Virus record (IMG/VR): IMGVR_UViG_3300025598_000065
Location: 1-44,371 of that record
Direction: 5' to 3' (one strand)
Origin: a virus
Length of the DNA: 44,371 nt
Shown here: one piece after another, positions 1-44,371 of the stretch
Layout of the letters: each line of letters starts with the position of its first letter
How positions within the stretch are numbered: position 1 is the first letter of the stretch
Program-made: the position numbers and the translations under genes
The notes under the pieces: generated by a model
Told to the model about the DNA's origin: nothing
Seen by the model: the letters and a program-made list of their open reading frames with translations, nothing else
The model's database searches: none

Positions 1-520
1 GGGCAGATTTTTTTCCCCCCCCCCCCCAGTATTTACCAACAATCCAAATTCGCTTTCTAGAATGTGGAGCAAAAAGATTGTCGGCTCCCAGCACTCCCCA
101 TTTTGCATTATACCCCATTGAGGCCAAATCTCCGAGAACAACTCCCAGTCCTCTAGAAGTGAGCATTGGTGAGTTTTCCACGAATGCGTAATCGGGTCGA
201 ACTTCGCAAATGATTCGGAACATCTCTTTCCATAATCCGCTTCGCTCTCCCGTGATTCCTTCTCCTTGTCCAGCGACTGATATGTCTTGGCAAGGGAATC
301 CACCGCAAACGACATCAACTTTTCCTCGCCAGGGTTTTCCGTCAAATGTGCAGACATCATCCCAGATTGGAAACTTTGGCAAGATTCCATCTCGTTGCCG
401 CTGGAGCAAAACTCGTCGGCAATAAGGTTCAATCTCGACAGCACATACTGTGGTATGTCCGAGAAGAATTCCACCGAGGATTCCTCCCCCGACTCCAGCA
501 AAAAGGTGTAGCTCATTCAT
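1..520 (-). CDS. DNA (cytosine-5) methyltransferase, N-terminal part (gene crosses the contig junction)
   Basis: This encodes the AdoMet-binding and catalytic half of a C5 cytosine DNA methyltransferase, which would methylate phage DNA, probably to evade host restriction. The start ATG at 520-518 is preceded by AAAGGAGA. Visible motifs in order are: motif I FAGVGG near residue 8; motif IV GGFPCQDIS with the catalytic Cys of PCQ near residue 75; motif VI FVENSP (Ser in place of the usual Val of ENV); and motif VIII APHSRKRIWIVG near residue 160. The frame then enters the poly-G run (poly-C on the plus strand, 15-27) and leaves the contig. The C-terminal part is at the other end of the window. 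The function call is firm; the exact junction sequence is not, because the flank beyond the run is only 14 bases and differs slightly from the other end. Confidence 0.9.
   Translation of the reverse strand, partial: MNELHLFAGVGGGILGGILLGHTTVCAVEIEPYCRRVLLQRQRDGILPKFPIWDDVCTFDGKPWRGKVDVVCGGFPCQDISVAGQGEGITGERSGLWKEMFRIICEVRPDYAFVENSPMLTSRGLGVVLGDLASMGYNAKWGVLGADNLFAPHSRKRIWIVGKYWGGGGKKSA
15..27. repeat. Homopolymer tract, 13 C (poly-G in the methyltransferase reading direction)
   Basis: Thirteen consecutive C follow seven T. On the minus strand this is a G-tract directly after a Trp codon in the methyltransferase. The 14-base outer flank (gggcagattttttt) is a near copy of the flank at the far end of the window (gggccagatttttg), so both runs are probably the same genomic tract. 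The run length and flanks may contain sequencing error. Confidence 0.85.
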
Positions 521-528
521 GTTCTCCT

Positions 529-732
529 TTAATCCTCGCAAGCCTCTCCCACCTCATCCACATCCACTTCTTCTCCGCACTCTGGACATTCTTGAGGCCA
601 TACCTCTGCGGCTGATCCCTGCTCTGCGTCTTCCATGCGCCCATGCATATAGCGGTTTCGCGTTGGTGGCGTGTAGCGAACCTCAAAGTCGTGTTCGCAC
701 TCTTCGTTATGACAAGTGTAGTCGTAGTTCAT
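529..732 (-). CDS. Small zinc-ribbon protein (67 aa)
   Basis: An acidic small protein with two cysteine knuckles, CHNEEC near residue 7 and CPECGEE near residue 50, spaced like a zinc ribbon of the FmdB/rubredoxin-like type seen in many phages. Its stop (529-531) lies 8 bases before the methyltransferase start, and its start overlaps the stop of the gene upstream by four bases, so it belongs to the same coupled operon. The role is unknown; a small DNA- or protein-binding adaptor is possible. Confidence 0.7.
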   Translation of the reverse strand: MNYDYTCHNEECEHDFEVRYTPPTRNRYMHGRMEDAEQGSAAEVWPQECPECGEEVDVDEVGEACED

Positions 733-911
733 AGTGCTTCAATGGCTTTCTTGTATTGTTGGTTCTGTTTCTCGGCGGCATCTAGTCGCTGGCAGAGAAG
801 TTCCACCTCTAGTTCAAGGATGCGGATCTGATCGGCTATCTTATCCAGTCTAGCCATATACGGGGGCTGGTGGTTCAAGCAGAGGTCTGCTATGCGTTCA
901 ATGTCGTTCAT
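729..911 (-). CDS. Hypothetical protein, 60 aa, helical
   Basis: A short protein with a heptad-like C-terminal half rich in Leu, Glu, Gln and Lys (residues 25-58), probably a coiled coil. It overlaps both neighbours by four bases, a pattern repeated throughout this genome and the main reason to accept it as real. I do not recognise a family. Confidence 0.6.
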   Translation of the reverse strand: MNDIERIADLCLNHQPPYMARLDKIADQIRILELEVELLCQRLDAAEKQNQQYKKAIEAL

Positions 912-1195
912 GGCTTAACAAGAAGTTGGCAGACCCAGGTGCTGGCTCCGAATGGCGGTAGCTTAATCTCTACAATCCTTTCAACCACTCCTGCTTCAAC
1001 AAGGGCATCTACCATACCATTGTTCTCCGAATAGTTTTTGATGATGACCTCATTGGATTTCAAATCCATATCAGGATCATTGATGGTTGCTGTGGCGAAT
1101 GGACTTCCATTCTCGGTAAGTCGGATCGCGGTGCGTCCGTTCTCGTACTCGCCAAACACGACATCGCATTCGGCTCCAAGGAACTTTACTTTCAT
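908..1195 (-). CDS. Hypothetical protein, 95 aa
   Basis: This lies immediately downstream of the large terminase and overlaps the following gene by four bases. The sequence alternates hydrophobic and charged residues like a small beta-rich domain and has no recognisable motif. Its place between terL and the methyltransferase suggests co-transcription with late packaging genes. Function unknown. Confidence 0.6.
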   Translation of the reverse strand: MKVKFLGAECDVVFGEYENGRTAIRLTENGSPFATATINDPDMDLKSNEVIIKNYSENNGMVDALVEAGVVERIVEIKLPPFGASTWVCQLLVKP

Positions 1196-1235
1196 TGTTT
1201 TTTTGTGGGTTGCGAGGCCATTGCCTCTGGTTCAG

Positions 1236-2936
1236 CTACGAGTCGTAGGTAGATTCCAACTGGTTGTCAAACACAAATCTTTCCCAATCTTCATCGGAGT
1301 CTGCAAGGCTTCCCACGCTGTTGCCAAGCCCCCAGTTCGTGACCATGACTTCTACGAGCAAGGCCAGAGCATCAGCCCTGTCAGGGGAGTTGCCTTTGGT
1401 ACGCTTCTTCAAATCCTTCTTGCTTTCCAAAAGCATCTTCTCATTTTTCAGCGTGTAGATACGAGCGCATAGCTCTCGGCTAGTCTGGTCATCTAGGCCG
1501 CGCATACGCCCCGCCATGATGATCGTGCGGATCTGTCCCCAGAGTTGACTCACGCGATTGGCGTAGACTTGCTTTGCAGGACGATCATCTTCAATGCTGA
1601 TAGGATGCTCTGTAGCTCCTCCTCCGAAACTCACCCGCACAAACCCTGTCTGCCAGCGTTGCGAGATGATGTCGGCTATTCCTGCTCCTGCACCAGTTGC
1701 ATCAATCGCAAAGTCCTCTGGCTGGATTCCTCGACGAGTCAACTCTGCGATAGTCTGGTCTGCCACTTGGTAGAAGAGCGGATAGTTCTCATTCTCTGTG
1801 AGCGTGAGACGAACGATGTCGGTGCATTCAATGATGAGATCCCCATCCATTGCCTTGCCCACTCTCGCAAAGCGCAAGATACAATCATCGCCATCAGTCG
1901 TGAATGCCGGGTCAAGAGCCGCTATCTGCTTGATGCCTCCTCCAGCCCATACCACGCCCTCCCTAGCTCTCCCCTCATTGATCATCGCTTGGTCAAGGAT
2001 GGTATTTCTAGCTCCGCTCTTGCTCCACATTCCCCTCACATACGAGTTCCATTCTAGAGATCCTTCCCCGAAGTTCTTCTTGATCGTGTCGATATTGTCC
2101 TGTCCAAATAGGTATGGGTAAATCAATCGCCCCGCCTTCACATTCGGTGATTTCAGTCCATCAAACCTCACGCACACCCCTGTCTTGGTTTCCCAGAACT
2201 CATCATCATCTTGGATAGATCCCCATCCCATCTTGGGTTCGCAGAATAGGCCATGAGGGTCGAACTGGGACGATGCGTTGGCGATAGCAATGAAGCGATA
2301 GAAGTCAGTACCTACTGCAAGGTTGGCGCGAGCAGAGAAGATGGCAGGGTTAGTCTGCGCCGCCTCGTCCGCTACGATCACTACGCGAGGGATGTGAACG
2401 CCCTGCAACTTACCCACAGCTTGCTCAATCGCCCCGCTATCCACTGCTAGGGCTATGATAGCTGATCTATCATCTCCCTTCTGGAACTGGATCTTCGTCT
2501 GCGAGTCCACCACATTCAGCCCAAACAAGGGATGAACAGGGCGCACAAACTTCATCATCTCTGCCCAGATACGACCGCGCAGGGAGGGAACAGTCGTAGA
2601 AGTAAGAGCAATACGAGTTCCCATCGGGCAAGCCAGAAACTCCACAAGGGAGAGCAAGGTGAAGGTGAAGGTTTTTCCTGCCGCCGCGCATCCCGTCACG
2701 CCAATTTCGTCGTAGTTCGTCCATGCCCACAACGCAAGCTCGTTCCAATCATTCCAGCGCGACATCACATCGGGCCAGAGCATTGTGAGAACATGCTTGA
2801 TATGCTGACCCCGACTCAAGCCGCTGAACCGACTTGGATCGGGATCTTTCACCATCAGCAACTCAACCTCTAGTTGCGTTGCCTTTGGAAATGCTGATAG
2901 GTCTAGGCCGTATGTCTGTAACTTCATACTCCGCAC
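1236..2936 (-). CDS. terL: Terminase large subunit (ATPase and nuclease)
   Basis: The packaging motor that cuts concatemeric DNA and pumps it through the portal. The N-terminal ATPase has a Walker A-like GCAAAGKT near residue 98, and a Walker B followed by the catalytic acid in VVIVADEAAQ near residue 186. The C-terminal RNase H-like nuclease shows three acidic positions: LDPAF near 343, AIDATGAG near 417 and PDRADAL near 521. At 566 residues it has the usual length. The apparent start is GTG at 2936 with GAGG four bases upstream, overlapping the preceding gene by 13 bases. An ATG at 2927 is the alternative start, but its GGAG would be only two bases away. Confidence 0.95.
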   Translation of the reverse strand: MRSMKLQTYGLDLSAFPKATQLEVELLMVKDPDPSRFSGLSRGQHIKHVLTMLWPDVMSRWNDWNELALWAWTNYDEIGVTGCAAAGKTFTFTLLSLVEFLACPMGTRIALTSTTVPSLRGRIWAEMMKFVRPVHPLFGLNVVDSQTKIQFQKGDDRSAIIALAVDSGAIEQAVGKLQGVHIPRVVIVADEAAQTNPAIFSARANLAVGTDFYRFIAIANASSQFDPHGLFCEPKMGWGSIQDDDEFWETKTGVCVRFDGLKSPNVKAGRLIYPYLFGQDNIDTIKKNFGEGSLEWNSYVRGMWSKSGARNTILDQAMINEGRAREGVVWAGGGIKQIAALDPAFTTDGDDCILRFARVGKAMDGDLIIECTDIVRLTLTENENYPLFYQVADQTIAELTRRGIQPEDFAIDATGAGAGIADIISQRWQTGFVRVSFGGGATEHPISIEDDRPAKQVYANRVSQLWGQIRTIIMAGRMRGLDDQTSRELCARIYTLKNEKMLLESKKDLKKRTKGNSPDRADALALLVEVMVTNWGLGNSVGSLADSDEDWERFVFDNQLESTYDS

Positions 2937-3796
2937 ATACCCTCACACTCATTTCCCCATAGCATACCTTGCCCTCTCTCTTCGTCGGTAGAGAAGTCAA
3001 CTTCATCTAATGGAATACAAGACTTGTGCAGGAATGGAATAGACTTGAATCCGCGTTCTTTATCCTTCTCAAATTGAACAGCCTTCTCAAATTGAACAGC
3101 CTTCTCAAATTGAACAGCCTTCTCAAATTCCTCTGGCTCTTCATTCTTTAATCGAATCCATTCATGGTCTGAATGATATGGGCAATAAACGCAAGATGAT
3201 CTAGGGGGAAGAGGATAGTTTTTAGCCTTCATCCATTGGAGGCAGTTGTGCCTCTTCATATCCATCTCAATCAAAGGCCACCTGTGCTGACACCATGCTT
3301 CCCTGCTTGGCTTCATGCGCTGAATCTCATCGCAAGAAATGCCAATCCATTGCGTCACCTTGATTTCTTTATAACCTCTCGGAACCTTGCAGAACTCTTT
3401 AACGAATCTTGTAATTGGAACAATCTTGAAGTCAGTTGTGCAAACCCTCCTGCCCATTCCTCTTTCACCTTCATCGTCTTTAGTGTGAAATGGAATCAAA
3501 GATCTGGCGTATTCCCTTCCTTCTTTTTTTGTTGTCCTTATCCGCAATGATTCTTCTGTCAGGCTTCCTGCTGTTACTCGGTAGATTGGAATTGGAAAAG
3601 GGCTTCTTGACACCTCTTCTTCTAGCCAATCTAACCATTTATATACGCTTTGTGGTTCGGCTTGGGTATCTGAAAATACTGCGGCATCTGGTAGTGGCGT
3701 AATTTCTCCATGAGCCGCCATGAGCAACATGGTGCTGGACTGAACTCCCGCCCCAAGGGAGATAATATTAAACGGGGTAGGCGGTGGTGTTTTCAT
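2924..3796 (-). CDS. PAPS reductase-like / PP-loop adenine nucleotide hydrolase protein
   Basis: Belongs to the phosphoadenosine-phosphosulfate reductase-like PP-loop family. It has the nucleotide-binding SLGAGVQSST near the N-terminus, then VFSDTQAEP, and a later cysteine pair CVYCPYHSD that may bind metal. Phage members are common, but their substrates are mostly unknown; sulfur transfer to nucleic acid or a nucleotide-modifying reaction is possible. I place the start at ATG 3796 (290 aa) because an upstream in-frame extension would cross a perfect hairpin (3804-3825) whose 3' arm holds the ribosome site. The C-terminal third contains a tandem FEKAVQ repeat. It lies between the scaffold candidate and terL, an unusual place for an enzyme. 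Confidence 0.8.
   Translation of the reverse strand: MKTPPPTPFNIISLGAGVQSSTMLLMAAHGEITPLPDAAVFSDTQAEPQSVYKWLDWLEEEVSRSPFPIPIYRVTAGSLTEESLRIRTTKKEGREYARSLIPFHTKDDEGERGMGRRVCTTDFKIVPITRFVKEFCKVPRGYKEIKVTQWIGISCDEIQRMKPSREAWCQHRWPLIEMDMKRHNCLQWMKAKNYPLPPRSSCVYCPYHSDHEWIRLKNEEPEEFEKAVQFEKAVQFEKAVQFEKDKERGFKSIPFLHKSCIPLDEVDFSTDEERGQGMLWGNECEGMCGV
3065..3129. repeat. In-frame 18-bp tandem repeat (3.6 copies) inside the PAPS reductase-like gene
   Basis: The unit cttctcaaattgaacagc occurs three times perfectly (3065-3082, 3083-3100, 3101-3118), with a partial fourth copy to 3129. Because 18 is a multiple of three, copy-number changes add or remove the six residues FEKAVQ without breaking the frame. 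Perfect identity of the copies implies recent expansion or ongoing slippage. Confidence 0.9.
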
Positions 3797-3803
3797 GCAA
3801 GAA

Positions 3804-3825
3804 GCCTCCCCATTGCTGGGGAGGC
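3804..3825 (-). promoter_or_regulatory. Hairpin overlapping the ribosome site of the PAPS reductase-like gene
   Basis: GCCTCCCC and GGGGAGGC form an 8-bp perfect stem with a 6-base loop on the minus-strand transcript. The GGGGAGG of the 3' arm sits 8 bases before the ATG at 3796, so folding would hide the ribosome site. A short TTCTT follows, so a weak attenuator is an alternative reading. Confidence 0.6.
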
Positions 3826-3840
3826 CGTCAAGCATCAATC

Positions 3841-5037
3841 TTATCGGAAGTAGGATCGAATAGAATCCATCGCCCCGCGGGGCTTACCAGTATTGGAGTC
3901 AGTATCGCTAGTTCCCCTGCGAGGGGCTGGAGTGACTGCATTATCCTTGGCAACGCGAGCCTTGTACTTTGCAAGTTCCGCTTTGAGCTTGGCATTCTCT
4001 GCCACCGCATCCTTGGCAATAACTGCAAGGAACGGAGTGACCATCATGTCGTTCTCGGAAGCAGTTCCCATGAGGATGTTGCGAGCCGCCGCGATGCGTT
4101 CATCAACCACCTTGTTGTGATCCTCGTTATCTCCCTTGCGGAAAAAATCAGACTTGCTCGCAAGATGCTGGGCAACGCGATCAAAGTTTTTGTTGATCTT
4201 GTCCGTGGTCTGCTGGCGCGACCGCTCTTCCTCCTGCACAAGCGTGTTGGAAGTCTCTTTATGATTCTCCATAGCAGATACCAGCGCACCGCGCTTGCTA
4301 TCAGCGTCATTGATGAGGGAAAGGAACTGGGCAGATGCCGCGCCTCCCCCGAAGTTCTCGTCAATAAACTCAATGCGCTCCTTGCCCTTCAGCGACAAAG
4401 CCTTCTCTGCAATAGCAGGATCAGCGGCGTATTCATTCGCCCACTCAGTAGCCTTCTGGATAGCCGACTCATAGGGGGCTTGGAACTTCTCACGGAACTT
4501 GGGACTACGCTCAAAAGCAGTGCGCTCTAGCTCGGCCTCAAGATCCTCTGCTCGCTTCTGGTATTCAGCAAGTTTCTCATCACGGGTCTTAATCTCAAAC
4601 TCTGCGGCCTCTGCCTTCTTGCGAAGCTCTGCAAGATTATCTTCCTTGCTCTTCTTCTTAGGCTTCTCCTCAACAGGATCAGGGTCTTTGGAAAGATCCA
4701 GATCGGATAGATCAAGGCTATCAAGGGAATCAGTCTTAGGCTCCTCCTTTGGGGCTTCCTCAATAGGGCCAGTATTCTTCTTCTCCTCAATGCTCTTCAA
4801 GAAATCCTGCACAGAAGTTTCTGGAACAATGTCAATCCCAGCAGGGGCAGGAGCCACCTCTTTAGTCCCCACGTCAGGAATCTCAGCGAGGTTTTTATAA
4901 TCCACCTTTGGAAGATTGGGCTTGTTCTTTAGTTGACGCGATAGCTGAGAAAGATCACCAGGACGCTCCATAGGAGTCGATGGGATCGGTTCAGCGGGTA
5001 TGGTTGCTACTGGCGTTGTGGGTTGTGGTGTGTCCAT
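3841..5037 (-). CDS. Putative capsid scaffolding protein (398 aa)
   Basis: A highly charged, mostly helical protein. It has a Pro-rich N-terminus, an acidic low-complexity stretch near residues 75-130 (repeated DSLDLSD-type sequence), a strong coiled-coil segment near residues 130-175, and a basic C-terminal tail with a run of Arg/Lys. This composition and its position between portal and terminase fit a phage scaffolding protein, whose basic tail usually contacts the coat protein. There is no catalytic motif to test this, so the call rests on composition and synteny. The major capsid gene is about 14 kb away, which is unusual. Confidence 0.6.
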   Translation of the reverse strand: MDTPQPTTPVATIPAEPIPSTPMERPGDLSQLSRQLKNKPNLPKVDYKNLAEIPDVGTKEVAPAPAGIDIVPETSVQDFLKSIEEKKNTGPIEEAPKEEPKTDSLDSLDLSDLDLSKDPDPVEEKPKKKSKEDNLAELRKKAEAAEFEIKTRDEKLAEYQKRAEDLEAELERTAFERSPKFREKFQAPYESAIQKATEWANEYAADPAIAEKALSLKGKERIEFIDENFGGGAASAQFLSLINDADSKRGALVSAMENHKETSNTLVQEEERSRQQTTDKINKNFDRVAQHLASKSDFFRKGDNEDHNKVVDERIAAARNILMGTASENDMMVTPFLAVIAKDAVAENAKLKAELAKYKARVAKDNAVTPAPRRGTSDTDSNTGKPRGAMDSIRSYFR

Positions 5038-5040
5038 ATG

Positions 5041-5319
5041 TTAAAATTCTCCTGTGTAGGTAGGGATGATGTTCACTTGCTCTTCCGGCACTTCAGCCAG
5101 AATCTCCAAGTCTGCAAGCACAGATGCTCGACCCGAATCATACCCGAAAAGCACTGCCGCATTGTTGGCTTGCTGGATAAGTCCAGACCCATTTCCTAGA
5201 GTCTTTGCCATTGACAGATTGTCAATCACGGCTAGGGCGTGTTTCATTACAGGGTTTGCAAGGAGCTTCTTTAGCTCAATGGCTAGATCCACATTGGATC
5301 TCCAATCAGATAGTGTCAT
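5041..5319 (-). CDS. Hypothetical protein, 92 aa
   Basis: Ends three bases before the scaffold candidate and starts after the ATP-grasp gene. It looks alpha-helical, with a central stretch rich in Ala and Asn. Its tight fit between morphogenesis genes suggests a virion or assembly role, but nothing in the sequence proves it. Confidence 0.6.
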   Translation of the reverse strand: MTLSDWRSNVDLAIELKKLLANPVMKHALAVIDNLSMAKTLGNGSGLIQQANNAAVLFGYDSGRASVLADLEILAEVPEEQVNIIPTYTGEF

Positions 5320-5323
5320 AATT

Positions 5324-6622
5324 TTAGTCTAGTAGATCTTTCATTTTTGGGAGCTTATCATCCGTGAAGATGATGTCGTTCTCCTCTGCGTTTTCAATTT
5401 CCTTCAGAGCCTCTGGAATAGCCTCTGCGCTTATCTTCACATCAAAGCCATCCACGCCTTCAGCGTTCTTCTTACAAGCCTCAATAGCCTCTTCAATCGT
5501 GTTTCCTAGCCCAATCACGGCTCCACATTCCACCATACCAATACCCTTGGTAATGGGAACAATGTAACCTTGTCCTTCTAGCTCGGCATAGTTACGCCAC
5601 TTCACAAAAGGCTTGGCTTCATCAGAAACATGAACTTCCGACCAGTGGTTAGCAGATAGATCGCTCTTGATAATTGCCAGCGCACCATACTTGCAATTCC
5701 ACTCTGGATCTACAATCACTCCCCTAGCTCCAGCATAGATGATGTCTCCAAGGTTGGAGATCATCTCATGATAAAGCTCTGATGGAGGAAGAGGGCCGCG
5801 AGTCGTGAGATCAATCAGATAAGGCACTCCCTCATCCGTTACTCGGATTTCAGTAGAGAAGAACTGACGATATTGAGCTTCCTTGAGGAAGGGAGCCAGT
5901 CGCTCATTCACCACCTTCACAGGATCGGATAGCTTATCGTATTCCCTCACTGCACCAAGATAGCCTCTGTCCTTCACTTCCACACCAGTTAAGCAAGTGG
6001 ATGGGAACTCTCCATCAATGCAGAAGCCATCGTATCCAGCTTCCACAACTGAATCCACCTGATGCTCGACTACAAACGGAAATACTTCCCTAGCTCCACC
6101 AAGGTGATACTCAAGCTCATCCAATCGGCTCTTCGCAAGCTCTAGCTTTTTCACGCCGAATGTTTCTGCCAATCCTCGGAAGCCGCTAATCTTTACAAAA
6201 CAATTCTCATTCTCCTCAAGATATTCTCGGAGAGCAGTCATACCAGTTACCAGGGCGCACTTGCCAACCGGAAGCCCTAGCTCCATCATGGTCTCCTTCG
6301 CCCTCCATCGTTGGATCTCTAACTTCTCACCATCTCCTGCGCCCCAGACATTCCAGCCCTGCGAGCGTAGATACACTCCCAAGTCCCAGAAGCCCACATC
6401 AGGAATCATGATAGTATCCTGCTCCATGTCTAGGTCTTGAAGGGTTGACCAGAACGAGCTAACGCGAGTCACGCCCTCTAGCCCACTACCAACCATCGCT
6501 GGCTCATGAACAGGGAAGCTACGATCTGCGTAGGGTGCAAAGTAAAATACCTCAAAGTCTTTAGCGAGACGTTGAGCAAAGGCCGTAAAAAGCCCGTGAT
6601 CCAGAATTAAAAGTTTACTCAT
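5324..6622 (-). CDS. ATP-grasp superfamily ligase (432 aa)
   Basis: Resembles phage proteins annotated as phosphoribosylamine-glycine ligase-like ATP-grasp enzymes. It has an N-terminal Rossmann-like preATP domain (LLILDHG at the start), a central region with a conserved-looking FVKISGFRG near residue 145, and the acidic metal-binding end of the fold around STEIRVTDEG and PYLIDLTTRG near residues 250-265. Such enzymes join a carboxylate to an amine or thiol using ATP; the substrate here is unknown. I use ATG 6622, because it overlaps the upstream stop (ATGAGTAA) and follows GGAA; an in-frame TTG six bases earlier is less likely. It is inserted among head genes. Confidence 0.75.
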   Translation of the reverse strand: MSKLLILDHGLFTAFAQRLAKDFEVFYFAPYADRSFPVHEPAMVGSGLEGVTRVSSFWSTLQDLDMEQDTIMIPDVGFWDLGVYLRSQGWNVWGAGDGEKLEIQRWRAKETMMELGLPVGKCALVTGMTALREYLEENENCFVKISGFRGLAETFGVKKLELAKSRLDELEYHLGGAREVFPFVVEHQVDSVVEAGYDGFCIDGEFPSTCLTGVEVKDRGYLGAVREYDKLSDPVKVVNERLAPFLKEAQYRQFFSTEIRVTDEGVPYLIDLTTRGPLPPSELYHEMISNLGDIIYAGARGVIVDPEWNCKYGALAIIKSDLSANHWSEVHVSDEAKPFVKWRNYAELEGQGYIVPITKGIGMVECGAVIGLGNTIEEAIEACKKNAEGVDGFDVKISAEAIPEALKEIENAEENDIIFTDDKLPKMKDLLD

Positions 6623-6833
6623 TCCCAATTTCCTGTGCTTGTATGTCCCTTAAATCGTGGATCAGATTCTTGATCTGCAATGCTTGTTCGGAATCCTTTC
6701 CAAAGAAGTTGCGATTATAGAGATAGTATCTCTCGTAGATGAATGAAATGATCTGCTCTCGCATCTCATCCCTTCCTAGTTGGTATTGGTTATGACAGTC
6801 CATTGCTAGATATGCGTTGTATTTCCCTTTCAA
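6615..6833 (-). CDS. Hypothetical protein, 72 aa
   Basis: A helical protein rich in Tyr, Asn and Glu. It overlaps the ATP-grasp start by 8 bases and the DUF3310 gene by 44 bases; the second overlap disappears if translation begins at the internal Met at 6803. I do not recognise a family. Confidence 0.55.
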   Translation of the reverse strand: MKGKYNAYLAMDCHNQYQLGRDEMREQIISFIYERYYLYNRNFFGKDSEQALQIKNLIHDLRDIQAQEIGNE

Positions 6834-7020
6834 GGAACCATTTTGCTTTTCTCAAGTCCTCAAGTTCTTTTTCTGGATATTTATATCCAGCCCTTACTAG
6901 GTACTTGATTGCGCTTCCTCTATTATACGAGAGGTGTTCAAGAATGTCGATTGGCTCGACAGGAAACCTCTTGTAGTGTGACGGATTAACGGGGTCATTA
7001 CTCCCGCATTCGGTTTTCAT
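6790..7020 (-). CDS. DUF3310 domain protein (76 aa)
   Basis: Matches the small phage DUF3310 family (sometimes annotated as nucleotide kinase). The sequence opens with DPVNPSHYKRF, continues with EPIDILEHLSYNRGSAIKYL, and has the charged end containing ELEDLRKAKWFLE. The biochemical role of the domain is not settled. It commonly sits in early or nucleotide-metabolism clusters; here it lies next to an HNH endonuclease and the portal. Confidence 0.85.
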   Translation of the reverse strand: MKTECGSNDPVNPSHYKRFPVEPIDILEHLSYNRGSAIKYLVRAGYKYPEKELEDLRKAKWFLEREIQRISSNGLS

Positions 7021-7037
7021 TTTGTGGTAGGGTTGGG

Positions 7038-7610
7038 TTACTTGGGGATTATGCCCCTTCTGTTAAGCTCGTCAAGCAATTCTTTTGTGGTAAAGTTTTG
7101 GAGAGTTCCGAACTTCCTTCTATTTTTACCTTGTTCTTTTGGGCTTGCCCAGCGCACATTTTCTGGATCGTAGTTGCCATCATTATCAATACGATCAAGG
7201 GTATATGATGGATGTGGTTTATTACCTACATCGTGAATGAAGTTTATGAACCCATCTTGACCAAGCCATCTTTTACAAACTCGTATGCCCCTTTCATGGT
7301 AATTCTTATTTTCATATTTCCCAGACTTCCCATCACATCTCCTTCGCATTGCCATCCATGAGTGATATTCTGTGGTTTTTGTAAGTCCGTGTTTTGTATT
7401 TGATTTTCCCACCATGCTTCTTGCCTCATCTAAAAGGCATCCACAGCTTCTTGTGAAACCAGAAATCATACTTCTTCCGCGAACAAAACAAGTTTTACCA
7501 CAATTGCATTTGGCCTCCCAAACAACGCATGAATTTTTCCTTTCTTTAGTTGGTTTTATTGCAACCAATCTTCCAGATCGGAACCCTGTAATATCTTTGG
7601 CTAGTGCCAT
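7038..7610 (-). CDS. HNH-type homing endonuclease (190 aa)
   Basis: A free-standing endonuclease of the type that inserts beside essential phage genes. The N-terminal half has a zinc-binding Cys pattern (CNCGKTC near residue 35, then RSCGCLL near 55). A central part has SWMAMRRRC, and the C-terminal part has the hallmark TLDRIDNDGNYDPENVRW of this group. It starts at the last base of the portal stop and ends just before DUF3310. It is more AT-rich than the portal gene, consistent with recent acquisition. Confidence 0.85.
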   Translation of the reverse strand: MALAKDITGFRSGRLVAIKPTKERKNSCVVWEAKCNCGKTCFVRGRSMISGFTRSCGCLLDEARSMVGKSNTKHGLTKTTEYHSWMAMRRRCDGKSGKYENKNYHERGIRVCKRWLGQDGFINFIHDVGNKPHPSYTLDRIDNDGNYDPENVRWASPKEQGKNRRKFGTLQNFTTKELLDELNRRGIIPK

Positions 7611-9835
7611 TATGGTGCTATAGTGCTGTATTTAGATGCCAATTTTACCTTATCTATCATAAGCCTCTGCGCTACCTGCTTGTCTTTAAGAGAAAGTTGG
7701 TGTTGAGCTTTTGCTGCCTTAATCTGCATATCGTTTTGAGCCTTAGCCCGGTCTAGCATAATCTTATTCTGAGCAACTGCCATCTTGGGATCTTGCGCTC
7801 CCTGCTGTCCTTGCTGGGCTTGCTCTTGCTCAGTGATCTGCTCTGCCAGTTTATTCAACTGGTCGGCAATCTTCATCAACTCACTCGTCTGCTCATTGAG
7901 ATTATCAAACTGCTCCTTGCGAGTGGGATCTTCCTCAAGATACTTGAGATGGGTGAGGATGTGAGGAATAGCCGCCTGCATGGTGATCGCCGCCTTGCGA
8001 GGATCTTCCTGCTGTTGCTGAACTGCCTGCACAATCCCTCCGCAATACTGAAGATGGACTGTGAGATGAACGTAGTGGTTCTGATCAGGATCAATCAATA
8101 CCTGCCCACCAGAAGCAAAGGCATTGTTCTCAAGGGAAGCAATCGAAAGATCGCTCCCCTCTGGCTTGTCCTCATCGGGAATACCAAAGGTGTCCACGCC
8201 AGTTTGTCCAGCAATAGCGGCAATATTGGCATTGATAACACGCTTGCGATTGCTCTCTGGAAGCTGGGGAAGATATTGAGAGATAAGCTCCATAGCCTGC
8301 ATACGAGCGGCAGAGCTTCCCTGACCAATACTGCGAGTAGCCTTCACACTCTCAATGTCGAGAAGAGCGGCGGCAGGCACTCCCCTGTTCATGCAAGCCT
8401 CTTGGAAAGCAAGAGCTTCAGTGCCACCATGATCTTCCACAACAATGTTTGGATTAGATGCGCGGCGATAGACTTCTAGATAATGCGTGTCGAGAGCTTG
8501 AAGATAGATTTCAGCTCGGGTATTGGTCAAACGGGATTTCTCACCAATCTCTGCTTCAACTTCCTTATTGCTCTTCTTGCGTCCTCCGGCAACGGAGGGC
8601 ATGAAGCTACCAATATCGTCGCTCTCCTGACCTTGGAACATCTGGGCTACCTGCATGGCTCCTGAGAGCTTGGAGGTAGTTCCCACCTGCACGAAGTTCA
8701 TGCCAGGGGGCAGGATGCGATAAGGCCCAATCTGAACAGTCTTGAGAGACTCTGCATCCTTGGCAGACTGAGGCTGGATCATCACAGCACTATCCACAAT
8801 AACTCCCTCAAGGAGAGCGTTGTTAATGCGATCCATCGCCTGAGCATACTTGTAAACCTTCTGGCCTAGCCCTCTAACGCCATGATAATAACCATTTCCA
8901 ACGCCATTCAGAAAGATTGTGAAGGCATTGGAGAAGCTCTTGTAGCAGGACTCACGAGCGCAAAGGAACTCGGTGGAGTTCAGTCGATCAAAGACATAGT
9001 GAGAAATCCGACCATCGTATTCCCTCACATACATATGAGCCACCTTGATGATCTTGCTCTTGGCGTAGGAATAATAGAGAGCGTTGTTCTTGAACTCCTT
9101 CTGATACCACTCCCAAGGACGGCGTTGATCTTGCTCGTCAATCTTGGCTTGCATGATTGCTTCCTTGCATTCCTCAACATCCCATCCTCCACGGGAAGCA
9201 GCCTCCTCGTTCTCAATGTATCGGTAGAGTTCCTCCGTATACATATCGTCCAGAACGTAACAGAACTCCCAGTTCTGCCAATCAACTGTAGATCCCTTCG
9301 GCACAATCAACTGCCAAGGCTCAACAGCTTTGGCTTTAAAGTCCATCGAATCAGCCCAGAACATACAAGCCTGACCATGAATTACCAACTGCTTATGAGC
9401 GACTTGATGCTGTAAGATAAAGTTAGGATTTGTCTTATCTAGGAGTCGATGAAATTCTTCGGTAATTATACGAGACCATTCCTCCCTCTTGCCCATGTCC
9501 TTACCATACTTGGTCTTGACTGTGGCATAGCTTCCCACGCTCGTCAGGATGTCAAAGTAAGGGATAACTGCCGCCTCAACCTTGGCTTCAGCATGACCCC
9601 AGTTCACGTTGATCCTATCCCCCTGCCCCATCTCTTTAAGCTGGGTGTCGTTAAAGGGAGCGTTTCCATCAATCTGACCTTGAATCTGCGACCTGCGATA
9701 AGAAGCCAACTGATCATCATCAATCAGCATGTAGAGCATAGACCTAGCAGACCCTGCATCCTGCACCCTAGTCTTCGGGACTTCATTATCGTCGAGGTCT
9801 AGGAGGCCGTATGGCTGATTGGTATTATTGATCAT
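7610..9835 (-). CDS. Portal protein (741 aa)
   Basis: The dodecameric head-vertex protein through which DNA is packaged and ejected. The large size and the overall sequence fit the podovirus portal group. An N-terminal part resembles other portals (repeated charged helices, then WQLIVPKGSTVDWQNWEF near residue 175), and a long middle region contains GVRGLGQKVYKYAQAMDRIN near 325. The last 110 residues form a Gln-rich coiled coil, as seen in the barrel or crown extension of P22-like portals. Synteny with scaffold and terminase supports the call. It overlaps the gene upstream by four bases. Confidence 0.85.
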   Translation of the reverse strand: MINNTNQPYGLLDLDDNEVPKTRVQDAGSARSMLYMLIDDDQLASYRRSQIQGQIDGNAPFNDTQLKEMGQGDRINVNWGHAEAKVEAAVIPYFDILTSVGSYATVKTKYGKDMGKREEWSRIITEEFHRLLDKTNPNFILQHQVAHKQLVIHGQACMFWADSMDFKAKAVEPWQLIVPKGSTVDWQNWEFCYVLDDMYTEELYRYIENEEAASRGGWDVEECKEAIMQAKIDEQDQRRPWEWYQKEFKNNALYYSYAKSKIIKVAHMYVREYDGRISHYVFDRLNSTEFLCARESCYKSFSNAFTIFLNGVGNGYYHGVRGLGQKVYKYAQAMDRINNALLEGVIVDSAVMIQPQSAKDAESLKTVQIGPYRILPPGMNFVQVGTTSKLSGAMQVAQMFQGQESDDIGSFMPSVAGGRKKSNKEVEAEIGEKSRLTNTRAEIYLQALDTHYLEVYRRASNPNIVVEDHGGTEALAFQEACMNRGVPAAALLDIESVKATRSIGQGSSAARMQAMELISQYLPQLPESNRKRVINANIAAIAGQTGVDTFGIPDEDKPEGSDLSIASLENNAFASGGQVLIDPDQNHYVHLTVHLQYCGGIVQAVQQQQEDPRKAAITMQAAIPHILTHLKYLEEDPTRKEQFDNLNEQTSELMKIADQLNKLAEQITEQEQAQQGQQGAQDPKMAVAQNKIMLDRAKAQNDMQIKAAKAQHQLSLKDKQVAQRLMIDKVKLASKYSTIAP

Positions 9836-10494
9836 AGATGCAATTGGGAGGATGCTTCAGATAGGTCATCGGTCTTTAGCCAACACCAATCTGGACGCTT
9901 GTTAGTTGTCTCTTCTTTTTCTCCTTTTAGCAAGATATTTTTCTTGACATGAACAATCGCATCGTTACGGCAACCGCAGATTCCGCAGTTTTGGAGCATA
10001 TAATCCATCTTAGTAGTACGCCCTCCCCTAACTTGACCAACCATATCTAATATCGCTCTAGCACCTCCACACCCCATGCAAAACTTGCTATTTTGATTAT
10101 AGTAGCACCTAGAGCAAATCATAGCCCTCTGCTCTGCTTCATTCTGATCAACAAAGGGATCTCCTCCAGTTGCGGCTTCAGCGGCTAAAGCAGATAGACT
10201 AGTTATTCCTTTTAATATGTTCTCAAAAGAGAGAATGGATGAATTGCCATCATATTGATTTCCATCTGAATAATGACACCATCCCTCCGGCAACTGACGA
10301 CAAAGCTGGTCAATCACAAGCTCCTTCCAATTGTCAGGAAGTGGAATGTTATTATCAGTATAATGCCTCTCAACCCTATCAAACAATCCTTGCTTGGTAA
10401 GCTCTCCTGCGATCCTATACCCTGTCTCTGGGACAGTAAATCTGTAATTCCCTGGAGGAACTTGATCTTCTCTAGATAGCCTTAACAGATTCAT
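9832..10494 (-). CDS. Hypothetical protein with cysteine-rich zinc-binding region (220 aa)
   Basis: The second half has two clusters, CSRCYYNQ...CMGCGG near residues 128-143 and CGICGC near 171, giving up to four CxxC knuckles. The first half has no recognisable fold. It overlaps the portal start by four bases and therefore probably has a head-assembly or late role, but a DNA-binding protein is also possible. A similar arrangement of a zinc protein upstream of the portal occurs in other podovirus-like genomes. Confidence 0.65.
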   Translation of the reverse strand: MNLLRLSREDQVPPGNYRFTVPETGYRIAGELTKQGLFDRVERHYTDNNIPLPDNWKELVIDQLCRQLPEGWCHYSDGNQYDGNSSILSFENILKGITSLSALAAEAATGGDPFVDQNEAEQRAMICSRCYYNQNSKFCMGCGGARAILDMVGQVRGGRTTKMDYMLQNCGICGCRNDAIVHVKKNILLKGEKEETTNKRPDWCWLKTDDLSEASSQLHL

Positions 10495-10580
10495 TTCTTT
10501 TTCTTAAATATTGAGTCGTAGTTCTTTCTATAATCATCTCCCTTTACAGGGCGGGGTGAATCTCCTTTTCCTGCGCTCAT
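10491..10580 (-). CDS. Very small basic phage protein (29 aa, MSAGKGDSPRP type)
   Basis: Begins MSAGKGDSPRPVKGDDY and ends in five to six basic residues after YDSIF. Short proteins of this pattern recur in unrelated phages. It is joined to both neighbours by ATGA overlaps, which makes it convincing despite its length. Function unknown; the C-terminus resembles that of the 38-aa protein at 38498-38614. Confidence 0.7.
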   Translation of the reverse strand: MSAGKGDSPRPVKGDDYRKNYDSIFKKKK

Positions 10581-10735
10581 CGGTTGTTTACATCAATAAA
10601 GTATTCACACTTCTCTTGTCCATCTGGATCGAATTGTGCGTAGGCTTGCCAATGCTCATTAGATGGAGCCACATACCTCCAGCACTTTTCTTTTGATGGG
10701 CAATCCTCATTCGCGCATTTAGAAATATCAGTCAT
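10577..10735 (-). CDS. Small Cys-containing protein (52 aa)
   Basis: Starts at ATG 10735 and ends at an ATGA overlap with the next gene. Cysteines occur as CANEDC, then KEKCW, then EKCEYF, which could bind one metal ion. No family recognised. Both junctions are four-base overlaps, so it is part of the coupled run of small genes upstream of the portal. Confidence 0.65.
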   Translation of the reverse strand: MTDISKCANEDCPSKEKCWRYVAPSNEHWQAYAQFDPDGQEKCEYFIDVNNR

Positions 10736-10983
10736 GTGAGTCGGCAGTTGATCTCATCACGCAAGCGTTGATTCTCTTCCTTGAGCTTCTGATAGGCTCC
10801 ATCATTCAATAGGCAGGCATGGTATCCTGCTTGAAAGGCCACGCCCATGTATTCCCTATGACCATCAGAGTTTCCATGATTGCGGCTATAGGTGCGAATC
10901 CCATAGGAATCAAACCACTCGTTAAAGGAATCTGCGCTATTCATATGCTTCCGGTGTTTCGTCGTGCCAAGGTAATTCATCAT
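10732..10983 (-). CDS. Hypothetical protein (83 aa, or 70 aa from the internal Met)
   Basis: The likely body is an aromatic N-terminal part (SFNEWFDSYGI) followed by a short C-terminal coiled coil (KLKEENQRLRDE). Two starts compete: ATG 10983 directly after the metallopeptidase-like gene, and ATG 10944, which overlaps a small upstream frame by ATGAATAG. I keep the longer form but consider the shorter equally likely. Confidence 0.65.
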   Translation of the reverse strand: MMNYLGTTKHRKHMNSADSFNEWFDSYGIRTYSRNHGNSDGHREYMGVAFQAGYHACLLNDGAYQKLKEENQRLRDEINCRLT

Positions 10984-11050
10984 CTTCGTTATCGGGTAGG
11001 TTGTGAGGAAAAGAGATCATATATTTGGCTAATAAGCTCTCCTGTTTCAT
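10937..11050 (-). CDS. Possible very small acidic protein (37 aa)
   Basis: A frame ending in an acidic tail (DNEDDELPWHDETPEAYE) stops at 10937 and overlaps the ATG at 10944 by eight bases. It would start at ATG 11050, inside the 3' end of the metallopeptidase-like gene. The coupling overlap and the clean acidic tail are in its favour; the 62-base overlap and the lack of a visible ribosome site are against it. Confidence 0.3.
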   Translation of the reverse strand: MKQESLLAKYMISFPHNLPDNEDDELPWHDETPEAYE

Positions 11051-11255
11051 TAACAGATTCTTCTGATAAATCAGGTAGGCGAGCATGGATCGTCTCATGA
11101 GCCAGCACAGACAAGAGACTGCAAGTGCATCTGTTATGGATGGTGATCCTGCGCTTTTCATAGTCGCAGAGTCCATCTGAGTTTTTGGGTGATCCATAAC
11201 CTACTTCCCATTTTTCACCACGGATCTCTACTTGTCCAAGTGATTTAAATTTCAT
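10989..11255 (-). CDS. Small metallopeptidase-like protein (HExxH, 88 aa)
   Basis: Contains LAHETIHARLPDLSEE near residue 51, a zincin-type HExxH signature with two metal-binding His and a catalytic Glu, followed after about 17 residues by an acidic stretch that could supply the third ligand. Similar small HExxH proteins occur in many phages without known substrates. The first 40 residues look like a beta-hairpin region that would precede the active-site helix in an SprT-like fold. It starts in an ATGA overlap with the 24-aa membrane peptide. Confidence 0.65.
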   Translation of the reverse strand: MKFKSLGQVEIRGEKWEVGYGSPKNSDGLCDYEKRRITIHNRCTCSLLSVLAHETIHARLPDLSEESVNETGELISQIYDLFSSQPTR

Positions 11256-11326
11256 CTGGGTCTAAACATTTCTGTGATAATCCATAGAGTGATCACGGCA
11301 AAGATGAAGATGGTGAAGGCGTTCAT
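11252..11326 (-). CDS. Single-helix membrane peptide (24 aa)
   Basis: Almost entirely one hydrophobic helix (FTIFIFAVITLWII) with a basic C-terminus. The start ATG at 11326 overlaps the stop of the gene upstream, and its own stop overlaps the start of the next gene, both as ATGA. That double coupling is the evidence for it. Confidence 0.55.
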   Translation of the reverse strand: MNAFTIFIFAVITLWIITEMFRPR

Positions 11327-11529
11327 TTGCGTTTTGTGATAATCATCCCCTTGCGCTCAACGTAGAAATCCGCTCCGTTCTTTGTGACCCTGTATTCAAT
11401 TCCTCCAGCTTTCATGTCTTCCACCACATTCTCAAGCCACTTCATCTCTTGTGGAAAGACAGAGGAATAAGGGCCAGCAAGGATGCTGAAGTCAGGTTCA
11501 ATGGTATATTCGTTGGCTATTTTGTGCAT
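11323..11529 (-). CDS. Hypothetical protein, 68 aa
   Basis: A compact mixed alpha/beta-looking sequence with a basic C-terminal end (ERKGMIITKRK). It overlaps the preceding gene by 13 bases and the following one by four bases. No recognisable domain. Confidence 0.55.
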   Translation of the reverse strand: MHKIANEYTIEPDFSILAGPYSSVFPQEMKWLENVVEDMKAGGIEYRVTKNGADFYVERKGMIITKRK

Positions 11530-11759
11530 ATAATTTTGTAATGAGGTACTGGTCGAGTTACTGATCCTGAAACAATTCGGAAATTTTTTACTTCCATTAT
11601 TTCAGCATTAACAAGTTTTCTTATTCTTTTATTGGTTTCCGACATTGCTATGTCCCATTTTTTCTCCCAATAGCTCCTTGGAAAGAATCCTTTCTCAACT
11701 TTTTGGCAGGTTTTCTTTTGAAGTTGGGAGATTAGATCAGTCCATTCATTCGCGCTCAT
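11517..11759 (-). CDS. Hypothetical protein, 80 aa, HTH-like
   Basis: The start ATG at 11759 overlaps the metallophosphoesterase stop (ATGA) and has GGAGG eight bases upstream, which rules out the longer frame from 11774. The order helix, basic helix (NKRIRKLVNAEI), then a short beta-like tail resembles a winged helix-turn-helix. It is therefore a candidate small regulator, but this is only a pattern impression. Confidence 0.6.
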   Translation of the reverse strand: MSANEWTDLISQLQKKTCQKVEKGFFPRSYWEKKWDIAMSETNKRIRKLVNAEIMEVKNFRIVSGSVTRPVPHYKIICTK

Positions 11760-12529
11760 AGTGGCAACCTCCATTCTGTTTGGAACTCTCCACGGGTGAT
11801 GAGCCAGACTGCTGAGTCTTTAGGCCCAATCTCTCCGAATACAAGCCCTTGTCTCCATCCGAGTGTTGCTCGACGTGCTTTTGCATAGTCCATCTCACCT
11901 CGGCGCGTAAGCGTACCCACGCAGAATCCTGTGCTTTCTTTAATCGTGCGGCCCTCTCCCGTCTGCGCTCTATGAGTGTGAGCAAATACGACTTTGCCGC
12001 CATACATCTCTGCCATATCTCTCGCACTATTCTCATTGTAGATCGTGCCATGCGTGAAGGTAACGTCCCCTATGACGAGCCTTTGATAGACCCCATCATA
12101 CGGGATGCGGCGGCATCCAATCTTGATAAAGCTCTCGTCAATAAAGTTGGTTGCTTGTTGCGCGGCATATGCGACGAGTGCGTTACGGTGATTAAGCATC
12201 CGGGGTATGCGATCTTCATGGTTTCCATCCAACACATGAGTTGGTCGAAATTCTTTAAGGAACGCAATGCCTCCGTCAATGTCGGGGGCAACGGGTTCAG
12301 ACTCGTCTGAAGTTCCAACCGCACCTGACCTAAAGGCCGTAGTATCGCACCAGTCACCCAGATGCACTCTAATCTCAGGCTTCCATTTATCACACATATC
12401 CAGAACTGCGGCTTTCGCAGTCGGGTCGATGTATTTTCCATGCGAGCAGCCAATGCTGATAAAACGCTCATATCTAGTAGCAATATTGGGGGCTTTCGCC
12501 CCCATTGCTTTTGCTTTAGGCTTTCTCAT
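11756..12529 (-). CDS. Calcineurin-like metallophosphoesterase (257 aa)
   Basis: Shows the ordered metal motifs of the family: GCSHGK near residue 28 (the usual D-x-H has Cys-Ser-His here), LGDW near residue 56, DGNHED near residue 100, FTHG near 165 and the closing AHTHR near 190. Phage members may act on nucleotides or nucleic acid ends; the substrate cannot be read from sequence. It overlaps the ERF gene by 14 bases and is probably co-translated with it, which suggests a link to recombination or replication. Confidence 0.8.
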   Translation of the reverse strand: MRKPKAKAMGAKAPNIATRYERFISIGCSHGKYIDPTAKAAVLDMCDKWKPEIRVHLGDWCDTTAFRSGAVGTSDESEPVAPDIDGGIAFLKEFRPTHVLDGNHEDRIPRMLNHRNALVAYAAQQATNFIDESFIKIGCRRIPYDGVYQRLVIGDVTFTHGTIYNENSARDMAEMYGGKVVFAHTHRAQTGEGRTIKESTGFCVGTLTRRGEMDYAKARRATLGWRQGLVFGEIGPKDSAVWLITRGEFQTEWRLPL

Positions 12530-13238
12530 CTGGAGTGATGTTGGCTTTCGCCCCTGATGATTTAGCTAGGCTGATCAACTGCCATTTGGAGGGATCGTTC
12601 TTGCCTGGGGCTACTCCGGCATCCACCTTGACGAGAGCAAGCTCATTAGCGGAAGTGAAGAGCTTCTTGTCAAACGTGAGAGCCTCTGCCTTCCCATCAA
12701 ACTCAATGCAATAGAACACGCTCTTCTTGCCTTGAATCTTCCTAATGTTTGTGATCTCCACGTCCTTCCAAGTTGCAGTAGCCTTAACTTCCTCCTTGCT
12801 CACTTCCCTGACCGGAGACTTGGCTGGCTTTGGCTCTTCCTTTTTGGCAAGTCCAGTAGAGATGTTTCCATCATCGTCATCCTCAGAAGCAATGCCCAAT
12901 ACTGCGGCTAGGGCATAGCGTCGAGCGTAGGTGATGGCAGATCCAACTCCCTGAGGAGACTGATCCTTGAGAGGTAGAAGAAGCGTGGATGTGGTGCTGT
13001 GTCCTCCTTCATGGAGGATGGTTGTCTCTACTCCGGCAGTACCTTCCATGAACAACGGCTGTTGAATCACTGCAAGTCCATGCTTCTTTAGCACAGGACG
13101 AGTAGAATCAATGATCGCATCCAGAGGAGCATACTTGCTCTTGAAGTACGGGTTAGCGGCAGTCTTAGCCACATTGGAGAGTTCTCCAACTGCTGATACA
13201 AGAGCCTTGCTGTAGGCCGTCTGCTGTTCTGGTGTCAT
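12516..13238 (-). CDS. erf: ERF-family single-strand annealing recombinase (240 aa)
   Basis: The N-terminal 110 residues match the ERF family: LSNVAKTAANPYFKSKYAPL near residue 16, ILKKHGLAV-like sequence near 45, and GSAITYARRYALAAVLGI near 105. ERF proteins anneal complementary single strands and promote genome circularisation or recombination. The C-terminal half after residue 120 is charged and variable. It sits far from the helicase and exonuclease on the linear map, within a coupled run of small genes between lysis and portal. Confidence 0.9.
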   Translation of the reverse strand: MTPEQQTAYSKALVSAVGELSNVAKTAANPYFKSKYAPLDAIIDSTRPVLKKHGLAVIQQPLFMEGTAGVETTILHEGGHSTTSTLLLPLKDQSPQGVGSAITYARRYALAAVLGIASEDDDDGNISTGLAKKEEPKPAKSPVREVSKEEVKATATWKDVEITNIRKIQGKKSVFYCIEFDGKAEALTFDKKLFTSANELALVKVDAGVAPGKNDPSKWQLISLAKSSGAKANITPDEKA

Positions 13239-13426
13239 TTCTTGATGATTAAAGCAACAAGGTTGCAGATGGATACAAAGAGAGTTGCCCCTCCAATGAT
13301 GGTGTAGGTGAGGATCTTGGCTTCAAGCTCAAAGATCTTCTCGCTGATTTCGTGATCCCAAGTGATGCGGATCTCCGATGACTCTGGGTAGTTTACTGGA
13401 TCAACTAGCTTTGTGTTCTTTTTCAT
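13235..13426 (-). CDS. Small tail-anchored membrane protein (63 aa)
   Basis: A hydrophilic N-terminus is followed by one strong transmembrane helix near residues 39-60 (TYTIIGGATLFVSICNLVA) and ends in Lys-Lys. It overlaps the ERF start by four bases. Similar in layout to the protein at 13578-13778, so the two may be related or partner membrane proteins. Confidence 0.65.
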   Translation of the reverse strand: MKKNTKLVDPVNYPESSEIRITWDHEISEKIFELEAKILTYTIIGGATLFVSICNLVALIIKK

Positions 13427-13437
13427 TGTTGTTTTGT

Positions 13438-13581
13438 TTATCCCCTCTCGTCGGCCTCAATCATTGAGTCGTCGATATAGGAAATTGTTTCGTCTAGTGA
13501 TGCTCGGATGGATTCCAAGGTTTCAAGAAGAAGCGAGATCTTCTCCTCTGGGCTTAATGGTGATGATGCTGATGCGCTCAT
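13438..13581 (-). CDS. Hypothetical helical protein (47 aa)
   Basis: The ATG at 13581 overlaps the stop of the previous gene (ATGA), so I prefer it to the longer upstream frame. Ser-rich start, then an amphipathic helix (EKISLLLETLESIRASLDE) and an acidic tail. No family recognised. Confidence 0.6.
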   Translation of the reverse strand: MSASASSPLSPEEKISLLLETLESIRASLDETISYIDDSMIEADERG

Positions 13582-13778
13582 TTGAGGATGGCGACAAACA
13601 AGGATATGATTGAGATGACGCTGAAAACAATCGTTGTGACTTTCCATGCGTCCACGCTTTCTGTAAGCTCTCGCGTTGCTTGTCGTGTTTCAAAGAGTGA
13701 TTCAAGAAGGTCGTTAATGATTTCCTGATTGGTCTCATTGGTAGGTTTCTTTTTTCTTGTTGTGGTTGTTTTGCTCAT
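13578..13778 (-). CDS. Tail-anchored coiled-coil membrane protein (66 aa)
   Basis: Starts at MSKTTTTRKKK (ATG 13778): a basic N-terminus, an acidic helix of about 30 residues, then one C-terminal transmembrane helix (TIVFSVISIISLFVAIL). It is the first gene of the coupled chain running toward the portal. The upstream extension of the frame is hydrophobic and lacks a ribosome site, so I rejected it. Confidence 0.6.
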   Translation of the reverse strand: MSKTTTTRKKKPTNETNQEIINDLLESLFETRQATRELTESVDAWKVTTIVFSVISIISLFVAILK

Positions 13779-13909
13779 AGCGAGGCGAGAATTGTCTATC
13801 AGTGATTCAATGGCAATAAAAAGATTGTTACAATTTTGTAACAAAAGAAGTATTGACGAAATCACCATCCCCCTTTTTAAAATCCCTCTGCATCTCCTCC
13901 TGCGGAGTG

Positions 13910-14341
13910 CTACACGCCAGTCACTCTACTCAAGTCATCCACCCTCGCCAACCATCCTTTAAAGAATTTCTTGAGAGTTGGCTTCGCCTCTGCAAGCCGA
14001 TTGTAAAAGCCTCTACGAGCATCCTGGTATTTCCTTGGATCTCTTCCTGACTCATTCAAGAATGACTGAGATCGACCAACTCCACAATTTACCGCTGCAT
14101 CAAAGTAAAGCCAGTCAAGCGGACTTGGAAGGTGATCACAACCATCTCTCAACCATTCATTCCAATAAATCTGGGTTGCTTGATCTTCAGTTAGGTTCTT
14201 GATGTCCACGTTTGGATGTGAGCGTTGGTCAATCCCGTATTTTGTGGCTCCCCCTGGATCATCAGGATCGTTCTCAAACACTCTCCCCTCATGGTCAAAC
14301 AACCACGGGATGATCACATTCTTAAACCGGCTCGTCATCAT
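13910..14341 (-). CDS. Endolysin, glycoside hydrolase family 108-type (143 aa)
   Basis: Peptidoglycan hydrolase for host lysis. The N-terminus carries the family signature: a catalytic Glu in FDHEGRVFENDPDDPGG near residue 17, then TKYGIDQRS. This is followed by a helix with YWNEWLRDGCD and FDAAVNCG. The length is slightly short for the family (usually 150-190 aa), and the C-terminal helix region is compact. There is no signal peptide or SAR helix, so it should need the holin. It is the last gene of the lysis cassette and overlaps its upstream neighbour by 20 bases. Confidence 0.85.
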   Translation of the reverse strand: MMTSRFKNVIIPWLFDHEGRVFENDPDDPGGATKYGIDQRSHPNVDIKNLTEDQATQIYWNEWLRDGCDHLPSPLDWLYFDAAVNCGVGRSQSFLNESGRDPRKYQDARRGFYNRLAEAKPTLKKFFKGWLARVDDLSRVTGV

Positions 14342-14684
14342 AGTAACGAGGCTTATACACTCGCTGGTTTACTTCCACATCTGGTGCTTCAGCGTTTGAA
14401 TCAACCTTCTCGTCCTGTGATATATGTTGAAGTGCTGATACAGCTTTCCAATCAAACGCGCTTTGCCCGGTTATGAGCGTGATAGCCAACGCCATAAACG
14501 CCATGATTGAAGTCGTAGAAAGTTCAACAATCTCTTTAGAAACCTCTGAATGTTTGAGGATGAGAAGGGAAGCAAGCAGAAAAACAACAACAACACCCAA
14601 GCCAGCCAATCCTGCATACAAAGCCTTCTTGCTCTTTGATGCTGGTTGATCCAGCTTCTTTTCAATCAGAGTGCGAATCGCCAT
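14322..14684 (-). CDS. Two-helix membrane protein of the lysis cassette (holin or antiholin candidate, 120 aa)
   Basis: Two transmembrane helices, near residues 22-45 (GLGVVVVFLLASLLIL) and 58-78 (TSIMAFMALAITLITG), lie between a basic N-terminus and a charged, probably cytoplasmic 40-residue tail. It sits between u-spanin and endolysin, overlapping both. The topology suits a class II holin, or a regulator of the smaller holin candidate upstream. Sequence alone cannot decide which protein makes the lethal hole. Confidence 0.55.
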   Translation of the reverse strand: MAIRTLIEKKLDQPASKSKKALYAGLAGLGVVVVFLLASLLILKHSEVSKEIVELSTTSIMAFMALAITLITGQSAFDWKAVSALQHISQDEKVDSNAEAPDVEVNQRVYKPRYYDDEPV

Positions 14685-15037
14685 GCTGTTTTAATTCCAA
14701 TGTATCCCACTACCGCCAGCACAGAAGCGATAGCGATACTCCTCCAGAGCCAAAGCTCCTTTAGTGCCTTCTCTTGCTTTTCGTGCCAGTAGATCGCGTC
14801 CTGCTCTGCTTTAGCGAGTAATTCCGTTTGCTTCTCAACCTTTGCTTGGTAATCCGCGAGCGATTTCTCAAGGTCGATGTAGGCCGCTTTACCTTCTGGC
14901 TTAACGTAAGGAGCGACCCTAGCAACATTGCGTTGAACTTCAACAGAGCTAGGAGGCGTGAAATGATCTTCATGATGAGCGCATCCCGCTACACACAAAA
15001 TGCACACTACAGCAAGGTAGTGTAGAGTGCTTTTCAT
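14666..15037 (-). CDS. Unimolecular spanin (u-spanin), 123 aa
   Basis: An N-terminal lipoprotein signal with lipobox VAGC (Cys 19) predicts acylation and an outer-membrane anchor. Residues 45-92 form a periplasmic helical/coiled-coil region, and residues 96-118 form a C-terminal transmembrane helix (SIAIASVLAVVGYIGIKTAW) for the inner membrane. One protein tethered to both membranes is the definition of a u-spanin, as in phage T1 gp11. It would fuse inner and outer membranes in the last step of lysis. It overlaps the holin candidate by four bases and the next gene by 19 bases. This is the best evidence for a Gram-negative host. Confidence 0.8.
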   Translation of the reverse strand: MKSTLHYLAVVCILCVAGCAHHEDHFTPPSSVEVQRNVARVAPYVKPEGKAAYIDLEKSLADYQAKVEKQTELLAKAEQDAIYWHEKQEKALKELWLWRSIAIASVLAVVGYIGIKTAWRFAL

Positions 15038-15234
15038 TTTTCCCTATTCTTGTGGTCAGCCCAGATGTCGTAACAAAGTTTAGCAAAGGAAGCGAGTCCT
15101 ACTAGGATACCAATCACCATCGATGCAATCCGCATCTCAAGATCCAAAGTGGGATCTAGCGACAGAGTAGCGGCGGCAATAGGAGCGGTAAATCCTATTG
15201 CTCCGGTAGCGGCTGTGTCGATGTGATGAACCAT
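15034..15234 (-). CDS. Putative holin (66 aa, T7-type size and layout)
   Basis: A small protein with a moderately hydrophobic first segment (GFTAPIAAATLSL), a clear transmembrane helix (MVIGILVGLASFAKLCYDIW) and a charged C-terminus rich in Lys. The length and the ending resemble the T7 gp17.5 class II holin. It starts the lysis cassette. No ribosome site is visible; a sigma70-like promoter ends only about 6 bases before the ATG, so the mRNA may be leaderless. Confidence 0.55.
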   Translation of the reverse strand: MVHHIDTAATGAIGFTAPIAAATLSLDPTLDLEMRIASMVIGILVGLASFAKLCYDIWADHKNREK

Positions 15235-15240
15235 ATAAGT

Positions 15241-15269
15241 TATATATTATGATTGCTCGGTTGTGTCAA
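15241..15269 (-). promoter_or_regulatory. Sigma70-like promoter upstream of the lysis cassette
   Basis: Minus-strand TTGACA (15269-15264), a 17-base spacer and TATATA (15246-15241). The expected start of transcription falls at about 15235-15234, on or next to the ATG of the holin candidate. Confidence 0.5.
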
Positions 15270-15492
15270 CGGGATCTACTGGGAGAGGAGGCCATACAGG
15301 AACCCCGTCAAAAGGATCTAGTGACTTCAGCCAATCCTGCCAATCGGCCCAGTATTCAATCCCAATCTTGTCGTCAGTTGTGACGAGCGTCCCGTCGATA
15401 GTTTCTCTAGGTTCGCATTTCTGGTTCGGATGAGCATCGTTGATGGCATCCAAAGCGGTCTTTTGTTCTGGAGTTACAATTAGCCAGTTCAT
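15247..15492 (-). CDS. Hypothetical protein, 81 aa
   Basis: Opens MNWLIVTPEQKTALDAIN and ends in a Pro- and Asp-rich tail (WPPLPVDPVD). Small proteins with this kind of opening follow tail-fibre genes in several phages and may be fibre-associated. It overlaps the fibre-like gene upstream by four bases, and its 3' end contains the lysis promoter. Confidence 0.55.
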   Translation of the reverse strand: MNWLIVTPEQKTALDAINDAHPNQKCEPRETIDGTLVTTDDKIGIEYWADWQDWLKSLDPFDGVPVWPPLPVDPVDTTEQS

Positions 15493-16406
15493 GTGAGTGC
15501 GGCTACAAGGGTGTTAACGATTCCGTCAATTGAAGCAAAATCGGTAGAAGTCAAAGCTGATCCAAAAGTTGATGCTATAATATTGGCTTGCGAAAAAGAC
15601 CCAGCCGCTTGTCCAATAAGTATATTGCCACTAACAAGGCTTGAATTTAGTGGAATCCCAGCGGCAACCGTCCAGTACTGATTGGTTCCCATCGCTATGC
15701 GACAGGTACTCCTTCCGTTTATGTTTGGGATACCCCATCCTCCGTCATATCCTGCGTTAGTTGTTGTAAAAATTGTTCCCCCAGACGCCGAATCCACATA
15801 AACTCTTCCAGTAATAAGTAAGCTATTACTGAACGAACTTGCTTGTAAAGAAAATGTTCTCTGCGATGTGCTAGACATACCAAAAGGATTTATTGGGAAA
15901 TTCTGCGCCCCTGTCCCGTTCAAATACACATAGCCATGCCTATAAGGGCTTGTTGCTGGTGCCCAAACAGAAGTGTTATTATTGTTAATACCAGTATCAA
16001 TATAGGTAGAAGACCCATCTCCAACCAACCCTCCTGTTTTTGTATAGGATGAGAAATTGTTATTTGTTGCTACAGAAGTATTGATCGGTTGAAGCCCAGA
16101 TCCAGTATTGGTATTATAAAAAGGAACAAACAATCCGTTTGTCAATGATTGCTGACCAATGAACCAATACCCTTGGTTGATATGGCTCCAAAGGCTATTT
16201 CCGTCCTGTGCGTTGGTGGATTTTAGAGACTGAAATGCCGTGTCAAACTTTGCTTGGTTTGCTTTGGTAATGGTTCCTCCATTGGTAACAACATTCTGAT
16301 ACCAAGCATACCCATCAGCATCCGTCCAAGTATAACCTGATTTGGCTGGCTTATTGTAAACCCCAAACTTCCTGCCTAGAATCTGGCTTGCATATGCAAG
16401 GCTCAT
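15489..16406 (-). CDS. Fibre- or decoration-type virion protein (305 aa)
   Basis: An N-terminal helical part of about 80 residues (YTWTDADGYAWYQN), then a Gly/Asn/Ser/Thr-rich beta region including LVGDGSSTYIDTGINNN near residue 128 that resembles a lectin-like jelly-roll domain of receptor-binding proteins. No enzymatic motif. It is the last of a series of beta-rich virion proteins after the major capsid gene. Which of them contacts the host cannot be decided. Confidence 0.6.
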   Translation of the reverse strand: MSLAYASQILGRKFGVYNKPAKSGYTWTDADGYAWYQNVVTNGGTITKANQAKFDTAFQSLKSTNAQDGNSLWSHINQGYWFIGQQSLTNGLFVPFYNTNTGSGLQPINTSVATNNNFSSYTKTGGLVGDGSSTYIDTGINNNNTSVWAPATSPYRHGYVYLNGTGAQNFPINPFGMSSTSQRTFSLQASSFSNSLLITGRVYVDSASGGTIFTTTNAGYDGGWGIPNINGRSTCRIAMGTNQYWTVAAGIPLNSSLVSGNILIGQAAGSFSQANIIASTFGSALTSTDFASIDGIVNTLVAALT

Positions 16407-16408
16407 GA

Positions 16409-17161
16409 TCAGCTTCCGATATAAGAAACAGTCGTTGATCCTGTGTTCTGGAGGATATAGATACTAGACAGGTTGTTCGTAACAAACCCAATCGAAGATC
16501 CAGCCGTGAGGTTATATCCGTTGGTTGATCCAGAAATCGAAGATCCACCGATATAAACTCCGTTGGTAGAGCCTGTATTGGTAATCACGATTCCAGAAGT
16601 CAAGGCGGCAGAACCAAGGGCCGTAGCAGTTCCGCTACTGGTAGTAGTTCCTGCAACTAGAGCTGATGGCGTTGGCAGAGTCACTCCACCAATCACATTG
16701 CTTCCAGCGGGAATGGAGTTATCCAGCATCACATTGGATACTGCGATAGAACCAATAGCAGTGATGGTTAGCGATCCAACAAGATTGGATGCCAGGAACT
16801 TAATAGAAGTCAAACCAACGGAGTTGATCTGCCCCACTGTTGCCGTAGCCGCATTGAAGTTCGCAGAGATGCCTCCGCTCGCTAGTGCGACATAGGTGGT
16901 ATTAAAGAAATTAACTCCATCAACAGATCCTTGGACGGTAATTGTTCCAGAAGATGCCGAAGTTGTGCTAAATGAAAGCGTTGAGTAGTCAGTTACATTA
17001 ACCACATAAGACCCCGTAGTGGTCGCAATGGTTCCAGTCTGTGAAGTTCCTTCTTGGCCAGCCGAAGTAGAAAGCGTGTCTAGGATCTTGCAAAGCGTGA
17101 TGTTCTCGCCATCGTTGGGGTTAGCAACAATGGGGTTATATACAGCAGGGTATCCACTCAT
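16409..17161 (-). CDS. Beta-rich Ser/Thr/Gly-rich virion protein (250 aa)
   Basis: Low in charge and made of short Ser, Thr, Gly and Val repeats; the C-terminal half has repeated NTGS and SG motifs (TGSTNGVYIGGSSISGSTNG). This is typical of capsid decoration or fibre shafts. It is tightly packed against both neighbours, with 2-3 base gaps. No family assigned. Confidence 0.55.
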   Translation of the reverse strand: MSGYPAVYNPIVANPNDGENITLCKILDTLSTSAGQEGTSQTGTIATTTGSYVVNVTDYSTLSFSTTSASSGTITVQGSVDGVNFFNTTYVALASGGISANFNAATATVGQINSVGLTSIKFLASNLVGSLTITAIGSIAVSNVMLDNSIPAGSNVIGGVTLPTPSALVAGTTTSSGTATALGSAALTSGIVITNTGSTNGVYIGGSSISGSTNGYNLTAGSSIGFVTNNLSSIYILQNTGSTTVSYIGS

Positions 17162-17164
17162 AGT

Positions 17165-17455
17165 TTATTCCTCCTCGCCTTCGGCGTATTGATCTCCTGT
17201 ATCTTCCATTTCAGCAGATCCTTTCTTGTCCTCCATAGCGGCAAGTTGCTCCTTCACGGCCTCTTTAGCTCCCTTGGGCTTATTGCTCTCGCCCTTCACA
17301 TCGCGGGTCAAAACTGGAGTTTTGTCCTCGCCAATCGTGAGAAGCATCATCTCGCCTCCCTCGTATTTGAAGGTGGCAATATCAGAGAACTCCACGCCCT
17401 CCTTAACGCCGCTAGGCACATTGTAATCTTTGGGAATGGAAAATGAGAGGGCCAT
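17165..17455 (-). CDS. Small acidic-tailed protein (96 aa)
   Basis: The N-terminal 60 residues look like a small beta-barrel-type domain (VPSGVKEGVEFSDIATFKY), followed by a Lys/Glu-rich tail ending in acidic residues. A ribosome site AAGGAG lies about 15 bases upstream of the ATG, a rather long spacing. It lies among virion genes; decoration or chaperone roles are possible. Confidence 0.55.
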   Translation of the reverse strand: MALSFSIPKDYNVPSGVKEGVEFSDIATFKYEGGEMMLLTIGEDKTPVLTRDVKGESNKPKGAKEAVKEQLAAMEDKKGSAEMEDTGDQYAEGEEE

Positions 17456-17483
17456 AATTGCTATTGATAATCTCCTTGTTATA

Positions 17484-17738
17484 TCAAGTCAAGCGTTTTG
17501 GAATAAGGCCAGTGAGAGTGGCGATTGGATCTGCTCCAAGAAGCTCGGCAATACGAGCGTCTACTTGGGCTTGGGTGTAATCTCCAGCGGCGGTGTATGC
17601 GTCTCCTTGCCAGAGAACCAATCGAATTTGAGTTCCCTCAAAAAACACAGAAGCAATCTTGCGAGCAGGATTATCGTTGATAAAATATTTTGATGTATCA
17701 ACAGAGACTTCAGTTACTTTTAATGAATATTGTGCCAT
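17484..17738 (-). CDS. Hypothetical virion-region protein, 84 aa
   Basis: The first half is beta-like (YSLKVTEVSVDTSKYF) with the phrase FEGTQIRLVLWQGDAY, and it ends in a short helix. Proteins of this type accompany fibre genes. No known motif; accepted on its position and typical composition. Confidence 0.5.
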   Translation of the reverse strand: MAQYSLKVTEVSVDTSKYFINDNPARKIASVFFEGTQIRLVLWQGDAYTAAGDYTQAQVDARIAELLGADPIATLTGLIPKRLT

Positions 17739-17750
17739 AATAATTAAGGA

Positions 17751-18371
17751 TTAAGGGTTAATTTTTGTTCCATTCCAAAAAAGATCTATTCCATCTGATG
17801 AAAGAACAGCAAATCCTGTTCCAGAGGGAAACTGAATATATCCAGTAGTTCCTCCTGATAAATTGATACTTCCCCCATTTTGGCCCGCCATACTACCACA
17901 TGAAAGCAAAATACTCCCTCCAGCATTTCCAAATGGGCCTCCAGTAGAAATTATTGATCCACCACCTCCTGCATCTTCGGTTCCATCAGATGAGCCACCC
18001 GAAAGATTTATATTTCCAGATGCTCCTCCTCCATGCGCGAAAGTCCCATCATCGTTAGCATTTCCACCATCTAAAGTAATAGATCCCGCCGTCCCACCAT
18101 ATCCTCCCAGAGGATCATCTGCACCTGCAACTGCTTGATATAAAGGCCAAGAAACTGTCCCACTAGCAACAAAAGATCCAGCAGATAGTGATGTGAACCC
18201 TCCAGTGGCCGATCCCACGCTATGAAAAGTAACATTATTAGTAGTATTTAGCGACTGATTAAAAGGGTTTATTGCTCCCCCTCCGCTTAATCCAGTGCGA
18301 ACTTCAACGATTGGCCCACCACTAGGAGGATTAACTTCAACTATATTATTAGATGTATTGTTTCCGCTCAT
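17751..18371 (-). CDS. Glycine-rich fibre-type protein (206 aa)
   Basis: The middle section (residues 85-190) is made of Gly- and Ser-rich imperfect repeats such as GGNANDDGTFAHGGGASGN and GGSILLSCGS with a period of roughly 20-25 residues. This suggests a stacked beta structure or polyglycine helices, as in phage fibre tips and capsid brushes. It overlaps its upstream neighbour by four bases. Confidence 0.55.
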   Translation of the reverse strand: MSGNNTSNNIVEVNPPSGGPIVEVRTGLSGGGAINPFNQSLNTTNNVTFHSVGSATGGFTSLSAGSFVASGTVSWPLYQAVAGADDPLGGYGGTAGSITLDGGNANDDGTFAHGGGASGNINLSGGSSDGTEDAGGGGSIISTGGPFGNAGGSILLSCGSMAGQNGGSINLSGGTTGYIQFPSGTGFAVLSSDGIDLFWNGTKINP

Positions 18372-18715
18372 GAGAAAGTAACAGATTCAAGTATATCACA
18401 AACTCCTTTAATTAAATGACTAATTCCATTTAAAGAAATTAGGATGTCGTATTTATATCGACCGGGGGGAATGGACGCACTATTTGAAGCTGGCAGGCTA
18501 ATCCCCACATACCCATCAGTGGCAGGATTATTTTTTGCTATACTAAAAGAAGCCAGCGCAGATGTATTCCAATCTTGCTTAATCTGCCCAGTTATGGTGG
18601 CAGAAGTGAGATCTATAGGATTTCCGCTATTGTCTTTGTAAATCAAGCTAAACGCAAAGTCACTCCCCTGCTCAATAGCATTGCTCTCTGTGAGATTAAA
18701 GATACCTGCGGACAT
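18368..18715 (-). CDS. Ig-like beta-sandwich virion protein (115 aa)
   Basis: Carries the pattern QGSDFAFSLIYKDNSGNPID followed by LTSATITGQIK, common in small phage proteins with a beta-sandwich N-terminal domain that attach to capsid or baseplate (BppU-N-like). It is the first gene after the major capsid terminator. Its N-terminal sequence NLTESNAIEQG also fits this group. Exact role unknown. Confidence 0.6.
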   Translation of the reverse strand: MSAGIFNLTESNAIEQGSDFAFSLIYKDNSGNPIDLTSATITGQIKQDWNTSALASFSIAKNNPATDGYVGISLPASNSASIPPGRYKYDILISLNGISHLIKGVCDILESVTFS

Positions 18716-18752
18716 AGCCCTATTTGTTAATATCAGAAATAAACTTAATCAA

Positions 18753-18791
18753 GGGAAAAGAAAAAGCCCGCCAGATTTCTCTGACGGGCTT
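18753..18791 (-). terminator. Strong rho-independent terminator after the major capsid gene
   Basis: On the minus strand AAGCCCGTCAGA pairs with TCTGGCGGGCTT (12 bp with one G-T pair) around a GAAA tetraloop, followed by TTTTTCTTTT. An outer AATCAAG/CTTGATT pair can extend the stem. It lies 19 bases after the capsid stop. Confidence 0.9.
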
Positions 18792-18809
18792 CTCTTGATT
18801 AACTACCGA

Positions 18810-20054
18810 TTAGGAGTAGGAGCAACCCACGAAGCTCAGGTCGTACGGGCAACGCTTGTGGATAACAGCGCGACCGAGGTACGGAGCAATCGGGCGGGAA
18901 CCGGACTGGAAGATTGCCAGCCAGCGACCGATCTTACCGAGCGGGTTGTTCACGGCATCACGGATGTTGAGCCAGAAGAACTGTCCGCTGTAGTAGTACG
19001 GATAGTCATCAAAGGGCGCACCAGGGATGTTTGGGCCAACCTGCTGAACGCTCTCCTCATACACATCGGGGTGGAAGATGTACGAGACCTCATACGGAGC
19101 CACATTGTAGGCGGGATTGATTTCCCAAGTGTAGCCGTTGTTGGTAGCGGACTGGATGTAGGGATAAACCTGCGTCCACTGGTTGTTGCTGAACGTGAAG
19201 CGGGGAAGCTCCAGATCAATCATGTGGTAGAACCCAGCGAAGGAACGCTCAACACCGAGAGGAGCGATAAGCTCGCTAGGAGTTGCATAGCGGATGTCCT
19301 GACGCAGGTCAGCATTGTTACGGAGCAGATCGCGGCTCGTCTCAGGGCTTGTGATCAGACCAAGGACGGGAACGCCATTCTCCTTACCAAGCGCATTGTG
19401 ACCAGCACCATCGCGGATAAGCTGAACACGCAGAACATCGAGGAGATCCTGCGAGAGCTTGGCGGTAGGAGCGGGGATTGCGGTATTCGTCGCGCTGTTA
19501 TACAGAGCGTTAGGAATAGTCGTGCCATTGATGGTAGCAGACTGATAAACAGTCTGAGTCACATCACCAGCAACCAGCTTTCCAGCAACACGCATATACT
19601 CGGCGCGGCGTCGGTTATCAAGAACAGTCTTGGTCAGCTGTGTAAGCTGATCAACAGTCTTTCCAACTTGGGCTTCAATCTGGAACGCAGTCTTCAGATC
19701 GTCCAAGCAGATGCAAGGAGTCTGATAGCTCTGGGTCTGAAGCTGCCAAGTGCGGAGGGTCTGACCAAACGCAAGGCTGTTAGGAGTAGGATTGCAACCA
19801 GCAACGTTGTTGGGATTGCCAAGACCAGAAGAGGTCGAGACGTTGGCCCAAGTGTTTTCAAAGTTGCCCGAAAGAACACGCTCAACCGTGACTTCCGTCA
19901 GGGTTGTACCCATTCCGAGGGGGAACTTACCAACGCGAACGAGGCGACCCCAAGGGCCGTCAACAGAGTAACGCTCGTAGATATCGACGTTAAATCTGTT
20001 CGTTTCGCGCTCGAAGATGTCGTTTACTGTCGAGCAGGAGATTGTGGATGACAT
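18810..20054 (-). CDS. Major capsid protein (414 aa)
   Basis: Assigned by length, composition and context: an abundant-type gene with its own leader and a strong terminator, in the head/fibre region. The N-terminal VNDIFERETNRFNVDIYERY resembles capsid proteins of podovirus-like phages. An aromatic, Pro-rich C-terminal part (YYYSGQFFWLNIRDAV) and conserved-looking GLITSPETSRDLLRNN near residue 240 follow. No other protein here fits as well. No Shine-Dalgarno sequence is visible before the ATG; the 170-base leader has several inverted repeats. The opposite strand is open for 456 codons, which I treat as an effect of codon bias. Confidence 0.8.
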   Translation of the reverse strand: MSSTISCSTVNDIFERETNRFNVDIYERYSVDGPWGRLVRVGKFPLGMGTTLTEVTVERVLSGNFENTWANVSTSSGLGNPNNVAGCNPTPNSLAFGQTLRTWQLQTQSYQTPCICLDDLKTAFQIEAQVGKTVDQLTQLTKTVLDNRRRAEYMRVAGKLVAGDVTQTVYQSATINGTTIPNALYNSATNTAIPAPTAKLSQDLLDVLRVQLIRDGAGHNALGKENGVPVLGLITSPETSRDLLRNNADLRQDIRYATPSELIAPLGVERSFAGFYHMIDLELPRFTFSNNQWTQVYPYIQSATNNGYTWEINPAYNVAPYEVSYIFHPDVYEESVQQVGPNIPGAPFDDYPYYYSGQFFWLNIRDAVNNPLGKIGRWLAIFQSGSRPIAPYLGRAVIHKRCPYDLSFVGCSYS

Positions 20055-20224
20055 GGTTATGTAAATTATAATTGGTTTGTGAAGACGGCGTTGTGCTATC
20101 TTCTATCTTTTTCCTAGTCAAGCGGGGCTAGGGATTACGCCTGATATTTGAGGGTGAGCTACTTCCTCGCCAGCACGGCTGGTTTCAGCTAATGCAACCA
20201 ATTACTATCAACAAACCAATCGTG
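20055..20224 (-). promoter_or_regulatory. Structured leader of the major capsid gene
   Basis: The 170 bases between the HNH gene and the capsid ATG contain no gene. They hold TTGACA (20228-20223, overlapping the HNH stop) followed after 18 bases by TAATTG, a poor promoter match. A perfect 10-base inverted pair (plus-strand attggtttgt at 20071-20080 and acaaaccaat at 20211-20220) encloses shorter hairpins CCAGC/GCTGG and CCTAG/CTAGG. This suggests a folded 5' leader that brackets the start region. Confidence 0.45.
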
Positions 20225-20854
20225 TCAATGATTTTTATTTATCCAGCAATCTGGCAAAACAGATACATCTTTAGTATGCTTTCGTCTATTCCATATCATT
20301 GGAATAACATGAAGATTTAAATGATGATGCCATCCACCCTTGTCTAGTGGCACAATATGATCGACTTCAAATTTAATTCCGAATCTTTTGTATAGCCTTT
20401 TACATTGATCCACTAAAGTTTTTTCTATTTCAAAGTTATGCTCTGGATGAAGTCGTTCTTCCAATATTGCCCTACGCTTTGCTCTGTGCATTCTTTTCAT
20501 TGAACGAAATCCATCTGGATCTCTTTCAAATCTTTTTTTAGACATCTCCTTAACTTTTTCTGGATTATTTTTTTGCCATTCTCTTGAAACAGAATTGACG
20601 TATTCCCTGTTGCGCTGCCTCCATGATTTTTCTAAAGCGGCTTTCTTTTCTGGATTATTGAGTTGCCATCTTCTATTTGTTGCGGCAACAACTTCTTTAT
20701 TGTTTTCGCAATATCTTTTGCGATCAACTTTGTTTTTCTCTCGCATCAATGCAAGCTCCTCTGGTGTTATCCACCATTCAGTTCCACGAGAAGTATAATT
20801 TCGGAACACCATTCCGTCTTCTCTGACATCACCGCGCTTGTATTTCTTTTCCAT
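20225..20854 (-). CDS. HNH endonuclease (209 aa)
   Basis: The C-terminal part carries the HNH core: KFEVDHIVPLDKGGWHHHLN with the His-rich metal site near residue 160-178, then VIPMIWNRRKHTK. The middle consists of three or four copies of a basic NNPEK repeat, probably a DNA-binding region as in intron-type HNH enzymes. It sits directly upstream of the major capsid gene, a typical homing position, and its A+T content is visibly higher than that of the capsid gene. The start ATG is at 20854. Confidence 0.85.
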   Translation of the reverse strand: MEKKYKRGDVREDGMVFRNYTSRGTEWWITPEELALMREKNKVDRKRYCENNKEVVAATNRRWQLNNPEKKAALEKSWRQRNREYVNSVSREWQKNNPEKVKEMSKKRFERDPDGFRSMKRMHRAKRRAILEERLHPEHNFEIEKTLVDQCKRLYKRFGIKFEVDHIVPLDKGGWHHHLNLHVIPMIWNRRKHTKDVSVLPDCWINKNH

Positions 20855-20893
20855 GCCTACAAGATGGCATCAATGATCTATTGTGTCAACTAT

Positions 20894-21367
20894 CTATTTA
20901 CTCAAATATTCCTTCAATCTAATCAGATTATCTTCCGTAATCAAGGGCGCAGTGAGGCGGATAAGCCTCCATCCCATGAAGGCCGCTTCTAAGTATTTCT
21001 CTGCGTCTTTAAGGAATCCTCCTCCTCTAGCATGGCGACCTCCCCATGCTCCTCCTTCAATCTCTATGAGGGTGCGAGTTGTTTCGCAGGCGTAGTCAGC
21101 CCTCCACTTCCTCACAGGATGGAACCGATATTCCATCAGCAGAGGTTGTCCTCCGATACTTGCCCACAGCAGATCGAACTTTCTTTCCAGACTGCTTGGA
21201 ACCCTTGGCTTTTTTGATCCACCCATATTGGATGAGGGACTGCTTGACTTTACGTTTGAGACTGGGACTGGATTCTGCGTCTGCAAGGATTGCGCTGAAC
21301 CGCTCAATGAGGATGGTTTGTTGATCTTGCGGGGCTTCTTCAGATTGTATTTGCGGTTTTTCTTCAT
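20894..21367 (-). CDS. Restriction-endonuclease-like (DUF559/Vsr-like) nuclease, 157 aa
   Basis: The C-terminal 80 residues carry a PD-(D/E)XK-type core seen in many small phage nucleases: YRFHPVRKWRADYAC, then LIEIEGGAWGGRHARGGG, then FLKDAEKYLEAAFMGWRLIR. Here Asp, Glu-x-Glu and Lys are the expected active-site residues. A VSR- or RusA-like role in processing DNA is likely but unproved. ATG 21367 gives 157 aa with a Lys-rich N-terminus; ATG 21226 (110 aa) is an alternative. Either start overlaps the glycosyltransferase gene (by about 270 or 130 bases). Confidence 0.75.
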   Translation of the reverse strand: MKKNRKYNLKKPRKINKPSSLSGSAQSLQTQNPVPVSNVKSSSPSSNMGGSKKPRVPSSLERKFDLLWASIGGQPLLMEYRFHPVRKWRADYACETTRTLIEIEGGAWGGRHARGGGFLKDAEKYLEAAFMGWRLIRLTAPLITEDNLIRLKEYLSK

Positions 21368-22130
21368 GAGAAATAGAGGCTGGCCCTTTGTGTTTAAATG
21401 AGGAAACGCTCTCAGGCGCACCCGTTGCAGGCTCTCCCTGCACACTATTCAAAGGGACAGCAAGACCATCGTTGAATAAAACGCCCTGCTTGTCGGGGTG
21501 GTAAATCACTGCGCCTGGTCTTGCCGAGGAGGCATCCACAGGCTTCTTGCGGTATTTTTCCCAATCATGTTGGATGAGATTAGTCCGGTGCATCTTGGGA
21601 ACGATGTCGGAAGCCGCCCAGATGTCCCAAGCAAACTCATCCTTTCCATTAGTGCAGTTGAATAACCTTGGCGCACTCACGGCGAGGTTGTGATCATACA
21701 CGGCAATCCCGCTCATGTGATCAATCCCACCTGTCTCTATGGAAGATAGATCTACAAAGTCTCCCATGAATGGACGACCGCAATTGCGATACTCCTGCTC
21801 AATCTGATCAATCCATCCCTCACAAAGAGGAACGGCATCTGGCTCCATGAAGAGGAATGGCTGACGAGTAGTGAGAATGGAATACCAGCAGATGTTCTGG
21901 AAAGCTCGATTGCAGGAGATGGGCCATCCCTTCTCTTGATGCCCAGATGGAGCAACATGAACTTTTCGGAAGCAATTCTCTAGCGGGAGGAGAATCTTAT
22001 CAGTAGTGGCTCCATGACAAGGAGAGAGAATAATCTCGTGATTGAGATAAGGGCCGAGTTGTCTAACCCTGTTTGCCCAGCGAACCATGAGAGGTTGGTC
22101 GCCCTGATGATAAGAGATTGCTACAATCAT
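21096..22130 (-). CDS. Glycosyltransferase-like protein (344 aa)
   Basis: The N-terminal 230 residues look like a GT-A-type glycosyltransferase. There is an opening beta strand (MIVAISYHQGDQPLMVRW) and an acidic EPDAVPLCEGW near residue 95, where a metal- and sugar-nucleotide-binding D-x-D-like element is expected. The region GDFVDLSSIETGG and HMSGIAVYDHN follows. The last 100 residues are low-complexity and charged and overlap the nuclease gene in another frame. The target could be a virion protein, phage DNA or host surface glycan. It has its own sigma70-like promoter. Confidence 0.7.
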   Translation of the reverse strand: MIVAISYHQGDQPLMVRWANRVRQLGPYLNHEIILSPCHGATTDKILLPLENCFRKVHVAPSGHQEKGWPISCNRAFQNICWYSILTTRQPFLFMEPDAVPLCEGWIDQIEQEYRNCGRPFMGDFVDLSSIETGGIDHMSGIAVYDHNLAVSAPRLFNCTNGKDEFAWDIWAASDIVPKMHRTNLIQHDWEKYRKKPVDASSARPGAVIYHPDKQGVLFNDGLAVPLNSVQGEPATGAPESVSSFKHKGPASISHEEKPQIQSEEAPQDQQTILIERFSAILADAESSPSLKRKVKQSLIQYGWIKKAKGSKQSGKKVRSAVGKYRRTTSADGISVPSCEEVEG

Positions 22131-22144
22131 TTTCTATTGATTGC

Positions 22145-22173
22145 GTTTTACTCCAATCAAACTAGCTTGTCAA
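22145..22173 (-). promoter_or_regulatory. Sigma70-like promoter before the glycosyltransferase gene
   Basis: TTGACA (22173-22168), a 17-base spacer and TAAAAC (22150-22145, four of six matches) lie 15-43 bases before the ATG at 22130. Confidence 0.45.
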
Positions 22174-22176
22174 CCA

Positions 22177-22782
22177 CTATGGGTTGTAGGGCCAAGTTGT
22201 AGTTCCAAATATAGAAGCGATAAGATATGCTGTAGTACCACTTGGATAGCTTGCGTAAATGGGAGTAGTTGCGCCCAATATTGTTAATGTGCCCGCACTC
22301 ACTCCAGAGAATGTGTTGTATGTGGAAAAGCTAAGAGGGGCGTTATCAAAACTTCCACTATACTCTATTTTTGGATAATAGCTATTATTATATAAATACA
22401 TACTTTGTGAGTTTAGAATCTGAAAATAAAAGTTACCTATCAATGTTTGAGTATGCCCATCAGGGAAATGTTGTGTTCCTGCATTAACTCCAACGGCAGA
22501 ATATGATAACCAACCTGTATTGCAAACTAAATCTAGTTCAGAATTGATTGTAGCTGTGTATATACTTTTATTGTAATCATGATATGCAATCGATGATGTA
22601 ATTCCGCTGGTAACAGTTGTTCCTCCAGCCACAAAAGAGAATGTTTTGTCTTTCCAATATAAGGTCATCGCATCTTGCAATGATAGCCCTATTGGATATT
22701 GAGTCCCGCTCCCAACTAGAGATCCATTTGTTATGGGAGTGACGCAGAATGGAAACAAGCCGGGGTATGAAACCTGAGCCAT
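22177..22782 (-). CDS. Beta-rich virion protein (201 aa)
   Basis: Rich in Thr, Ser, Tyr and Gly, low in charge, with repeated short beta-like segments and no helix-forming regions, as in fibre or decoration proteins. It starts one base after the next gene upstream ends. No known domain can be named. Confidence 0.55.
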   Translation of the reverse strand: MAQVSYPGLFPFCVTPITNGSLVGSGTQYPIGLSLQDAMTLYWKDKTFSFVAGGTTVTSGITSSIAYHDYNKSIYTATINSELDLVCNTGWLSYSAVGVNAGTQHFPDGHTQTLIGNFYFQILNSQSMYLYNNSYYPKIEYSGSFDNAPLSFSTYNTFSGVSAGTLTILGATTPIYASYPSGTTAYLIASIFGTTTWPYNP

Positions 22783-22783
22783 T

Positions 22784-23029
22784 TTATATAGAATACGGCT
22801 GAGTTCCTGATCCCACCATTACGTCCAGATTCATTGGTGTCCCATTAACGCAAATCTGTAATGTGTATTTTTGTTGTCCTCCATCATTGAATGAAGGAGG
22901 TTGAGCGTTAGATCCAGTCTCAGCTTTGAAAGATTGCGTGGATGCAATCTGCGCTCCTAGCTTGAACAATACTCCTCCAGATAATCCAGAGTCATCTACT
23001 GGGGGTCGATCTGATTGATAGTAGTCCAT
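22784..23029 (-). CDS. Hypothetical virion-region protein, 81 aa
   Basis: A hydrophilic first half with SDRPPVDDSGLSGGVLFKLG and a beta-like second half (QKYTLQICVNGTPMNLDVMV) resembling the end of tail-associated proteins. It overlaps the preceding gene by one base. Function unknown. Confidence 0.55.
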   Translation of the reverse strand: MDYYQSDRPPVDDSGLSGGVLFKLGAQIASTQSFKAETGSNAQPPSFNDGGQQKYTLQICVNGTPMNLDVMVGSGTQPYSI

Positions 23030-24429
23030 TATACTACGAGAACTTGAACTTCAGTTTGCTCCCAGATTCCTGCTTTCCAGTATTTAGAATCCCAAGAAAT
23101 CTTTTTATATGTTCCAATATAACCTTGATAATCATCAGCAGTTATATCTGTAGCGGCAATATCCCAATATTCGTAAATTGTTGCGCTACCTGCTCCTGTT
23201 CCAACTGGGATTCCTTGAGCGGGAGGATATGGAGATGGTGCTGTGATTCGATTGCACAATGCTCCTCCAATATTAAAGTTAATCACATATCCAGTGTAGG
23301 CTACTTCTTTTAACTCTGGAGATAAAAGACCAGAGTCTCCAGTAGATGCAGGAGGGCCGTATGAATAGGAAGTTATGGTCTTGAATATAGTTGTCCTCGA
23401 CTGAGATGCCCTTGTTACAGGAGTTAACTTAATCCTAATATCATACCCAGTAAGGCTTAGGTTTGCCCATTCTGTATCAATCCTAAAAACAAGAAGAGGG
23501 CTGGTATATGTTCCTGTCTTGTATTCTGTACGAGTCGGAGGAAGTGATGGAGTAGTTACAATAACTCTCTGACTCTTTGTTGAATCAACAGGCTCATCTT
23601 TGTAGCTTAAAATAAGATTCCACTTTCCTGCCACAAGGTCTGTGGTAAATGTGCCTGAAGTGTGAGCAGTGGTGCAGATATAGTATTCTGCCCTTTGCTG
23701 GTATGTTGATCCAGTATTGTAGATAATCGTATCACCAACGGAATAAGCATGAGCAGTCACCCATGCGGCAGTAGGGATTGTTGCCGCTCCTGCTGGAATA
23801 ATCTGCTTACTCAACGCAAGGTTGTTCTGGAAGAACTCGTCAAACTGAACTCCCGTCACGGCAGGGCCAGGGATCGTCTCATACACCCTCTGCACCTGCA
23901 CATACCTAGAAGCAAGAGGATTATCCTCCGGCAACTCTGCCATCGCCTGCTTTGTAATGATAGCAGTGCCACCAAACACAGGGTCAGTAGATCCTATCGC
24001 TACAGTTGAATACTGACTGCGAGGAACAATGTAAGTGCGAGTATATATGGGATAATTCGGATTCTCGTCTTGGTAGGAGATTCCGTAATTCCAAAGATTC
24101 TGAGAAGATAGAGAACGATCATTCGCCCAGAACCGGAAGCAATACTCGCCGTCTTGAGTGGGACGTTCTGCAACGAGATAGAGCGTGGATGGCCACTTGT
24201 TTGCGTCTCGTCCCGTATAGGTGATAGATCCATCTAACGGGAGCGGAGTGAAGCTACCTTTCTCAATGCTGATCTTCTCAACAAGGATGATATGACCTTG
24301 GTCATTGATCCCCCATCCGCCCTTCTTATCGTTGTAGTTTGGTACAAGCGGAGTGGGATATTGAGCCACCCCCACTTCTAAAGCGGGATGCTGAAAGGGA
24401 GGTTGCTTGGGTTGTTTGGAAGTTGCCAT
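23029..24429 (-). CDS. Structural (tail/neck) protein with a carbohydrate-binding-like module (466 aa)
   Basis: A long beta-rich protein without enzymatic motifs. Residues about 219-267 (WVTAHAYSVGDTIIYN, then YYICTTAHTSGTF, then GKWNLI) follow the spacing of the small chitin-binding type CBM5/12 modules that occur in many tail proteins. The flanking regions look like repeated Ig-like strands. It is directly downstream of the giant virion gene with a shared stop/start base. A tail hub, spike or neck protein is plausible. Confidence 0.6.
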   Translation of the reverse strand: MATSKQPKQPPFQHPALEVGVAQYPTPLVPNYNDKKGGWGINDQGHIILVEKISIEKGSFTPLPLDGSITYTGRDANKWPSTLYLVAERPTQDGEYCFRFWANDRSLSSQNLWNYGISYQDENPNYPIYTRTYIVPRSQYSTVAIGSTDPVFGGTAIITKQAMAELPEDNPLASRYVQVQRVYETIPGPAVTGVQFDEFFQNNLALSKQIIPAGAATIPTAAWVTAHAYSVGDTIIYNTGSTYQQRAEYYICTTAHTSGTFTTDLVAGKWNLILSYKDEPVDSTKSQRVIVTTPSLPPTRTEYKTGTYTSPLLVFRIDTEWANLSLTGYDIRIKLTPVTRASQSRTTIFKTITSYSYGPPASTGDSGLLSPELKEVAYTGYVINFNIGGALCNRITAPSPYPPAQGIPVGTGAGSATIYEYWDIAATDITADDYQGYIGTYKKISWDSKYWKAGIWEQTEVQVLVV

Positions 24430-27400
24430 TATTTCAATCCTTGAAGTTGTTGAAGCCTCTGCAAAATAACATTTCTTTCTTTTATTGCTTTGTTATATTT
24501 AATTCTTTCTTTATTGTCCAATTTTGAAGTGAATTGTTTTTCGTTTGCAAAACTCCCCGTAAATGGTCGATTTACCCTAAATGCACGATCAAAATCCTGT
24601 TTTGTTTTTCCTTCTTCTTTGATAAGGCGATTGTATTCTTTTGCCGCAAAATCCATGTTGCCAGCAAGCAAGGCAGATTTGAGTTGTTTATAAGAGCTTT
24701 CTGCCATTGTTGCTTGTTCTCGCTTTTTAACTTCTGCCTGAATTTTGGGACTTGCCTGCTGCTTTAGCCATTTATTTGCCTTATCGTATACATCTGTTTG
24801 CTCCATGTGTTGATAGTTGCTAAGTCCAATAGATGAAAGTATTTCACTTGATGTTGTAGAGCTAGGTTGAGTTTGTGCAGGAATAGGAACAAACCAAGAC
24901 AAGAAATCCTCAACTTGTTCAATCGCACTACGCTTGATACCACGAGCATCTCTTCCTGTAAGGAACTCAACTCCAGATCGACCAAATGGAGAAAGACGAT
25001 TCATAAAGAATGTGTTTGGTTTCTCTACAAGCTCACTCACATCCCCCAAGACAGTTCGCAAACGATATTCACGACCTTCATGGAATATACTGAATGGTTT
25101 ATCCCAATGTGGATTTTGATCTAAAACTTGATTTAAAACACGTCCAATTGCATAAAGAGAAACACCCATTAAAGCCAATGCAGCCCTCTGCTCTGCTCCG
25201 TATGGTTTTAATGCTTGAGCAACAAACCTAGATCGAGCCTCAAGGAAGTCTGGAGCAAGAAGGAATAACCGCATCATGTCCTGCATGGTTTGATTGCGAG
25301 CCATAAACTTGTAGTTAAGCTCTCCAAATGCGGCATTTGATTGAGCGGCTGTAAGCTCATAAATCTGATCCATTGATAGCTTCTTGCTATATCTTTCCAC
25401 ATTCCTTTCAAGAGCATGGGTAGCCATGTTCATCTTGAGCTTGGGAATAAAATCTTTAAAGAGGAAGTCGTTAAACCAATTTTGCATTCTCCCAATCACA
25501 GGAATTTTTCCGACAAGTCCTCCTCCAGCAAGCCCTTCAGAGAATAGTTCTTGTGAGTTGTAGTCTGCTATTTGCAGTCCGTGACTAACAAGATTACTTT
25601 GAACGGGATCATTTAGATCAATCTCTTTAAGATTAGCTGGATTGATTCTGTGGAATATTGAGTGAAGACCTTCTTGATTTAGGTGGAACAATGAAAGAGA
25701 TAGCTTTGTCTGCTTCAAAATAGAAGAGAACTTTAATAGAGTATCTATTGCATTACTTAAAACTGGAATCTTATTGGCCTTAAACCAAGATGTTGAGGTG
25801 ATGTTTTTAATCTGACTTGCAACATCTGGATGAACCAACATATCAGATTCCATCAATACAGGTTTTCCATCTGGCCCATTCATCGTCCACTTCCATCCTT
25901 TAAAAGCAGGATGGTTAATGCTAACATAAGGGCGACCATCTGCTGATACTGCACCTTCTGATCGAGCTTGAGGTTTAATAAGGTAAGCACTAGGAGGTTG
26001 TCCCTCCTCGCTAACTGGTTGTGCATATCCAGAAAGTTGAACAAGAGGCTTTCCGTCTTCTGCCTTTCCTTCCGTCATACTTTTTACAAAAGCCCTAACA
26101 GCTTGAGTTTTACGGAATGAAAGATCGTATGACGCAATAAGAGAGGCAACATCCTTGCTTGCTGGCTCGTATCCAGCTTGCTCTCCTTCAAAGTAAGAAT
26201 CAAAGACACGCTTCTTGGCAAATTGGAAATTCTTGTTTAGTTTTCCACCTTGTAGCGATGCCTGGAGTTTTCTGGTTACTGGATTTTCTTTTTTCCAAAC
26301 TTGAGTGATGTAGTTCTCAATTCCATGATTTAGCATTCCAGAATTGATTCCTTCCTCAAGCATATCAGACAAATACTTACTGATGTTTTGAGCATGAGAT
26401 TTTTCTTCATCAGTTAATTTTAGAGCGGACTCATATCCCTTTTTATACTTTGGCTTACTGGCATTTGCCCTCTCTCGAAGTAATGCTTCATCTCCACCTG
26501 CTTGAATCCAGTTTGTAATTGCCTCTCGCTTTAATGGGTCTGGAATTGCTTTCTTTAAATCAGTAATAGCCTTTCTTACTTTTAGCGAAGTTTGATTATC
26601 AGCAAGACTCCATTGCCCAATAGCTTGCTTAAAATCATTCCACTTAGGAGCATTTAGATATGCGTTCTTTGTTGCCTCAAAAGCACCCCTCACGTTTGCT
26701 ATTCCCTTTGTTACTGCATCTTTGCCCTTGCTGACTTGATCTGCAATAGACTGAGCAGTCTTGGATAAATCAACAATATTTGTTTTAGGTTTTGCTGTAG
26801 AGGATGCCTTAATTTTTTCTGACAATTCAACAAGAGGGTCTTTCTTTTTTGCCGCGACTCGTTTTGCAAAATCATCAGATGCACTTCCAAGAGATCCCCC
26901 TTCAGATGCAAACCTAGAGTTTTTGTAATGAGACCAAATTTTACCAAGGACATTTTTTATTGCAGATCCCAAGTCTGAAATCATCTTTTTTGCCCAAGCT
27001 CCGTACTGCATTCCTTTTTTAAGAATCCTTACTCCATACTCATATACATCTTTCAAAATAGATTCATCAACAAATCCACCTTGATTTTTTCTTTTTTCCC
27101 TTATTGATTTAGCTTGTTCTTCTTTTGTTGGAAGTGATGATTCGTCAACTTTTATATTCTGGCTTTCTGGAATTTTATCTGAATTTGATGGAGGCTCATC
27201 AATAATAATTTCATTGCTGTGCAACTTATCACCATGCACAAACTCATCCACTAAAGCCTGACCGGATTGCTTGGCAATCTTTCCTGCCACTTCGCGGGTA
27301 GTTATTTCCGTAGTCCCATCTGGAAGCGTGATCTTAAATCCAAACTCGCTTGTGTTGCGATCTTTTTCTGATTGCTTGGCATCAATGTCAGCTTGCGATA

Positions 27401-29189
27401 TAGCTCCAGCTTCCTTAGCTTTCTCCATAGCCGCAATGTGATCTGCCCCTTCGTAGATGTTCCCATCTGGGGCAAGGTATGCGGCAGAAGCAATTCTAGC
27501 TCCTTCTGGAACTACTTCCCCTTCTTTACCTTCACCTTCCCGCTGTGGAGTTCCTTCTTCAGCTTTGACTGCTGTTTCTCCGACAGGGGGCTTCCCTTGC
27601 TCAGCAGGTATCCCACTTGTTTCTTTGACTTGCTCTTTTGTTTCACTTGGTTCAGTTGGTTGTGCTTCAGCAATAGCTTCAGCGGTTGGTTCTGGAGTTG
27701 CTACACGCTCTGTTTCTGAGGTTGTCTCAAGAACTTGCGCCGTCTCAGGAAGATTCGTTTGCTCTGCCTGTTGTGCAACCCTGCTCTCTGCCCTAGCCTT
27801 CACCTCTGGAGCAACAGCATCCGCATAGCGAGGATCTTGTGCAACTTGCTCAAGGATGGGATCTGGCAAATCTCTAGCGGCTTGCTTGGCATTTCCTTGG
27901 GCGGCTTGTTCTTGGAAGTGGGTGGCGGTTGAGTGGGCGGCAAATGCAATGTCTTGAATCACCCCTGGCGCATCCACATTCTTCATTGCGTCCGTAATGC
28001 TCTCGCCAGAAAGTGCGGCAGTAACTCCGCGAGATGCCGCTGATGCAACAGAGTTTGCTACTGCATTTAATCCAAATCTTGTAGCAACTTGAGCCAGCTT
28101 TGGTGCTGTTTCAGAAACCAACTTGTCAGCCGAAGCTCCAGCTATCTTGCCTCCAATGTAATAAAGAGGAAGCGTTGCGGCAGTAGAAGCAGTCGCTTCA
28201 AAGTTTGCTTTATTCAAAGCATCTTCATCAGACAACCCTTGCTGTTTTGCCTTTTGATAAACGGCATCCTTTTGCGATCCGAATGCCTCTCCAATCATGG
28301 ATGCAAATCCTAAAGGCCCGGTAAGAGCTTGTGCAGGCAATTTCAAAAGACCTCCAGTAACTTCCGCAGCGGTCTTTGCAGCACCAGTTAGAGGCTTTGC
28401 TCCTAATGCTTCAATATCTGAAGCTCCTTCTTTCTGTCTCTCAAAGAAGTCAACAAGCTCCTTACTATCCTCAAATCGAGGATTCTTTATCTTTGTTCCG
28501 TAGGACGGAAGTTCAATATATTCTGGTTCTGTACGAGCAAGTCCAGATAATGCTCCATAGATGCTTTGTCCAATTGAGCTTAAAGCAGTTGCTCCAAAAT
28601 CCCTAACCTTGGAGAAGGCGGATTGAACACCTGTCTCCTCTGGCGTAGTTGATTTTACTTGCGCTTGCTTCCGCGCATCTTCTTGGCTTCGTATCCCTTG
28701 CCCATCTTCTTGCCGGACTTGGGAGCCATATCCATCTTCTGCTTTGGCATTTTCTTCATTGGCATTTAACTCACCTCCTTGGGTGTTTTCACCTCCGATT
28801 AGTTGAAAGGAATCGCCGTTCCGTTGCCCTTGACTGGAGTCGTCGCTCCGCACACGCTCGCTCCCGTATGGTTGAAGTCGTGCTTGGCTACCACGCTCGG
28901 CCCCTTCTTGAGTTCGCTCAGGCGCGACTTGTTGGTCGGACGCTCGTCGTGCATTGCCTCCCAAGTTGGCTTCTGACTGATTTTGGATTTCATCTTCATT
29001 TTGTTCACCTCCTTTTGGTTGCTTTGATTGCAAATGATCTAACACATCTTGAAGCTCATATCCTGCATCAAGAGCTTCTTTAAAGCCTTTATTTTTTGAG
29101 GCAAGGTGCTGGAAAATTTCTTCATCGGAGTGACCTTGATCCCTTGCTTGGGCCACTCCATTTGTGAGTGCGTCATAGTCAAGGGGCAT
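24429..29189 (-). CDS. Giant internal virion / ejection-type protein (1586 aa)
   Basis: The largest gene. Residues 1-55 form a helical repeat domain (GHSDEEIFQHLASKNKGF, then GYELQDVLDHLQ) common at the N-terminus of large phage virion proteins. Residues 58-190 are disordered and rich in Gln, Glu, Gly and Arg. Residues 195-420 have hydrophobic helical segments, 430-580 an acidic linker, and the C-terminal 900 residues are mostly helical and contain SNAAFGELNYKFMARNQTM and RFVAQALKPYGAEQRAALAL. Its size and place after the neck-like genes fit a protein ejected with the DNA. No lytic transglycosylase motif was seen. Two small genes are overprinted in its disordered region. Confidence 0.7.
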   Translation of the reverse strand: MPLDYDALTNGVAQARDQGHSDEEIFQHLASKNKGFKEALDAGYELQDVLDHLQSKQPKGGEQNEDEIQNQSEANLGGNARRASDQQVAPERTQEGAERGSQARLQPYGSERVRSDDSSQGQRNGDSFQLIGGENTQGGELNANEENAKAEDGYGSQVRQEDGQGIRSQEDARKQAQVKSTTPEETGVQSAFSKVRDFGATALSSIGQSIYGALSGLARTEPEYIELPSYGTKIKNPRFEDSKELVDFFERQKEGASDIEALGAKPLTGAAKTAAEVTGGLLKLPAQALTGPLGFASMIGEAFGSQKDAVYQKAKQQGLSDEDALNKANFEATASTAATLPLYYIGGKIAGASADKLVSETAPKLAQVATRFGLNAVANSVASAASRGVTAALSGESITDAMKNVDAPGVIQDIAFAAHSTATHFQEQAAQGNAKQAARDLPDPILEQVAQDPRYADAVAPEVKARAESRVAQQAEQTNLPETAQVLETTSETERVATPEPTAEAIAEAQPTEPSETKEQVKETSGIPAEQGKPPVGETAVKAEEGTPQREGEGKEGEVVPEGARIASAAYLAPDGNIYEGADHIAAMEKAKEAGAISQADIDAKQSEKDRNTSEFGFKITLPDGTTEITTREVAGKIAKQSGQALVDEFVHGDKLHSNEIIIDEPPSNSDKIPESQNIKVDESSLPTKEEQAKSIREKRKNQGGFVDESILKDVYEYGVRILKKGMQYGAWAKKMISDLGSAIKNVLGKIWSHYKNSRFASEGGSLGSASDDFAKRVAAKKKDPLVELSEKIKASSTAKPKTNIVDLSKTAQSIADQVSKGKDAVTKGIANVRGAFEATKNAYLNAPKWNDFKQAIGQWSLADNQTSLKVRKAITDLKKAIPDPLKREAITNWIQAGGDEALLRERANASKPKYKKGYESALKLTDEEKSHAQNISKYLSDMLEEGINSGMLNHGIENYITQVWKKENPVTRKLQASLQGGKLNKNFQFAKKRVFDSYFEGEQAGYEPASKDVASLIASYDLSFRKTQAVRAFVKSMTEGKAEDGKPLVQLSGYAQPVSEEGQPPSAYLIKPQARSEGAVSADGRPYVSINHPAFKGWKWTMNGPDGKPVLMESDMLVHPDVASQIKNITSTSWFKANKIPVLSNAIDTLLKFSSILKQTKLSLSLFHLNQEGLHSIFHRINPANLKEIDLNDPVQSNLVSHGLQIADYNSQELFSEGLAGGGLVGKIPVIGRMQNWFNDFLFKDFIPKLKMNMATHALERNVERYSKKLSMDQIYELTAAQSNAAFGELNYKFMARNQTMQDMMRLFLLAPDFLEARSRFVAQALKPYGAEQRAALALMGVSLYAIGRVLNQVLDQNPHWDKPFSIFHEGREYRLRTVLGDVSELVEKPNTFFMNRLSPFGRSGVEFLTGRDARGIKRSAIEQVEDFLSWFVPIPAQTQPSSTTSSEILSSIGLSNYQHMEQTDVYDKANKWLKQQASPKIQAEVKKREQATMAESSYKQLKSALLAGNMDFAAKEYNRLIKEEGKTKQDFDRAFRVNRPFTGSFANEKQFTSKLDNKERIKYNKAIKERNVILQRLQQLQGLK
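28655..28765 (-). CDS. Overprinted small Lys/Met-rich protein (36 aa)
   Basis: ATG 28765 is preceded by AAGGAGGTGAGTTAA, a nearly perfect Shine-Dalgarno sequence. The frame encodes a very basic peptide (MPMKKMPKQKMDMAPK, then SGKKMGKGYEAKKM) and stops at TAA 28657-28655. It lies in the +1 frame within the giant virion gene, just downstream of a second overprinted gene in the same frame. Small basic peptides of this kind can bind DNA or accompany capsids. The codons are G/C-ending (AAG, ATG, GGC) and look selected, while the main-frame residues here are disordered. Confidence 0.65.
   Translation of the reverse strand: MPMKKMPKQKMDMAPKSGKKMGKGYEAKKMRGSKRK
28799..28999 (-). CDS. Overprinted small protein (66 aa)
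   Basis: ATG 28999 follows AAGGAGGTGAACAAA, a strong ribosome site. The protein begins MKMKSKISQKPTWEAMHDER, continues with a Lys-rich middle (LKKGPSVVAKHDFNHTG) and ends GNGTAIPFN at TAA 28799. It uses the +1 frame of the giant virion gene. An in-frame GTG (29008) is a less likely start. Another GGAGGTGA follows its stop, leading to the 36-aa gene. It has a balanced, foldable-looking composition, in contrast to the main frame. No family recognised. Confidence 0.65.
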   Translation of the reverse strand: MKMKSKISQKPTWEAMHDERPTNKSRLSELKKGPSVVAKHDFNHTGASVCGATTPVKGNGTAIPFN

Positions 29190-29190
29190 A

Positions 29191-30243
29191 TTACATTCCG
29201 AAGTTAATTTGGTTTATATGTTTGGTTGGAGTAACTTCAGTTGTAGCTTCTGGTGTAGCGGAAGGCAAGGGAGTTGGTGTTACTTTTGGCTTAATTAAAC
29301 CACCAATCGCAGTTGCAGCTTTCTCTAAAATACTTGGCTGCTCAGGAAGAAGAGGCAATGTTTGTTGTGGTTGTTCTTTTGGTTTAGAGTAAGTAACCCT
29401 ACCTCCAGCAGATATTCCGCTTGGAACAAGCCCAAGCTCAGAAGCAATCTGAACTCTTTCTTCTTGTCCAACAGGAGCTGCTTTAGCAAACTTTGCTATA
29501 GGACGACCATATTCATCATATTGAGCATATTTCTGCATTCCTTTAGGAGCTTGCGCCTGCTCATAAGTCTCTTTAGCCTTCTGTTGCATCTGCTGGGCAA
29601 GCATGGGTAAATGCTCGTTATATCCTTTCTGAAAATCGTAATTCCCATTTTCATCTACAGGGAACTTAGATAGGTCAGCATCAATTCCATACTTGGATTT
29701 AGCCTCATGCTGAATCCCGCCAATCACATCCTTAATCTCTCCGGTCTTTGCTTTCCAAGCATCATTAAGAGCTTGTCTAGTATCTCGGTTTGCCATCAAG
29801 CGATGAAACTCTTGGCTAGATCTAACATCGTTCAGCATCCCAGTTGCATTTTTATGAATGGGATCAATATCGTTGATAGCTCCGATAATCTTATCAAGAT
29901 CATCCATTCGACTCATGTATTGATCTTCACGGGCTTGCTTGCGAGCCTCATATGCCTGCTCGCGCTGATATTGTAAGTCTGCTCTCTTTGTTTGCAAATC
30001 CAAACGAGCTTGTTCTCTTGCTTCCTTCTCTTGTTCGCGCTGTTCCCTTCCGGCAAGCCATTGTTCTTCAGTCGCCTCTCTGCGTTTGCGATCCTGCCAG
30101 TCAAGCATATCCATGATGCCCTTGCCTTCGGAATAAGCAGCGGCATACGCATTGGGAACATAGCCTCCTCCTCCACCACGGCCCTCTCGCTCAATGGCAT
30201 TAAACACAAATCCTCTTCCTGATGGGGTTCCTCCAGTTGCCAT
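29191..30243 (-). CDS. Coiled-coil virion protein (350 aa)
   Basis: Residues 45-130 form a long, strongly charged coiled coil rich in Arg, Glu and Gln (EQWLAGREQREQEKEARE). The N-terminus is Gly-rich and the C-terminus Pro/Thr-rich. Its position directly upstream of the giant protein and downstream of the neck-like genes suggests an internal virion or tail-assembly protein. It has no enzymatic motif. Confidence 0.6.
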   Translation of the reverse strand: MATGGTPSGRGFVFNAIEREGRGGGGGYVPNAYAAAYSEGKGIMDMLDWQDRKRREATEEQWLAGREQREQEKEAREQARLDLQTKRADLQYQREQAYEARKQAREDQYMSRMDDLDKIIGAINDIDPIHKNATGMLNDVRSSQEFHRLMANRDTRQALNDAWKAKTGEIKDVIGGIQHEAKSKYGIDADLSKFPVDENGNYDFQKGYNEHLPMLAQQMQQKAKETYEQAQAPKGMQKYAQYDEYGRPIAKFAKAAPVGQEERVQIASELGLVPSGISAGGRVTYSKPKEQPQQTLPLLPEQPSILEKAATAIGGLIKPKVTPTPLPSATPEATTEVTPTKHINQINFGM

Positions 30244-30244
30244 A

Positions 30245-31132
30245 TTATGCAGTAGCTTTTTGGGGTTTCTTTTTCGTAATCATTGCTTGGGCATATCCCG
30301 AAGGGCCGCTCACAGCCCTCTGGATTCCAGATGGCGTTTCAACTTGAGTTGCAGTTGCTCCCTTGGGGAGATCAGATATTTTTGATTGAATGTAAGCCTG
30401 CCGATTGGCTTGAGATTGTAGGGCAGCAGGAGTGGATGCCGCTTGTGCTGAAGTTATTGCGCTTTCAGTTTGGGCTTGCTTGAATGCGTCAAGACCAGGC
30501 GTGTAGGGCTTTCCTAATCCTCCTAAATCAGCTTTCCAATCTGGAGCAATCTTTCCAATAGGCGCACCAGTATAGGGATCAATCTGCATCCTTCCAGAAG
30601 CACCAATAATATTTCCTCTAATATCTCTTTCAATATTTGAATATTGTTGAGGACGGAAAGCTGACTCCAAGGCAGATCCCCTAGCGGCAGGTATGGCTTT
30701 ACCTCCCTTCATTAGATCCATCACGGCATCATGAGCTTCTTGGATGTAGTTGCTCTGCCTCTTTGCCGCTTGAGCAGTGTTCTCCGCTTGAGGACGACCC
30801 ACCACTCCAGATGAATCTGGAATATTGATTCCCTCTGTGAGCGGATTTGCCGCAACATAATCTTCTGTTGTTTGCGCTGGCTGAAAAAGACCTTTTAGAT
30901 ACTCGTCAGTATTTGTCCTTAAAGAGTAATTTCTGCTTGGGTCTTTATAAACATTTGGCCCAATGTCGTAATTGTAAATACTATTATTATAATTAGGCTT
31001 AGATGCCATATACGCCGATGTATCATTACTAGCATCTGTTGAAAAAATTCCTTCATTAAGTACAGAATTTTCTACATCAGAAGTGCCAAGATATGCTTGC
31101 TGAAATTGATTTGCAAAAAGTGGATTAGCCAT
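30245..31132 (-). CDS. Internal virion or tail protein (295 aa)
   Basis: Asn/Tyr/Ser-rich N-terminal third, a helical middle with AQAAKRQSNYIQEAHDAVMD near residue 120, and an Ala/Gln-rich C-terminal helix region, ending in a Lys-rich tail. The Ala-rich helix resembles internal core proteins of podoviruses such as T7 gp14. The call is by composition and synteny only. Confidence 0.55.
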   Translation of the reverse strand: MANPLFANQFQQAYLGTSDVENSVLNEGIFSTDASNDTSAYMASKPNYNNSIYNYDIGPNVYKDPSRNYSLRTNTDEYLKGLFQPAQTTEDYVAANPLTEGINIPDSSGVVGRPQAENTAQAAKRQSNYIQEAHDAVMDLMKGGKAIPAARGSALESAFRPQQYSNIERDIRGNIIGASGRMQIDPYTGAPIGKIAPDWKADLGGLGKPYTPGLDAFKQAQTESAITSAQAASTPAALQSQANRQAYIQSKISDLPKGATATQVETPSGIQRAVSGPSGYAQAMITKKKPQKATA

Positions 31133-31134
31133 AA

Positions 31135-31848
31135 TCAGACGAGGTTCTGCATGATGCCAGGGGCAAATGCTTTAGTTTGAATTTGAATCTCTGCCAACTC
31201 CCCATCCTCAAAGCTCGCAGTCTCATCATTGAGGCTCTTAAACGCATAGTCCCAATAGACCTGCGCCCTCTCTAGCTCGTTGATATTCTCGTAGTTGAAT
31301 GCCTGCAATCCATAGCGATAGGCATTCCGATTGGATGGGATGAGAAGATCTCCGTCATTGACCAACGGAACATACCCCCTCCTGACAATACAATACATGG
31401 ATCGATTCTCAGGGAGCTTGCCCAGCACCCTATACCGCTGAGTATCTGCACTAGCTCCGCTCGGAAGAGGAGAAGATGGGACATTCCCCTGCCGGACAAT
31501 CTGGAGATCTCCCACATACTGAGGAGGTAACCAACCAAGACTCCCTTCATCAAAGGGATACCAATCAGGCATTACATCGCCCAATTCTCCAGTCATGTAG
31601 TCAGGATCAACGGCAATCACCTTCAACACCGACTCAATGCCCGGCACTGTGTCAAAGTAGTTATTCCCAGCAGAGTCTTGGCTAACAGTGAAGGAATAGA
31701 TGAACCTATTGCCCCTCCATTGCCCAGAGGAAATAAACCTCTCGTTCACAAAATTGATAGCCGAAGCAACCATTGGGTCAGTCGGCCCTACAGAGGAGAT
31801 GTAGGGAGCTAAAAGAACTTTAGCTTGACTGAAAGTGAGGGAAGCCAT
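31135..31848 (-). CDS. Head-to-tail adaptor / tail tubular protein A-like (237 aa)
   Basis: The N-terminal region (LTFSQAKVLLAPYIS, then ASAINFVNERFISSGQWRG) and the C-terminal helical part (YRYGLQAFNYENINELERAQ, then YWDYAFKSLNDE) have the layout of podovirus adaptor or tail tubular A proteins. These have an N-terminal helical bundle plus a beta insert of about 100 residues. They form the ring under the portal. Size is slightly larger than T7 gp11 (196 aa). It is the first gene of the internal virion series. Confidence 0.6.
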   Translation of the reverse strand: MASLTFSQAKVLLAPYISSVGPTDPMVASAINFVNERFISSGQWRGNRFIYSFTVSQDSAGNNYFDTVPGIESVLKVIAVDPDYMTGELGDVMPDWYPFDEGSLGWLPPQYVGDLQIVRQGNVPSSPLPSGASADTQRYRVLGKLPENRSMYCIVRRGYVPLVNDGDLLIPSNRNAYRYGLQAFNYENINELERAQVYWDYAFKSLNDETASFEDGELAEIQIQTKAFAPGIMQNLV

Positions 31849-31893
31849 GATCGGCTAATAATTACCGCACTATCATCAAACAAGTCAATGGAT

Positions 31894-32199
31894 TTAATCT
31901 TCCTCGTCGGCCCATTCGCCCTCCCAATCAGAGTTGCATCCCTCCATGTAGTTCTCCACATAGTTCTCCACCACTCCTTTAGCGGCAAACTCATTGCCCC
32001 AATGAACGGCGTGGAAAGTGGTTTGACCCTCCACTTCCCTTGAAAGCAGGATCACTCCCACATCGAAATGCTCTGCTCCAAGGTTTCTAAGTTGTTGCAC
32101 AGCATCAATGACACGGGTTTCCTCCTTAATGGGGACTGCCTTAACGGGCTTGGTTGTGCGCTTTTTCGCCATGCGACTCCCTTCTACCCCATGAAACAA
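31894..32199 (-). CDS. Hypothetical protein, 101 aa
   Basis: An opening basic part (MAKKRTTKPVKAVP, which may be the true start at 32172) and an acidic C-terminus ending in Glu-Glu-Asp. The middle (LGAEHFDVGVILLSREVEGQ) looks like a small alpha/beta domain. It lies between glycosyltransferase genes and the adaptor; no family recognised. Confidence 0.55.
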   Translation of the reverse strand: MFHGVEGSRMAKKRTTKPVKAVPIKEETRVIDAVQQLRNLGAEHFDVGVILLSREVEGQTTFHAVHWGNEFAAKGVVENYVENYMEGCNSDWEGEWADEED

Positions 32200-32201
32200 A
32201 T

Positions 32202-32885
32202 CTAGGCTAGGATCTTTTCTAGCTCCTCTTTTATCTCAGGAGATAGCCCTCCCCAGCTCCACTTCTGCATCACATACGTCTCCATCTCGCTAGGATGGAG
32301 CCAAGCGAAGTTTCGATGGTAGTTCCTATATGCCCAAGCCCCAAACGCATTAAACTCGCTAAAGCGGCCTTTAGGACGCTTCCTGAGCCACACAGACAAA
32401 TCCTCCTGATGGCAATTGAACATGAAGTCCCTAAAATCCCTAAGAGACTGCTGAGTGAAGACAAACGGATGCCTCCTCATAAACTCAAACTCTGGCATAT
32501 GCTTCACTGCCTCCTGAGTGATGGGATACCAAGGAGACTCACTCTGAGGAACATCCTCGTACAACCACACTGGATTTCCCTCCCTAAAGAAATCCTCCGG
32601 CTTTACTTCTTTCGTGAACACGCAATCACTATCCATCACCAAGATATGAGGAGACCTGCAATACCAATCAGCATGGAGCTTGTCATTTTGTTGCCCAATA
32701 TAGTCATCATCCCACCGCTTCACCAAATGCACCTCCGCATCACACGGCGGCAATAGAGGGTAATCATCGGCAGGAATACAGATATGAACTTTACCAAATC
32801 CACGAGCATACTTCTTGATGCTCCTCAAGCAATACTCAAGCCAATGGAAATCCCCGTGATAGCTTCTGATAAATATATCCATCAT
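32202..32885 (-). CDS. Glycosyltransferase-like protein, DUF6492-type (227 aa)
   Basis: Begins MMDIFIRSYHGDFHWLEYCL and has LVMDSDCVFTKEV near residue 87, a D-x-D metal/nucleotide-sugar motif following a hydrophobic strand, as in GT-A enzymes. Further on FNAFGAWAYRN and LHPSEMETYVMQKW fit the acceptor side of a short glycosyltransferase. It is the third of three consecutive glycosyltransferase-like genes that overlap by four bases. They may act in sequence on one substrate. Confidence 0.7.
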   Translation of the reverse strand: MMDIFIRSYHGDFHWLEYCLRSIKKYARGFGKVHICIPADDYPLLPPCDAEVHLVKRWDDDYIGQQNDKLHADWYCRSPHILVMDSDCVFTKEVKPEDFFREGNPVWLYEDVPQSESPWYPITQEAVKHMPEFEFMRRHPFVFTQQSLRDFRDFMFNCHQEDLSVWLRKRPKGRFSEFNAFGAWAYRNYHRNFAWLHPSEMETYVMQKWSWGGLSPEIKEELEKILA

Positions 32886-33508
32886 GTTATTTTCTTTTCC
32901 GGTATGCCGCAGGCATCTGTGTCAAGGTTAAGCCCTGCATTGATCGCATTCCTATCAGCAATGGGATTATCATGCCTTGGATGGAACACGCACTTGAGTT
33001 CAGTGAAGTCATAAGCCTCTGGAACAAATTTGTTCCCCCAGCTCAAGATGGCAGAGTCGTCATTAAACCCAAACTTGCACATCTCTTTGTTCATAGCCTT
33101 TCTCCACATCTCCCAAAATTTCTGATTCCCAACAAAAACTGCCACTCCATACGGAGCTTCCACCACTCCGGTTTGCTCATACCTCGGATAGTCGGAATAA
33201 TTGAAGTTATAACGATGACTCGTAGCCCAGCAAGGCTCCTGCTTCCCTCTCACAAACTCCACCACCTTCTTAATCTTGTCCGTGAGAATGATGTCAGAGT
33301 CAATATGGATTCCCACTTCGCAATTCAAAAGCTGATCCACAAGCTCATAGCAATACACCTTCCCTTGCTTCTTAATCCTTGCAATATCATATCCGAGCTT
33401 CTTCCAGCTCTCTAAGGCCCATTCCTGATTATCCAGATGCTCTTGGGTGCAGGGGAATCCACTCCCCTCCCATCTAATCGAACAAGAAATTCTTGTGGCC
33501 TCTTTCAT
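32882..33508 (-). CDS. Glycosyltransferase-like protein (208 aa)
   Basis: Contains GIHIDSDIILTDKI near residue 67, with the D-x-D element at the end of a beta strand, preceded by ELVDQLLNCE and followed by an aromatic region (SHRYNFNYSDYPRYEQTG). It differs from both neighbours in sequence, so it is not a simple tandem duplicate. The catalytic base cannot be assigned. ATGA overlaps on both sides show that the three genes form one translation unit. Confidence 0.65.
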   Translation of the reverse strand: MKEATRISCSIRWEGSGFPCTQEHLDNQEWALESWKKLGYDIARIKKQGKVYCYELVDQLLNCEVGIHIDSDIILTDKIKKVVEFVRGKQEPCWATSHRYNFNYSDYPRYEQTGVVEAPYGVAVFVGNQKFWEMWRKAMNKEMCKFGFNDDSAILSWGNKFVPEAYDFTELKCVFHPRHDNPIADRNAINAGLNLDTDACGIPEKKIT

Positions 33509-34113
33509 TTTTTAATAAGCCCCAGATAATGCTTCAACACCTTCACCCTTGTCAAGTAATCCCATCCCATCGCATGAAGCACCCAATCTCCTTCCTGCCA
33601 CTTGGAAAGCACCGAATTATCCTGATGACAGCTATTCATCACCCTAGCCCCCACCACATTCAACACATCCCTTAATCCCCCAGCTTTCCAGAGATCAGAT
33701 AAATGATTTTGCCAAAGAAACCTCTTGTGCTTCCAGATAGGCTCATCCCTCACAACTAAATCAAGAATCCTAAAAGACTGCTCACTATTGGGGAATATCA
33801 TCACGTCATTATTAAAAACATCATGATTGAAATGCTCCTCCGATATGGTAACCCTCTTCTCTTCCCCCTGCACATCCTCAATCCTCTTCTCAAAGTTGGT
33901 GAAGATCGTATCGCATCCCATCGCCATCACCAAATCATTCTCTCCAATCCTCTGCCTCAATACCTCAAAAAACTCCATATAAGCCTCGTAATCGAATTTG
34001 ATGTTCTCAAACCCATATCCATGCCTATCACAATACTCTCGCTTATTTGGGGCAGTGAGATCATCCCATTCCCTTATCTTATCTGAATGATTGGTCAGTA
34101 CCAAGATTTTCAT
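33505..34113 (-). CDS. Glycosyltransferase-like protein (202 aa)
   Basis: The start MKILVLTNHSDKIREWDDLT and the motif LVMAMGCDTIFTN near residue 62 fit GT-A/galactosyltransferase-like proteins; the Cys-Asp-Thr occupies the usual D-x-D place. The second half contains NDVMIFPNSEQS and an aromatic VLHAMGWDYLTR end. First gene of the three-gene cassette. The start lacks a clear ribosome site and lies 35 bases inside a small possible upstream frame. Confidence 0.65.
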   Translation of the reverse strand: MKILVLTNHSDKIREWDDLTAPNKREYCDRHGYGFENIKFDYEAYMEFFEVLRQRIGENDLVMAMGCDTIFTNFEKRIEDVQGEEKRVTISEEHFNHDVFNNDVMIFPNSEQSFRILDLVVRDEPIWKHKRFLWQNHLSDLWKAGGLRDVLNVVGARVMNSCHQDNSVLSKWQEGDWVLHAMGWDYLTRVKVLKHYLGLIKK

Positions 34114-34315
34114 GGCTTGACGCTACCCCACAATTCCACCATAATGCAAGAAGATCAATCACAAGATGGTCGATCTGGTGTAGCGGCTGGAGATCGTACG
34201 AGACGGGCCACCCGCGAAGGTTAGAAGCTGGAGACTGCCGCCCAGCTTTAATAATGAGAGTCCCCGCGAAAAGACTCCTTCTATCCCCAACCCACCAAGT
34301 CAGGTAAGGCTCCAT
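34079..34315 (-). CDS. Possible small protein of unknown function (78 aa)
   Basis: The frame begins MEPYLTWWVGDRRSLFAGTL and is open for 78 codons, ending 35 bases inside the glycosyltransferase gene. The composition is plausible (hydrophobic core, few rare residues), but there is no clear ribosome site and the DNA also contains several inverted repeats, so a non-coding explanation is equally possible. Confidence 0.3.
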   Translation of the reverse strand: MEPYLTWWVGDRRSLFAGTLIIKAGRQSPASNLRGWPVSYDLQPLHQIDHLVIDLLALWWNCGVASSHENLGTDQSFR

Positions 34316-34518
34316 AGGTCGTTCTAAAGCCGAGGGGGATCGGAAGCTCTATTTTAACATAGGGCTTCTTATGCCCTCCGCAGGAGCCTGTATCATACCA
34401 CATCCCAAACATCAAGCGCGGCGGCCCCAAGCCAGCCGAGCGCAATTGACATGTCTAAGAAATCCAATTTTCTATACATATCATCAACATCATGTACAAA
34501 TCATAAACATATCTTTCC
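34116..34518. other. Gene-poor region with inverted repeats and a TTGACA element
   Basis: About 400 bases without a convincing gene, apart from the low-confidence minus frame. Visible elements: AAGCTGG/CCAGCTT (34228-34251), GAGTC/GACTC (near 34258-34277), AGGGC/GCCCT (34363-34379), a plus-strand TTGACA (34446-34451), and a 9-base direct repeat catgtacaa at 34491 and 34518. The last overlaps the start of the next plus-strand gene. It may hold the promoter for that gene and a folded RNA. Confidence 0.4.
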
Positions 34519-34740
34519 ATGTACAACCAATCAGACTACCAAAAAAAACAACAACTCATCTTCAAACAAGCATCTTCCTTAGCAGCTAACGGACAAGATT
34601 GTGGAGAACTCGTAGGCTTACTCGACCCAGATCACACCCTTCGCCTCCGAGCTTTCGTCCGAGACCTCCCCGAAGAAGTCAGAACCAAATCCATCTTCGG
34701 GAGAGCTAACGCTCCAATTTACGCAAAGAAAAGAAAATAA
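34519..34740 (+). CDS. Small plus-strand protein (73 aa)
   Basis: Starts MYNQSDYQKKQQLIFKQASS and ends in a basic KKRK tail; the middle has LRAFVRDLPEEVR. The composition is that of a normal soluble protein. It is isolated between two repeat-rich intergenic regions, on the strand opposite to the structural genes, so an early or regulatory role is plausible. No ribosome site is evident. No family recognised. Confidence 0.5.
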   Translation: MYNQSDYQKKQQLIFKQASSLAANGQDCGELVGLLDPDHTLRLRAFVRDLPEEVRTKSIFGRANAPIYAKKRK

Positions 34741-35344
34741 TGTAGCCGTTCATAGACATATATCCGTTCACAGTAGCGTGAACACTAAATTATCATGAAC
34801 TTTCTAAAATTGTTAAAGCTAGGCTTTATCTACACCCCAATTATTATTCAACAATAATAAAACCTATTTATTACCAATAAGTGGTAATGACGGAAATAAT
34901 ACCCAGTTTTTCTTTCACCGAAGTTTATGCCAAATGTTCCCAATCGCTCACATTCAATAAAATTTTCCATAGCACATCTAATAATAATCCCGATAGGGAT
35001 CATTTTACCCATTAAGACACCAGATTATACCCGATATGGAACCTTCAACTCCATTACAAAACCTATGCACTTTTAAACAAATGTTTAGAAATTGTATCAT
35101 CATTCCCCTCATGGGGGATTATCCCTGCTTATCTTAAACACACCAAATGAACTCATAGTTCACCTAGGAGCATCAGAGTAATCTGTTAATAAAACGTAGC
35201 GGTATTTTTAACACAAGTTTGTCACTTGGGGATTTTTTGGAAAATTTGTATAGAGATTTTCTCGCGAACACGGGCGCGAAACTTTCCGGCCTCCAGGCGG
35301 TGCCCGTCTATCCTTACCAGTAAAAGGAACTCTATTTCACTTCC
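34741..35344. promoter_or_regulatory. AT-rich intergenic region with a cluster of inverted repeats (operator or origin candidate)
   Basis: Six hundred bases with no gene on either strand. Inverted repeats: GTTCAC/GTGAAC (34766-34783); TTATTATT/AATAATAA with a CAAC loop (34841-34860); TTACCA/TGGTAA (34871-34887); ATCCC/GGGAT (34987-35000); CCCC/GGGG (35105-35116); TGAACT/AGTTCA spaced by 3 (35148-35162). The GTTCA/TGAAC half-site recurs at least six times, twice as the direct repeat ccgttca(c/t)ag. This pattern suits repressor binding or a replication origin. Confidence 0.5.
35270..35307 (-). terminator. GC-rich structured element after the small terminase gene
   Basis: ACGGGC (35270-35275) pairs with GCCCGT (35302-35307) around an inner GCCT/AGGC hairpin. 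It is a sharp GC-rich island in AT-rich DNA, 37 bases after the small terminase stop. There is no T-tract, so it may be a terminator of unusual type, a structured RNA, or part of a packaging site. Confidence 0.35.
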
Positions 35345-35827
35345 CTAGACGACCTTCATGCTACCAGCTAACATATCAGCGGAGAGGTTAAGCAAGTTAA
35401 TTGACACTGATGCTGATGAAGTTTCGCCTCCTAAATTGTAAATAACCTTTGCAGAGTCAACCACGTTCTTGATCTCTCTGGAGCCTGCTATAATCGCGCC
35501 AGCATCCATGCGGCCTATTTCTTCAGCGGCGCGGGATAGGCCCGATGAGATACCGCCGATGAACTTGTCCCTTTGTTCCTCTATTGTAGCCTTAACAGCC
35601 TTAACAGGATCTAGTGTGACAATCTCAGGACGTAGTTCCTGCAATTCCCTCTTCCCTTCTTCAATCTTTCGCATGGCATTTCCTGGAGTCTTCCAGTCCT
35701 TTCGCTTTGCTCGTTGTATTACAGAGTTGACGGGAACGCCGAATGCTTTTGCCGTATCGGTGAACGACATTCCGGTCGTCATGTAATGTAACTCTATAGC
35801 TTGCCAGTCATATTTACTTTTTGCCAT
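35345..35827 (-). CDS. Putative terminase small subunit (160 aa, HTH)
   Basis: The first 50 residues form a helix-turn-helix region typical of DNA-recognition subunits of terminases (YDWQAIELHYMTTGMSFTD, then AFGVPVNSVIQRAKRKDW). The remaining helical part (residues 55-130) would be the oligomerisation domain. It has AAAGAG seven bases upstream of the ATG. The large subunit is on the other side of the circular map, so the two are split, and a DNA-binding regulator is the alternative. It is the only minus-strand gene in the 34.4-38.1 kb region. Confidence 0.6.
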   Translation of the reverse strand: MAKSKYDWQAIELHYMTTGMSFTDTAKAFGVPVNSVIQRAKRKDWKTPGNAMRKIEEGKRELQELRPEIVTLDPVKAVKATIEEQRDKFIGGISSGLSRAAEEIGRMDAGAIIAGSREIKNVVDSAKVIYNLGGETSSASVSINLLNLSADMLAGSMKVV

Positions 35828-36226
35828 ATCTTTACTCTTTTACCATTGATGACAAAGAATGTCCGATAATAGGTGAATGTGTCAATGGTAGGCTTTTTAC
35901 TAAAAAATAGTAGCTTTAGAATGACCTGTATCGGGTTTTCTTGCCTGGGATGGTATGACGATAAGGGGAAAAATCAGTGTGTTTTACTCTGTAAGACAAT
36001 AGCAAGACGCAAAGAATTTTTGGGCCTTTGAATTTTTTTTTATTTTTGCTTGAAATCTTTTTGAATGTGTGAGCGGCCTTTGTTTATCATGGCTTGTGGG
36101 AGTATGACAATATGGGATGACGATACCGGAGATATTGTTTGAAAAGATTTTATTGCCAGTGAATGTATTTTTGGTATGAAGAAAAAGGCTGGCAATACCG
36201 TCAGTCATCACAAAAAAAAACAATAC
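35828..36226. promoter_or_regulatory. Divergent intergenic region between small terminase and the plus-strand operon
   Basis: About 400 bases with no convincing gene. It contains minus-strand TTGACA (35885-35880) 53 bases before the small terminase start, a plus-strand TTGAAT followed by TTTATC near 36059-36087, and three copies of a TATGAC(G/A)ATA-type sequence at 35954, 36103 and 36116. An A-rich stretch lies before the plus-strand start at 36227. It is likely to hold two opposing promoters and operator sites. Confidence 0.45.
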
Positions 36227-36646
36227 ATGAAAACATATCAGAGAATCGCCCAGCTATTAGACTGGGAAACCAAAAATAAAAAAGCTACTCTCTACCTTGA
36301 ATGGGTAGAGAAGAATATATTACCGAGAGGGTCGGGAGTAGATTCCGGTACAAAAATTAAAGAAAATAGCACGAGCGAAAAGATTGTCTTATCGTTCGGA
36401 TTTCACCATATGGATGAAAACGGTTATTACGACGGATGGACGGAGCACCAGGCAATCATTACTCCCAGTCTATCGTGGAGTTTTAATCTAAAGATTACCG
36501 GAAAAGATAAAAGAGGTATCAAAGAATACCTCCGCGATCTTTTTGAACAAGTAATGTCAGAAGAATGGGAAGAGTCAATCATTCCTGAGGAGATACAAAA
36601 GGCTGAGAATGAGATTGTGTCCGCTTTAAAAGTAGTAATTCCATGA
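36227..36646 (+). CDS. Conserved hypothetical protein of phages and plasmids (139 aa)
   Basis: I place the start at ATG 36227 (MKTYQRIAQLLDW) because this opening is typical of a family seen in many phages and plasmids; an upstream in-frame ATG (36176) gives a less typical extension. The conserved-looking core is PRGSGVDSGTKI and FHHMDENGYYDGWTEHQAI, followed by a charged C-terminal helix. It looks like a small alpha/beta protein with an acidic site. First gene of the plus-strand operon; overlaps the next by four bases. Function unknown. Confidence 0.75.
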   Translation: MKTYQRIAQLLDWETKNKKATLYLEWVEKNILPRGSGVDSGTKIKENSTSEKIVLSFGFHHMDENGYYDGWTEHQAIITPSLSWSFNLKITGKDKRGIKEYLRDLFEQVMSEEWEESIIPEEIQKAENEIVSALKVVIP

Positions 36647-36918
36647 ACAATCAATCATCACACTATATTGCGTCAGTGATCACCTATCATGGCCCTACGG
36701 ACACTAAAGGATCACGAGTAAAAATCTTTTTGCCGAGATTTCAAAAGGGGAAGATCATTCCGTTTGATCATTCTTTCAATAATTCCACTGACATTGCAAA
36801 GGATTATCTTTCAAGGCATGGAATACAGGTTAAAGGGGAATGTGAGCTTGGTAATGCGGAATGCTTATTGATTGAATGGAATTATATTGAAAAATTAGAA
36901 TCTCTCTTTTCTTTTTAA
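36643..36918 (+). CDS. Hypothetical protein, 91 aa
   Basis: Opens with SHYIASVITYHGPTDTKGSR, followed by a region with GKIIPFDHSFNN. It often accompanies the preceding type of protein in mobile elements, as far as I can recall. Starts in an ATGA overlap. Function unknown. Confidence 0.65.
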   Translation: MNNQSSHYIASVITYHGPTDTKGSRVKIFLPRFQKGKIIPFDHSFNNSTDIAKDYLSRHGIQVKGECELGNAECLLIEWNYIEKLESLFSF

Positions 36919-36922
36919 TTAT

Positions 36923-37000
36923 ATGAAAGATATAATATCCGATTTTATCATTCTATCTATCGTTTTAATTGCCTTTTGGTTAACTTTAGTAATTCTATAA
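36923..37000 (+). CDS. Possible membrane peptide (25 aa)
   Basis: ATG 36923 to TAA 37000 encodes one hydrophobic helix (FIILSIVLIAFWLTLVIL) after a short polar start. It sits between two operon genes with 4-base gaps. It would be typical of small phage membrane peptides, but nothing else supports it. Confidence 0.4.
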   Translation: MKDIISDFIILSIVLIAFWLTLVIL

Positions 37001-37004
37001 AAAT

Positions 37005-37307
37005 ATGCAATCTTATCACCATTCTATCATTCAAAGCGGAAAAGATTTCCGCGAGACTATCCGCGCTGGTAGCTATGCCTGGCCTGGTGGTTATCCGCTC
37101 TATTTTATTACAGCGGATGGTGCGGCCTTATCTTTTGAAACTGCTAAAAGGGAGGCTGGCCTTATTATTGATGCTATCCGGAGAAAAGATAGGAGCGGAG
37201 GGTGGCAAGTGGTAGCTTGCCAAGTGAACTGGGAAGATCCTTCGCTTTTTTGCGATCATACAGGGGAAAGGATAGAATCGGCCTACGCGGAAGAGCTTGT
37301 GGCCTGA
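37005..37307 (+). CDS. Conserved hypothetical protein of phages and plasmids (100 aa)
   Basis: The sequence SGKDFRETIRAGSYAWPGGY and DGAALSFETAKREAG, with WQVVACQVNWEDPSLFCD and HTGERIESAY at the end, is a recognisable family found together with the MKTYQRIAQLL-type protein in many mobile elements. It looks like a small beta-rich domain with two Cys. Function unknown. It is followed by a folded intergenic region rather than a coupled gene. Confidence 0.75.
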   Translation: MQSYHHSIIQSGKDFRETIRAGSYAWPGGYPLYFITADGAALSFETAKREAGLIIDAIRRKDRSGGWQVVACQVNWEDPSLFCDHTGERIESAYAEELVA

Positions 37308-37365
37308 TCTTTTGACACACTAGGTTTTCTAAGGAAAGCCTAGCAGTCAAAGGATAAACCTTTGA
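37308..37365 (+). promoter_or_regulatory. RNA element with two mutually exclusive hairpins
   Basis: CTAGGTTTTC and GAAAGCCTAG (37320-37343) form a 10-bp stem with one G-U pair and a TAAG loop. This is extended by a second stem, tcttttgac (37308-37316) with gtcaaagga (37346-37354). The same tcaaagg (37347-37353) can instead pair perfectly with cctttga (37359-37365) around ATAAA. The two pairings exclude each other, the layout of an attenuator or translational switch. Confidence 0.55.
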
Positions 37366-37401
37366 TCCTGCCCAGGGATTCTTGGCAATACATAAAAAAT
37401 A

Positions 37402-37722
37402 ATGAAAACACAAAAGAATATCCGATTCTTGGTGAATCGTACTTATGATACTATCACTCTGGAGTCTGCCGAAAACGGTGATACTGCCGACTCAGGATTC
37501 ATATATGAAGATAGAGAATTTCATTCCATAAGGGATGTATTAGAAGAGATACGGTCACTAGGCTGTATTGATTTTTATGACGATTTTTCTTTTTATCCTG
37601 CCGATGGTTCAATTGATTATAGAACCGGAGAAGAGACAAGGGAGGCTGTTCATGTAAATCCTAGAACACCGGAAGCATTGAAAGCATGGCTAAAAACACT
37701 TGAAATAGTGAATCTCTCATGA
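37402..37722 (+). CDS. Hypothetical protein, 106 aa
   Basis: Opens MKTQKNIRFLVNRTYDTITL and continues with IYEDREFHSIRDVLEEIRS and a region with YRTGEETREAVHVNPRTP that looks like a conserved core. It is acidic, with a helix at the C-terminus. Proteins of this type occur beside the SGKDFR-type protein. Downstream of the folded element, and overlapping the next gene by four bases. Confidence 0.65.
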   Translation: MKTQKNIRFLVNRTYDTITLESAENGDTADSGFIYEDREFHSIRDVLEEIRSLGCIDFYDDFSFYPADGSIDYRTGEETREAVHVNPRTPEALKAWLKTLEIVNLS

Positions 37723-37922
37723 ATCCTATTGAATTACTATTGAAAGGCCGAAAAAAGGCCGCAAAAAAGGCCGCGACCGGATTTCATATAGTAGATCTTT
37801 CTACTCTATGTATTCCCTATGGTTTTAAGGCTGGTGAAAGGTGGACTATTGGAGCTTATCTTTTAAGATGGACGGACTGGGATAAAGTAGATCGTATTCT
37901 TCGCGGAGGTGAATTATCATGA
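37719..37922 (+). CDS. Small basic protein, 67 aa
   Basis: A Lys/Ala-rich N-terminus (KGRKKAAKKAATG) precedes a compact domain with GERWTIGAYLLRWTDWDKV. The basic stretch suggests nucleic-acid contact. ATGA overlaps on both sides. Function unknown. Confidence 0.6.
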   Translation: MNPIELLLKGRKKAAKKAATGFHIVDLSTLCIPYGFKAGERWTIGAYLLRWTDWDKVDRILRGGELS

Positions 37923-38089
37923 CGAAGGGATGTTTTTACCTAGTTACTAAGACCGGAAGAATTCATGCAAACGGCGATGGGACGGAATGGGTAACTCATG
38001 ACATAAAAGAGGCTGAAAAAACCCTTAAAGCCTACTGGGATATAGTAGAATATGAAATTATAGAAGGTAATCCTTACATAGATAAATAA
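37919..38089 (+). CDS. Small hypothetical protein (56 aa)
   Basis: ATG 37919 overlaps the previous stop by four bases. The protein starts MTKGCFYLVTKTGRIHANGD and ends with a tyrosine- and acid-rich helix (VEYEIIEGNPYIDK). It is the last gene of the plus-strand operon; its stop lies 12 bases before a hairpin. Confidence 0.6.
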   Translation: MTKGCFYLVTKTGRIHANGDGTEWVTHDIKEAEKTLKAYWDIVEYEIIEGNPYIDK

Positions 38090-38092
38090 TCA

Positions 38093-38133
38093 GAAAAGAA
38101 AAGCCCGGAGCGGATTGCCAGTCCCTCCGGGCT
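38093..38133 (-). terminator. Terminator of the minus-strand early operon (also faces the plus-strand operon)
   Basis: AGCCCGGAG (38102-38110) and CTCCGGGCT (38125-38133) form a 9-bp perfect stem. Read on the minus strand it is followed by TTTTCTTTT, so it mainly terminates minus-strand transcription 16 bases past the stop of the 38149-38496 gene. It separates convergent operons and may work weakly in the other direction. Confidence 0.85.
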
Positions 38134-38148
38134 ATTTCATGGCGCGAT

Positions 38149-38496
38149 TTATCGTCCTGCCCTGTACCTTGCCAAGTCTAATTGATTAGGGCTTAACTCT
38201 TCACGAACGGGAGACTTCGTGGAGCTTTCTTGACAAGATTTAGAATCCGTGGCATCTTTCGATTCGTCACGAATAGACCCGCCAGCGCACTTTTGCACTT
38301 CGTTCCGCTTTTTCCATGCTTCAGTCCGCACTTCTACGGAGCCAGGAGGCATCCCACGCGACACGAAGAAGCGATCACAAGCCTCTCCCACTGTTTTCGA
38401 TAGCTTCCAGAGGTAGTTATCCCAATCATTTTCTGTTCGGCGAGTTTCAATGTGGCGAAACTCATTATGAGGGACGTAGTTTTTATTCTTTGCCAT
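38149..38496 (-). CDS. Hypothetical protein, 115 aa
   Basis: The start MAKNKNYVPHNEFRHIETRR (ATG 38496) is chosen because the longer frame overlaps another small gene. It has an N-terminal basic helix, then WDNYLWKLSKTVGEACDRFF, and a disordered tail rich in Ser, Lys and Glu. Last gene of the minus-strand early-type operon before the terminator. No family recognised. Confidence 0.6.
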   Translation of the reverse strand: MAKNKNYVPHNEFRHIETRRTENDWDNYLWKLSKTVGEACDRFFVSRGMPPGSVEVRTEAWKKRNEVQKCAGGSIRDESKDATDSKSCQESSTKSPVREELSPNQLDLARYRAGR

Positions 38497-38497
38497 T

Positions 38498-38614
38498 TTA
38501 TGATGCTTTTTTGTTTGATTTAACTTTCTTAAAGATCCTGTCCCATCCTTCTTGGTAAGATTTAGATACGGCTCCCGTACGATTAGGAGACGCAGAATCA
38601 ATTCGGCGTTGCAT
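38498..38614 (-). CDS. Very small basic protein (38 aa)
   Basis: ATG 38614 to TAA 38498: MQRRIDSASPNRTGAVSKSY followed by QEGWDRIFKKVKSNKKAS. It overlaps the previous gene by 17 bases and is followed one base later by the next start. The GWDRIFKK end resembles the end of the 29-aa protein near the portal. ATG 38623 is an alternative start adding three residues. Confidence 0.5.
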   Translation of the reverse strand: MQRRIDSASPNRTGAVSKSYQEGWDRIFKKVKSNKKAS

Positions 38615-38918
38615 CTCCTTCATGCGAGGAGATAAGTGATTTCGTTCGCTTCTTTCGCTCATTTTGTTTAAGTTTGCTAATATGATTGTTTAGTTGGTTT
38701 ATTTTCTTTCCTAAATCTATGATGATATTCCTTAATCTTTTATTAGAACTATCTTGTAAATCAAGTAAATGCCTTAATGATTCTATTTTAAGTTTTTCTT
38801 TGTAAAGTTGGTTTTCAATCCTGCAACAGAAACGGGCTGAAACAGGTTTGTTTTTGTTTTCGTGTGATCCATAAAGTCGGCGCAATTCGCACTCTGTTTG
38901 AGTAAGGCGTTCGCTCAT
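38598..38918 (-). CDS. Coiled-coil protein, 106 aa
   Basis: Most of the protein from residue 35 to 90 is a Lys/Leu-rich coiled coil (LRNIIIDLGKKINQLNNHIS). The N-terminus contains a single Cys pair (RFCCRIEN). It has a good ribosome site AAAGGAGG before the ATG. Function unknown. Confidence 0.6.
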   Translation of the reverse strand: MSERLTQTECELRRLYGSHENKNKPVSARFCCRIENQLYKEKLKIESLRHLLDLQDSSNKRLRNIIIDLGKKINQLNNHISKLKQNERKKRTKSLISSHEGDATPN

Positions 38919-38951
38919 TTGGCCTCCTTTAGCTTCTGGATGTTTCTTGGT

Positions 38952-39173
38952 TCATTCTAGGTTTTGGTGTCTGCGTTGATATGCTTCTTCGTCCCAGCCG
39001 CTTTCTAACTCAGCGATGCGCTCACGGAGCCTCTCGACCTCGGCTTCTAGTTTGAAGTTCATTTCTCCGACTGGTTCACAAGCATAGCATGACCCTTGGC
39101 ATCCCCGTTTAAGGCGATCAAGTTCCTCCCTGAGCCTTGCGACATCGTTGTCGGGTGTCTGTGGTTGGTTCAT
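38952..39173 (-). CDS. Small coiled-coil protein with a Cys pair (73 aa)
   Basis: Two coiled-coil segments (VARLREELDRLKRG and LEAEVERLRERIAELE) flank CQGSCYACEP, so the protein could dimerise and bind metal. It overlaps the stop of the upstream 50-aa membrane peptide (ATGA). Related short coiled-coil proteins are common among phage early genes. Confidence 0.6.
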   Translation of the reverse strand: MNQPQTPDNDVARLREELDRLKRGCQGSCYACEPVGEMNFKLEAEVERLRERIAELESGWDEEAYQRRHQNLE

Positions 39174-39322
39174 TTTCTGAATGTTATACTGATAGTTAGT
39201 AAAAAAGCAGAAGCCCAGTATAGGCTATCCTGCCAACTCCTCGCCACTCCCCACCTAATCGCGTTAGCGAGATAGATGAAGAGTAGGAGAAAGTTAAGCA
39301 ATCTAGGATCGCTCCAAATCAC
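39170..39322 (-). CDS. Small membrane protein with GTG start (50 aa)
   Basis: GTG 39322 overlaps the stop of the gene upstream as GTGA, and its own TGA overlaps the next ATG as ATGA, so both ends are fixed by coupling. The protein has a hydrophobic helix near residues 8-21 (LLNFLLLFIYLANA), a short amphipathic link (RWGVARSWQDS) and a second hydrophobic segment (LYWASAFLLTISITF). Two membrane helices are likely. Function unknown. Confidence 0.55.
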   Translation of the reverse strand: MIWSDPRLLNFLLLFIYLANAIRWGVARSWQDSLYWASAFLLTISITFRK

Positions 39323-39657
39323 TCGGTGATGATGCTAGAGGGCTTCTTCGGCTCGTTAATCGTGTTCTTAAAGAACTCGTCAATGTCGCAAATGATGCAC
39401 TTCGCGCCCTCTTCATGCGTGGAGGGGTTGTGATCTTCTGCGGCGGAAAGCATGATTTGCTTAATCCCGTCGAGGAATGCATAGGCTTGGTATGCTCCAG
39501 CGAGGAACTTTGCCCAACGAATCGCCTCCTCTGGGGAGCAGAGAGAACTGATGGAACAAATTTCCAGCCCTTCGGCATCCACGATTCGGTCGGCATCTGC
39601 TTTGATAGGGAACTTGAACTCTATGGGATTGTCGTTGATGATCATATTAGATTGCAT
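39319..39657 (-). CDS. Hypothetical protein, 112 aa
   Basis: An alpha/beta-like sequence with IEFKFPIKADADRIVDAE and EEAIRWAKFLAGAYQAYA, ending in a polar tail. The start at 39657 overlaps the HTH gene stop by 11 bases; ATG 39645 directly after that stop is equally possible. No family recognised. Confidence 0.6.
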   Translation of the reverse strand: MQSNMIINDNPIEFKFPIKADADRIVDAEGLEICSISSLCSPEEAIRWAKFLAGAYQAYAFLDGIKQIMLSAAEDHNPSTHEEGAKCIICDIDEFFKNTINEPKKPSSIITE

Positions 39658-39853
39658 AGGAGGCGAATTTCTTGCCAGTTTTGCGGTTGTGTTTAGTTGT
39701 TGCGGTGATTTTAATCCCCATCCTCTTCAGATCGGCAATCCTGGCTGCGAGTCGGAAGCAACCAAACTTGTTGAGGGCTTCGATCGCCGTGAGGCTCTTG
39801 CCTTTCACGAGATGGTTGTAGATACGGACTGACTGACTAGTTTTGTTTTTCAT
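39647..39853 (-). CDS. Small winged-helix/HTH DNA-binding protein (68 aa)
   Basis: Matches the small phage helix-turn-helix group (HTH_39-like): SVRIYNHLVKGKSLTAIEAL, then KFGCFRLAARIADLKRMGI, the turn and recognition helix, and a basic beta-wing KHNRKTGKKF. Probably a transcriptional regulator or a DNA-binding accessory protein. It lies in the early-type minus-strand operon. Confidence 0.75.
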   Translation of the reverse strand: MKNKTSQSVRIYNHLVKGKSLTAIEALNKFGCFRLAARIADLKRMGIKITATTKHNRKTGKKFASYAI

Positions 39854-39858
39854 TGGTA

Positions 39859-40104
39859 TTATCGGGTTGAATTGCGGGTGATGTAGTCTTCGGTGATGGG
39901 TCGTGTTAGGCGATCCATATTAGCTTTCCATCGAGCGTATTCAAGCTCTCTTTCCATGCGCCTCTGGACTTCTAGTTGCTCCTGGGCAATGGCGAGTTGC
40001 GCGGCGGCATAACTATTCCCATATGCAGGGACAGTGTAGGGCCATTGAGTAGCCTCCTGAGCGGAGGCAGTGGCGATTAGAGCGATTGCGATTAGTTTCT
40101 TCAT
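39859..40104 (-). CDS. Secreted or periplasmic small protein (81 aa)
   Basis: A short signal peptide (MKKLIAIALIATASAQ, likely cleavage after ASA) is followed by a Tyr/Pro-rich stretch and an amphipathic helix (AQEQLEVQRRMERELEYA). Export to the periplasm suggests a role at the cell surface, for example interference with later infection or lysis. It overlaps its upstream neighbour by four bases. Confidence 0.6.
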   Translation of the reverse strand: MKKLIAIALIATASAQEATQWPYTVPAYGNSYAAAQLAIAQEQLEVQRRMERELEYARWKANMDRLTRPITEDYITRNSTR

Positions 40105-40295
40105 CGATTATAGTTAATTAGTATTGAATCAATTTCGTCGTGGATTTGTTTTGTTTTCCCCAGAGAGTTAAGTGTTTTAATCTTTTCTAGAGTTTGGAGC
40201 ATGAGATCAAGCTCGGCTCGGAGATGATTGATGATTTCTTCGTTGTTCAAGGACGTGCTGATCTTGGTGGCGTTGAAGGTGGTGTTAATTGCCAT
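40101..40295 (-). CDS. Hypothetical helical protein, 64 aa
   Basis: Start at ATG 40295, which overlaps the stop of the upstream gene by 11 bases. Residues 20-60 form a leucine-rich amphipathic helix (INHLRAELDLMLQTLEKIK). No family recognised. Confidence 0.55.
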   Translation of the reverse strand: MAINTTFNATKISTSLNNEEIINHLRAELDLMLQTLEKIKTLNSLGKTKQIHDEIDSILINYNR

Positions 40296-40503
40296 TTTCA
40301 AATTTGTGCTGGGCGATTTCCTTCTTGGTTTCCTCTAGGGAGATCTTGTTGAGCATCATCGTGCATTTTAGGGGATGATCCCTGTAAAACACGGCAATGC
40401 TTCTCTCGGTCTTCTGCCTCACGGCTTCTGCAATGAGGTAGGCTCCAATGAAGTAGGACAAGAGCAAAGCTCCAAGGGCAGATGCGGCTACTAAAATGAT
40501 CAT
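40285..40503 (-). CDS. Small membrane-anchored protein (72 aa)
   Basis: Start at ATG 40503, an ATGA overlap with the upstream stop, which fixes it over the longer frame. Residues 1-26 form a transmembrane helix (IILVAASALGALLLSYFIGA), followed by a charged cytoplasmic part with KTERSIAVFYRDHP. Function unknown. Confidence 0.6.
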   Translation of the reverse strand: MIILVAASALGALLLSYFIGAYLIAEAVRQKTERSIAVFYRDHPLKCTMMLNKISLEETKKEIAQHKFENGN

Positions 40504-40772
40504 AAAAAGATAACAGAGCTTTTCTTCATGCAAACATCATGAAAGTCTTTAATGATCTCTTTCCACTCGGCAAGCTCTTTGTGAGCTTGAGATGTTCTGT
40601 TTTTTTCAACAGCCAATTCTCCAACCAATTTTTCGCATTCCATCTTTTTAAGAATAAGATTGTGCCTAGCTTCGTTAAGCTCCCGTTCTAGTTGTGCCGC
40701 AAAATTATAGGAGACATCTCCACCTGCATCTACGGCTTCGTCAGTTCTTGGTGTTGGGTTTTCTTGGCTCAT
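40500..40772 (-). CDS. Coiled-coil protein, 90 aa
   Basis: Residues 25-75 are a continuous coiled coil (LERELNEARHNLILKKMECE). The opening MSQENPTPRTDEAVDAGG is a frequent beginning of small phage proteins of this group (PTPRTDEA). Overlaps both neighbours by four bases. Confidence 0.6.
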   Translation of the reverse strand: MSQENPTPRTDEAVDAGGDVSYNFAAQLERELNEARHNLILKKMECEKLVGELAVEKNRTSQAHKELAEWKEIIKDFHDVCMKKSSVIFL

Positions 40773-41044
40773 AGTCCCATCTTGCTCATGGCTTCGTTCA
40801 TCACGCGATCTTGCTCCGCGAAGATGGCATCCAGTCGATTAAAGCCGAATGATGATGGTTGGCGAACAGGAGGCTCGCAGAGTGCTTTCTCAAGTATGAC
40901 AAGATCATTGTAGAGAGATCGCGCCCTAGCGGTGCTGATGCGGATCTCGGAGAGGCCGTGATGCTCGGCGTGTTTGATGGCGCATTTGAAGAGCGCATCG
41001 TAGGAAGCTACGAGGCTCGCGGCTGAACGGAGTGTTGTTTTCAT
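40769..41044 (-). CDS. Hypothetical protein, 91 aa
   Basis: A helical protein with a basic middle (HHGLSEIRISTARARSLYND). It is the first gene after a hairpin-containing 220-base gap and may begin a transcription unit. No family recognised. Confidence 0.55.
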   Translation of the reverse strand: MKTTLRSAASLVASYDALFKCAIKHAEHHGLSEIRISTARARSLYNDLVILEKALCEPPVRQPSSFGFNRLDAIFAEQDRVMNEAMSKMGL

Positions 41045-41110
41045 TTTTGTTTGCAGAGCATGGTTGTATGCTCTAGAGGCGAGTCTTTCAGATTCTTTAT
41101 GAGTGTCAAC

Positions 41111-41153
41111 AAAAAAACGGAACCAAAGCTGGAGGGTGTTTCCCCACCCCGTT
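41111..41153 (-). terminator. Probable terminator between the DUF6321-like gene and the downstream operon
   Basis: On the minus strand GGGTG/CACCC (41149-41134) is followed by a second small CCA/TGG hairpin and TTCCGTTTTTTT. An outer AACGG/CCGTT pair closes the structure. A TTGACA (41109-41104) starts directly after the T-tract, so termination and re-initiation may be combined here. The remainder of the 41045-41263 gap also holds a CTGGAG/CTCCAG hairpin and no gene. Confidence 0.45.
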
Positions 41154-41263
41154 GATTACAACGCCCAGCAATGATTCCGCTTTAAAAGATGCGGTGTTCA
41201 ACAAAGGAGAGACAGAAGGCTCACCCGGTCTGGAGTTCTCCTCCAGCTCCTATTCCGCAAATA

Positions 41264-41500
41264 CTAGCTCTTGCGAGACTTGGTTCCGCTGCACTTCCAC
41301 TTTGCTCTTGACAAGCGCAGTGGGCTATTGGGGTTCTTCGCGGCTTCTGGATGCTTCTTCATCTGCCCTGCGGAACGAGCGCAATAGGAATCTCCCTTGG
41401 CTGTCCCTGGCTTGATGGTCGCGCCCTTCTGTCCGTAGCGAACAGTCTTCTCGCGCCCCGTCTTGGGGTTGGTAACTTTCTTGGAGAATTTCTTTTCCAT
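41264..41500 (-). CDS. DUF6321-like basic protein (78 aa)
   Basis: Start at ATG 41500, one base after the SSB-like stop; the longer frame is a shadow. The sequence KKVTNPKTGREKTVRYGQKG and KGDSYCARSAGQM, with NPNSPLRLSRAKWKCSG, matches a small basic phage protein family I recall as DUF6321. Strongly basic with two Cys, so nucleic-acid binding is possible. It lies immediately after the helicase and SSB-like genes. Confidence 0.65.
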   Translation of the reverse strand: MEKKFSKKVTNPKTGREKTVRYGQKGATIKPGTAKGDSYCARSAGQMKKHPEAAKNPNSPLRLSRAKWKCSGTKSRKS

Positions 41501-41501
41501 G

Positions 41502-41768
41502 TCAAAAGTCGATGTCTTCGTCTTGTGGCTGATAGCCATTTCCCTTGGCTTTGCTGTGGGCATTGAAGCTATTGCCGCCCTTCTTCTCACGGGGAGGGCC
41601 AACCTTGATGGACAGGAATGAACTTCCTGCCTTGCTGGTCTTCTCCCAGATGCTGATCTCATACTGCTTACCCTCTACGTCGAGAGGGCCGCTCCACTTT
41701 GGAGCCTTGGGGTTTGCGTTGTCCCGCTCAAATGCGGCTCCGCTATTGGTATTATCGTAGTTGCTCAT
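41502..41768 (-). CDS. SSB-like / small OB-fold protein (88 aa)
   Basis: The middle part (PLDVEGKQYEISIWEKTS and GSSFLSIKVGPPREK) looks like a short OB-fold-type beta barrel as in the DUF736 group. The protein ends in an acidic tip, QDEDIDF, very like the last residues of bacterial SSB that bind partner proteins. It overlaps the helicase stop by four bases. A single-strand-binding role is likely by context and tail, but the domain is too short for a classical SSB. Confidence 0.55.
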   Translation of the reverse strand: MSNYDNTNSGAAFERDNANPKAPKWSGPLDVEGKQYEISIWEKTSKAGSSFLSIKVGPPREKKGGNSFNAHSKAKGNGYQPQDEDIDF

Positions 41769-43060
41769 TGGTTGTGTTGTTTTATCTCCCGTTCCTCAAA
41801 CCGCAAGTATTGCGGCTGGAAAGTGAGCGGGAAAGATGTTCTACTACAATTCCTAGCGAGTCGGATGTCAAGCCAGTATCCCATCTCGTCAGGATTTTGT
41901 TTTTTCTTGCTATCTTCTTCTGCCTCTTGGTATCGGATAACATAAAACATATCGGCATCGTGCATGATGGCATCAGACTCACGGGCAGTTCCGTTGCGGT
42001 TAAGCTGACAGAGGGCAATCACGCTAATCTGAAGCTCCTTGGCAATTAATTTAAGGCAACGGCTTACCTCGGCAACTTGTCTTTCACGATTGTCTTTGGA
42101 GTTGGATGCTGATACAAGCTGTATGTAGTCCACGATAAGGCACTTGATACCATGAGTTGCCACAAGCCTTCTTGCCGCCGCCATTATTTGTAATGGGGTG
42201 ATGGAGCTTTCATCGCGTATCCAGATCGGGAGTTTGCTGACTTGATTGACCCCGAAGCTGATCTTCTCCATGTCTTGCTTGCTTGGATTCTTAGAAAGAA
42301 TAGAAATGTCAACTCCTGTGACTGAAGCAACCATGCGGTCAATCAACTCCCCACTACTCATTTCCAAGGACAATATGCCCAAAGGATTGCCAGCGTCAGC
42401 GGTTCGATACCCGAAATTAAGAGCCAATGCGGTTTTTCCTCCCTTGCTAGGCGCACCTAGAACGATTAGCTGACCCGGACGCATTCCTCCCGTATGTTCA
42501 TCCAGCGATGGGAATCCGTAGGTCAACCCCATCAATCTTCCCTTGTTCTTGACGATTTCTTCGTATTCATTGATACGCTTCATTGCCGCCTCGCCAATGG
42601 ATTCAATCTTTGTTCCTGACTCTGCCTCTGACGCTATAGCTACAAGGGCTTTTTGCACAGTTTCAGATAGCTCCCCGTTCACTACAGGATTCTTTGCAGA
42701 ATCAATAATGCGCTCTGCGCCAGCAATAGCAAGTCGAGCAGTATGGTAGTGACGGATGATGGAAAAATACTCCTCATGGTTGTGGCTTGTGCTTACATGA
42801 GAGTATATCGCCGCAACTTCTGACGGGCCACCGCAATCATCCATTAGATTATTGACCTCCAACCATTCTGAAATGGTTATGAGATCCACGCTCTTGCCCT
42901 CTTTCCATAGGGCTAGAAGCCCTTTAAACAGGTTTTTATGAGCAGGGTGATGGAAGAGAGCGGCCTTTAGATGATCGGCGTGTATATCGAGGATGGAGGG
43001 ATTCTGAAGGGCAGAGGAAAGGAACGCTCTCTCTGCATCTAGGTTAGCTGGGAGACTCAT
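41765..43060 (-). CDS. dnaB: Replicative DNA helicase, DnaB type (431 aa)
   Basis: Hexameric 5'-3' helicase for replication. An N-terminal helical domain (DAERAFLSSALQNPSILDI) is followed by the RecA-like ATPase core: Walker A GAPSKGGKTALAL near residue 203, GILSLEMSSGELIDRM near 230, Walker B CLIVDYIQLV near 310 and the sensor region VIALCQLNRNG near 345. The length is normal. ATG 43060 overlaps the upstream stop (ATGA); the frame extends three codons further to 43069. No primase domain is fused, and no phage DNA polymerase is visible, so host polymerase is probably used. Confidence 0.95.
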   Translation of the reverse strand: MSLPANLDAERAFLSSALQNPSILDIHADHLKAALFHHPAHKNLFKGLLALWKEGKSVDLITISEWLEVNNLMDDCGGPSEVAAIYSHVSTSHNHEEYFSIIRHYHTARLAIAGAERIIDSAKNPVVNGELSETVQKALVAIASEAESGTKIESIGEAAMKRINEYEEIVKNKGRLMGLTYGFPSLDEHTGGMRPGQLIVLGAPSKGGKTALALNFGYRTADAGNPLGILSLEMSSGELIDRMVASVTGVDISILSKNPSKQDMEKISFGVNQVSKLPIWIRDESSITPLQIMAAARRLVATHGIKCLIVDYIQLVSASNSKDNRERQVAEVSRCLKLIAKELQISVIALCQLNRNGTARESDAIMHDADMFYVIRYQEAEEDSKKKQNPDEMGYWLDIRLARNCSRTSFPLTFQPQYLRFEEREIKQHNQ

Positions 43061-43269
43061 AGGCTCCATACCTCCTCTCCGTCTTCGTTAAGGCCAATCA
43101 GGCTGGCATCATAACCAAGATGCTGAAGCAATGAGATGAGCCTATTATGCTCACACGGGCCAGATGCTACCTCCTCTCCATTCACAGAAATTATTTCTCC
43201 ATATTCGGAGCAACATCCGTCACCACACTCATACGAATATGGCTTTATTGTAATGGCAATTTTTTTCAC
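43057..43269 (-). CDS. Hypothetical Cys-containing protein, 70 aa (GTG start)
   Basis: The start is best placed at GTG 43269, which overlaps the exonuclease stop as GTGA; the longer frame would run into the basic tail of that gene. The central YECGDGCCSEYGEI has three cysteines, a possible metal site. Its end overlaps the helicase start. No family recognised. Confidence 0.6.
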   Translation of the reverse strand: MKKIAITIKPYSYECGDGCCSEYGEIISVNGEEVASGPCEHNRLISLLQHLGYDASLIGLNEDGEEVWSL

Positions 43270-43979
43270 TTCTTCTTCCTCCCACGGGGCTTTGGCTCCG
43301 GCTTGGCGGCCTTCATCGCCCAATAGAGATCAACTTGCTTCTGGAAGACTACCCATTCTTTGGAAAGATCCTCCTTCCAGACTACTTCAAAGTCGCCTTC
43401 CTCTTCCTTGCCAATTCTTACGATTGCGTGAGAGGTGATTTGGTTGATTGCATTAAATCCATTGACCTCTTGATTCTCGTTCCACAACGCCGCATAGCCA
43501 GCGGCCTGCCTCCAATAGCTCTCCGAGATTTTCTTGGAAGTCTTAAAATCCATCAGCACATGATCCCCATTCTTGCGTTTGGCGATCAGATCAATGGTTC
43601 CTCCGTAGCGATAAAGCTCATTAACAAGCTGAATCTCCGTGGCTACGACCTGAAGGTCTTGCGTCTCCCACCATTCAAGGAACTTATGATAGCACACAAG
43701 AGCCTTATCCCGCTCCTCCTGCGTGTAGTCGGATAAGTCGGCTACTTGGTTGTTGAGGAAGCATTCGATGTAGAAGTGAGCCAGCGTACCAATATCGCAA
43801 GCCTCCTTTGATACATCGCGGTAGTTCTTTCCCTCGCATCCTAGCTTCCAAGCCCAATGGATGAGTGCCCCTGCATCGTCTCCGATCTTGCTGATCGTAG
43901 ATCCTCCAGGCACTTGCGTTCCATCGGATAGGAAATACTTCTGATGCTCTTTGTGTCGGTCTAGTTTTACTGATTGCAT
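43266..43979 (-). CDS. PD-(D/E)XK exonuclease, Cas4/RecB-like (237 aa)
   Basis: Residues 60-170 carry the nuclease core: GTLAHFYIE near residue 67, then YGGTIDLIAKRKNGDHV and LMDFKTSKKI (Asp and the x-Lys of the DxK) near residues 128-148. The basic C-terminus contains PKPRGRKKK. Probably a 5'-3' exonuclease that supplies ends for the ERF annealing protein, although the two genes are apart on the linear map. The start overlaps the methyltransferase stop in one frame (by 13 bases). No ribosome site is visible, so it may depend on translational coupling. Confidence 0.85.
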   Translation of the reverse strand: MQSVKLDRHKEHQKYFLSDGTQVPGGSTISKIGDDAGALIHWAWKLGCEGKNYRDVSKEACDIGTLAHFYIECFLNNQVADLSDYTQEERDKALVCYHKFLEWWETQDLQVVATEIQLVNELYRYGGTIDLIAKRKNGDHVLMDFKTSKKISESYWRQAAGYAALWNENQEVNGFNAINQITSHAIVRIGKEEEGDFEVVWKEDLSKEWVVFQKQVDLYWAMKAAKPEPKPRGRKKK

Positions 43980-44371
43980 ATTTTTGTGTTAGTTAAAATT
44001 TTGAATGCTGTTGAAGCCACGATTGGAACTTGTGCGTTTCCAAGGGCTTTAAGTCTGTGAACCCTATTGGGAATGCCATGAGCCACTCGACCCACTCTGG
44101 ATTCAATGCCCCATATTTCTTTGATACTGTCATCGACAGGTTGATTTGCTTTCCCTTCTCCAATCTCCGCTGGATCGAAAGAGAACCAATGTGACCCCTG
44201 TCTTTGTAATCGCTTGCTTGGGGTGTAGGAAACACCATCATATGAAGGACAGCATGGTCTAGTCTGTCCTTCTCCCTGCTCCTCCCATTCTTTCTGGTTA
44301 GGGCATTGATATTTGATCCTTTGCTCATACAGGCTGTCGGAGTGGGCCAGATTTTTGCCCCCCCCCCCCCC
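43967..44371 (-). CDS. DNA (cytosine-5) methyltransferase, C-terminal part, canonical frame
   Basis: Following the G-run, this frame reads KNLAHSDSLYEQRIK, a variable target-recognition part, and then the canonical closing motifs IX/X of C5 methyltransferases: ESRVGRVAHGIPNRVHRLK directly followed by ALGNAQVP, with the invariant Gly-Asn of motif X. It ends at TAA 43967, overlapping the exonuclease start by 13 bases. A G-run of length 1 mod 3 (for example 13) joins it in frame to the N-terminal part at 520-1. The full protein would be about 305 aa, a usual length for the family. Confidence 0.8.
   Translation of the reverse strand, partial: GGGGGKNLAHSDSLYEQRIKYQCPNQKEWEEQGEGQTRPCCPSYDGVSYTPSKRLQRQGSHWFSFDPAEIGEGKANQPVDDSIKEIWGIESRVGRVAHGIPNRVHRLKALGNAQVPIVASTAFKILTNTKICNQ
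43993..44371 (-). CDS. Alternative methyltransferase C-terminus in an overlapping frame
   Basis: The second open frame after the G-run reads KIWPTPTACMSKG, MVFPTPQASDYKDRG and GALNPEWVEWLMAFPIG, and ends KPLETHKFQSWLQQHSKF. Repeated PTP-x-A elements and the LNPEWVEWLM ending are themselves hallmarks of another large group of phage methyltransferase C-termini. A G-run of length 2 mod 3 (for example 14, as counted at this end) would join it to the N-terminal part. It can also start at an internal ATG (44328) as a separate 111-aa protein. Which product is made cannot be told from the sequence. Confidence 0.55.
   Translation of the reverse strand, partial: GGGGAKIWPTPTACMSKGSNINALTRKNGRSREKDRLDHAVLHMMVFPTPQASDYKDRGHIGSLSIQRRLEKGKQINLSMTVSKKYGALNPEWVEWLMAFPIGFTDLKPLETHKFQSWLQQHSKF
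44358..44371. repeat. Homopolymer tract, 14 C, at the right contig end
   Basis: Fourteen C end the contig, preceded by gggccagatttttg, which nearly repeats the left-end flank. The run length at a contig edge is not reliable. Confidence 0.85.

Follow-up and report, generated by a model that had tools for sequence, protein, structure and literature searches.

We analyzed a virus record of 44,371 bases (hereafter the window), in which runs of C on the + strand, read as G on the coding strand, lie at both contig ends within a methyltransferase gene. Two overlapping reading frames, A and B (the latter being A+1), are found at this locus, with the following features:

1-14, minus strand: damaged copy of the sequence past the tract (GGGCAGATTTTTTT at the start vs GGGCCAGATTTTTG at the end)
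15-27, minus strand: G tract at the left contig end, 13 G (C13 on the + strand, direct reading)
28-516, minus strand: N-terminal part of frame B, MSYTFLLESGEESSVEFF..SWKTHQCSLLEDWELFSEIWPQWGIMQNGECW.., an open ORF that matches phrog_1008 (E=4e-24)
28-520, minus strand: N-terminal part of frame A, MNELHLFAGVGGG..GGFPCQDIS..ENS..RKRIWIVGKYW, up to the tract (PF00145, phrog_363)
524-530, minus strand: AAAGGAG (direct reading), the likely ribosome-binding site common to the A and B starts
43967-44357, minus strand: C-terminal part of frame A, with the variable region and motifs IX/X (GRVAHGIPNRVHRLKALGNAQVP); stop codon at 43967-43969
43993-44357, minus strand: C-terminal part of frame B, AKIWPTPTAC..FPTPQAS..LNPEWVEWLMAFPIGFTDLKPLETHKFQSWLQQHSKF; stop codon at 43993-43995 (phrog_26627, phrog_1008)
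44358-44371, minus strand: the same G tract at the right contig end, 14 G (C14 on the + strand, direct reading)

When the two parts of frame A were joined, profile searches matched residues 3-163 of the protein to Pfam PF00145 (E=4.9e-30) and residues 1-292 to phrog_363, and motifs I, IV (PCQ), VI (ENS), VIII and IX/X of the C5 cytosine DNA methyltransferases could be read in it. Judged by its sequence, frame A is a phage-type C5 cytosine DNA methyltransferase. The tract lies at the boundary between the catalytic N-terminal half of this enzyme and the half that contains the variable region and motifs IX-X, and it codes for glycine (or proline) alone whichever frame is read. An earlier note on this DNA had described a poly-G tract in a methyltransferase gene, and this tract is indeed present at both contig ends. 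The canonical end that the note had read after the tract was found as well (GRVAHGIPNRVHRLK..ALGNAQVP), as were the PTP/LNPEWVEWLMAFPIG ending one frame over from it and the early TGA that closes the third frame. Searching the window with an exact pattern for the SWKT region gave no match, the pattern being too strict.

On the N-terminal side of the gene, the earlier note had described the methyltransferase frame, but a second frame is open there too (516..1, MSYTFLLESGEESSVEFF..SWKTHQCSLLEDWELFSEIWPQWG). The +1 offset between the two frames is identical on either side of the tract, and the LNPEWVEW end is therefore part of a second full-length ORF, B, whose ATG start codon is located 4 nt downstream of the ATG of A. 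The AAAGGAG sequence is seen ahead of these starts in the window; many relatives have no clear ribosome-binding site ahead of the B start. Frame arithmetic indicates that a tract of n=13 (n=1 mod 3) leaves both proteins intact, A with 298 aa and B with 288 aa. When n=0 mod 3, A continues into the B end and the B product is cut short; when n=2 mod 3, it is A that is cut short, and B continues into the A end. Three tract states had been predicted before, and the assignment of the canonical enzyme to n=1 mod 3 stands (with B intact too); the outcomes proposed for n=2 and n=0 mod 3 have to be swapped.

Bases 1-14 are a garbled repeat of the sequence beyond the tract, which indicates that the contig ends overlap within the tract and that the gene crosses the junction. 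The genome in the window is probably circular or circularly permuted. Both runs read as the 13 and 14 bases previously reported, counts that are unreliable because of the garbled contig start. In another metagenome, a contig of 6,221 bases (L189) shows 100% identity to window positions 38150-44370 and likewise starts inside the tract, and a 90%-identical relative (L002), assembled without a break across the site, contains G13. Other viral contigs searched for the N-terminal side of the window's virus gave no match. A scan of the whole window showed that the C13 and C14 runs are the sole G or C runs of at least 7 anywhere in the 44 kb.

Elsewhere in the window, a perfect tandem repeat of an 18-bp unit (3.7 copies, 3064-3129) is located inside the ORF at 2924-3838, where it encodes FEKAVQ repeats; changes in its copy number would preserve the frame. 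Three adjacent ORFs at 32202-34113 resemble glycosyltransferase-type proteins, the first of which (32202-32885) gave weak, below-cut-off Pfam matches only, to Stealth_CR2 and DUF6492.

We scanned viral contigs for G9+ or C9+ closely ahead of the TGGCC-AC-CC sequence of WPTP. This retrieved 52 contigs, 39 of which carry the tract at the same site of the same gene. Two of these are L189, from the virus of the window, and L171, the contig of L002; the other 37 have G10-12 or C9-18 at this site. Most relatives have no tract. At least 8 tract changes were placed on a tree of 144 methyltransferases, with tracts in several well-supported separate clades, some of G and some of C; as reconstructed on this tree, a long tract has been gained repeatedly at one site. 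Tract length also differs between assemblies with flanks that are 100% identical over 900 nt (500 before and 400 after the tract), as in L202 (C12) compared with L211 and L212 (C13). In another identical-flank pair of assemblies, L208 (C12) and L220 (C11), the tract is the sole difference. Among 34 classifiable contigs (L149 included), both proteins are intact in 15, A is joined to the B end in 10, and A is truncated in 9. The intact state at this WPTP-adjacent site (15/34) does not significantly exceed one third (P=0.13). Comparison with relatives, among which all three states occur, supports the proposal that this phage C5 methyltransferase contains a frame-shifting hypermutable homopolymer.

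A second hotspot was found in the same methyltransferase family, with poly-G placed directly after PCQDI (the tract just after CAAGACAT, L366-L445). At least 79 of 80 loci among the matches listed are the same gene, and the tract comprises 9-17 G. Among these matches listed, A is in frame in at least 50, shifted in at least 24, and at a contig edge in at least 5. The intact state is in excess here (50/74 among the matches listed, P=2e-9), and near-identical contigs occur in differing states.

These observations bear on the alternative that the tract lengths reflect errors of sequencing or assembly in a gene that is stable in nature. Contigs do break at the tract, and the garbled left end of the window is a sequencing failure at that place. 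In addition, homopolymer counts in metagenome assemblies are error-prone, and some of the length differences may be miscounts. However, miscounting does not explain the presence of tracts of 10-15 nt, separate clades have repeatedly gained long G or C tracts at one and the same codon position, and the independent second hotspot in the same gene is enriched in in-frame lengths among the matches listed. We consider an artefact unlikely. Homopolymers can also cause slippage of the ribosome or of RNA polymerase, and a slippery site of this kind, as homopolymers in general are able to form, would produce chimeras from one DNA length with no switch at the DNA level. This explanation appears highly improbable because the tract is missing in most relatives, can consist of G or of C, and varies in DNA length between otherwise identical contigs.

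To follow frame B across relatives without selecting for it, we used genes fetched by A peptides alone, 77 of which contain the complete gene start. The +1 frame is open across nearly the whole methyltransferase in 76 of these 77 viral relatives, the exception being L040, in which it is open for 142 codons. The +2 frame is open across the methyltransferase in none of the 77. In 28 diverged genes, shuffling that preserved codon usage within each gene predicted 168 stops in the +1 frame and 51 were observed; in the control +2 frame, 441 stops were observed and 394 expected. We also permuted whole codon columns among positions with the same residue, which preserves ancestry. In this test, B-frame similarity reached z=+5.0 and that of the control frame C z=0.7, indicating that the third-base patterns follow frame B and not frame C. 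Close pairs of genes were compared in a third test, comprising 43 independent pairs with 1109 A-synonymous changes and using as null identical codon changes at randomly drawn sites. New stops in B numbered 3 among these 1109 changes when 17.2 were expected, and 3 vs 9.5 expected when only A-selected loci were considered. The control frame C showed no depletion (67 stops vs 53 expected). An unmatched version of the close-pair count (2 vs 48) was in part due to codon preference, and the matched test is preferred.

The start of B is conserved as well. Its ATG is retained in 74 of the 77 relatives, including 17 loci in which the A start is shifted upstream, and codon 2 is AAT in 73 of 76, AAT accounting elsewhere for 41% of Asn codons. 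As a negative control we analyzed Pfam-selected ordinary chromosomal C5 methyltransferases from Pseudomonas, in which +1 stops were at the null level. At A identities below 40%, similarity in the B frame reached z=26 and in frame C z=7.5, most of these loci having been chosen by B similarity. At short range, the amino-acid constraint on B is weak (z=1.4 in close pairs), suggesting that the B protein evolves fast. Relative to flanking genes, close pairs showed a mild shift in codon-position ratios (position 3, 0.583 vs 0.616), a difference that is not decisive. Altogether, these comparisons of aligned genes indicate that frame B is kept open by evolution beyond chance. The earlier note had named a lack of homologues or of purifying selection for one of the two frames as part of what would refute its reading; homologues were found for both frames and both are maintained, so this refutation fails.

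These tests also allow the weighing of a shadow ORF, in which the +1 frame would be open and similar merely through the conservation of A and its codon bias, with the tract switching the methyltransferase alone. Consistent with such an origin, B is found over methyltransferases exclusively, the short-range amino-acid constraint on it is weak, and shuffled A genes contain fewer +1 than +2 stops. However, the depletion of stops holds with codon usage and the type of codon change fixed, the third-base patterns are organised by B and not by C, the B start is kept where that of A moves, and ordinary C5 methyltransferases show none of these signals. A mere shadow of A is thus a quite unlikely explanation of frame B.

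Isolates that infect Pseudomonas, Acinetobacter, Salmonella, Klebsiella, Vibrio and Mycobacterium also have frame B open, as do methyltransferases of Leptospira plasmids and of a Microcystis phage. In bacterial genome contigs from many phyla, all 66 classifiable B matches overlie a C5 methyltransferase located in the -1 frame, and B apart from a methyltransferase was found in none of them. Three candidates for a free-standing B (L119, L129 and L135) were ruled out, the methyltransferase being present in the -1 frame there as well. B matches phrog_1008, a family labelled DNA methyltransferase, and this label has probably been carried over from A. Searches with B against Pfam, NCBIfam and solved structures gave no match. 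Structure prediction was not confident, either from the single sequence (pLDDT 31) or from a 27-sequence alignment (pLDDT 50, pTM 0.23), and a fold search with the predicted structure returned nothing significant.

Several individual records show particular arrangements. The public record of Pseudomonas phage phPA-G (L162, 1505-2233) leaves the methyltransferase frame unannotated and lists a hypothetical protein in the B frame instead. Two loci (L272, 1427-2215, and L281, 2410-3195) contain one internal stop in frame A and have frame B open gene-wide. In E. coli PCP07014 (L491, 901-1662), the methyltransferase is annotated as a pseudogene with an internal stop, and a stop also interrupts frame B close to that position. 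In a Leptospira plasmid (L489, 901-1587), A enters a B-type ending without a long G or C tract, which resembles a small indel in a decaying copy.

In the earlier note, the two endings were regarded as alternatives for the C-terminus, or target-recognition part, of a single enzyme. This idea is not borne out, because the LNPEWVEW end is that of a distinct, overlapping ORF, which tract-free relatives have at full length. A three-state switch in which the chimera of A with the B ending acts as an alternative methyltransferase with another recognition part can still be weighed, since that state is found in 10 of the 34 tract-bearing contigs (L149, for example). Yet tract-free relatives have the B ending in the full-length B frame and the canonical end in A, the chimera is devoid of motifs IX and X, and the sole tract-free join of A to the B ending that was seen is the one Leptospira plasmid copy, apparently a decayed gene. 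With motifs IX and X missing and no established tract-free form of the chimera, ON/OFF switching is favored, and a three-state enzyme seems improbable.

In our reading, the locus is probably a phase-variable phage C5 methyltransferase that is overlapped over its full length by a second probable protein-coding gene, B. The broader proposal, to which we give somewhat better than even credence, is that of an ancient overlapping gene running along nearly all of the phage-type C5 methyltransferase gene in phages and prophages of many bacterial phyla, a gene so far missed or classed as a DNA methyltransferase, with tracts that evolved repeatedly at two fixed sites and switch both proteins. Replication slippage would alter the tract length n. 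Both proteins would be made whole by a phage with n=1 mod 3; at the other two lengths, A and B would be lost together, a chimera and a truncated product being made instead. Slippage would thus yield one intact state in three. The WPTP-adjacent tract site is at the junction of the two halves, where a repeat would harm either protein little. If tract length varies within phage populations as it does between assemblies, a clonal population may be split into methylated particles, protected from restriction, and unmethylated particles, safe from modification-dependent nucleases, and B would be switched along with the enzyme.

Similar systems are known in bacteria. In Helicobacter canadensis, C-terminal phase variation occurs by poly-G tracts (PMC2823697). 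As in the phage gene, a tract of 10-14 G lies late in the coding region, its length changes the C-terminus, and one case may fuse two ORFs (PMC2823697). Those genes are bacterial, however, and their alternative ends are mostly of a few residues, reaching up to 104 (PMC2823697), whereas the frame entered in the phage gene is a full-length overlapping gene, so that two proteins would switch at once. Switching by homopolymers is also well known from phasevarions, in which poly-C or poly-G tracts are present in type III methyltransferase genes (PMC3711429). These share with the phage locus a homopolymer in a DNA methyltransferase gene, in their case with reversible ON/OFF switching by slippage. 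In the known cases the enzyme is a type III adenine methyltransferase of the host, unlike the phage C5 enzyme described here, which has the tract mid-gene and is overlapped by B. Overprinted overlapping genes of viruses have been reviewed (PMC8227390), and they resemble A and B in that one DNA stretch read in two frames gives two proteins, one of them an enzyme of a known family. The present overlap differs in being nearly gene-long, in occurring across phages of many bacterial phyla, and in lying under a putative tract switch. The PHROG database contains both families, A as phrog_363 (methyltransferase) and B as phrog_1008 (labelled DNA methyltransferase), but keeps them as two, and we found no description of their origin from the same DNA in two frames. 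Our search of the open-access literature turned up neither a phase-variable C5 methyltransferase from a phage nor an overlapping gene in a gene for such an enzyme.

Descriptions of phase-variable methylation come mainly from bacteria. Phages appear to use it too, with tracts that have re-evolved at the same places. When metagenome contigs of these viruses are read, it should be kept in mind that they break at the tract and that a frame-shifted copy of the gene may represent natural variation and not a pseudogene or an error. Should B prove to be translated, a gene has been missed or mis-annotated in many phage records.
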